Shown here: positions 1 through 36,865 of the stretch, piece after piece
How positions within the stretch are numbered: position 1 is the first letter of the stretch
Layout: each line of letters opens with the position of its first letter
Source: an uncultured Cocleimonas sp.
Lineage (GTDB): Bacteria; Pseudomonadota; Gammaproteobacteria; Thiotrichales; Thiotrichaceae
NCBI RefSeq assembly: GCF_947495625.1
Contig: NZ_CANLZW010000044.1
Span: 1 to 36,865, forward strand
Length of the DNA: 36,865 nt
Direction: 5' to 3'
Program-made: the position numbers and the translations under genes
The notes under the pieces: generated by a model
What the model was told of the DNA's origin: nothing
The model's database searches: none
What the model saw: only the letters and a program-made list of their open reading frames with translations

Positions 1-77
1 TGTTTGTTTGTTTGTTTGTTTGTTTGTTTGTTTGTTTGTTTGTTTGTTTGTTTGTTTGTTTGTTTGTTTGTTTGTTT
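1..77. repeat. TTTG/CAAA tetranucleotide microsatellite
   Basis: Uninterrupted tandem TGTT units, 19 full copies plus one base, running into the left edge of the window, so the true array may be longer. It ends 2 bp beyond the stop codon of the minus-strand MFS gene, in that gene's 3' flank. Perfect tetranucleotide arrays of this length are prone to slipped-strand length change and in other bacteria underlie phase variation. Whether it affects a gene to the left cannot be seen here. Confidence 0.97.
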
Positions 78-79
78 AA

Positions 80-1288
80 TCAAACCTTAGCAGCTAAACG
101 TTTCTCCAACGGCATTCTTACTAACCAGAAAATACTTGCCAATATAACGCCCACAAAAAGTATCCCGCCAATATTGACCGATTCCCATCCAAACTTGTTT
201 TGGAAAACACCTGCCGATAATGATGCAATCGTTACCATCGAGAACACCATAAAATCATTTAACGCTTGTGACTTTGCTGCCTCTTCAGGTTTATAGGTTT
301 CAGTTAATAGCGTCGATGCCCCAATAAATAAGAAATTCCAGCTAATACCGAGAGCTATCAAAGCTACCCAAAAGTGCCAGACTGATGTACCAGATAGATT
401 TATCACAGTGCATATCAGTGCCAATATTGCGCCTATTATCATGACTTTAATGACACCAACCTTTTGAATGATCGTTCCGGTAAAGAAAGAAGGCGCGAAC
501 ATCGCAAGAACATGCCACTGAATCACAAAAGCGGTTTGATCAAATGCATGTTGGTGGTGATGCATCGCTAATGGTGTGGCGGTCATAACATAAGTCATAA
601 CGCCATATCCCAACATACCGCAGATTACCGCCACAATATAGGTAGGCTGTATAGCGATCTGTTTTAATGGGCGACCTGTATGTTGTAAATCAGATATAGA
701 AGCTGGTGGTAACTTAATGAAAAACAACACAATAAAAATTATAACGTAAAGCCCTGTGACGTATACAAAACCACCAACAAAAGGTATTAGTTCAATCATA
801 CCTCTACCAAAGTTTGCTAGATTTGGGCCGATAAATGCCGCAATCACACCGCCGACCATCACATAAGAGATTGCCTTAGCACGATTACTTACTGCGACCA
901 CATCAACAGCGGCAAAACGAAAATACGTACCGAATCCATTAAAAATACCAATCAAAAATGAGGCAACAGCGAACAACCAGAAATTAGTGGTAAATACCGC
1001 ATACACAGCCAAACAACCGCCTGTAATCCCAAACAAACTGCCAAACATAAAACCAGCACGTCTTCCCCATTTACCCATCAGTAATGACGCTGGGATGCTG
1101 GTTAACATCTGCGCCAGAAACTGTAACGACAATGGTAGGGTAACCAGTATTTTATCATCCGTTAAGGTCAGACTTACCAAGGCAGATGCCGTTATCAATA
1201 ACGATGAACCACTCATCAATAAGGCCTGACAAATGGCCAGCAAATACACGGAAAATGGCATTTTATCTGTGCTTATTAGTGCGCTCAT
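80..1288 (-). CDS. MFS transporter
   Basis: 402-residue polytopic membrane protein with about 12 hydrophobic segments. The segment GKWGRRAGF near residue 73 matches the MFS motif A loop between TM2 and TM3. The length is normal for a 12-TM drug or metabolite exporter of the inner membrane; the substrate cannot be read from sequence. The start at 1288 gives MSALISTDKMPF; a second Met at residue 10 is an alternative, and no strong ribosome binding site separates them. It is divergent from purH across 92 bp that must hold both promoters. The stop codon lies 2 bp from the TTTG microsatellite. Confidence 0.85.
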   Translation of the reverse strand: MSALISTDKMPFSVYLLAICQALLMSGSSLLITASALVSLTLTDDKILVTLPLSLQFLAQMLTSIPASLLMGKWGRRAGFMFGSLFGITGGCLAVYAVFTTNFWLFAVASFLIGIFNGFGTYFRFAAVDVVAVSNRAKAISYVMVGGVIAAFIGPNLANFGRGMIELIPFVGGFVYVTGLYVIIFIVLFFIKLPPASISDLQHTGRPLKQIAIQPTYIVAVICGMLGYGVMTYVMTATPLAMHHHQHAFDQTAFVIQWHVLAMFAPSFFTGTIIQKVGVIKVMIIGAILALICTVINLSGTSVWHFWVALIALGISWNFLFIGASTLLTETYKPEEAAKSQALNDFMVFSMVTIASLSAGVFQNKFGWESVNIGGILFVGVILASIFWLVRMPLEKRLAAKV

Positions 1289-1380
1289 AGCTAAAGTTTT
1301 TTTCAGAAACGAAGTGCCACACCATAGAGGGTATGCGATACTCCGTCCATTCTATTTTTTCGATATAAGGATTTAATTAA

Positions 1381-2949
1381 ATGGCTGATAACCGTCCTGT
1401 GCAACGCGCATTATTAAGTGTTTCTGACAAAACTGGTTTGTTAGAATTTGCCAAAAACCTGCATGCTAAAGGCATCGAGCTTCTTTCTACAGGTGGCACC
1501 GCAAAACTACTGGCTGATAATAATGTGCCTGTAATTGAGGTTTCAGACTACACAGGTTTTCCTGAAATGATGGACGGCCGTGTTAAAACACTACACCCCA
1601 AAATACACGGTGGTATTCTCGCTCGCAGAGGAACTGACGATGCTGTGATGCAACAACACGACATCACACCTATAGACCTTATCGTTGTTAATTTATACCC
1701 ATTTGCTGAAACAATCGCTAAAGAAGATTGTAGTTTTGAAGATGCGATTGAAAACATCGATATCGGCGGTCCAACAATGGTTCGTGCCAGCGCGAAAAAC
1801 CATGCACATGTCACTATCGTTGTGAATCCATCAGATTACGCGACTGTAGAGAAAGAGCTTGAAGAAAATAACGGAAGTATTTCTAAAGACACTCGTTTCA
1901 AGCTAGCTACTAAAGCCTTCGAACACACTGCTGGCTATGATGGCATGATCGCGAATTACTTAGGTAAAATCGTTGAGAATGGCGAGCCTAAAGGTTTCCC
2001 TTCTACTTTTAATACACAGTTTAAACTCGCACAAACAACACGTTACGGTGAGAACTCACATCAGTCTGCAGCTTTCTATGTTGAAGAAAATCAACACGAA
2101 GCGAATATTGCCACATCAAAACAGTTACAAGGCAAGGAACTATCTTACAACAATATTTCTGATACCGATGCTGCTTTAGAATGCGTTAAGCAGTTTGATA
2201 AAGAAGCTGCTTGTGTCATCGTAAAACATGCAAACCCTTGTGGAGTTGCAACCGGAGATAACATTCTGGAAGCGTACGAACGTGCATTTAGCACAGACCC
2301 GGAATCAGCGTTCGGTGGCATTATCGCGTTTAACAAAGAGTTGGATGAAAAGACTGCTCAAGCGATTATCGATAAGCAATTCGTAGAAGTAATTATTGCA
2401 CCAAGTGTATCTAACGCAGCAAGCGAAGCAGTAAGCAGCAAAGAAAATGTTCGTTTACTTGAATGCGGTAGCTTTACAGAATCAATCGCTCGTTTAGATT
2501 TTAAACGCGTCAATGGCGGTTTATTAGTACAAGATGCTGATTTACAACTTTATGAAAAACTTGAAGTAGTGACAAAACGCAGCCCGACTGATGAAGAGAT
2601 GCGTGATCTTTTGTTTGCCTGGAAAATTGCCAAATTTGTTAAATCAAATGCAATCGTCTATGCAAAAAATCAAATGACTATCGGTGTTGGCGCTGGCCAA
2701 ATGAGCCGTATTAATTCAGCACGTATTGCGGGTATTAAAGCCGAACACGCTGAGCTAACAGTAACAGATTCTGTTATGGCTTCTGATGCCTTCTTCCCTT
2801 TCCGTGATGGTATTGATGCCGCAGCAGATGCAGGTATTGCTGCTGTCATCCAACCCGGTGGATCTATGCGTGATGCAGAAGTGATTGCAGCCGCTGATGA
2901 AGCTAACATGGCAATGGTGTTTACTGGAATGCGTCATTTCAGACATTAA
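1381..2949 (+). CDS. purH: Bifunctional AICAR transformylase / IMP cyclohydrolase
   Basis: 522 residues, the usual PurH length. It catalyses the last two steps of de novo IMP synthesis: formylation of AICAR by 10-formyl-THF and closure of FAICAR to IMP, in the cytoplasm. The N-terminal methylglyoxal-synthase-like cyclohydrolase domain spans about residues 1-150 (LLSVSDKTG at 11-19, STGGTAK at 36-42, [16 protein letters not shown] at 65-80). The C-terminal transformylase domain holds the catalytic Lys282-His283 in VKHANPCG. An AAGGA ribosome binding site precedes the ATG. It appears monocistronic; purD does not follow, as it often does in gammaproteobacteria. Downstream are a repeat copy and a bidirectional terminator. 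Confidence 0.97.
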
Positions 2950-2950
2950 T

Positions 2951-2977
2951 AAAAAACTGCCCATAAGTGGGGGGGTG
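2951..2977 (-). repeat. Dispersed CACCCCCC-ACTT-GGGCAG-T6 repeat, copy a
   Basis: Read on the minus strand: CACCCCCCCACTTAT, then GGGCAG and six T. It begins one base after the purH stop codon. The T run points back toward purH, so it cannot be the intrinsic terminator of purH. It could at most stop antisense transcription arriving from the symporter gene. Confidence 0.85.
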
Positions 2978-3040
2978 TGTTTAAGTTTTGATATAACAAT
3001 TATCGATAACTGTTTGAATTAAAAACCCTTTCCAAATCAT

Positions 3041-3072
3041 AAAAAAAGCAGAGTTAATACTCTGCTTTTTTT
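3041..3072. terminator. Bidirectional intrinsic terminator between purH and the symporter gene
   Basis: Seven A, then GCAGAGT, a 4-nt loop TAAT, ACTCTGC and seven T. The 7-bp GC-containing stem extends through A/T pairs and has a T run on each strand. It sits between convergent genes and fits termination of both. Confidence 0.92.
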
Positions 3073-3147
3073 ATGCCTTAAATTAGCTTATTTATATTAG
3101 CTTACTTTGCTTAAGCTAAATTAAGTCAACTTAAAGTAGAGACCAAC

Positions 3148-4506
3148 TTACCGATCTCGTTTATGTGCAGCTTCGATAGCTTCTGCCATTTCTTTCTCAA
3201 CCTCAGCATCGAACTCACCAATATCTTCTTCATTGTAAGTGCCAGCTAACGGGTCATTATAGACATCAATATCTAACTTACCCTCACTTTTAGCCACTAC
3301 CGTAGAAACGGTTGCATCGCCTGAAACGTTAACGGCGGTTCTAATCATATCCATGAGACGATCCACACCAAGGACTAAACCGATACCTTCTACAGGTAAA
3401 CCAACCTGGGTAAATACCATCGACAGCATGATTAAACCAACACCCGGTACACCGGCTGTTCCTATTGAGGCCAGCACTGACATCAAAATAACGGTTAAAT
3501 AGCCACTCATTCCCAGTTCAACATTATAGACATTGGCAATAAACACGGTGGCAACACCCTGCATAATGGCTGTTCCATCCATATTGATGGTTGCACCAAA
3601 TGGAACGGTAAAGGAAGCGACTGAGTTATTCACACCGAAGCGTTCAGTCACTGTTCTCATCGTTACAGGAATAGTCGCATTAGAACTTGCCGTACTAAAG
3701 GCGAATACCTGAACATTCCTGATCTTCTTCAAGAACATGGCGGGACTCAAACCGGAAAAAACCTTAAGCACAATCATTAACGTGATAAACAGATGGAACA
3801 TTAATGCGCCAACTAATACCAAGACATAACCGGCTAATGAAGCTAACAGGTCTAGACCTAAGGTAGCGACTGCTTTTGCAATCAACGCGAATACCGCATA
3901 AGGAGCAACTGCCATGACGATGTTAACCATCTTCATCATGATTTCATTGGCAATCTCTGCACCTTCTACAAAGGGTTTGGCTTTTCGACCTACCAATAGC
4001 ATGCTAATGCCCAATAGAATCGAGAAGAATATCAGCGGCAACATATCACCCTGTGCCATTGATTTAACAGGATTCGTTGGAATGATATCGATCAAAACTT
4101 GCGTCAATGGAGGAGATTCTTTACCCGTAAAAGCCGCGGCAGAATCTACATTCATACCTTTACCAATACCGAAACTAACCGCGATGATGATTGCAGTAGC
4201 AATCGCGATAGCAGTAGTCATCATATAAAGCGCAAATGATTTACCGCCGACTCGACCCAGCATTCTGATATCGCCAATACCACAAACACCACATATCAAG
4301 GAGAAGAATACTAACGGTACAACGAGCATTTTAAGGGCGTTAACGAACATCTTGCCAACGACATGAAACAATCCATTAACGATATAAGTGTCGACAAACG
4401 AATTTGAAATCAAACCTGTGAGATTAAGAATTAACCCCACTATGATCCCCAGAGCCATGCCCAACAGTACTTTTACCGTCAGACTCATTTTTTTCTGTTC
4501 ACTCAT
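3148..4506 (-). CDS. Dicarboxylate/amino acid:cation symporter (DAACS family, GltP/DctA-like)
   Basis: 452-residue inner-membrane secondary transporter that couples uptake of an acidic amino acid or C4-dicarboxylate to Na+ or H+. Family marks are the serine-rich reentrant loop STASSNATIP near 271-280, the NMDGT motif at 308-312, and GTAGVPGVG near 349-357 in the second hairpin. The TM8 segment DRLMDMIRTAVNVSGD places Arg389 where acidic-substrate transporters bind the side-chain carboxylate, which favours glutamate, aspartate or dicarboxylates over neutral amino acids. The C-terminal tail from about residue 415 is highly acidic and then basic, longer than in minimal homologues. It is divergent from the CopD-like gene across 292 AT-rich bases with no other gene visible. 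Confidence 0.9.
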   Translation of the reverse strand: MSEQKKMSLTVKVLLGMALGIIVGLILNLTGLISNSFVDTYIVNGLFHVVGKMFVNALKMLVVPLVFFSLICGVCGIGDIRMLGRVGGKSFALYMMTTAIAIATAIIIAVSFGIGKGMNVDSAAAFTGKESPPLTQVLIDIIPTNPVKSMAQGDMLPLIFFSILLGISMLLVGRKAKPFVEGAEIANEIMMKMVNIVMAVAPYAVFALIAKAVATLGLDLLASLAGYVLVLVGALMFHLFITLMIVLKVFSGLSPAMFLKKIRNVQVFAFSTASSNATIPVTMRTVTERFGVNNSVASFTVPFGATINMDGTAIMQGVATVFIANVYNVELGMSGYLTVILMSVLASIGTAGVPGVGLIMLSMVFTQVGLPVEGIGLVLGVDRLMDMIRTAVNVSGDATVSTVVAKSEGKLDIDVYNDPLAGTYNEEDIGEFDAEVEKEMAEAIEAAHKRDR

Positions 4507-4798
4507 AAATATCTCTCCATACTAATTAAAAACTGATAAAAAAACTTAACCGTTCCTCCTAGTAAATAAGACTATTTTTATTATTTTTTAATGGCATTCC
4601 TCAATACAATTAAAAAAAGTGTAGTACAGATAATCTGTGTTGGTATGCAAAATAATAAAATTATAAATTTAGTATTTTGAACCAAATAATTTCTCGTCAT
4701 AAAAACGCTTTAATTTAATAACCATGAATTATTTAACTTATCTTGTTAGTTTGGTTTTTCTTTGTGAAAATACAGCAATCTAAAAATCAGGGTTTATT

Positions 4799-5248
4799 AT
4801 GTACATGTCCATTGCATTAGCACTTCACGTTATCACTGTAGTCATTTGGGTTGGAGGAATGTTTTTTGCACATCAGGCATTACGTCCGGCAGCAGTATCT
4901 ACCTTAGAACCTCCATTAAGATTGCGCCTTTGGGTTGCCACCTTTAAACGTTTTTTCCCTTGGGTGTGGCTCTGTGTAGTCGTTGTTTTAGTCACGGGAC
5001 TATGGATGATGACGCAATTCCCTAAAGCTATTTATATTCACAGCATGATGGGATTGGGAATAATCATGATGTTTATATTTATGCACGTGTTTTTTGCGCC
5101 ATACAACAAACTAAAGAAAGCCGTGGCTGCAGAAAACTGGCCAGAAGGTGGCAAAGCATTAGGTCAGATTAGAATGCTCGTTGGTATTAATACCGTGATC
5201 GGTATTTTGACGATTATCATTGCTACCGCAGGTAAATTCTTTCAGTAA
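4799..5248 (+). CDS. CopD-like four-helix integral membrane protein
   Basis: 149 residues with four strongly hydrophobic segments (about 3-24, 51-71, 80-100, 128-147). The opening LHVITVVIWVGGMFF, with a His in TM1 followed by a Trp-Gly-Gly turn, and later HSMMG and MHVFFAPY fit the CopD domain family, whose members are linked to copper handling or haem-type electron transfer. No copper gene is nearby, so the role is open. The start is ATG at 4799, with a second ATG at 4805; AGGG lies about 10 bp upstream. A strong intrinsic terminator follows 54 bp after the stop. Confidence 0.75.
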   Translation: MYMSIALALHVITVVIWVGGMFFAHQALRPAAVSTLEPPLRLRLWVATFKRFFPWVWLCVVVVLVTGLWMMTQFPKAIYIHSMMGLGIIMMFIFMHVFFAPYNKLKKAVAAENWPEGGKALGQIRMLVGINTVIGILTIIIATAGKFFQ

Positions 5249-5301
5249 CAATCTTTATGATTCTTACTGAAACATAAGAATTTCTAAATAAGAATTGAAT
5301 C

Positions 5302-5326
5302 AGCCCCCTACTTTGGGGGCTTTTTT
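5302..5326 (+). terminator. Intrinsic terminator made from a copy of the dispersed repeat (copy b)
   Basis: AGCCCCC, loop TACTTT, GGGGGCT, then a T run: a perfect 7-bp GC stem, 6-nt loop and U tract, 54 bp after the CopD-like gene. It is the only copy of the C-run/TACTTT/T-run family with a fully paired strong stem, so here the repeat is a textbook Rho-independent terminator. Confidence 0.92.
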
Positions 5327-5494
5327 ATGGGCGATTAGCAAAATCAGAATGAAAACTTTTAGAGATTACTAGAGCGGAGCTTTACTATGAGAGTGAATCT
5401 AATAGAGATTTACTGAGTGATTAATAGCACTATTAATAGCGTATTGAATCTGAGTTTTTTAGATTTTCACTCAAAAACAGTAGGAAGGTATGTT

Positions 5495-5520
5495 ACCCCC
5501 CCTACTTTAAGGTCTTTTTT
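5495..5520 (+). repeat. Dispersed repeat, copy c
   Basis: ACCCCCCCTACTTTAAGG followed by TC and six T. The C run, TACTTT core and T run are kept, but the GGGCAG block is reduced to AAGGTC, so only two or three base pairs could form. It lies 51 bp beyond the 3' end of rhlB, in plus orientation. Confidence 0.75.
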
Positions 5521-5530
5521 ACACTTATTC

Positions 5531-5560
5531 TTAACTGTACATAGCTGTACTTAGCTGTAC
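5531..5560. repeat. Three tandem 10-bp repeats near the rhlB 3' end
   Basis: TTAACTGTAC, ATAGCTGTAC and TTAGCTGTAC run head to tail, followed by a decayed fourth unit beginning TTAAACTG. The array ends 10 bp from the rhlB stop codon. The 10-bp period matches one helical turn, but no function is evident. Confidence 0.75.
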
Positions 5561-5570
5561 TTAAACTGCT

Positions 5571-6971
5571 TTAAGAAGCTTTTGGCTTATCCGATTGATT
5601 CCCTGACTTATTGCGAGGATTCTTTCCTTTGTAACCGCCACCGCCTTTGCGTGGCTTACCAGAGAATTTCTGACCAGGTTTGTTACCGTTATTATTTGGT
5701 CTTTGTGGTACACGATCACGGGTAATACGCTTACGTGGTTTCAAATCATCAGCGAGTAATTCTGCAGTTACACTCGCCATCTCTATCGACATACCGATGT
5801 ATTCTTCGATTTCAGGTAAGTAGAAGGCAGTGTCTTCACAAGCAAAACTGTGTGCTTCACCCGATGCACCTGCACGTGCGGTACGACCAATACGATGCAC
5901 ATAATCTTCAGCGATTTGAGGTAAATCATAATTGAAAACATGCGATACATCATCAATGTGCAATCCACGCGCGGCTACATCTGTAGCAATCAGTACCTGA
6001 TGCTTGCCTGCTGCAAATTCTTTTAGCAAACTCTGACGTTTGTTCTGGCGCACATCGCCCGAAATAAGTACTGCCTGAATATCATTGCCGCGTAAGAAAT
6101 CATCAATGGTTTCAGCATTACGCTTGGTATTTACAAAAACAATCGCACGCTCTGGCTTTAATTTTTGAATCAAACCAATCAAAAGCGGGATTTTTTCATC
6201 GTTAGATGGGTAGTACACATACTGTGCAATTTTCTTGGTATTAACTGCTTCGGCTTTTATTTCCAGTTTTTCAGGCTGGTTCATGTGCTCGTAGGATAAT
6301 TCCATGACACGATGCGACAGCGTCGCAGAAAACATCATGCTGAGACGTTTTTCAGGTTTCGGCAAACGTCTCAATAAAAAGCGGATATCCTGAATAAAAC
6401 CAAGATCGAGCATACGGTCAGCTTCATCAAGCACTAAACCCTGACATTCATGCAGGCTAAATACCTTTTTCTTCCAGTAATCAATAATGCGGCCTGGTGT
6501 TCCAATCAGAACATCAACACCTGCCTCTATGGCTTTTTGTTGTTGGTCATAGCCCGTGCCACCGTATGCCAAGGCAATTTTTAATTCGGTATTCTTACTG
6601 AGCGCTTCAGCGTCTTTAGCAATCTGAATCGCTAGTTCACGCGTTGGTGCAAGTATCACAAAACGCACCTGAGATTGATTGCGGTTATTCTTATTCGGTT
6701 TTGGGTGTTTGATTAAATGTTGAAACGCCGCTAGTAAAAATGCCGCTGTCTTGCCGGTTCCTGTTTGAGCCTGACCGGCGATATCTCTGCCTTCGAGACT
6801 GATTGGCAAGGTTTTAGCCTGAATGGGCGTACAATATTCAAAGCCCATCTCACTGATTGCTGACTTTAATTCTGGCAGTAATGGCAAATCTGCAAATTTG
6901 ACATCACTTAAATGTGTTTGGTGTAGGTCTACTGTTTCGCTTTCTGTCGTATTTTCTTTCGTATTATTCAT
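5571..6971 (-). CDS. rhlB: ATP-dependent DEAD-box RNA helicase RhlB
   Basis: 466 residues. RhlB unwinds structured RNA and in enterobacteria feeds RNA to the RNase E degradosome. Visible motifs: Q motif GFEYCTPIQ (43-51), Walker A AQTGTGKT (68-75), PTRELA (109-114), TPGR (158-161), DEAD (182-185), SAT (215-217), and motif VI HRIGRTAR (359-366). Blocks such as GLAYGG-like ALAYGGTGYD and FYPSNDEK-like YYPSNDEK match RhlB better than RhlE or SrmB. The last 45 or so residues are Lys/Gly/Asn-rich and basic, a likely RNA-binding tail. It lies 49 bp downstream of aroE on the same strand and may be cotranscribed with it. Confidence 0.88.
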   Translation of the reverse strand: MNNTKENTTESETVDLHQTHLSDVKFADLPLLPELKSAISEMGFEYCTPIQAKTLPISLEGRDIAGQAQTGTGKTAAFLLAAFQHLIKHPKPNKNNRNQSQVRFVILAPTRELAIQIAKDAEALSKNTELKIALAYGGTGYDQQQKAIEAGVDVLIGTPGRIIDYWKKKVFSLHECQGLVLDEADRMLDLGFIQDIRFLLRRLPKPEKRLSMMFSATLSHRVMELSYEHMNQPEKLEIKAEAVNTKKIAQYVYYPSNDEKIPLLIGLIQKLKPERAIVFVNTKRNAETIDDFLRGNDIQAVLISGDVRQNKRQSLLKEFAAGKHQVLIATDVAARGLHIDDVSHVFNYDLPQIAEDYVHRIGRTARAGASGEAHSFACEDTAFYLPEIEEYIGMSIEMASVTAELLADDLKPRKRITRDRVPQRPNNNGNKPGQKFSGKPRKGGGGYKGKNPRNKSGNQSDKPKAS

Positions 6972-7020
6972 TTATTATTTCTATGTTATGAAAGCTCTAA
7001 TCAACATGATTGAACTTTCC

Positions 7021-7863
7021 TTATGCGAGCCACGATAGTTGCATAGCTTCTAGCACAGGTTTAGTGTCCGGCATCTTAGTACGCCAGATTGAAAATGATT
7101 CCGCGGCTTGCTCAACTAACATCCCCAGCCCGTTCATTACTTTAGCAGCACCATGATCTTCGCACCAAAATTCAAATGCAGTTGGTCTACCTCCGTACAT
7201 CATATCATAACAATGCACTCCTGACGCTAAACAGCTTTCGGGGATCGGCGGCATGATTCCTTGAAGACTAGCCGCTGTGCCATTGATGATTAAATCGTAT
7301 TCGCCTTCGATGTCATTGAAGCCGCCACCCGCCAAATCACACACAGGCGAATTCTGTTGGGCTAATTCCTGCATATCAGCGACTAATTCTGTAGCGCGTT
7401 CCGGGGTGCGATTGGCAATAAATATCTGACTCGGCAATTGCATTAATAACGGCTGTAGAATGCCTCTGACTGCACCACCTGCTCCAAGGATTAAAATACG
7501 TTTTCCCTGTATCTGGCTGTAATGATTTTCTACCAGATCACGAACCAAACCAATTCCATCGGTATTGGTGCCATAGATAGTGCCATCTTCTCTAAATACC
7601 AAGGTATTTACGGCTCCCGCTTTTTTGGCGTAATCACTTAATTCATCTGCCAATTCCCACGCTTCCTGTTTGAAGGGTACGGTTACATTAAGACCCATTC
7701 CTCCACCTTTACGAAAAGCTTCAACCGTCTCTTTGAATTCATCTGTGGGTGATAGCAATGCTTCATACATGATATCTTCATCCGCTTGTTGCGCGAACAT
7801 CTGATGAATCTGCGGTGATTTGCTGTGAGCGATAGGGTTACCGATAACGGCGTATTTATCCAT
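7021..7863 (-). CDS. aroE: Shikimate dehydrogenase (NADP+)
   Basis: 280 residues. It reduces 3-dehydroshikimate to shikimate in the chorismate pathway. Substrate-binding motif SKSP is at 14-17, the catalytic pair is Lys64 in NVTVPFK and Asp101 in GTNTDG, and the dinucleotide loop GAGGAVRG is at 127-134. ANRTPERA carries the Arg residues that bind the NADP phosphate. It starts MDKYAVIGNPIAHS, with no alternative upstream Met. Upstream toward hemB is a 236-bp gap holding the inverted pair of dispersed repeats; downstream is rhlB. Confidence 0.96.
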   Translation of the reverse strand: MDKYAVIGNPIAHSKSPQIHQMFAQQADEDIMYEALLSPTDEFKETVEAFRKGGGMGLNVTVPFKQEAWELADELSDYAKKAGAVNTLVFREDGTIYGTNTDGIGLVRDLVENHYSQIQGKRILILGAGGAVRGILQPLLMQLPSQIFIANRTPERATELVADMQELAQQNSPVCDLAGGGFNDIEGEYDLIINGTAASLQGIMPPIPESCLASGVHCYDMMYGGRPTAFEFWCEDHGAAKVMNGLGMLVEQAAESFSIWRTKMPDTKPVLEAMQLSWLA

Positions 7864-7938
7864 TTGTGTGAATCCTGTGTGTCATTCTCAAGTCAATCAT
7901 GGGTTCTAATTAACTTTTGATTAATGTGTGAGAATTTA

Positions 7939-8002
7939 CACCCCCCCACTTTTAGGCCTTTTTTCAGAAGTGTATAAAAAACTGCCTAAAAGTGGGGGGG
8001 TG
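7939..8002. repeat. Inverted pair of dispersed repeats (copies d1 and d2), 64-bp palindrome
   Basis: Copy d1 (7939-7964, plus) and copy d2 (7976-8002, minus) face each other with their T runs inside. The outer arms 7939-7957 and 7984-8002 are perfect 19-bp inverted repeats (CACCCCCCCACTTTTAGGC and its complement); the 26 nt between them include T6 and A6 tracts. A transcript could fold into one long hairpin. For hemB, read leftward, copy d2 lies about 100 bp past the stop and could serve as its terminator. Confidence 0.92.
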
Positions 8003-8099
8003 ACTTTGAATTAATTAAATATACTGGTTTTGCTAATTTAGTGTCTTATAGATCTAACTAGCGCGATTTAGTTCTGTTTTAAATGAATAACTGGAATGA

Positions 8100-9131
<1,032 letters not shown>

Positions 9132-9201
9132 TTAACTAACCTAGAATTAATCCTAGGGTTGATCAGCTTTTCGTTGAAGTTGAAAAGGATGACAGGCTAA
9201 A

Positions 9202-9678
9202 TCAATGAACGGTTTGCGACATCTCGTAATCCATCAATTCTTCGGCTTCTTCTAATAATTCTTCGTCGGTATATTCTTCATCAGAAACAAACGAAGCGTG
9301 ATGCATCATTAATCTCCAACCATTTTTTTGAAGGATGTACACATTAGTCGATAAAGCCTGTGAAAATTCTGAATCAATATCATGACTCTCTGCAAATACC
9401 TCAGAGACCAAATGTACTGCAATACCATTAATATTGGTACGATTAAGCACATCAATTTTGATCACGGATTCTGCCATTGTAGGTAAGATCTGATCCCAAC
9501 TTGCAAGCACATCATCTTTGCCCACTAACGGTGTTGAAGACGGATGAATGCAACTGACATTGTCGTCAGCTAGTAACGCTTCCATTAAATCTTTATCGCC
9601 CATTTCAAAGGCTGAGTAAAAGGCTGCTTCAGCTTCATCAGCTGTCGCAAAGTAGTATTCTGAATTCTGTTTAGTCAT
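9202..9678 (-). CDS. NTF2-like / SnoaL-type small protein of unknown function
   Basis: About 158 residues. The pattern (an N-terminal helix with EAAFYSAFEMGDKDLMEALLADD, then CIHPSSTPLVGKDDVLASWDQIL, then strands ending in GWRLMMHHAS) is that of the cystatin-like NTF2 fold of the SnoaL/DUF4440 group. Members include isomerases, hydrolases and ketosteroid-type proteins, so no reaction can be assigned. The C-terminus is a strongly acidic tail (EEYTDEELLEEAEEL). The start is uncertain: ATG 9678 is chosen because homologous sequence begins soon after it; ATG 9693 and TTG 9696 are in frame upstream and none has a clear ribosome binding site. It lies between hemB and the histidine kinase, same strand. 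Confidence 0.75.
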   Translation of the reverse strand: MTKQNSEYYFATADEAEAAFYSAFEMGDKDLMEALLADDNVSCIHPSSTPLVGKDDVLASWDQILPTMAESVIKIDVLNRTNINGIAVHLVSEVFAESHDIDSEFSQALSTNVYILQKNGWRLMMHHASFVSDEEYTDEELLEEAEELMDYEMSQTVH

Positions 9679-9720
9679 AAGTGGATAATACATCAAAGTT
9701 TATTAAAGATTAAGGAATCT

Positions 9721-11331
9721 CTAATGTACTAGTCCTATATTTATAACAAACTTAGCGCCACTATTATTATTAGATATTTCAGTAGATTGATCACTAGTAG
9801 CTACTTCATGATTCTCTATAGTTCCGTTAGAGGCTTTAAGAATGGATTCAATAATTCCCAAGCCCAAACCAGTACCACCTGTTTCTCGTTTGGTAGTAAA
9901 AAATGGTGTGAAAATCCGATTACGATTCGCTTCTGAAATACCTTTACCGTTATCGTGAAATGAAATGGCTATTCGATTTTTATCAGTGGCAGATATGCTT
10001 GAATCTATATCAATTTCTGTTGCACCATGCTGCAAACTATTATCAACCAAATTACTGATCACACTTTGCAATGACGATTTACCGATACTCACCTGTTTAT
10101 CCAGTTCCAGACCTGAATAGTTGAATTGTATGTTCTCGTCAGCGTAACGTGACTCAATGGCTTTCATGCAATCAAGTAAATTGGTTGACTCTGCACTCCC
10201 TTGCAAAGAGTCCGCACGTGCCTGTTCTAACAAACGATTAACCAGGCGCTTCAGGCGTTCCGTGTCATCCTGTAGGTTATTGATAAAGCGCTGATGTTGT
10301 TCCTTTGGCATGTCATCGCCATGTTCTTGCAACAACTCCAAAGAGCCCTGCATAGATGTAAGCGGCGTTTTGAACTCATGCGACACATGTGAAGCAAACT
10401 GCTGAATATATTGCGAACGTTCGTGTAACGTTTGTGACATCTTGGCGAAACTATTCGATAACTTTGAAAGCTCATAGGTACCGGGTTGTTTTAATACTTC
10501 AACCGTTTCACTTTCTCCACTGGTTACTTTTTGTGTTTGTTCGATTAATTCACGAATGGGACGCGATAACCTCGATGAAATAAACAAAACGATCAAGCCC
10601 GTTAAACCGAGCAACACCAAGGACAATAAGATGACTTTTTCTTTAATGCTGTACAAGTGTTTGAGGATATTCTGCGGCGTTCGAGAAAGATAGACCACCC
10701 CATACACTTGCCCCTGATCAATTATCGGAAAAGCCGTAAATACGCGAATACCCGTGCCACGACTTAAAGAAGCAATCGACGGTGGTGGCTCATCAGAAAT
10801 ACGCTCACGCAGTACCGCAGCGTATTCACCTTTCAATGCCTGTTGGACTTCTGGAATATCCGCCAGCGACATACCTATTTCACTTCGTCCAGCTACCACC
10901 AACCCCTGATTATCCAGAATTCGCATTCCAGCCAAAGTGACTTTTTGTGTACTGAGTAGAATATTTTGCATACGCTCACCCGCAATTTGTGCAGGACTAA
11001 GATCAGTGTCTTCAAAACTACTTAATACTAATCTGGCTTGAGGACGGCGCGGTAATATCTTTTGTTTAGATAGATCGAGTTGTGGCTCTACCGGCGTGTA
11101 GACACCATTATCCTGAGGATTATTATGTCCAATAAACTCACGATACAGCGAAGAGAAAACAGCAGATTGAGTGATTAATTCTACCTCGGTTTTTTGCACT
11201 AATACATTTTCGTAAAACCGAAAGAAGTACAAACTCCCTAATGGCAACAGTAATACCGAGAGCATCACCATCAGCAAGATGGTGCGTAAGCGGAAGAGTT
11301 TTCTCACTCGTTGTTTAGCGTCTATTCGCAT
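9721..11331 (-). CDS. Membrane sensor histidine kinase
   Basis: 536 residues. TM1 is at about 15-37, followed by a periplasmic sensor region of roughly 190 residues (38-231) resembling a single Cache-type fold, then TM2 at about 232-252, HAMP, and the dimerisation/phosphoacceptor helix with His318 in HVSHEFKTPL. The ATP-binding domain has the N box NLVDNSLQHG (427-436), G1 DNGKG (460-464) and GGTGLGLG (485-492). It autophosphorylates and would pass phosphate to the response regulator encoded 24 bp upstream. The general layout recalls CreC, but no creD-like gene is present, so no name is given. Confidence 0.9.
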   Translation of the reverse strand: MRIDAKQRVRKLFRLRTILLMVMLSVLLLPLGSLYFFRFYENVLVQKTEVELITQSAVFSSLYREFIGHNNPQDNGVYTPVEPQLDLSKQKILPRRPQARLVLSSFEDTDLSPAQIAGERMQNILLSTQKVTLAGMRILDNQGLVVAGRSEIGMSLADIPEVQQALKGEYAAVLRERISDEPPPSIASLSRGTGIRVFTAFPIIDQGQVYGVVYLSRTPQNILKHLYSIKEKVILLSLVLLGLTGLIVLFISSRLSRPIRELIEQTQKVTSGESETVEVLKQPGTYELSKLSNSFAKMSQTLHERSQYIQQFASHVSHEFKTPLTSMQGSLELLQEHGDDMPKEQHQRFINNLQDDTERLKRLVNRLLEQARADSLQGSAESTNLLDCMKAIESRYADENIQFNYSGLELDKQVSIGKSSLQSVISNLVDNSLQHGATEIDIDSSISATDKNRIAISFHDNGKGISEANRNRIFTPFFTTKRETGGTGLGLGIIESILKASNGTIENHEVATSDQSTEISNNNSGAKFVINIGLVH

Positions 11332-11355
11332 TAATTGACTATTCTTAGAGCGACT

Positions 11356-12054
11356 TTATTCACAAGCACTCAAACGATAACCCACACCGTGTTGAGTCTC
11401 GATAATTTTATGACAACCCACCTCAGAGAATTTAGAGCGGATATGGCGGATATGACTATCAATCGTGCGGTCACTGACAAACACATTGTATTGATACGAA
11501 CCCTGCATTATGGCATCGCGACTGAAAACACGTTTTGGCTGTTTTAGCATTTGTGCCAGCATCGCAAATTCTGTTGCGGTCAATGAAACCGCAATTTTAT
11601 CCCACCAAAGCGCGTGCTGTTCTGTATCTAATACCAACTTACCGTGAGTCAGCGTTTTATCATCCGTTTGAGGCTGAGGCTGTATAGCCTGCGTTCGTTT
11701 AAGTATCACATTAATTCTGGCAACCAGTTCACGTGGGCTAAACGGTTTGGTGACGTAATCATCACCGCCAATCTCCAGACCAAGAATCCGATCGATCTCT
11801 TCATCGCGTGAGGATAAAAACAAGATAGGGACTTCAGAGGTTTTACGAATCTCTCGACAACATTCAAGACCATCCATTTCTGGCATATTGATATCCAGCA
11901 CGATCAAATCAGCCGGAGAATCGGTATAACTTTGTAGTGCCTGTCTGCCATCGTTTGCCGTAGTCACAGACATTTCAGCCTTTTCCAGCGCAAATGTAAT
12001 TACTTCGCGAATATGTGGATCATCATCTACAACCAATATTTTTTTCTGAGTCAT
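11356..12054 (-). CDS. OmpR/PhoB-family response regulator
   Basis: 232 residues. The receiver domain (1-120) has the acidic pocket DDD at 10-12, phosphoacceptor Asp54 in VLDINMPEMDG, and Lys103 in VTKPF. The C-terminal winged helix (about 130-230) ends with the recognition-helix region DRTIDSHIRHIRSKF and GVGYRLS. It is the first gene of the pair with the histidine kinase, so the two form a standard two-component system. Targets are unknown; the adjacent M23 peptidase gene on the same strand, 76 bp upstream, is a natural candidate for a shared cell-envelope function. Confidence 0.92.
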   Translation of the reverse strand: MTQKKILVVDDDPHIREVITFALEKAEMSVTTANDGRQALQSYTDSPADLIVLDINMPEMDGLECCREIRKTSEVPILFLSSRDEEIDRILGLEIGGDDYVTKPFSPRELVARINVILKRTQAIQPQPQTDDKTLTHGKLVLDTEQHALWWDKIAVSLTATEFAMLAQMLKQPKRVFSRDAIMQGSYQYNVFVSDRTIDSHIRHIRSKFSEVGCHKIIETQHGVGYRLSACE

Positions 12055-12130
12055 TGTTTATATATTCTATTTAGTGAAGTTCTTTATTGCCTACAATTAT
12101 TGCTTAAAATTCGTTAATTAGTATCAGCGC

Positions 12131-12652
12131 CTACAAACGCAAATATTCATCAGGGTTAACGAAAAACGTGCGCTTCCAGGCTTGCTTCTGTTTTGCATCA
12201 TACTTCCAGACCTGAGGATACATGCTTTTAATCGAATAGTGTAAATGCGGCGATTTACCGGCTGCATTTCCTGACGTACCCACCGAACCGATTTGCTGAC
12301 CTGCATCGACAAAACCAAATCGTCTTTTGGAGCTGTCTTTTAAATGTGCGTAATAATGAAAACGCCATTTTGGACCCAGCATAAACACCACATTGCCACC
12401 CATGGAAATTTTACCGTTGTATAGGATAAAACCACCTGTAGATGCTTTGACTGGTGTTCCTTCTTTAGCGAAGATATCGATGCCTTTATGTGTTCTGGAT
12501 TTACCCCATGGGTAATACCAAAAAGATTCGGAATTCCAATCCTTTGGCGACGCATTCTCGACGGGTATCTTGCGTTGCTCTGGCAACACAAAACCAAAGC
12601 TGAATATAACAAGTAGCATGATAAAGATTTTATTGATCAGTGAAAAGTTCAT
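12131..12652 (-). CDS. Secreted M23-family (LytM-type) metallopeptidase
   Basis: 173 residues from ATG 12652, chosen because it gives a signal peptide (MNFSLINKIFIMLLVIFSFG) at the very N-terminus; an upstream Met at 12718 would bury it. The zinc ligands of the family are present: His55 and Asp59 in THKGID, His103 in YYAHL, and the HLH motif at 136-138 (PHLHY). It would cut peptidoglycan crosslinks or stem peptides in the periplasm. Unlike envelope-division LytM factors it has no coiled coil or LysM domain. It lies upstream of the two-component pair on the same strand and may be cotranscribed with it. Confidence 0.88.
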   Translation of the reverse strand: MNFSLINKIFIMLLVIFSFGFVLPEQRKIPVENASPKDWNSESFWYYPWGKSRTHKGIDIFAKEGTPVKASTGGFILYNGKISMGGNVVFMLGPKWRFHYYAHLKDSSKRRFGFVDAGQQIGSVGTSGNAAGKSPHLHYSIKSMYPQVWKYDAKQKQAWKRTFFVNPDEYLRL

Positions 12653-12878
12653 GCTGTTAGTAAAACACCATGAATTGCATATATAGCGAATGAAATGTGC
12701 AGATATGGTGCAAATCACAGCTCGATCTATTCACCGCGAAGAGAGCTTAGGATATGATAACCTAAAGATTTACTAAATTTCATCTAGGTTATATAGGCAT
12801 TATTTAAGCAATTTCAACAACACCAAATTCAGATTTAACATTGCACACCGACAATTCCTTACGGAATTTACGATGGAC

Positions 12879-12906
12879 TTTTCTGGCTCTTGGTGAGCCT
12901 AGAAAA
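12879..12906 (+). other. Hairpin in the leader of the dehydrogenase gene
   Basis: TTTTCTGGCTC (12879-12889), loop TTGGT, GAGCCTAGAAAA (12895-12906): an almost perfect 11-bp stem with one bulge. It sits 30 bp upstream of the start codon and directly precedes a dispersed-repeat copy. There is no U tract of its own, so it is not a simple terminator. Confidence 0.7.
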
Positions 12907-12908
12907 GC

Positions 12909-12935
12909 CACCCCCCTACTTATGAGCACTTTTTT
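12909..12935 (+). repeat. Dispersed repeat, copy e, abutting a start codon
   Basis: CACCCCCCTACTTATGAGCAC and six T, with the ATG of the dehydrogenase gene as the next three bases. The usual GGGCAG block is GAGCAC here, so pairing with the C run is largely lost. A 5-codon ORF begins inside it at 12922 (Met-Ser-Thr-Phe-Leu) and its TGA overlaps the start codon. No Shine-Dalgarno sequence is left in front of the gene. Confidence 0.8.
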
Positions 12936-13868
12936 ATGAGTACAAATACATCATCAAACACAAATACTCTATCTGATTATAAAATAGGTTTTATCGGTTT
13001 AGGTCTTATGGGTAAACCCATGTGTTTAAATCTACAAAAGGCTGGTGCAGAACTTATCGTTCACAACCGAAGCCAGCAAGTGGTTCATGAGCTTAGCCAG
13101 CAATCTAACATTACCGCAGCTAAATCTGCTGCTGAAGTGGCTTCACAAACTAACATCATCATATTAATGCTTTCAGATACTAATGCTTTGGAAACAGTAA
13201 TTTTTGGTGACAATGGCTTATTTGACTCTCTTCAAAAAGGTTCTTTAGTCATTGATATGGGCACTTCTGCCGTTACTAAAACACGCGCATTTGCAAATAA
13301 ACTGAAAACTATTGGCGTTGACTATATAGATGCACCCGTCTCAGGTGGGGAGCTCGGAGCAATAAACGCCAGCTTAGTCATAATGGCAGGAGGTTCTGAT
13401 GTATCTATCGAAAAGGCTAAACCGATCTTTGATGTATTAGGTAGTTCACTGGTACACATCGGTGACGTAGGAACAGGTCAGGTAACTAAAGCCGCCAATC
13501 AGGTTATCGTAGGCTTAAATATAGGCGCTGTTGCAGAAGCGCTAACTTTAGCCAAACAAGCTGGCGCGGATATTTCCAAAGTACGTGAAGCATTGATGGG
13601 AGGTTTTGCAGCATCACGTATATTGGAATTACACGGTCAGCGTATGATTGATGAAACATTCGAACCGGGTGGGAAAATCACAACACAGCACAAAGATCTG
13701 ACACAAGCCTTAGAGTTAGCGGCTGAATACGATCAATCATTACCTGCTACAAAATTAAACCGATCGTTGTATCAAAATCTTATTAATGATGGCAAAGGCG
13801 ACCTAGATCATAGCGCCTTATTTTTAGCTTACAAACAATCGAGGTTGCTTCAAAATGACGACAAATAA
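12936..13868 (+). CDS. Beta-hydroxyacid dehydrogenase, tartronate-semialdehyde-reductase-like (GarR/GlxR type)
   Basis: 310 residues; NAD(P)-dependent oxidoreductase of the 3-hydroxyisobutyrate dehydrogenase family. The Rossmann motif GLGLMG is at 21-26, the substrate motif DAPVSGG at 132-138, the catalytic Lys185 in VTKAANQ, and the C-terminal HKDL...LDHSAL segment matches GarR/GlxR. It probably reduces tartronate semialdehyde (2-hydroxy-3-oxopropionate) to glycerate; other 3-oxo acids such as malonate semialdehyde are possible. The N-terminus has about 14 extra Ser/Thr/Asn-rich residues before the fold, and there is no recognisable ribosome binding site because a repeat copy abuts the ATG. 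It overlaps the next gene by 14 bp. Confidence 0.85.
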   Translation: MSTNTSSNTNTLSDYKIGFIGLGLMGKPMCLNLQKAGAELIVHNRSQQVVHELSQQSNITAAKSAAEVASQTNIIILMLSDTNALETVIFGDNGLFDSLQKGSLVIDMGTSAVTKTRAFANKLKTIGVDYIDAPVSGGELGAINASLVIMAGGSDVSIEKAKPIFDVLGSSLVHIGDVGTGQVTKAANQVIVGLNIGAVAEALTLAKQAGADISKVREALMGGFAASRILELHGQRMIDETFEPGGKITTQHKDLTQALELAAEYDQSLPATKLNRSLYQNLINDGKGDLDHSALFLAYKQSRLLQNDDK

Positions 13869-14823
13869 ACCCAGCGTTCTTGTAACGAGAGAACTCCCAA
13901 AAGCTGTTGAAGAGCGTTTAACAAGAGATTTTGATGCTCGTTTAAATGCAGATGATAAAATATATTCAAGTGAGGAACTCATTGAGTTAGCTGCAGGGGT
14001 GACAGCAATCATTCCATGCCATACCGAAAAGCTTAGCGCTGAAGTTATCCAGCAACTGCCAGATACTGTTAAGGCTATCTGTAGCTTTTCAGTTGGGTAT
14101 GATCATATTGATCTTGAAGCAGCAAAAGCCAGAAACATTATTGTTACAAATACTCCCGATGTATTAAATGATGCAACTGCAGAAATAGCGATGTTGCTGT
14201 TACTGGGTGCAGCACGAAGAGCCTATGAGGGTGAACATCAGATACGTACGGATAGCTGGGCAGACTGGGGAGCTACTTTTCAATTAGGCAAACAGGTTAC
14301 AGGTAAGAAACTAGGTATTCTAGGCATGGGACGGGTTGGACAAATCATGGCAAGGCGCGCTCGTGGTTTTGATATGGAGATTCATTACTTCAACCGTAAA
14401 CGTTTAGCACCAGAACTAGAATTAGGCGCGATTTATCATGATAGTGTGGAAGCGCTTCTTCCACATTGTGAATTTTTATCCATCCATTGTCCCGCAACAC
14501 CCGAAACTCATCATTTGATTAACGCCGAACGCATAGCACTTCTTCCCGATAATTCAGTTGTTATTAATACCGCTCGTGGCGCAGTGGTTGATGATGATGC
14601 TTTAATATCTGCACTTAAATCAGGAAAATTATTTTCAGCCGGATTAGATGTTTTTAATAACGAACCAAATATTGATCCTCGTTATAAAGAATTGAATAAC
14701 ACTTTCTTATTACCACACATTGGAAGTGCCACTGAAGAAACACGGGATCAGATGGGATTTCGTGCTCTGGATAATCTAGATGCCATAGTAGCTGGATTGG
14801 AACCTAAAGATAGACTTGCTTAA
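13855..14823 (+). CDS. D-2-hydroxyacid dehydrogenase, glyoxylate/hydroxypyruvate reductase-like
   Basis: 322 residues. The dinucleotide motif GMGRVG is at 157-162, and the catalytic triad is Arg241 (NTARGAVVD), Glu270 (NNEP) and His288 (LPHIGSAT). The segment YFNRKR after the second strand has basic residues where NADPH-preferring GhrB/GRHPR-type enzymes bind the 2'-phosphate. It likely reduces glyoxylate to glycolate and hydroxypyruvate to glycerate. The 14-bp overlap with the upstream reductase implies translational coupling, and the pair fits glyoxylate or tartronate-semialdehyde disposal. It ends 174 bp before the first TRAP operon, which has its own promoter and operator. Confidence 0.85.
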   Translation: MTTNKPSVLVTRELPKAVEERLTRDFDARLNADDKIYSSEELIELAAGVTAIIPCHTEKLSAEVIQQLPDTVKAICSFSVGYDHIDLEAAKARNIIVTNTPDVLNDATAEIAMLLLLGAARRAYEGEHQIRTDSWADWGATFQLGKQVTGKKLGILGMGRVGQIMARRARGFDMEIHYFNRKRLAPELELGAIYHDSVEALLPHCEFLSIHCPATPETHHLINAERIALLPDNSVVINTARGAVVDDDALISALKSGKLFSAGLDVFNNEPNIDPRYKELNNTFLLPHIGSATEETRDQMGFRALDNLDAIVAGLEPKDRLA

Positions 14824-14923
14824 ACAGAAGTAGCAAGCATCAAATATTTATTATTAAAAAACTGATTTTTTTTTAAAAAAGAACTATATTCCAGATGACG
14901 TGCACGTTTATACAACCAATACA

Positions 14924-14939
14924 TTATTGTATACAACTT
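14924..14939 (+). promoter_or_regulatory. Putative MatR-type GntR operator in front of the first TRAP operon
   Basis: TTATTGTATACAACTT contains the perfect 10-bp palindrome TTGTATACAA (14927-14936). The same 16 bases occur at 20694-20709 in front of the malonate operon. A good -10 hexamer TATGAT lies at 14954-14959, so the operator covers the -35 position, as expected for repression. A partial second site (TTTATACAAC, 14907-14916) and the palindrome ACGTGCACGT (14898-14907) lie just upstream. Confidence 0.7.
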
Positions 14940-14997
14940 AAATCGTTTGAGAATATGATAACCGTATAAAAACAAATAAAGACCTTAGGAGAAAAAA

Positions 14998-16149
14998 ATG
15001 GAACAAGATTCAAAGAAAAATGTGGCTGATACAGCACAAACAGAAACAACAAGCACTCGCCGTAAATTTCTAAAAAGTAGCGTCGCAGCTGCTGGTGCAG
15101 CTGCTGTAGGTTTCCCTATGATTTCATCAGCCGCTTCTCACTCAAAACCAGTAGTCCTTAAACTGCAGGGTGCCTGGGGTGGCGGTATCTTTAAAGAGTA
15201 TGCCGTAGACTACGTTAGACGAGTCAACGAAATGTCAGGCGGATCATTAAAAATTGATTATCTTGACGTTGGTGCCGTTGTAAAAACTGCCGAAATGCAA
15301 ACTGCAGTTTCTAAAGGCGTTATTGATGGTGCTCATCTTGTTACTGCATACTGGTACAGTAAAAATGCTGCGGCCTCATTATTTGGCACGGGACCTTGCT
15401 GGGGCTGGACTGCTAACCAGCTATTAGGCTGGATTGCTTATGGTGGCGGTCAACAACTGTATGATGAATTGATGACTGATATTCTACAATTGGATATCGT
15501 TGGTTTCTTCTCAGGCCCTATGCCTGCACAACCACTTGGCTGGTTCAAAAAAGAAATTAGCTCAGTAGCTGACATGAAAGGCCTCAAGTACCGTACTGTT
15601 GGACTTGCTGCAAATGTTATGCAAGAAATGGGTATGTCTGTTGTACAACTTCCCGGTGGTGAAATTCAGCCAGCAATGGAACGCGGATTGATAGATGCTG
15701 CTGAATTTAATAACCCGACTTCGGATAAAGATTTTGGTATGCAAGACGTTGCCAAAAACTACTACCTCGCTAGCTTCCATCAATCTCAAGAGTCTTTCGA
15801 GATCATCTTTAACAAGAAGAAGTACGAATCTCTTTCTGCAGAACATAAAGCTATTCTTAAGTATGCTGCTGAAGCGGCTTCTGCTGATATGTCATGGAAA
15901 GCACAGGATCGTTATTCTAATGACTTGGTAGCGCTAGAAAAAGAGCATGGTGTAAAGGTTCACCGAACACCAAATGACATTATGCTAGCTCAACTAGAGG
16001 CGTGGGATAAGGTTCTACCAAAGTTTATGAAAGATCCATATTTTGCAAAAGTCGTAGAGTCTCAAAAAGCATGGATGAAGCGAGTTGGTGCGTTTGAGCT
16101 GACCAATGCTCCTGACTACGAAGGCGCTTACAACCACTATTTCAAGTAA
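14998..16149 (+). CDS. TRAP transporter solute-binding protein, DctP family, Tat-exported
   Basis: 383 residues. The N-terminus carries a twin-arginine signal (TRRKFLKSS, Arg21-Arg22) followed by an Ala-rich hydrophobic stretch ending near residue 47, so it would be exported folded. The mature part resembles the TakP-like branch of DctP proteins (QLPGGEIQPAMERGLIDAAEFNN), which bind 2-oxo acids or other monocarboxylates. AGGAG precedes the ATG. It is the first gene of an operon dctP-dctQ-dctM-amidase-small membrane protein under the operator at 14924. The ligand is unknown; from context I infer an amide or ureido derivative of malonate. Confidence 0.88.
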   Translation: MEQDSKKNVADTAQTETTSTRRKFLKSSVAAAGAAAVGFPMISSAASHSKPVVLKLQGAWGGGIFKEYAVDYVRRVNEMSGGSLKIDYLDVGAVVKTAEMQTAVSKGVIDGAHLVTAYWYSKNAAASLFGTGPCWGWTANQLLGWIAYGGGQQLYDELMTDILQLDIVGFFSGPMPAQPLGWFKKEISSVADMKGLKYRTVGLAANVMQEMGMSVVQLPGGEIQPAMERGLIDAAEFNNPTSDKDFGMQDVAKNYYLASFHQSQESFEIIFNKKKYESLSAEHKAILKYAAEAASADMSWKAQDRYSNDLVALEKEHGVKVHRTPNDIMLAQLEAWDKVLPKFMKDPYFAKVVESQKAWMKRVGAFELTNAPDYEGAYNHYFK

Positions 16150-16198
16150 GCTTTATTCGGTACATTTTGGGTTTCATCCAATTTGTATATGTAAAATC

Positions 16199-16225
16199 AC
16201 AGACGGCACAGTTAGTGCCGTCTGT
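16199..16225 (+). other. Intercistronic hairpin between dctP and dctQ
   Basis: ACAGACGGCAC, loop AGTTA, GTGCCGTCTGT: a perfect 11-bp stem, followed only by TTATAACT rather than a real U tract. Such hairpins behind a binding-protein gene usually protect the upstream mRNA or partly attenuate, giving more binding protein than permease. Confidence 0.85.
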
Positions 16226-16302
16226 TTATAACTCCCCTATTGGCTTGTTTATCTTAGCCTCGTCAGGGCAAGTATACATTCAACTTTTATTTGAAGATCA
16301 CT

Positions 16303-16920
16303 ATGAATTCTATTCTTTTCTTTATTGATAATATAAGTGCATGGTTTGGTAAAATGTTTGGCTGGTGCATTATGGTACTGACTTTTGCCACAGTTTATGA
16401 AGTCTTTATGCGCTATGTTTTAAATGCTCCAACTACCTGGGCATTTGATATGAGTGTACAAATGTATGGCGCTCTATTTATGATGGCAGGTGCCTACACT
16501 TTGTCGCGTAATGGTCATGTACGTGGCGATGTAATTCATCGATTACTCCCAATAAAAGTACAGGCCGGGATAGATTTGTTTCTCTATATAATCTTCCTTT
16601 TACCCGGCGTATTCGCACTAATATGGTACGGATGGGACTTCGCAGCCGATTCCTGGCGTTATAAAGAAGTGAGTTGGAGTAGCCCATCGCGCACCCAGAT
16701 ATACTTCTTCAAAACCTTGATTCCAGTTGCTGGATTTCTAGTATTACTCCAGGGAATCGCTGAGATTTTACGCTGTATATCCTGCATACGCACCGGTGAA
16801 TGGCCACCACGTCTGCATGATGTCGAAGAGACAGAAACAATGCTTGCACATAAAGAAGAGGATTTTTCTGAAATAGAAGATGAAATGAGAAGTGAAATGA
16901 ATAGTGGAGGTTCAAAATGA
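16303..16920 (+). CDS. TRAP transporter small permease, DctQ family
   Basis: 205 residues from ATG 16303 (GAAG 6 bp upstream); an in-frame TTG at 16291 is less likely. Four hydrophobic segments, with the characteristic FEVFMRYV-like stretch YEVFMRYVLNAPTTWAFDMS after TM1. The C-terminal tail is unusually acidic (from about residue 175). DctQ joins the large permease to form the membrane part of the Na+-driven carrier. Its stop overlaps the dctM start by 4 bp (ATGA), so the two are translationally coupled. Confidence 0.88.
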   Translation: MNSILFFIDNISAWFGKMFGWCIMVLTFATVYEVFMRYVLNAPTTWAFDMSVQMYGALFMMAGAYTLSRNGHVRGDVIHRLLPIKVQAGIDLFLYIIFLLPGVFALIWYGWDFAADSWRYKEVSWSSPSRTQIYFFKTLIPVAGFLVLLQGIAEILRCISCIRTGEWPPRLHDVEETETMLAHKEEDFSEIEDEMRSEMNSGGSK

Positions 16921-18263
16921 CTGATCCACAAATTGCAATTTTAATGTTGGTGCTGTTTATCGGCATCGTACTTCTCGGTTTCCCCATTGCATTTACTTTG
17001 ATAGCAATGGGCCTAGGCTTTGGTTATTACGCATATGCCAAAGAAGACCAATGGGAACATATATTCCAAAACAATATTTTCGATTTATTTGTCTCTAATA
17101 CCTTCTCGGTCATGTCCAATGAGGTATTAGTCGCCGTCCCCCTCTTCTTATTTATGGGGTACGTCGTTGAACGCGCAAATATTGTAAATCGCCTATTTTT
17201 CAGTATTCAGATAGCAACACGCCATGTACCCGGCTCGATGGCGATTGCGGCACTTGCAACCTGCGCCATATTCGCAACAGCAACTGGTATTGTTGGAGCT
17301 GTCGTAACGCTAATGGGTTTATTAGCTTTCCCGGCAATGATGAAGGCAGGTTATGATAAAAAACTGGCTTCGGGCGTTATCTGTGCTGGCGGCACATTAG
17401 GTATTTTGATTCCTCCCAGCATTATGCTGATTGTTTATGCAGCAATCGCCCAGGTCTCACCAGTACGTTTATATGCAGCAGCGCTATTTCCTGGAATCAT
17501 GCTAGCCAGCATGTATATGATGTACGTTGTTGTTCGAGCAACGATTAACCCAAGTTTAGCGCCTAAACCAAAAGAAGAAGATGTTCCATCGATTGGAATT
17601 ATTCTGTGGCAATTGCTTACCTCGTTTGTACCCTTATTCGTATTGATTCTGGGTGTATTAGGATCCATTCTGGCGGGTGTAGCAACCCCAGCTGAAGCAG
17701 CAGGTGTTGGATCATTAGGTGGTTTGATTCTAGCAGGCTTATATAGGTCATTATCTTGGGAAAGACTCAAGGAAGCAGTCTATCTGACAGCTAGAACGTC
17801 AGCAATGGTATGTTGGTTGTTTGTAGGATCATGGACGTTTGCTTCAGTATTTTCGTACCTAGGTGGACATGCCTTGATCGAGCACTGGATTTTGAGTATG
17901 GACCTTGGACCGATTCAGTTCTTGATAATTGCTCAGTTAATTATTTTCTTCTTGGGATGGCCACTAGAGTGGAGCGAAATCATTATCATTTTTGTTCCAA
18001 TTTTTCTGCCATTGTTACAGCATTACAATATAGACCCATTATTTTTTGGAGTGTTGGTGGCACTCAATTTACAAACCTCTTTCCTTACACCGCCCATGGC
18101 CATGTCCGCCTATTACTTAAAAGGAGTAGCCGGTAAAACAGTCGAGTTGATCGAGATTTTTAAAGGTATCATGCCCTATCTGGTGATCGTGATATTCGCG
18201 ATGTTCCTGATGTATGTGTTCCCGCAAATTGTATTGTGGTTGCCCAAGTACCTGTTTGGTTAG
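16917..18263 (+). CDS. TRAP transporter large permease, DctM family
   Basis: 448 residues with about 12 transmembrane helices and the family's repeated motifs GGTLGILIPPSIMLIVYA (near 160) and ATPAEAAGVG (near 258). It belongs to the ion transporter superfamily elevator carriers and forms the substrate channel with DctQ. The start is inside the dctQ stop (ATGA), and the gap to the amidase gene is 24 bp, which puts the amidase firmly in the same operon. Confidence 0.92.
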   Translation: MTDPQIAILMLVLFIGIVLLGFPIAFTLIAMGLGFGYYAYAKEDQWEHIFQNNIFDLFVSNTFSVMSNEVLVAVPLFLFMGYVVERANIVNRLFFSIQIATRHVPGSMAIAALATCAIFATATGIVGAVVTLMGLLAFPAMMKAGYDKKLASGVICAGGTLGILIPPSIMLIVYAAIAQVSPVRLYAAALFPGIMLASMYMMYVVVRATINPSLAPKPKEEDVPSIGIILWQLLTSFVPLFVLILGVLGSILAGVATPAEAAGVGSLGGLILAGLYRSLSWERLKEAVYLTARTSAMVCWLFVGSWTFASVFSYLGGHALIEHWILSMDLGPIQFLIIAQLIIFFLGWPLEWSEIIIIFVPIFLPLLQHYNIDPLFFGVLVALNLQTSFLTPPMAMSAYYLKGVAGKTVELIEIFKGIMPYLVIVIFAMFLMYVFPQIVLWLPKYLFG

Positions 18264-18287
18264 TGAGAATGATTTGGTAAATAAAAT

Positions 18288-19616
18288 ATGAATCTTATTG
18301 AAATGAGTGCCACCGCAGCAGCAGCTGCAATTCAACAAGGTCAGGTAACTTCACAAGAGTTAGTTCAAGCCTATGTAGACCAGATTAATGCGTATGATGA
18401 AGGAATACAGGCATGGGCGCATTATGATCCTGATTATGCATTATCTCAGGCAAAAGACGCTGACCTTTTAAGAAAGAGTGGACAAACGACAGGACCACTC
18501 CACGGCATACCAATAGGTATCAAAGATATTTTTGATACCAAAGATATGCCAACAGAAGACGGAACAGCGATCCATAAAGGCCGTACCCCTGCTTATGACG
18601 CTAGTAGTGTTGAGTTCCTTCGGATGTCTGGCGCCATCATTATGGGTAAAACCGTAACAACCGAAATGGCAGTTTATACGGCGGGTAAAACCAAGAACCC
18701 GCACGATCCTAATCGAACTCCGGGAGGATCATCAAGCGGCTCTGCTGCTGCTGTCGCTTCCAATATGGTACCTCTTGCAATAGGTACACAAACTAATGGC
18801 TCAATAATACGTCCTGCATCCTATTGTGGGGTTGTAGGCTATAAACCCAGTCATGGCCTGATTTCACGTTACCGGGTGTTACAGCAATCACTGCGTTTCG
18901 ACAGTGTGGGTGTATTTGCTCGAGATGTCACAGATGCAGCTTTGATAGCCCAGCAAATGATGGTGTTTGATAAACAAGACCCCGCGATGAAGGCTAGAAT
19001 GCCTCCCAGACTTTTAGAAACCATAGAACAAGGACCACTGGTACCACCACGCTTAGTCTTTGTAAAAACACCAGCATGGGAAGAGCACGCTGACAATGAC
19101 ATAAAAGAAGGATTCTCAGAACTTGTCGATGCACTTGGCAATTCGGTTGAAACACTGGATTTAACTGATTTACTAAAAGATGTTGTTGAGTGGCATAGGG
19201 TCATTATGGAAACAGATATTGCCAAAAGCTTTCAGCGTGAATACAAGCAAGGCAAAAATGTCATGAGTTCTTCATTGCAGGAAATGATAGAACGCGGGCA
19301 AAAGAATCTTGCGATTGATTACAATGACGCTGTTGATCATATCAAAGCACTCAATACTGCTCTGGATGAAATAATGTCTGAATATGATGCAATACTGACA
19401 CCTTCAACTACGGGTGAAGCACCATTAGGGCTGGAATCAACAGGAAGCCCAATTTTTTGCACACCTTGGTCTTTTTGTGGAATGCCAGCGGTCACTTTAC
19501 CATTAATGCAGGGTTCTAACGGTATGCCACTGGGGGTTCAACTGGTTTCCTCAAAGGGTGATGATGCAAGGCTTCTCAGGACTGCAGACTGGTTGAGCAA
19601 GACAGTAAACGACTAA
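18288..19616 (+). CDS. Amidase-signature hydrolase resembling malonamidase E2
   Basis: 442 residues. The Ser-cisSer-Lys triad is visible: Lys79 (GIKDIFDT), Ser148 (GGSSSGSA) and nucleophile Ser172 (TNGSIIRPAS). The spacings 69 and 24 equal those of malonamidase E2 (Lys62, Ser131, Ser155), and neighbouring blocks such as NMPTE/DMPTE, PGGSSSGSAAAV and IRPASYCG resemble that enzyme as I recall it. Arg175, three residues after the nucleophile, is in the place of the Arg that binds the malonyl carboxylate in that structure. The enzyme would hydrolyse an amide, plausibly malonamate or ureidomalonate, to malonate. No GatB/GatC genes adjoin, so it is not the tRNA amidotransferase. Function is inferred; family membership is sure. 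Confidence 0.88.
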   Translation: MNLIEMSATAAAAAIQQGQVTSQELVQAYVDQINAYDEGIQAWAHYDPDYALSQAKDADLLRKSGQTTGPLHGIPIGIKDIFDTKDMPTEDGTAIHKGRTPAYDASSVEFLRMSGAIIMGKTVTTEMAVYTAGKTKNPHDPNRTPGGSSSGSAAAVASNMVPLAIGTQTNGSIIRPASYCGVVGYKPSHGLISRYRVLQQSLRFDSVGVFARDVTDAALIAQQMMVFDKQDPAMKARMPPRLLETIEQGPLVPPRLVFVKTPAWEEHADNDIKEGFSELVDALGNSVETLDLTDLLKDVVEWHRVIMETDIAKSFQREYKQGKNVMSSSLQEMIERGQKNLAIDYNDAVDHIKALNTALDEIMSEYDAILTPSTTGEAPLGLESTGSPIFCTPWSFCGMPAVTLPLMQGSNGMPLGVQLVSSKGDDARLLRTADWLSKTVND

Positions 19617-19646
19617 ATCAAACGAATTACATGAAGGACAAAGAAA

Positions 19647-19829
19647 ATGAGTAACTTAATATCAGCGGCACTTTCGTTAATAGTAATTACCGCCTTTCTT
19701 GGTGGGCTAGCCTACTCGATTTGGGAAAATACAGATGACATCGCTTTCCCCATTATTATTGCCCTAATTTTGGCTATGGTTTACAAAAGCGCTTATGACG
19801 AAATTAAATCTGGTCCAAATCATGTTTAG
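19647..19829 (+). CDS. Small two-helix membrane protein, unknown
   Basis: 60 residues with two hydrophobic segments (about 4-24 and 33-46) split by the polar turn WENTDD, and a hydrophilic C-terminus. AAGGA lies 8 bp before the ATG. It is 30 bp after the amidase gene on the same strand and is followed by a terminator-like repeat copy, so it is the last gene of the TRAP-amidase operon. I do not recognise the family. It may be an accessory to the transporter, but nothing in the sequence proves that. Confidence 0.7.
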   Translation: MSNLISAALSLIVITAFLGGLAYSIWENTDDIAFPIIIALILAMVYKSAYDEIKSGPNHV

Positions 19830-19875
19830 TTCTACCTTACTGGGTAAATCTATTTAACCACGGTTTTTTATAGAT

Positions 19876-19902
19876 CACCCCCCTACTTTTGGTGGTTTTT
19901 TT
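19876..19902 (+). repeat. Dispersed repeat, copy f, possible terminator of the first TRAP operon
   Basis: CACCCCCCTACTTTTGG, then TGG and seven T, 47 bp after the small membrane protein gene and 35 bp before the 3' end of the regulator gene. ACC can pair with GGT around the loop, and the U tract is good, so weak intrinsic termination is plausible. Confidence 0.8.
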
Positions 19903-19937
19903 GGATGATAGCTTTATCTACAAAGCTATAAATAATT

Positions 19938-20618
19938 TTATTCTTTTGCGGCGTGTATTAACTTTTCAGCATTTCTCTGACTGATAGTTGCTAGCAAATC
20001 AGCGAATCTCTCTCCCTGTACAACAACGTGTTTACGCATTTCATTTGAAGCCTTCTGAGCATCCCCTGCCTCAATTGCTTTGACTACCTCATTGTGCTCA
20101 TCAAAGGAACTTTGCATCCGACCTCTCGTTCTGAGTTGTAGTCGACGAAAAGCTTTTAAGCGTCTATGTAATATACCTGACTGTTCTTCAAGAAAAGAAT
20201 TATGAGCGGCAGTCAGAATTGTTTTATGAAACTTCTCATTTTTATAATAATAATCATCTGTATCACCACTTAAAACTGCATCAGTACAATCCAAGTGAGC
20301 TTCACGGATTTTTTCAATATCTTCTTTAGAGGCTCTACGGGCAGCTAATCTTGCCGCCATCGCTTCATACTCACCCATAACATCAAACATTTCAATCAAT
20401 AGAGTTGGTCCTACTTCTGCAACAAAATTACCCTTATGGGGTCTTTTAACTACCAATCCAGCAGTAGTTAACTGTATTAATGCTTCACGTACAGGTGTTC
20501 TTGAAACACCAAAACGCTCAGCTAAGCTTACTTCATCAAGCCGTGTATTTTCTTTGAGTAAACCCGTAATAATTTCTTCTTCAAGTTGACTGCGCAGTAT
20601 GTTTGCTGGAGATGTCAT
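19938..20618 (-). CDS. matR: GntR-family (FadR/FCD) regulator of malonate use, MatR-like
   Basis: 226 residues. The N-terminal winged helix (about 5-70) has the GntR recognition segment SLAERFGVSRTPVREAL. The C-terminal FCD domain (about 76-210) has the His-containing helices FHKTIL, DEHNEV and MRKHVV that usually bind a metal and a carboxylate ligand. It is transcribed divergently from the malonate TRAP/matAB operon, the classic place for MatR, and TTGTATACAA lies in the shared promoter region. I infer that it represses, with malonate or malonyl-CoA as the likely inducer. An identical site before the first TRAP operon suggests a second target. The name rests on context; binding is not proven. 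Confidence 0.82.
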   Translation of the reverse strand: MTSPANILRSQLEEEIITGLLKENTRLDEVSLAERFGVSRTPVREALIQLTTAGLVVKRPHKGNFVAEVGPTLLIEMFDVMGEYEAMAARLAARRASKEDIEKIREAHLDCTDAVLSGDTDDYYYKNEKFHKTILTAAHNSFLEEQSGILHRRLKAFRRLQLRTRGRMQSSFDEHNEVVKAIEAGDAQKASNEMRKHVVVQGERFADLLATISQRNAEKLIHAAKE

Positions 20619-20693
20619 GCATTTATATTCTCTATAAAACTATTGTTTTGTTACATGGAGTATAGCCAAACCACAAATAATACTAAATATAAT

Positions 20694-20709
20694 TTATTGT
20701 ATACAACTT
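20694..20709 (+). promoter_or_regulatory. Putative MatR operator in the matR / TRAP divergent region
   Basis: TTATTGTATACAACTT, with the perfect palindrome TTGTATACAA at 20697-20706, identical over 16 bp to the site at 14924-14939. It resembles the reported MatR target of Rhizobium (a TCTTGTA/TACA-type palindrome). A partial repeat ATTGTATAT follows at 20718-20726. The position between divergent genes fits control of both. Confidence 0.75.
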
Positions 20710-20711
20710 CA

Positions 20712-20739
20712 TTGACTATTGTATATTTTGAACTATGCT
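20712..20739 (+). promoter_or_regulatory. Candidate sigma-70 promoter of the malonate operon
   Basis: TTGACT (20712-20717) and TATGCT (20734-20739) are separated by 16 bp, with the putative MatR site 5 bp upstream of the -35 and a half site in the spacer. Transcription would start about 65 bp before the binding-protein ATG. Found by eye only. Confidence 0.45.
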
Positions 20740-20812
20740 ATCTATCAGTCTATGTTTAAAGATAAAACTTAAGAGGCTATTTTGTTTCTTATTATATTCA
20801 AGGAGGAGTACC

Positions 20813-21799
20813 ATGAATTTTTTAAAAGGTGTTTTATTAACGGCTAGCTTTAGCTTAGTTATAAGTGGATCTGTACAAGCTAAAGAATTAAAACTAAGCC
20901 ATCAATGGTCGACTAAAGACGTTCGACATAAGGTTGCGCAAATGGTAGCGGATGATGTTAAAGCTGCTGGCGTTGATTTATCAATTAAAATTTACCCATC
21001 TAAGTCATTATTCAAACCCCGTGAACAATACAACCCTCTTTCTCGCGGCAAAGTAGACATGATTGTTCTTCCCTTAAGCTATGCTGCTGGACAACAACCT
21101 GCATATAATTTAACACTGATGCCAGGTATGGTAAAAAACCATGATCACGGAGCTCGACTTACCAGCTCTCCTTTCATGAAAAAGATTGAAGAGTACATGG
21201 CTAAAGATGATGTCATGGTATTAGTTCATGGTTATTTGGCAGGTGGATTTGGAGGCAAAGATAAATGTATTACCAGTCCAGCTGATGTCAAAGGCATGCA
21301 ATTTAGAGCTGCAGGAAAAGCATTCGAACAAATGTTGGCAGAAGCTGGCGCATCTATTACATCAATGGCCTCCTCAGAAATCTATTCTGCGATGCAGACA
21401 GGTGTATTAAATGCAGCCAACACATCATCATCAAGCTTTGTTTCATACCGCCTTTACGAACAAATCAAATGCTTTACCCCTGCTGGAGACGTTGCTTTAT
21501 GGTTTATGTATCAACCGATGTTAATGAATAAAAGCACATTTGAAGGACTTACTGAAGCTCAACAAAAAGCACTTAGAACAGCTGCTGCAAAAGCTCAGGA
21601 TTTTTATCTTGCTGAGGCTAAAAAAGCAGATGCTGCTTCTGAAAAGACCTTTAGTGATGCTGGTGTGAAAATCGCCAGGATGTCTGAAGAGGACTTTAAT
21701 GCCTGGAGAGAAATCGCCAAAAAGTCTTCCTATAAAAAATTCGTTGAGCAAACAGAGGGCGGCCAGGAACTACTCGACATGGCACTTGCAGTTGAATAA
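20813..21799 (+). CDS. TRAP solute-binding protein of the malonate operon (MatP/DctP-like)
   Basis: 328 residues from ATG 20813, which has a perfect AGGAGG 6 bp upstream; the longer reading frame starting at 20735 is rejected. A Sec signal peptide ends at VQA-KE (residue 23). The DctP carboxylate-binding Arg is Arg165 in GMQFRAAG, followed by the ASSEIYSAMQTGVLNAANTS helix-loop typical of the family. Because matA and matB follow in the same operon, malonate is the probable ligand, as for the MatPQM system of Sinorhizobium. Unlike the first TRAP system's binding protein it uses Sec, not Tat. Confidence 0.88.
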   Translation: MNFLKGVLLTASFSLVISGSVQAKELKLSHQWSTKDVRHKVAQMVADDVKAAGVDLSIKIYPSKSLFKPREQYNPLSRGKVDMIVLPLSYAAGQQPAYNLTLMPGMVKNHDHGARLTSSPFMKKIEEYMAKDDVMVLVHGYLAGGFGGKDKCITSPADVKGMQFRAAGKAFEQMLAEAGASITSMASSEIYSAMQTGVLNAANTSSSSFVSYRLYEQIKCFTPAGDVALWFMYQPMLMNKSTFEGLTEAQQKALRTAAAKAQDFYLAEAKKADAASEKTFSDAGVKIARMSEEDFNAWREIAKKSSYKKFVEQTEGGQELLDMALAVE

Positions 21800-21843
21800 C
21801 TGATTATCTTAAGCAACATAATTAATTAGTTATTAATTTATTA

Positions 21844-21866
21844 GTAGCGTAATTCTATTGCGCTAC
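21844..21866 (+). other. Intercistronic hairpin between the second dctP and dctQ genes
   Basis: GTAGCGTAAT, loop TCT, ATTGCGCTAC: a 10-bp stem with one mismatch (a T opposite G, which can wobble in RNA on one strand reading), ending 20 bp before the dctQ ATG. No U tract follows. Its place matches the hairpin in the first TRAP operon although the sequences are unrelated. Confidence 0.75.
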
Positions 21867-21886
21867 TTATTTAAAGAAGAGTGATC

Positions 21887-22465
21887 ATGTCTGACTCAAG
21901 TAAAACGGTAAAAAACCAGGCGGCTTCAATTGAAGAGCATGGAAAATTTATCAAAATTATCCATTTATTATCCAGATTCTCAGGGGCGATTTCAGCTGCA
22001 ATGATTGTTGCATCGGTAGTCATTACCTGTGAAATGATATTTGTAAGATTTGTACTTAACCAATCTACCATTTGGCAAACAGAAACTGTCGTTTATTTAA
22101 TGATTGCTGCTACTTTACTTGGTTTGCCCTACGTCCAATTATTACGTGGACATGTAAATGTTGATCTGATTCCTCTTATGTTAAGACCAAAACCCAGAAT
22201 GATTTTACAACTATTAAGTTTAACTTTATCAATAGTCATAGTAGCTATTATGGCTTTCTACGGTTTTGAATTATTTCATACTGCTTGGACAAAAGGATGG
22301 AAGTCTGACACTGTCTGGGGAGTACGCATGTGGATACCATATCTGGCACTTCCAGTAGGTTTAATTTTGTATATGCTTCAATTAATCGCAGATTCTATTA
22401 GTATTTTAAATAATTCCGGCAACAACCCAAATCTTGTTTATAAAGACATTGAGGGAGATAGTTAA
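21887..22465 (+). CDS. TRAP small permease of the malonate operon (MatQ/DctQ-like)
   Basis: 192 residues from ATG 21887, with AAGAAGA about 6 bp upstream; an in-frame GTG at 21881 is less likely. Four hydrophobic segments, with the family stretch CEMIFVRFVLNQSTIWQTET after the first helix. It forms the membrane part of the carrier with the large permease. Its TAA overlaps the ATG of the next gene (TAATG), implying coupled translation. The polar N-terminal extension of about 25 residues is longer than in the first system. Confidence 0.88.
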   Translation: MSDSSKTVKNQAASIEEHGKFIKIIHLLSRFSGAISAAMIVASVVITCEMIFVRFVLNQSTIWQTETVVYLMIAATLLGLPYVQLLRGHVNVDLIPLMLRPKPRMILQLLSLTLSIVIVAIMAFYGFELFHTAWTKGWKSDTVWGVRMWIPYLALPVGLILYMLQLIADSISILNNSGNNPNLVYKDIEGDS

Positions 22466-23784
22466 TGGACCCTCTCACTTTAGGTGCTGTAGTCGGTATA
22501 ACAACGATTATCATATTATTCTCTGGCGTCTCTGTAGCTATCGGGCTATTTCTTGTTTCAGCACTATTTCTTTTGATATTCGATGGTGCGGGATCTCTGG
22601 AATTATTACCAGAATTGTTATTTGGAAAGCTAGATAATTTCGCCTTACTCTCTATCCCCATGTTTATCATAATGGGTTCTGCCATATCTTCCACCAGAGC
22701 AGGAGCTGACCTTTATGAAGCTTTAGAGCGCTGGATGACGAGAGTACCTGGAGGTCTGGTAGTATCTAACCTAGGCGCTTGTGCACTATTTTCCGCCATG
22801 TCTGGCTCTTCACCTGCTACCTGTGCTGCTATCGGCAAAATGGGCATTCCAGAAATGAGAAAAAGAGGCTACCCAGATACAATTGCAGCGGGATCAATAG
22901 CCGCAGGTGGAACACTTGGCATATTAATCCCACCATCCGTAACCATGATTATCTACGGTATCTCCACAGAAACCTCAATAGGAAGACTCTTTTTAGCTGG
23001 TGTAATGCCAGGCCTATTACTCGTATCACTATTTATGATCTGGACAATTTATTCAGCCAGTAGACAAGTAGATGGTGGATTAACTTCTTTAAAAACCAGT
23101 TATAGCTGGTCAGAAAAGTTTGAAGTCCTCCCTCGTGTAATTCCTTTTATACTAGTTATATTAGGCGTTTTATATGCTTTATATGGAGGAGTTGCTACGC
23201 CGTCTGAGACAGCAGCAGTAGGTGCACTGCTTACCATTATTCTGGCAATTGTTGTCTATCGATTATTTAGCCTTAAATCTTTGTGGATGATACTTCGCGA
23301 TTCGACTAAAGAAAGTGTCATGATCTTATTTATCATTGGTGCTGCTGGTGTTTTCTCGTATATGTTATCCAGCTTGTTTATCACACAATCAATCGCAGAG
23401 TGGATAGGCACATTAGAAGTTAACCGCTGGGTTTTAATCTTTGTGGTGAATATTTTCTTACTAATTGCAGGTTTTTTCTTACCGCCTGTTGCAGTCATAT
23501 TAATGGCTGCACCGATACTCCTACCCATAATTACAACTGCGGGTTTTGATCCTTACTGGTTTGCTGTGGTATTGACGATAAATATGGAGATCGGTTTGAT
23601 TTCTCCACCTGTAGGTTTAAATTTATACGTTATTAATGGAATAGCACCTGATATCCCGCTTAAAACCATTCTTGTTGGTTCGCTACCTTTTGTTTTCTGC
23701 ATGATACTAGCGATTGTTATTTTAAGCATATTCCCAAGCATTGCCACTTGGCTACCTGATATATTAATGGGGCCAGCCAGATGA
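22465..23784 (+). CDS. TRAP large permease of the malonate operon (MatM/DctM-like)
   Basis: 439 residues with about 12 transmembrane helices and the DctM repeats GGTLGILIPPSVTMIIYG (near 150) and ATPSETAAVGALL (near 245). It starts inside the dctQ stop and its TGA overlaps the matA start (ATGA). The unbroken chain of overlaps from dctQ to matB means carrier and malonate enzymes are made together, which strongly supports malonate as the substrate. Confidence 0.9.
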   Translation: MDPLTLGAVVGITTIIILFSGVSVAIGLFLVSALFLLIFDGAGSLELLPELLFGKLDNFALLSIPMFIIMGSAISSTRAGADLYEALERWMTRVPGGLVVSNLGACALFSAMSGSSPATCAAIGKMGIPEMRKRGYPDTIAAGSIAAGGTLGILIPPSVTMIIYGISTETSIGRLFLAGVMPGLLLVSLFMIWTIYSASRQVDGGLTSLKTSYSWSEKFEVLPRVIPFILVILGVLYALYGGVATPSETAAVGALLTIILAIVVYRLFSLKSLWMILRDSTKESVMILFIIGAAGVFSYMLSSLFITQSIAEWIGTLEVNRWVLIFVVNIFLLIAGFFLPPVAVILMAAPILLPIITTAGFDPYWFAVVLTINMEIGLISPPVGLNLYVINGIAPDIPLKTILVGSLPFVFCMILAIVILSIFPSIATWLPDILMGPAR

Positions 23785-25103
23785 TTAGCGCAACGACAAT
23801 TTTAAATGAATTTGTAACCCGAATTACTGATGCCGGACGTTCATTAACTGGCACAGTTCAAACAATACATATAGATACCGAAACATTATGTGACTATTTA
23901 GTTTCAGAAAAAGGAGAAGCAACTGGAGTAGCTATTGCTCATGAAGTTTTAAATAGATACAAAGCACTAGACGAGCAAGGGAAATACGCTTTTTTTCTTA
24001 TGCTACTAAATAACTTCGGGTCTGATTCAAAACAGGTTGAAGCTGCTTTTAAACTATGGAAACAGCAAAGTGCATCTTCAGGAAGAGCCATACATCTGGC
24101 CACAGAACCCAAAAGTATGGAGTTAATTAGACGCCTGAATAGAGTAAAAGGCGCAACCAGTCAAATCGTAGAGATACGAAATGATCTTTTAAATTTTCTA
24201 AAAAAAGATCCCAATCTAAAACCTTTAGATAATGATTTCAAACACATATTAAGCTCTTGGTTTAATCGAGGCTTCCTTGAGTTAGAAAGCATCACCTGGT
24301 CCACATCAGCAGAAATACTTGAACGCATTATTAAGTATGAGGCAGTTCATGAAATACAAGGTTGGGATGACTTACGACGCAGGGTCATAGAAAAAGACCG
24401 TCGATTATATGCCTATTTCCATCCCGCAATGCCAAATGAGCCTTTGATTTTCGTTGAAGTTGCTTTAGTTGAAGGTATTCCATCTTCCATAGAACCAATT
24501 TTATCAGCATCACGAGAACCTATTGATCCCGACAAGGCAAACACTGCTACATTTTACTCCATATCTAATTGTCAGCCAGGCCTAAGAGGAATTTCGTTTG
24601 GTAATTTCATGATTAAAAAAGCAGTTATGGAATTACAACGTGAATATCCTTCAATAAAAACTTTTGTCACTCTATCGCCAGTACCCGGTTTACGTAGTTG
24701 GGCTGAATCAGAAATTTCTAAACCTTCAGGATTATTAAACGACTCACAGTTGATGTATTTAAAAAATCTCAATGCAACAAACAAACTCCCTTCCAATAAG
24801 GATGAGAATATTCTTCTTCGTGAAATTACCGCCAAATACCTTGTTCAAGCGCGTACTGAAAAAGACAAAATTATAGACCCTGTAGCCAGATTCCACCTAG
24901 GCAATGGTGCTTGCTTAAAGCATATTCATGCAAACGCTAATACTAACCAGGAAGGACTTTGGTCTGCCTGGGGAATGATGGTGAATTATGATTATAAGCT
25001 TAAGGACATTGAGAAAAATCACGAAGCTTTTGTTAACAAACATGAAGTAATCCACTCTTCTGATGTTCAAGCTCTGTTAAAAAAAGGATTTAAAAATGTA
25101 TGA
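23781..25103 (+). CDS. matA: Malonyl-CoA decarboxylase
   Basis: 440 residues, normal length for bacterial MCD. It converts malonyl-CoA to acetyl-CoA and CO2. The N-terminal helical domain spans about 1-180 and the GNAT-like catalytic domain follows. Ser299 in TLSPVPG and His372 in RFHLGNGA align with the human catalytic pair Ser329 and His423 by their flanking motifs (LSPIPG and FHLQNGA). The start overlaps the permease stop by 4 bp and the stop overlaps matB by 8 bp. It supplies the second step of malonate breakdown after MatB. Confidence 0.95.
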   Translation: MISATTILNEFVTRITDAGRSLTGTVQTIHIDTETLCDYLVSEKGEATGVAIAHEVLNRYKALDEQGKYAFFLMLLNNFGSDSKQVEAAFKLWKQQSASSGRAIHLATEPKSMELIRRLNRVKGATSQIVEIRNDLLNFLKKDPNLKPLDNDFKHILSSWFNRGFLELESITWSTSAEILERIIKYEAVHEIQGWDDLRRRVIEKDRRLYAYFHPAMPNEPLIFVEVALVEGIPSSIEPILSASREPIDPDKANTATFYSISNCQPGLRGISFGNFMIKKAVMELQREYPSIKTFVTLSPVPGLRSWAESEISKPSGLLNDSQLMYLKNLNATNKLPSNKDENILLREITAKYLVQARTEKDKIIDPVARFHLGNGACLKHIHANANTNQEGLWSAWGMMVNYDYKLKDIEKNHEAFVNKHEVIHSSDVQALLKKGFKNV

Positions 25104-26613
25104 TTCTAATTTCTTATTAAATCAACTTAGACAAGCGTCTATCGGGAGTGAGCAAACCATATTTGCCAAATTAGATGATGACAGCAATGTCACTTATGGT
25201 GAGTTATTTTCTAATGCAGAAAAAATTGCATCTATGCTTGTTAAAAATGGCTTAAAACCAGACGATAGAGTTTTAGTTCAGGTAAATAAATCGATTCAGG
25301 CAGTACAGTTATATTTAGGTACAATGCTAGCCGGTGGGATCTTCTTACCACTCAATACCGCTTATACATCCGAAGAAATCAGTTATTTTATATCGGATGC
25401 AACACCGGCAATTTTAATTTGTGACCCCAAAAAACTAAACACACTTGAGCCGTTGGCTGAAAAATCAGGAGTCATAAAGACTTTTACATTAGATCAGGCA
25501 GGAAATGGCTCACTAATGGATGCTGCTAATAAAGAAACAGAAGGCTTCACTGGGGTGCCTCGGACTGAAAATGATCTGGCATCGATTATTTATACTTCAG
25601 GCACAACCGGCCGATCTAAAGGCGCAATGCTTTCTGGTTTAAATCTTATTAGTAACGCTTCAACGCTAATGGATTACTGGAAATTTGATAACAAAGATGT
25701 CCTTATTCATAGCTTGCCCATTTTTCATGTACATGGACTTTTTGTGGCTATAAATATAACCTTATTAGCTGGATCTAAACTCATTTTCCATCATAATTTC
25801 GATGTCGATACTATTTTATCTGATATGAACTCTGCTTCTGTGCTCATGGGAGTGCCAACTTTCTATGTGCGTTTGCTACAAACAGAAGGACTTAATAAGA
25901 CATCTACCATTAATATGCGACTTTTCGTTTCTGGGTCTGCTCCCATGCTAGAAGAAACTCATAAACAGTGGCAAGAAAAAACCGGGCACTCAATTATTGA
26001 ACGCTATGGCATGTCCGAAACAAATATGAATACATCGAATCCTTATGATGGAGAGCGCAAAGCAGGAACAGTAGGGCTACCACTGCCAAATACTGAGGTA
26101 ATCGTTGCTGATCCCGAATCTGGCAAACCATTAAATCCAGGAGAAGTCGGTTCGGTAGAAATCAGGGGACCGAATGTTTTTTCAGGTTATTGGAATATGC
26201 CAGAAAAAACTGCCGAAGAAATACGCGAAAACGGGTTCTTTATAACAGGAGACCTGGGTGTTTTTGGAGAAGATGGCTATTTGTCCATTGTCGGACGATC
26301 AAAAGATTTGGTAATCAGCGGTGGCTATAATATCTACCCTAAAGAGTTAGAACTACTCATCGATGATATAGAGGGTGTCAATGAAAGCGCCGTCATCGGC
26401 CTTCCGGATAAAGATTTTGGAGAAAAAATCGCTGCTGTTATTGTTAAAGATAATTCTTCTGAAATCAGCGAAAATGTAATTTTTAAAGAACTTGAATCCA
26501 AACTAGCTCGTTTCAAACAACCTAGGCACATTATCTTTGTAGATGAGCTTCCTAGAAACACCATGGGAAAAGTGCAAAAAAACAGCTTAAGAGAGACATA
26601 CCAAAATTTATAA
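25096..26613 (+). CDS. matB: Malonyl-CoA synthetase
   Basis: 505 residues of the acyl-AMP-forming family. It activates malonate with ATP and CoA to malonyl-CoA. P-loop YTSGTTGRSKG is at 166-176, the malonate-contacting region MRLFVSGSAP includes Arg275, ERYGMSETNMNTSNPYDG (302-319) is nearly diagnostic for MatB, GDLG is near 385, and the catalytic Lys is 492 in MGKVQKN. Similarity to Rhodopseudomonas MatB, as I remember it, runs end to end. It is last in the operon. A convergent TSUP gene ends only 20 bp away, with no visible terminator, so the transcripts probably overlap. Confidence 0.96.
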   Translation: MYDSNFLLNQLRQASIGSEQTIFAKLDDDSNVTYGELFSNAEKIASMLVKNGLKPDDRVLVQVNKSIQAVQLYLGTMLAGGIFLPLNTAYTSEEISYFISDATPAILICDPKKLNTLEPLAEKSGVIKTFTLDQAGNGSLMDAANKETEGFTGVPRTENDLASIIYTSGTTGRSKGAMLSGLNLISNASTLMDYWKFDNKDVLIHSLPIFHVHGLFVAINITLLAGSKLIFHHNFDVDTILSDMNSASVLMGVPTFYVRLLQTEGLNKTSTINMRLFVSGSAPMLEETHKQWQEKTGHSIIERYGMSETNMNTSNPYDGERKAGTVGLPLPNTEVIVADPESGKPLNPGEVGSVEIRGPNVFSGYWNMPEKTAEEIRENGFFITGDLGVFGEDGYLSIVGRSKDLVISGGYNIYPKELELLIDDIEGVNESAVIGLPDKDFGEKIAAVIVKDNSSEISENVIFKELESKLARFKQPRHIIFVDELPRNTMGKVQKNSLRETYQNL

Positions 26614-26633
26614 AAGGTATTTAGTTCAAGGCC

Positions 26634-27422
26634 TTAGCTAGTGATGAGTTTAATCACTACAAGCACGAGCAATCCTGCAAAGATACGTTTAATCAAAACA
26701 ACAGGAATTCTATGTGCAAGTTTTGCCCCATAAGGAGCGGCTATAGCCGTCGCTGAAATAATACTTAATGCAGCAATTAGATTTATATAACCAATACTCC
26801 AATCAGACATCAATTCAGATTTCCAACCAGATATAATAAAACCTAAAGTTCCAGTCACGGCAATAGGTAAACCTATAGCTGCGGATGTTGCAACCGCTTT
26901 ACGAATTGAAACATTGCACCAAGCCAGGAAAGGAACATTCAATGCCCCTCCCCCAATACCGAACAAAGAAGAGATCGACCCAACAATGATACCTACACCT
27001 ATCAAACCTTTTTTTTCAGGTAATGAACGTTGGGGTTTGGGTTGTTTATTCAGGGCAAACTGTATTGCAACAAGCAATAAAAATGGGGCGAATATGAGTT
27101 TTAGAATATCACTGGGTAAAGCATCTGCAACTAGTGTTCCAATCCAGGCGCCTAGAATTATCCCCGGAGTCATTTTCCAGAACACATCCCAGATGATAGC
27201 CTTATGCACTTGATGTACACGTATAGAAGAAATTGAAGTAAATACAATGGTGGCTAACGAAGTCCCAATTGCACTGTGCATAATAATAGAAGGATCTAGA
27301 CCTTGATATTCGAACACCAATACCAAAACAGGTACGATGACTACTCCGCCACCTATTCCCAATAATCCCGCAAATAAACCTGCAACTGAACCTGTGACCA
27401 ACAATAAAAGAACATCACCCAT
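26634..27422 (-). CDS. TSUP (TauE/SafE) family permease
   Basis: 262 residues with about eight hydrophobic segments in two homologous halves, each opening with the family signature: GLLGIGGGVVIVPVL (about 19-33) and SSLFGIGGGALNVPFL (near 155). Family members move sulfite, sulfoacetate and other small organic anions across the inner membrane. It is convergent with matB, so it is not in the malonate operon, and its substrate is unknown. A 45-bp gap separates it from folE on the same strand. Confidence 0.88.
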   Translation of the reverse strand: MGDVLLLLVTGSVAGLFAGLLGIGGGVVIVPVLVLVFEYQGLDPSIIMHSAIGTSLATIVFTSISSIRVHQVHKAIIWDVFWKMTPGIILGAWIGTLVADALPSDILKLIFAPFLLLVAIQFALNKQPKPQRSLPEKKGLIGVGIIVGSISSLFGIGGGALNVPFLAWCNVSIRKAVATSAAIGLPIAVTGTLGFIISGWKSELMSDWSIGYINLIAALSIISATAIAAPYGAKLAHRIPVVLIKRIFAGLLVLVVIKLITS

Positions 27423-27467
27423 AGAAACTTAAGTTTATTTAAACTGAAAGCTCGGGATTATAGATGA

Positions 27468-28016
27468 TTACTTATTAATTAGATTCAAAAACTCTTCACG
27501 CGTTTTAGCATTTTCGCGGAATGTGCCTAACATCATGGATGATATTGTAGATGAGCCTTGCTTTTCAACGCCGCGCATCATCATACAAAAATGTTGTGCC
27601 TCGATGACCACACCGACACTGCTAGAACCTGTCGCATATTTAATCGCTTCTGCAATTTGCTTGGTCATATTCTCTTGAATCTGCAAGCGTCTTGCGTACA
27701 TATCAGTGATGCGTGCAACTTTGGATAAACCGATGACTTTACCCTCTGGCAAATACGCGACGTGTACTTTGCCGACAAATGGCAACAAATGATGTTCGCA
27801 CAATGAATACATTTCGATATCTTTTACAATCACCATTTGGTCATTATCAGAATCAAACACCGCACCATTGATGACTTCATCAAGGTCTTGATCATAACCT
27901 TTGGTTAGAAACTCCATTGCTTTTGCAGCTCGTTCTGGCGTTTTTTGAAGCCCATCACGACTAACATCTTCGCCCATATTAGTCAGTAATTCTGAGTAGA
28001 GTTTGCTGTTATCCAT
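27468..28016 (-). CDS. folE: GTP cyclohydrolase I
   Basis: 182 residues. It opens GTP to 7,8-dihydroneopterin triphosphate, the first step of folate synthesis. Zinc ligands Cys73 and His76 lie in [10 protein letters not shown] and Cys144 in QHFCMMMRG; the presence of Cys144 marks the zinc-dependent type IA enzyme. [12 protein letters not shown] matches the GTP-binding region. It is downstream of ribD on the same strand, but the 212-bp gap with a repeat copy suggests its own promoter. Confidence 0.96.
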
Positions 28017-28177
28017 TTGTTATCCTTCCTTGTATTTTTTATCGTTTTCTATTGGGTTTAATCTTTATTGCATTTTATAGAATTATTTTACTTATGCTTT
28101 CAGTGAGTTGCATAATCACTGATGGCTGGCATAAAAGATAATTCCTGTAGTTTTTAAAAGGCATTTATCGTAAATGG

Positions 28178-28204
28178 CACCCCCCTACTTTGGAGGACTT
28201 TTTT
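28178..28204 (+). repeat. Dispersed repeat, copy g
   Basis: CACCCCCCTACTTTGGAGG, then AC and six T, between folE and ribD, which are both on the minus strand. In this plus orientation it cannot terminate either gene. The preceding bases TAAATGG are shared with copy i at 32034. Confidence 0.85.
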
Positions 28205-28228
28205 AACGACTTACAATTTACGTTTAAT

Positions 28229-29383
28229 TTACTTTCGTATCGGTGTAATCGTAAAGCGCCAATCCGAACCTATTGATCGTATATCATGAATCGTTAAATC
28301 TATTGTATCTTTCATATTATCCAGCCCCGGGATTGCCAACAGCCCACGCGCATCATCACCCATAATTTTAGGCGCCATATAAAGCACGATCTCATCGACA
28401 TAGCCTTGTTGCAACAATGCACCGCAAAGCGTGGCACCGGCTTCGACATGGATTTCATTGATTTGCTGTTGCGCCAGATCAATCAGAATAGCGTTCAAAT
28501 CTAGACCTTGAGAATTCGAATCAGTTTCTACAAAAGCGACTTTTGCACCTTCGGACTCAATCTGTTGAATCTTATCGCTATGCTTTTTCTTGGTATCAGC
28601 GCTGGAATAAATCAGTGTATCGCCTTCCAGAGCTAGCATTTTAGCCTCTGAAGATAATGCTAAGTGCGAATCTAATACGACGCGTAAAGGTTGATTTACT
28701 GGCCCATTGATCCCTAACTCATCAGCAGTCAATCTCACATTCAACGAAGGATCATCATCAATCGCAGTCCCCGAACCCGTTAAAATAGCATCGGCTTTAG
28801 CGCGTAAAAACTGCACATCTTTTCTCGCCTCAGGGCCTGTTATCCATTGGCTTTCACCTGACGCCATCGCTGTTTTACCATCGAGACTCATGGCGAGTTT
28901 TACTCTGACCCAGGGCAGCCCAGTTTCCATACGTTTGATAAAACCCGGGTTTAGTGCTCTTGATTGTGCTTCTAAAACGCCTACTTCGACGTCGATACCA
29001 GCATCTCTTAGCAGCTGGATTCCGCGACCGGCAACTTGAGGGTTAGGGTCTTGCATGGCAATTACCACGCGTGAAAATTTTTCTTTAATAAGCGCTGTAG
29101 CACAAGGCGGTGTTTTACCCGTATGCGAACAGGGTTCTAAAGTAACGTATGCTGTAGCGCCAACAAGCGAACTGGTCGCAGCAGCGATTGCATTGACTTC
29201 AGCATGCCCTTGACCTGCATACTGGTGATAACCTTCCCCGATTATTTCGCCATCTTTAACGATGACACTACCCACACGTGGATTAGGATGAGTCGTGTAT
29301 TGACCTTTTTGAGCCAACTGAATAGCTCGCGCCATAAAAGCATGATCTTGAGCATTCATTTGAGGTGAGGTTTGCTTACTCAT
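28229..29383 (-). CDS. ribD: Bifunctional riboflavin deaminase/reductase
   Basis: 384 residues. The N-terminal deaminase (about 10-150) has the zinc motif HAEVNA and PCSHTGKTPPC; the C-terminal reductase (about 155-380) has WVRVKLAMSLDGK and GATLCGALLQQGYVDE. It carries out steps two and three of riboflavin synthesis from GTP. It starts MSKQTSPQMNAQDH; an internal Met at residue 9 is an alternative. It lies 62 bp after nrdR in the usual glyA-nrdR-ribD order, but ribE, ribBA and ribH do not follow. No FMN riboswitch is seen upstream. Confidence 0.95.
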   Translation of the reverse strand: MSKQTSPQMNAQDHAFMARAIQLAQKGQYTTHPNPRVGSVIVKDGEIIGEGYHQYAGQGHAEVNAIAAATSSLVGATAYVTLEPCSHTGKTPPCATALIKEKFSRVVIAMQDPNPQVAGRGIQLLRDAGIDVEVGVLEAQSRALNPGFIKRMETGLPWVRVKLAMSLDGKTAMASGESQWITGPEARKDVQFLRAKADAILTGSGTAIDDDPSLNVRLTADELGINGPVNQPLRVVLDSHLALSSEAKMLALEGDTLIYSSADTKKKHSDKIQQIESEGAKVAFVETDSNSQGLDLNAILIDLAQQQINEIHVEAGATLCGALLQQGYVDEIVLYMAPKIMGDDARGLLAIPGLDNMKDTIDLTIHDIRSIGSDWRFTITPIRK

Positions 29384-29445
29384 AAAGAAGATAAAAAGAG
29401 AAATGGATTAAGACAGTATAACGATAAATTGAGAGGTCTATCGAT

Positions 29446-29964
29446 TTACGTCCCCGGAAGTTTATTCTGGCGTTTTTTAAGCTCTGGGCTAGGAGAATTC
29501 TCAAGCCCTTCAATGGCATCGATAAACTCACCAATATCATTAAAGTCACGATAAACCGAGGCGAAACGAATATACGCAACATCATCCAGCTTGCGTAATT
29601 CTTCCATCACGAATTCACCAATCAGATTGGTCGTTAAATCAGATTTATCGTTTTTATCCGTAGAACCTTCGCGCGCAAGAATACGCTTCTGGATATCCAT
29701 CACTGCACGGTCGATGGATTTAGAATCAACAGGACGTTTTTGCGTTGCTCGCATTAGTCCTGCTCTAAGTTTATGCTCGTTAAATGCCTGTTTTTCACCG
29801 CCTGACTTGGTCACTTGCGGCATATTAAATACAGCTATTTCATAGGTACTAAAACGTTCGTTGCAGGAAGTACACTCCCTGCGACGACGTACTTGATCGC
29901 CCTCACTGGCAAGACGCGAATCTACTACTCGAGTATCATCTTCTCCACAGAAAGGACAATGCAT
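29446..29964 (-). CDS. nrdR: Transcriptional repressor NrdR
   Basis: 172 residues, slightly longer than the usual 150-160 because of a Pro/Lys-rich C-terminal tail. The N-terminal zinc ribbon has Cys3, Cys6, Cys31 and Cys34, and the ATP-cone domain spans about 48-138. NrdR senses dATP/ATP and represses ribonucleotide reductase operons by binding NrdR boxes. It starts 15 bp after the glyA stop codon, consistent with cotranscription with glyA and ribD. Confidence 0.96.
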   Translation of the reverse strand: MHCPFCGEDDTRVVDSRLASEGDQVRRRRECTSCNERFSTYEIAVFNMPQVTKSGGEKQAFNEHKLRAGLMRATQKRPVDSKSIDRAVMDIQKRILAREGSTDKNDKSDLTTNLIGEFVMEELRKLDDVAYIRFASVYRDFNDIGEFIDAIEGLENSPSPELKKRQNKLPGT

Positions 29965-29979
29965 AAATTAGCTTCCGAC

Positions 29980-31242
29980 TTATTTGTAAACAGGTAAACG
30001 CTGACAAATTTCAGTCACTTTACCGCGTACTTCTTCGATCACGCTGGTATCGTTTTCATCTTTTGCGATTGATTCCAATACGTCACAAATCCAATGCGCA
30101 AGTTGCGAACTGTCTTCTGCGTTAAAACCACGCGTAGTAATTGCAGGAGAACCAATACGTAGACCACTCGTTACGAATGGAGATTGCGGATCGTTAGGCA
30201 CAGAGTTCTTGTTAACCGTGATGTGAGCGTTACCCAAAGCAGCATCTGCCACTTTACCGGTTAATCCTTTGTCGATGAGATCAAGCAGGAATAAGTGATT
30301 TTCAGTACCGCCAGAAACGATGTTGAAACCACGCTCCATAAAGGTATTCGCCATTGCCTGTGCGTTAACCACAACCTGCTTTTGGTATTCAGTAAATGCT
30401 GGCTCTAATGCTTCTTTGAACGCTACCGCTTTACCTGCGATCGCATGCATTAACGGACCACCCTGAGTACCCGGGAAAACCAAAGAGTTTAACTTCTTTT
30501 CAATCTCAGGATTCGCTTTTGCCAGGATGATTCCACCACGAGGACCACGTAATGTTTTGTGTGTAGTCGATGTGGTTACATCAGCAATCTGTACTGGAGA
30601 TGGGTAAATACCTGCAGCAACCAAACCGGCAACGTGAGCCATATCGACAAATAAATAGGCACCCACTTCATCAGCGATATCACGGAATTTCTGCCAATCG
30701 ACAACTTGTGAATAAGCGGAGAAACCAGCAATAATCATTTTTGGCTTATGTTCACGCGCTAAATTAGCAACTTCTTCGTAATCAATAATGCCTTTATCAT
30801 CTATGCCGTACTGAACCGCATTGTAAACTTTACCGGAAAAACTGACGTGTGAACCATGTGTAAGATGTCCGCCATCAGATAGAGACATACCAAGAATTGT
30901 ATCTCCTGGCTCAACAAGCGCCATATAAACCGCAAGATTCGCAGAAGAGCCTGAATGCGGCTGTACATTCGCATAATCTGCACCAAATAATTCTTTAACA
31001 CGATCGATTGCTAACTGCTCTGCAACATCAACGTATTCACAACCACCGTAATAACGCTTACCCGGGTAACCTTCGGCATACTTATTAGTTAGCACAGAAC
31101 CTTGTGCTTCCATCACGCGAGGGCTCGTGTAGTTTTCAGAAGCGATCAACTCAATGTGATCTTCCTGTCGTTGTACTTCAGAGGCTATAGCAGCAGCAAG
31201 TTCTGGATCGTAACTTGCGATTGTCATATCTTTAGAAAACAT
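29980..31242 (-). CDS. glyA: Serine hydroxymethyltransferase
   Basis: 420 residues. It is a PLP enzyme converting serine and THF to glycine and methylene-THF. The PLP lysine is Lys229 in [13 protein letters not shown], the same number as in E. coli; [45 protein letters not shown] and [11 protein letters not shown] are all standard. It heads the glyA-nrdR-ribD block. The start at 31242 gives [10 protein letters not shown]; the second Met (residue 6) is possible. The 282-bp upstream gap to the NYN gene holds a dispersed-repeat copy and no visible riboswitch. Confidence 0.97.
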
Positions 31243-31396
31243 TGTTGAATGCTCCAGATTATTTCAGAAAAGAGCGACATAATAACGCAAAAATTCTAAA
31301 TAGATAATGCTATAACGACATCTTTTTGCTCTTCTAGGCTGAAGAATGCAGAGAACACCCGAAATTCATTTTAAGCCAACTGATTTTTTCATGAAG

Positions 31397-31422
31397 CCCC
31401 CCCCTACTTATGGGCAGTTTTT
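31397..31422 (+). repeat. Dispersed repeat, copy h
   Basis: Eight C, TACTTAT, GGGCAG and five T, lying in the divergent region between glyA and the NYN gene, about 100 bp before the latter. In this place it can only act as a leader element or promoter-region repeat, not as a 3' terminator of a neighbouring gene. Confidence 0.85.
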
Positions 31423-31524
31423 ATCCTATGAATTTTCAAATAGGTCATGCATGCTCTACAACCTCCCATAACCAACACAGTTCAACCAAGTGTTATGTTT
31501 GTTAAAAATAAGAGTTAACCAACC

Positions 31525-31998
31525 ATGGAAACAGTCTCAATCGTGGTAGATGTGCAAAACGTCTATTACACAACCAGGCAAGCTTACAAACGAAATTTTG
31601 ATTACAACAAATTTTGGGCACAAGCGACTAAAAACAGAAAACTTGTAAAAGCGACTGCGTATGCAATTGAAAGTCAGGATGAAAAGCAAAGACAGTTTCA
31701 AAATATACTCAGAGCCATTGGCTTTGAGGTGAAATTAAAACCCTATATCCAGCGTTCGGATGGTTCCGCAAAAGGAGACTGGGACGTGGGTATCGCCTTA
31801 GATGCGATGGAATATGCGGAACAAAGTGATACGGTTATTCTGGTATCCGGCGATGGTGATTTTGATTTACTCGCGAATCGTATGCAAAGTAAACATCATG
31901 CATCGGTTGTCGTTTATGGCGTGGAACCATTAACGGCAGCGTCTTTAATTAATGCAGCGAATCAGTTTGTCCCTATTGATTCTAATCTATTGTTGTAG
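31525..31998 (+). CDS. NYN-domain (PIN-like, LabA/DUF88) putative ribonuclease
   Basis: 157 residues forming a single NYN domain. Acidic metal-site candidates are Asp9 with Asn12 in VVDVQNVYY, Asp85/Asp87 in KGDWDVGIALD, and Asp110/Asp112 in SGDGDFDLL. This pattern is characteristic of LabA-like PIN-fold proteins thought to be RNases. It has no C-terminal OST-HTH extension, so it is a minimal version. It stands alone, with divergent glyA upstream and a repeat copy 35 bp after its stop. Confidence 0.85.
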   Translation: METVSIVVDVQNVYYTTRQAYKRNFDYNKFWAQATKNRKLVKATAYAIESQDEKQRQFQNILRAIGFEVKLKPYIQRSDGSAKGDWDVGIALDAMEYAEQSDTVILVSGDGDFDLLANRMQSKHHASVVVYGVEPLTAASLINAANQFVPIDSNLLL

Positions 31999-32033
31999 CC
32001 TGATTAATACGACATTTAAACGATACTAAATGG

Positions 32034-32059
32034 CACCCCCCACCTTTGGGGCACTTTTT
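32034..32059 (+). repeat. Dispersed repeat, copy i, possible terminator of the NYN gene
   Basis: CACCCCCCACCTTTGGGGCA, then C and five T. Four CCCC/GGGG pairs can form, and the U tract follows, 35 bp after the NYN stop. The core is ACCTTT rather than TACTTT. The 10 bases TAAATGGCAC at its left end equal those at copy g. Confidence 0.85.
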
Positions 32060-32064
32060 GTGAC

Positions 32065-32946
32065 TCACTTCAGCAGAAAATTAATGACTCGATTAAAGTT
32101 CGGTTGCCAATCTACCCATTTATGTCCACCATCGTAGATAAAATACTCGTGCTCTCGTCCATTTTTCTGCAATAGCTCATGAAATCTTTGATTCGTTCTA
32201 ATAATATTGGGCTGATCTTTATCTCCCCAGATTAGTTGTAGACGTATTTTTTGCAGCGCTACATTATTCTTATCTGACCAGACACTTCTAATGCTTTGTG
32301 ATTCATCACCATTATAAAGTTTGGGGCCGAAGATTCGTTTCAAAGGGAAAAATAGACGGACGAGTAAAGGCACCTTTGCATCCTGTTTATTCTCATTACT
32401 CAATACAGGCGTGCTTATCGCACTGAGACTTGAAAAACTGTTTTTATAAATACTAGCCATGCGTAAAGCACCAAAGCCGCCCATGGATATTGCCATCAAG
32501 CTGCAATGTTCGGGACAATCCAGCGTATTATAATCTTTTTGTACTTTAGGAAGGATGTCCTGCATCACCCAGTCGCGATAATTATGCGAGCCATCATACC
32601 AATTTTCCCAGAAGCCCTTACCACCATTCGGCGTAACTAAAATAAAACGAGGCAATTGACCCGCGTTGATTTGTTGGTCGAAGTAACGATGAGTTTTGTA
32701 TTGCTCCAGAGTATTATGATCATCTCGAGCACCGTGTAGAAATAGCACCAGCGGCAGTCTTTCTGTCTTGACCCAGTTCGGCGGTGTGTAAACGCCATAC
32801 TCGATGGTTTTATCTAAACTGCTGGTTGGGATTTTTTCATACGCCAACTCTGTTCCTTTAAAACTGGAACAGCCCACTTGAACAAAAAACAAGCCAATGA
32901 AAGCCACCTGTTTCATTAATCTAATAAAGTTATGGTAATTAGGCAT
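32065..32946 (-). CDS. Esterase-D-like alpha/beta hydrolase, putative lipoprotein
   Basis: 293 residues. The N-terminus is hydrophobic and ends FVQVGCSS, a lipobox-like site at Cys26 with an unusual Gln at -3; a second start Met at residue 11 gives a shorter signal. The hydrolase core has LVLFLHGARDD (oxyanion region), nucleophile Ser154 in AISMGGFGA, a candidate Asp in IWGDKDQPN and a His in YDGGHKWVDW. This fits the esterase/feruloyl-esterase family PF00756. It is probably periplasmic or outer-membrane-attached; the substrate is unknown. It is flanked on both sides by dispersed-repeat copies. Confidence 0.82.
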   Translation of the reverse strand: MPNYHNFIRLMKQVAFIGLFFVQVGCSSFKGTELAYEKIPTSSLDKTIEYGVYTPPNWVKTERLPLVLFLHGARDDHNTLEQYKTHRYFDQQINAGQLPRFILVTPNGGKGFWENWYDGSHNYRDWVMQDILPKVQKDYNTLDCPEHCSLMAISMGGFGALRMASIYKNSFSSLSAISTPVLSNENKQDAKVPLLVRLFFPLKRIFGPKLYNGDESQSIRSVWSDKNNVALQKIRLQLIWGDKDQPNIIRTNQRFHELLQKNGREHEYFIYDGGHKWVDWQPNFNRVINFLLK

Positions 32947-32985
32947 ATTTATTAGGCTAAATGATTAGTCCTTAAAAAACAAATA

Positions 32986-33013
32986 CACCCCCCTACTTTG
33001 GGGCAGTTTTTTT
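32986..33013 (+). repeat. Dispersed repeat, copy j
   Basis: CACCCCCCTACTTTGGGGCA, then G and seven T; this is the copy closest to consensus. It lies in the 123-bp divergent gap between the esterase gene and nth, ending 56 bp before the nth start, so in plus orientation it falls within or just above the nth leader. Confidence 0.88.
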
Positions 33014-33069
33014 AATAAGTTTAAAAGAGATGTTTTTCAAACAGCAAACCCGAGTGATAAACTCCGCGA

Positions 33070-33702
33070 ATGAATAATGAAAAACGCTATGAAATTTTCA
33101 GACGCTTTCGAGAAGCTAACCCACACCCAACCACCGAACTTGAATTTGATTCCCCTTTTGAATTATTAGTTGCAGTTACATTATCTGCGCAGGCAACCGA
33201 TGTCAGTGTGAATAAAGCAACCGCAAAACTATTTCCGGTAGCGAATACACCCGAAGCCATTTATGCCTTGGGAGAAGATGGCTTGAAGGAATACATCAAA
33301 ACAATTGGTTTGTATAATAGCAAAGCTAAAAATGTGATTGCGGCTTGCAAAATGCTCATTGATCTTCATCACTCTGAAGTGCCTGACGATCGAGAAGCGT
33401 TAGAAGCATTACCCGGTGTTGGCCGAAAAACCGCCAATGTGGTTTTAAATACCGCATTCGGACACCCCACAATGGCCGTCGATACGCATATTTTTCGTGT
33501 ATCCAATCGAACAGGAATCGCAAAAGGCAAAAATGTCGTTGAAGTTGAAAAAAAACTACTACACTTTGTGCCTAAAGAATTTCTAGTCGATGCACACCAT
33601 TGGTTAATTTTACACGGGCGTTACATCTGTGTTGCGAGGAAACCCAGATGTGGCGCCTGTTTGATTAGTGATTTATGTGATTATAAAGAGAAAAATCTAT
33701 GA
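33070..33702 (+). CDS. nth: Endonuclease III
   Basis: 210 residues. This DNA glycosylase/AP lyase removes oxidised pyrimidines. The helix-hairpin-helix LPGVGRKTANVVLN contains the catalytic Lys, the catalytic Asp follows in AVDTHIFRVSNR, and the [4Fe-4S] cluster loop CVARKPRCGACLISDLC has the C-x6-C-x2-C-x5-C spacing. The length is standard. It overlaps the following dehydrogenase by 4 bp (ATGA). Confidence 0.96.
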   Translation: MNNEKRYEIFRRFREANPHPTTELEFDSPFELLVAVTLSAQATDVSVNKATAKLFPVANTPEAIYALGEDGLKEYIKTIGLYNSKAKNVIAACKMLIDLHHSEVPDDREALEALPGVGRKTANVVLNTAFGHPTMAVDTHIFRVSNRTGIAKGKNVVEVEKKLLHFVPKEFLVDAHHWLILHGRYICVARKPRCGACLISDLCDYKEKNL

Positions 33703-34703
33703 CTAACTCCACTTCATCCGACAATGCTCATAATTTTCGTGTCGCCATATTAGATGAAACCACCTTTAATCCGGGAGATCTGGATTTAGAGGCTTTGGTT
33801 GAATTGGCACATGATTGTCAGCGTTACCCAAATACCAGCCCAGAGCAGCGACTCGAACGCCTCGAAGGCATCAATGTTGCAATCGCTAATAAGGTCGTTT
33901 TTGATCGTGAATTATTAGCGCAATGCCCACAACTCAAAGCTATTTTATTAACCGCTACCGGCATGGATAATGTCGATCTTGAAGCGTGTGAAGAAATGGG
34001 AATCGACACTTACAATGTAACAAACTATGGGACTCCTTCTGTTTCTCAACATGTTTTAACATTAATACTGGCGCTATCGACCTCTTTGAATGATTACCAG
34101 ACAATGACGCGTAATGGCGGTTGGTCAAAGAGCGAACATTTCAGTAGCCTGCAATTTCCTATTCGTGAATTAGCAGGAAAAACCATAGGTCTCGTTGGTT
34201 ACGGCACCTTAGCCAAAGGCGTCGAAAGAATTGCCAGAGCATTTGACATGAATGTGTTAATCGCCGCTCGGGCGGGCTCTGATACTGCGCCTGATGGACG
34301 TTTATTGCTGGATGATTTATTACCCCTTGTTGATGTATTGAGTCTGCATTGCCCACTCACAGCTGAGACCCACAAACTGATTAATCGCGAAACTTTAGAA
34401 AAGATGAAATCAGATGCCATTTTAATCAATACCGCCCGCGGTGCTGTGGTTGATAACGCAGAATTGGCGCAAGCACTGAGAGATGGCGTGATAGCCGGAG
34501 CAGGTATCGATGTACTGGAACAAGAACCGCCACCAGCAGATCATCCATTATTAGCCGCCGATATTCCTAACCTGATTGTGACCCCGCATGTTGCCTGGGC
34601 TGCCATTGAAGCGAGACAACGTGTGGTAAATAAGACAACACAGAATCTTAGAGATTGGCTGTCTAAACAAGAACAACCAGAAATCGAAGTTGCAGAAACG
34701 TAA
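33699..34703 (+). CDS. D-2-hydroxyacid dehydrogenase, HprA-like (glycerate dehydrogenase)
   Basis: 334 residues. The Rossmann motif is GYGTLA (167-172, Ala in place of the last Gly), with catalytic Arg247 (NTARGAVVD), Glu276 (EQEP) and His297 (TPHVAWA). The WAAIEARQRVV segment and the NY/TPSVSQHVL substrate region match NADH-dependent hydroxypyruvate reductase/glycerate dehydrogenase. The region after strand 2 (AARAGSDTAPDG) lacks an NADP-binding basic cluster beyond one Arg. It is translationally coupled to nth although the two functions are unrelated. It is the third 2-/3-hydroxyacid dehydrogenase in the window, differing clearly from the one at 13855. Confidence 0.85.
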   Translation: MTNSTSSDNAHNFRVAILDETTFNPGDLDLEALVELAHDCQRYPNTSPEQRLERLEGINVAIANKVVFDRELLAQCPQLKAILLTATGMDNVDLEACEEMGIDTYNVTNYGTPSVSQHVLTLILALSTSLNDYQTMTRNGGWSKSEHFSSLQFPIRELAGKTIGLVGYGTLAKGVERIARAFDMNVLIAARAGSDTAPDGRLLLDDLLPLVDVLSLHCPLTAETHKLINRETLEKMKSDAILINTARGAVVDNAELAQALRDGVIAGAGIDVLEQEPPPADHPLLAADIPNLIVTPHVAWAAIEARQRVVNKTTQNLRDWLSKQEQPEIEVAET

Positions 34704-34770
34704 CAGCAGAAATTTAATAATAAGCAAACAGCAACACAGCATTAATTATTAAAAGTTTATACCTAGTTTC

Positions 34771-34806
34771 ATTTCGCTGTACCAATTCAATACGGTATAG
34801 CGAAAT
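34771..34806. other. 13-bp inverted repeat upstream of the SGNH hydrolase gene
   Basis: ATTTCGCTGTACC (34771-34783) and GGTATAGCGAAAT (34794-34806) flank a 10-nt spacer; the one non-Watson-Crick pair is G with T, so the RNA stem would be unbroken. No U tract follows. It may be a 3' stabilising hairpin for the dehydrogenase transcript or a protein-binding dyad. Confidence 0.75.
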
Positions 34807-34854
34807 GTGACTTTATTCACAGAACTCCGTTTGCATATAAGATATTTTGTCACT

Positions 34855-35727
34855 ATGGCTAAACGTCCGAATATCTGTGATTACCATGATGTCTATGAAG
34901 CAGAAGTGACAGACACTTTCTGTGACCCTATTTTTAATAAACGCAACATCATTGCAGAAGGCGACTCCTGGTTCACTATTGGTGGTCAAAGCTTACAATA
35001 CCCCTGGTTTACCAATATCCTATATACCTTGCGTTTTAGCGAAGAAGTGTTGATTCTGAATCTCGCTGAACCTGGCGACACCATCAAACATATCTCTTCG
35101 ATGCCACGCGATCAGTCGTTTAAATTCGCCATTGAAGAACATACTACGACACCATGGGATGCGATAATTTTGAGTGCTGGGGGCAATGACCTCATCGACA
35201 AAGCACGCACTTTAATTAAAAATCGCTTAGAACGACAGGGAGATATCATCCGTAAACCTGCCGATTATTGCAAACAGATTGAAGTGAATAACTTCCTGCA
35301 AAATATCGAAAACCACTACCGTCGTTTGGCGACTATTCGTGGCAATCACGCCATTCCAATCGTTTTACATACCTACGATTACCCGACACCACGCGATGCA
35401 CCTGCGCGCTTCTTTGGCGTAGGTTTGCTCGGCCCCTGGCTTTATCCCTGCATGAAAAATGCCGAGATCCCAAAAACGGATTGGCAAGCATTGAGTGATT
35501 ATTTATTTGATCAACTCGCCGTGCGACTTTTGAGTCTGGAAAATGGTGCAAATCCCATCGCTAATTTTCACGTGGTTGATACGCGCCATCTACTCACGCG
35601 AGCTGCACTGGATAGCACAGGTGAAAGTGGCGACTGGATGAATGAGATTCACCCGAATAAAAACGGCTATAAAAAAATTGCGCATAAAATTGAACAAAAG
35701 CTTAAAATGATCAACGCGATTCATTAA
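34855..35727 (+). CDS. SGNH/GDSL-type hydrolase
   Basis: 290 residues from ATG 34855; an in-frame GTG at 34807 lies directly behind the inverted repeat and is less likely. Block I is AEGDSWF (nucleophile Ser38), block III is SAGGNDL (Gly110, Asn111), and block V is NEIHPNKNGY with His267. The residue three before the His is Asn, where most GDSL enzymes have Asp, so the triad may be altered. No signal peptide is seen, so it is probably cytoplasmic. Substrate unknown. It is followed closely by the DUF1841 gene. Confidence 0.8.
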   Translation: MAKRPNICDYHDVYEAEVTDTFCDPIFNKRNIIAEGDSWFTIGGQSLQYPWFTNILYTLRFSEEVLILNLAEPGDTIKHISSMPRDQSFKFAIEEHTTTPWDAIILSAGGNDLIDKARTLIKNRLERQGDIIRKPADYCKQIEVNNFLQNIENHYRRLATIRGNHAIPIVLHTYDYPTPRDAPARFFGVGLLGPWLYPCMKNAEIPKTDWQALSDYLFDQLAVRLLSLENGANPIANFHVVDTRHLLTRAALDSTGESGDWMNEIHPNKNGYKKIAHKIEQKLKMINAIH

Positions 35728-35732
35728 ATTTT

Positions 35733-36230
35733 ATGGTAATTATGTCTTCTGACAACGCTTCAAATATAACTTCATCCGACCAATACGAACAACAACGCGA
35801 ACAGCTGCGTCAGTTTTATTGCGATACCTGGGATAAACACCTCAAACAAAAACAGACGCTGACCGATCTCGAACAGCAAGTGACCGCTGTGATCAAAGAG
35901 CACCCAGAATATCATGGCTTGTTAGAAAACAAAGAAGCCAGTGTTAACGCCGAATATTTGCCGGAGATGGGAGAAAATAATCCTTTTTTACACATGGGCA
36001 TGCACTTGGGTATTCGAGAGCAAGTAACGACTAACCGCCCTGTTGGCATCGCTGAACTTTATCAACGTTTGGTTGCCTTAAAAGGAGTACACGATACCGA
36101 GCATGAAATGATGGAATGTTTATCAGAAGCGATGTGGCAGGCACAGCAGAATAATATCGCGCCTGATGAAAATAGCTATCTGGATTGTCTGGGTAAGATG
36201 GAAGAAAAGTTTCGGACGAATAAAGGCTAA
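35733..36230 (+). CDS. DUF1841 family protein
   Basis: 165 residues (or 162 from the Met at 35742). The block NPFLHMGMHLGIREQVTTNRP and the following EHEMMECLSEAMWQAQ are the conserved core of DUF1841, a cytoplasmic proteobacterial family of unknown function often found close to nth, as here. Soluble, mainly helical, and acidic. It lies 5 bp after the SGNH gene, probably in the same transcript. Confidence 0.82.
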   Translation: MVIMSSDNASNITSSDQYEQQREQLRQFYCDTWDKHLKQKQTLTDLEQQVTAVIKEHPEYHGLLENKEASVNAEYLPEMGENNPFLHMGMHLGIREQVTTNRPVGIAELYQRLVALKGVHDTEHEMMECLSEAMWQAQQNNIAPDENSYLDCLGKMEEKFRTNKG

Positions 36231-36296
36231 ACTCATTCACCTCCATTGAAAATTGTATTCGTTGTAACCTTAAATCTAACTAAGCGATTTACAAAC

Positions 36297-36749
36297 ATGA
36301 CACACACTAAAACAATCACACGTTGTAGCTTTTATGCACTTTCATTATTGATAATTAGTGCTTGTTCTAGTTCATCCAGCACAACGACTGATTCCGCTAA
36401 AAGCAAAGTAGATGACGCTATTCCAGTCAGTGTTGAACAAAAAATCGAGACGGGCATTGTTTTAGCCGTCAGAATTATAGAGGTAGCACCAGAACCGATT
36501 CACTCCTACGGTAATGTTGGTGTGAATGTAGATTCAAGTGGAACCTCGGGAATTCAGGGATCAATTGATCTAAAGACCTTAAGCACCCTCTACCGAAACG
36601 CAACCAAAGACAAAACAGCGCAAGAATTAATCGTTAAAAAAGATATTGGTGAAACCGTAGCAATTACGCAATCGACCAAAGAAATTTTTAAAGTTGGTGA
36701 TCGAATAAAAGTACTGAAAAGAGATGGAAAAGCAGTCGTTATTCACTAA
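36297..36749 (+). CDS. Small lipoprotein with SlyB-like ends
   Basis: 150 residues from ATG 36297; the longer frame from TTG 36246 is rejected because the signal peptide starts here. The lipobox IISAC places the lipidated Cys at 23. The mature part opens with a Ser/Thr-rich linker, then VEQKIETGIVLAVRIIEV, and ends with VGDRIKVLKRDGKAVVI, both reminiscent of SlyB/Pcp outer-membrane lipoproteins, but the glycine-zipper hydrophobic middle of SlyB is replaced by a polar segment. Function unknown. Confidence 0.7.
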   Translation: MTHTKTITRCSFYALSLLIISACSSSSSTTTDSAKSKVDDAIPVSVEQKIETGIVLAVRIIEVAPEPIHSYGNVGVNVDSSGTSGIQGSIDLKTLSTLYRNATKDKTAQELIVKKDIGETVAITQSTKEIFKVGDRIKVLKRDGKAVVIH

Positions 36750-36783
36750 TTACTTTTAATTCACTTATATAAATAACAAAGGT

Positions 36784-36797
36784 CACCCCCCAGGGCA
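36784..36797 (+). repeat. Degenerate dispersed repeat, copy k
   Basis: CACCCCCCAGGGCA, 35 bp after the lipoprotein stop. The C run and GGGCA block are kept, but the TACTTAT core and the T run are missing, as if the loop had been deleted. It is not a working terminator by itself. Confidence 0.5.
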
Positions 36798-36865
36798 AAC
36801 GCATTATAATCATAAGTTAAACAGCGTTTTGAACCGAAAGTTATCATTCCAAGCGGCTTTAAGCC

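Follow-up and report, generated by a model that had tools for sequence, protein, structure and literature searches.

The aroE-hemB locus and its palindrome

The window, the whole 36,865-nucleotide stretch analysed here, is contig C44 of a 4.6-Mb Cocleimonas genome (the source genome) that stands near Cocleimonas flava DSM 24830 (AroE 98%). Between aroE (7021-7863) and hemB (8100-9107), both on the minus strand, it carries a 64-bp palindrome at 7939-8002 whose T and A tracts lie inside the arms. The palindrome is real, as the initial annotation had described it: the perfect 19-bp arms at 7939-7957 (CACCCCCCCACTTTTAGGC) and 7984-8002 are exact reverse complements, a longer arm pair (7939-7964/7977-8002) is 92% complementary, and RNA of the interval 7935-8006 is predicted to fold at -39.9 kcal/mol on the plus strand and -44.2 kcal/mol on the minus strand (z -6.75 and -8.30), with 0 of 200 shuffles as good on either strand.

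Its two halves are facing members of a dispersed family, again as first proposed, with further copies along the window (Table 1). The four class A copies of the window are all on the plus strand, as its negative GC skew predicts. At the contig end, window positions 1-46 form a tetranucleotide run, (TGTT)n.

Table 1. Copies of the dispersed unit in the window
Feature	Position	Strand	Remarks
Unit d1, C6 variant, left palindrome arm	7934..7965, core 7941-7951	+	C. flava has CACCCCACCACTT here in place of an intact core
Unit d2, C6 variant, right palindrome arm	7976..8007, core 7990-8000	-	core kept at the C. flava site
Facing pair, 64 bp	7939..8002	.	19-bp perfect arms, core gap 38
Lone unit, C6 variant	2951..2982	-	in the convergent gap between purH and a dicarboxylate/glutamate-symporter-family gene
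Lone unit, class A (T6,T11)	5490..5521	+	window copy
Degenerate unit, five-C run (GCCCCCTACTTTGGGGGCTTTTTT)	5296..5328	+	window copy
Lone unit, class B, divergent gap	12904..12935	+	C. flava site identical over the 36 nt compared (window 12901-12936)
Lone unit, class A	19871..19902	+	window copy
Lone unit, class A	28173..28204	+	window copy
Lone unit, class B, C-run of eight	31392..31423	+	window copy
Variant unit, YACTT replaced by ACCTT	32028..32061	+	window copy
Lone unit, class A, divergent gap	32981..33012	+	window copy

A dispersed unit of about 32 nt, mostly between genes

Alignment of 446 copies from 2.0 Mb of the source genome and C. flava gives the consensus AAAGN-CA-CCCCCC-YACTT-N8-TTTTT, about 32 nt long, with limits at about -7 and +24, beyond which nothing is clearly conserved. 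A strict pattern of the unit has 241 + 293 matches in the source genome, and its reversed control none. In the roughly 2.35 Mb read of the two genomes (9.1 Mb), perfect matches to the 13-nt core CACCCCCCYACTT number 492, against 90 with one mismatch and 105 with two (reversed control, 2/63/285), while the core together with the T tract occurs 429, 65 and 62 times (reversed control, 0/0/3). Perfect copies dominate, and real imperfect copies also exist, near-matches being over-represented and fewer as mismatches increase; near-matches to uptake sequences likewise fall off with mismatch number, according to PMC1939737. The density is about 0.2 unit per kb of DNA read, or roughly a thousand sites per genome.

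Perfect cores lie predominantly outside called genes (424/492). On contig C1 of C. flava (1.34 Mb), with genes called by a plain longest-ORF script, 235 of 280 cores do so, at densities of 2.94 per kb in convergent gaps, 1.4 in tandem gaps and 0.66 in divergent gaps. Their orientation does not follow gene direction, with 32 plus and 33 minus in ++ gaps and 39 and 34 in -- gaps. The CCCACTT form makes up 50 of the 68 perfect cores within called genes of the two genomes, and the CCTACTT form 377 of the 424 outside, a split that is not fully explained by codons or the TAG stop. Mutual information is strongest between adjacent positions, with no stem shown inside a single unit.

This placement bears on a family of intrinsic transcription terminators, bidirectional when paired, which the initial annotation had offered as its alternative. 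Classes A and B do lie nearer to stop than to start codons (medians 60 and 52 against 129 and 140), and in some units the T tract is preceded by CCCC...GGGG; one of these units, at 32982-33015, folds at -7.3 kcal/mol, but with a z of only -0.67. Class C6, in contrast, reverses the distances (72 to stop, 60 to start), orientation ignores the genes, and the copies do not show a hairpin and U tract set in line with the gene upstream: three of the four units folded alone, two of the four being the arms of the pair, gave about 0 kcal/mol, and units of other dialects have no G-run to pair with the C-run. The palindrome does share with terminators built from uptake signals a hairpin made from two facing copies, but its T tracts sit inside the loop and gene direction is irrelevant to the copies in general. 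Set low for its gene-independent orientation and the missing hairpin in most lone units, the terminator explanation is in our judgement highly improbable.

Facing pairs at preferred spacings

Among 540 copies in the two sister Cocleimonas genomes, neighbours with a core gap below 60 bp comprise 22 facing pairs, the window palindrome among them, 7 back-to-back pairs and 0 tandem pairs, against chance means (gaps of 16-60) of 4.3 facing (maximum 13 in 500 runs), 4.2 back-to-back and 12.9 tandem (minimum 2) in a simulation that spread copies evenly over called intergenic DNA and is an approximation only. The facing core gaps fall about one helical turn apart, 17 of the 22 at 27-31 (10 at exactly 28), 4 at 38-39, where the window pair with its 38 belongs, and 1 at 45. 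In the G040 dialect (95 copies), neighbours within 200 bp are likewise 16 facing, 1 back-to-back and 0 tandem. Mapping of pairs in the DNA read, which the initial annotation had proposed to do genome-wide, brings out an excess of facing pairs and preferred spacings; about 90% of the copies are unpaired, so the facing pair is not the basic element.

Arms of facing pairs agree at 0.79, compared with 0.48 for random copies (22 pairs, 0 of 5000 permutations), over nine variable positions that, like the motif classes, were chosen after looking at the data. Template-switch correction or selection on pairing could be the cause. In the pair at 59715/59755 on contig C1 of the source genome, both arms have been altered together between the species.

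Helix-phased spacing would also be consistent with a site for a different lineage-specific protein, of nucleoid, condensation or regulatory type, that binds DNA and reads the unit in double-stranded form, facing pairs then being dimer sites; the likeness of paired arms, together with the high density in convergent gaps and the sparsity in divergent ones, points the same way. The large unpaired majority speaks against it, as do the near-absence of the unit from 3 of 12 species and the rapid change of dialect described below, both unusual for housekeeping sites, and we regard this protein-site explanation as rather doubtful.

Conservation between species and change of dialect

Orthologous flanks could be placed for 57 of 164 copies of the source genome and 57 of 286 copies of C. 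flava, two overlapping sets, the unplaced copies lying outside the fetched DNA or having no placeable flanks. In alignments averaging 87% identity, the core is kept at 50 of the 57 sites each way. Sites where the core differs, judged by eye, mostly show point changes or small indels and not clean empty sites, and whole-unit gain or loss is possible at no more than 2 of the 57 source-genome sites. Identity at orthologous sites, in a profile limited to sites whose query core is intact, is 0.95-0.98 over -2 to +10 (0.89 at Y) and about 0.7-0.9 in the flanks, while position -3 reaches only 46%; the core is thus strongly constrained. At 13456 on contig C1 of the source genome, the C. flava orthologue has the motif split by short GATGTGAC-type direct repeats.

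The differences at the 50 kept sites run largely one way from the source genome to C. flava, at positions picked after looking: T to C/G at position -3 occurs 17 times and the reverse 0 times, A/T to G at position 12 occurs 16 and 0 times, G to A at position -5 occurs 9 and 0 times, and T to A at position 11 occurs 10 and 2 times. No clear direction is seen at position 6 (T to C, 3 against 1), position 13 (A to G, 5 against 3) or position 14 (G to A, 7 against 3), and flank changes are near balance (T to C, 146 against 114; T to G, 78 against 57; A to G, 140 against 122; T to A, 156 against 140). As far as these alignments indicate, a genome-wide reader or drive would fit the concerted shift better than independent neutral drift.

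Further relatives use dialects with the same layout, TACCCACCCCCCCTGTTTTTCGATGATTTGTA and TACCCATCCCCCCTGTTTTTTATATATTTTT. Exact matches to the pattern ACCCCCCCTGTTTTT number 95, 11 and 5 in the genomes of loci L032, L035 and L036, and those to CCCATCCCCCCNNTTTTT number 3, 612 and 476 in the same order, with 0 of either in the source genome and C. flava. Dialect copies show C6 and then T-rich tracts around +8 to +12 and +19 to +23, the first tract of the C. flava dialect being short (CTT) compared with the others. A dialect-neutral layout pattern (C6 followed by two T-rich tracts spaced by a helical turn), which may count longer C-runs twice, has 933 matches in the source genome and 978 in C. 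flava. Across the genus it has 247-1193 in 9 of 12 genomes and 0-11 in three (G001, G005 and G006, 85-97% complete; several relatives are fragmentary MAGs), and outside the genus 0-2 in 27 genomes (controls, 0-3). The Cocleimonas core was not matched at the four loci from Thiothrix and a relative (L038-L041). Judged by these matches, the motif is restricted to one genus among the genomes searched. In the G048 genome, at L172, L184, L186, L188, L216, L218, L220 and L222, CTCTGTCCTCTGTC-type repeats precede motif copies.

The aroE-hemB gap itself holds a C-run inverted pair in 6 of 6 readable relatives (L031-L036; the incomplete gap of L037 was left out), counted without a chance control, with differing arms and loops and the weakest match, 12 of 13, in L031. 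The initial annotation had read the identical arms of the window pair as a sign of recent duplication or inversion, or of gene conversion. A recent origin of the pair is not supported, a pair with differing arm sequences being present in these relatives, whereas conversion or correction within the pair is plausible given the excess likeness of paired arms. A gap equally palindromic in distant relatives, with covarying arms, was also what the annotation had named as pointing to an old bidirectional terminator; this is largely what we find, but the terminator so implied is itself weak.

The annotation had further placed the pair among REP-type sequences in a BIME-like arrangement or at the ends of a mobile element. 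A REP/REPIN-like or MITE-like element, moved on single strands and inserted into the lagging-strand template, would account for a mostly intergenic family of hundreds of copies with occasional inverted pairs, traits shared with REP, REPIN and BIME families, as well as for the strand polarity of one sub-type, the imperfect copies that retain the T tract (65 with one and 62 with two mismatches) and the two RAYT genes in the genome. REP units are, however, imperfect palindromes with a GTAG/CGTC tag, and most single units tested here stay unfolded; the GTAG tag is found only in the T6 form of the source dialect and is absent from the other two dialect sequences; and both RAYT genes, read by eye, are flanked by GTAG REPs of their own, while the motif copy found some 70-80 bp away on one flank of each gene is often expected at the density of the motif. 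REPIN singlets are less intact than doublets according to PMC3116915, whereas lone copies of the unit are as intact as paired ones (414/551 against 48/60 perfect among copies with at most two mismatches, or 0.751 against 0.800, p 0.53). Whole-unit gain or loss at no more than two sites also counts against mobility. The REP/BIME identity is accordingly not upheld, the RAYT search, the RAYT flanks and the singlet/doublet comparison all being against it, and a mobile element is in our view quite unlikely. For the terminator and the REP/REPIN explanations alike, the contrary argument is that three of four lone units lack a hairpin, that orientation ignores genes and that 50 of 57 orthologous sites retain the core.

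The two RAYT genes, 46% identical, lie at 1357-1893 of L067 (contig C26 of the source genome) and 1432-1986 of L068 (contig C5), with flanking GTAG REPs GTAGGTCGGAT.../ATCCGAC and GTAGGTTGGGCT.../AGCCCAAC, a repeat system separate from the motif. The source genome also has an IS200-type Y1 transposase match with an internal stop at C53:3893-4246.

Replication polarity of class A

With the leading strand assigned from GC skew, which agrees with dif, the G-rich strand of the unit lies on the leading strand in 323 of 443 copies (73%), that is, in 187 of 210 copies of class A (T6,T11; 89%), 84 of 148 of class B and 49 of 82 of class C6, counts that leave out C. flava C1 at 900-1000 kb, C1 of the source genome, the window and copies less than 80 bp from segment ends. 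Class A was noticed in the same data, and its exact form, AAGTCACCCCCCTACTTT, was then counted across the whole genomes, for the most part in DNA beyond that already read. Of the 84 exact copies in C. flava (78 plus, 6 minus), one, on C5, is unplaced; among the 83 on the four large contigs, 81 are oriented as the inferred replication strand predicts. On C2 the two copies ahead of dif are minus and 28 of 28 beyond it plus, with the last minus at 88,944, dif at 116,878 and the first plus at 131,759. C3 and C4, whose orientation was taken from GC skew in 6 and 2 samples and whose contig order is likewise inferred from skew, have 26/26 and 10/10 plus, and on C1 the expected strand carries 12 of 13 copies to the left of the skew minimum and 3 of 4 to its right.

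In the source genome, contig C4 shows the same flip among the copies listed, with minus copies at 134 and 5,315, dif at 21,980 and then nine plus copies. Among the 66 of 135 AAGTCACCCCCCTACTTT copies listed there, whose strands agree with the DNA read in 25 of 25 cases on C1-C3, neighbours agree 41 times and differ 10 times (eight on C1 and C3, one at dif), the listed copies of C1 and C3 being mixed (7+/3- and 2+/2-). The dif site is one exact pattern hit per genome, and two-mismatch hits (2 others in C. flava, 1 in the source genome; reversed controls, 1 and 5) are uninformative. Class A orientation is polar and flips around dif in both sister species.

Such polarity may reflect a chromosome-organising site of the AIMS/KOPS kind, in which a translocase or other machine would read the G-rich strand, 5'-AAAGTAGGGGGGTGACTT-3', in the origin-to-dif direction along the leading strand. 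In PMC5993296, AIMS are octamers with a leading-strand bias of at least 70% and with bias and abundance rising away from the origin toward the terminus. The bias of class A, and of all classes pooled, lies above that figure, and class A octamers lead the strand-skew list of 1.92 Mb. The class A bias is also stronger away from the origin-like region, at 84:18 on C. flava C1 against 45:0 in the other C. flava contig samples (p 0.0017), a comparison chosen after looking and dependent on inferred contig order; on C1 it runs 36/0 at 0-600 kb and is mixed near the skew minimum at 965 kb. Abundance shows no consistent rise, with AAGTCACCCCCCTACTTT densities of 0.013, 0.023, 0.025 and 0.013 per kb on C. 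flava C1-C4 and p 0.02 for C2 and C3 against C1, or 0.056 once C4, as sparse as C1, is included.

Several observations weigh against this polar role. The G040 dialect shows no polarity (with sub-types pooled, neighbouring unpaired copies point the same way in 5 cases and opposite ways in 9), classes B and C6 are not clearly polar, C1 and C3 of the source genome are mixed, and three of the 12 genus members are nearly or wholly without the motif, which would be unusual in a segregation signal. Scores for FtsK_gamma are normal in 5 of 5 genomes, and a residue pattern of FtsK gamma had no match in the DNA read. The canonical KOPS, GGGNAGGG, was set aside as rare (36 in 1.92 Mb), though it is itself skewed 32:4, and AAAGTAGG outside the motif is skewed weakly (32:16). 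Class A resembles AIMS and KOPS in its leading-strand G-rich strand, its flip around dif and its stronger bias away from the origin-like region, but unlike them the unit is an 18-nt site within 32 nt, mostly intergenic and polar in one sub-type only. We hold a polar chromosome-organising site to be possible, though somewhat unlikely.

Discussion

The most likely reading, to which we give a probability of about 0.4, is that the unit is a self-DNA recognition sequence, resembling the uptake signals of natural transformation. The unit would be a sequence-specific recognition site that labels DNA of the cell's own kind, probably read by a DNA-binding protein of the uptake machinery; biased uptake and recombination would keep the copies uniform and let the dialect drift together, and a facing pair such as that at 7939-8002 would be two sites at a preferred spacing. 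Traits of an uptake-signal system are seen in the layout and copy number, in the dialects, in the favouring of facing pairs and in the patchy presence within the genus. We rank this reading first because the layout, with its dialects, extends through most of the genus, whereas polarity belongs to one sub-type in two sister species.

The closest parallel is the USS of the Pasteurellaceae, which shares with the unit a G/C-rich core that precedes two A/T tracts spaced by about one helical turn, a copy number from hundreds to more than 1000, dialects between related species, and facing pairs favoured over tandems. In PMC1852404, the extended H. influenzae USS has this same order of core and two A/T tracts, facing pairs are in excess and tandems absent, and the two strands are used about equally. 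Here copies lie far above chance, the core with two tracts one turn apart recurs in three dialects (the first tract short in C. flava), and facing pairs are favoured while tandems are rare, but the strands are unequal, strongly so in class A and less in classes B and C6. The unit also differs in its unrelated core and in lying mostly outside genes, and it is known from sequence alone. Known uptake signals are less lopsided toward intergenic DNA than the unit. To our knowledge, they are known only from Pasteurellaceae and Neisseriaceae, and our search of the open-access literature returned nothing on Cocleimonas repeats, the unit motif or uptake signals in Thiotrichales.

ComEC scores over the cut-off in 5 of 5 genomes; in 14 control genomes it is found in 12 and is over the cut-off in 5, so that, being widespread, it lends weak support to the uptake-signal reading. 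With FtsK gamma and ComEC both present, neither the uptake reading nor the polar one is without machinery, and neither is proved thereby.

Class A polarity is left unexplained by the uptake-signal reading, and no family compared here combines an uptake-signal layout with AIMS/KOPS-like polarity. A double role would join the two, with a dialect-forming self-DNA label that in the C. flava lineage would also have come to map the chromosome in a polar way. The strongest form of the label would persist almost exclusively where it points from origin to dif, and sites facing the wrong way would be altered (T11 to A, T-3 to other); we consider such a combination fairly improbable.

If the polarity is functional, the unit would rank as a polar site of unusual length on the chromosome, and biochemical methods could be used to find its reader. 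The motif-poor genomes G001, G005 and G006, set against their nine sister genomes, form a natural comparison for a search for the reader gene. If the uptake-signal reading is true, Cocleimonas would provide a further, fast-diversifying case of uptake signals inside one genus, in which, thanks to the motif-poor sisters, comparison alone would suffice to match receptor to signal.
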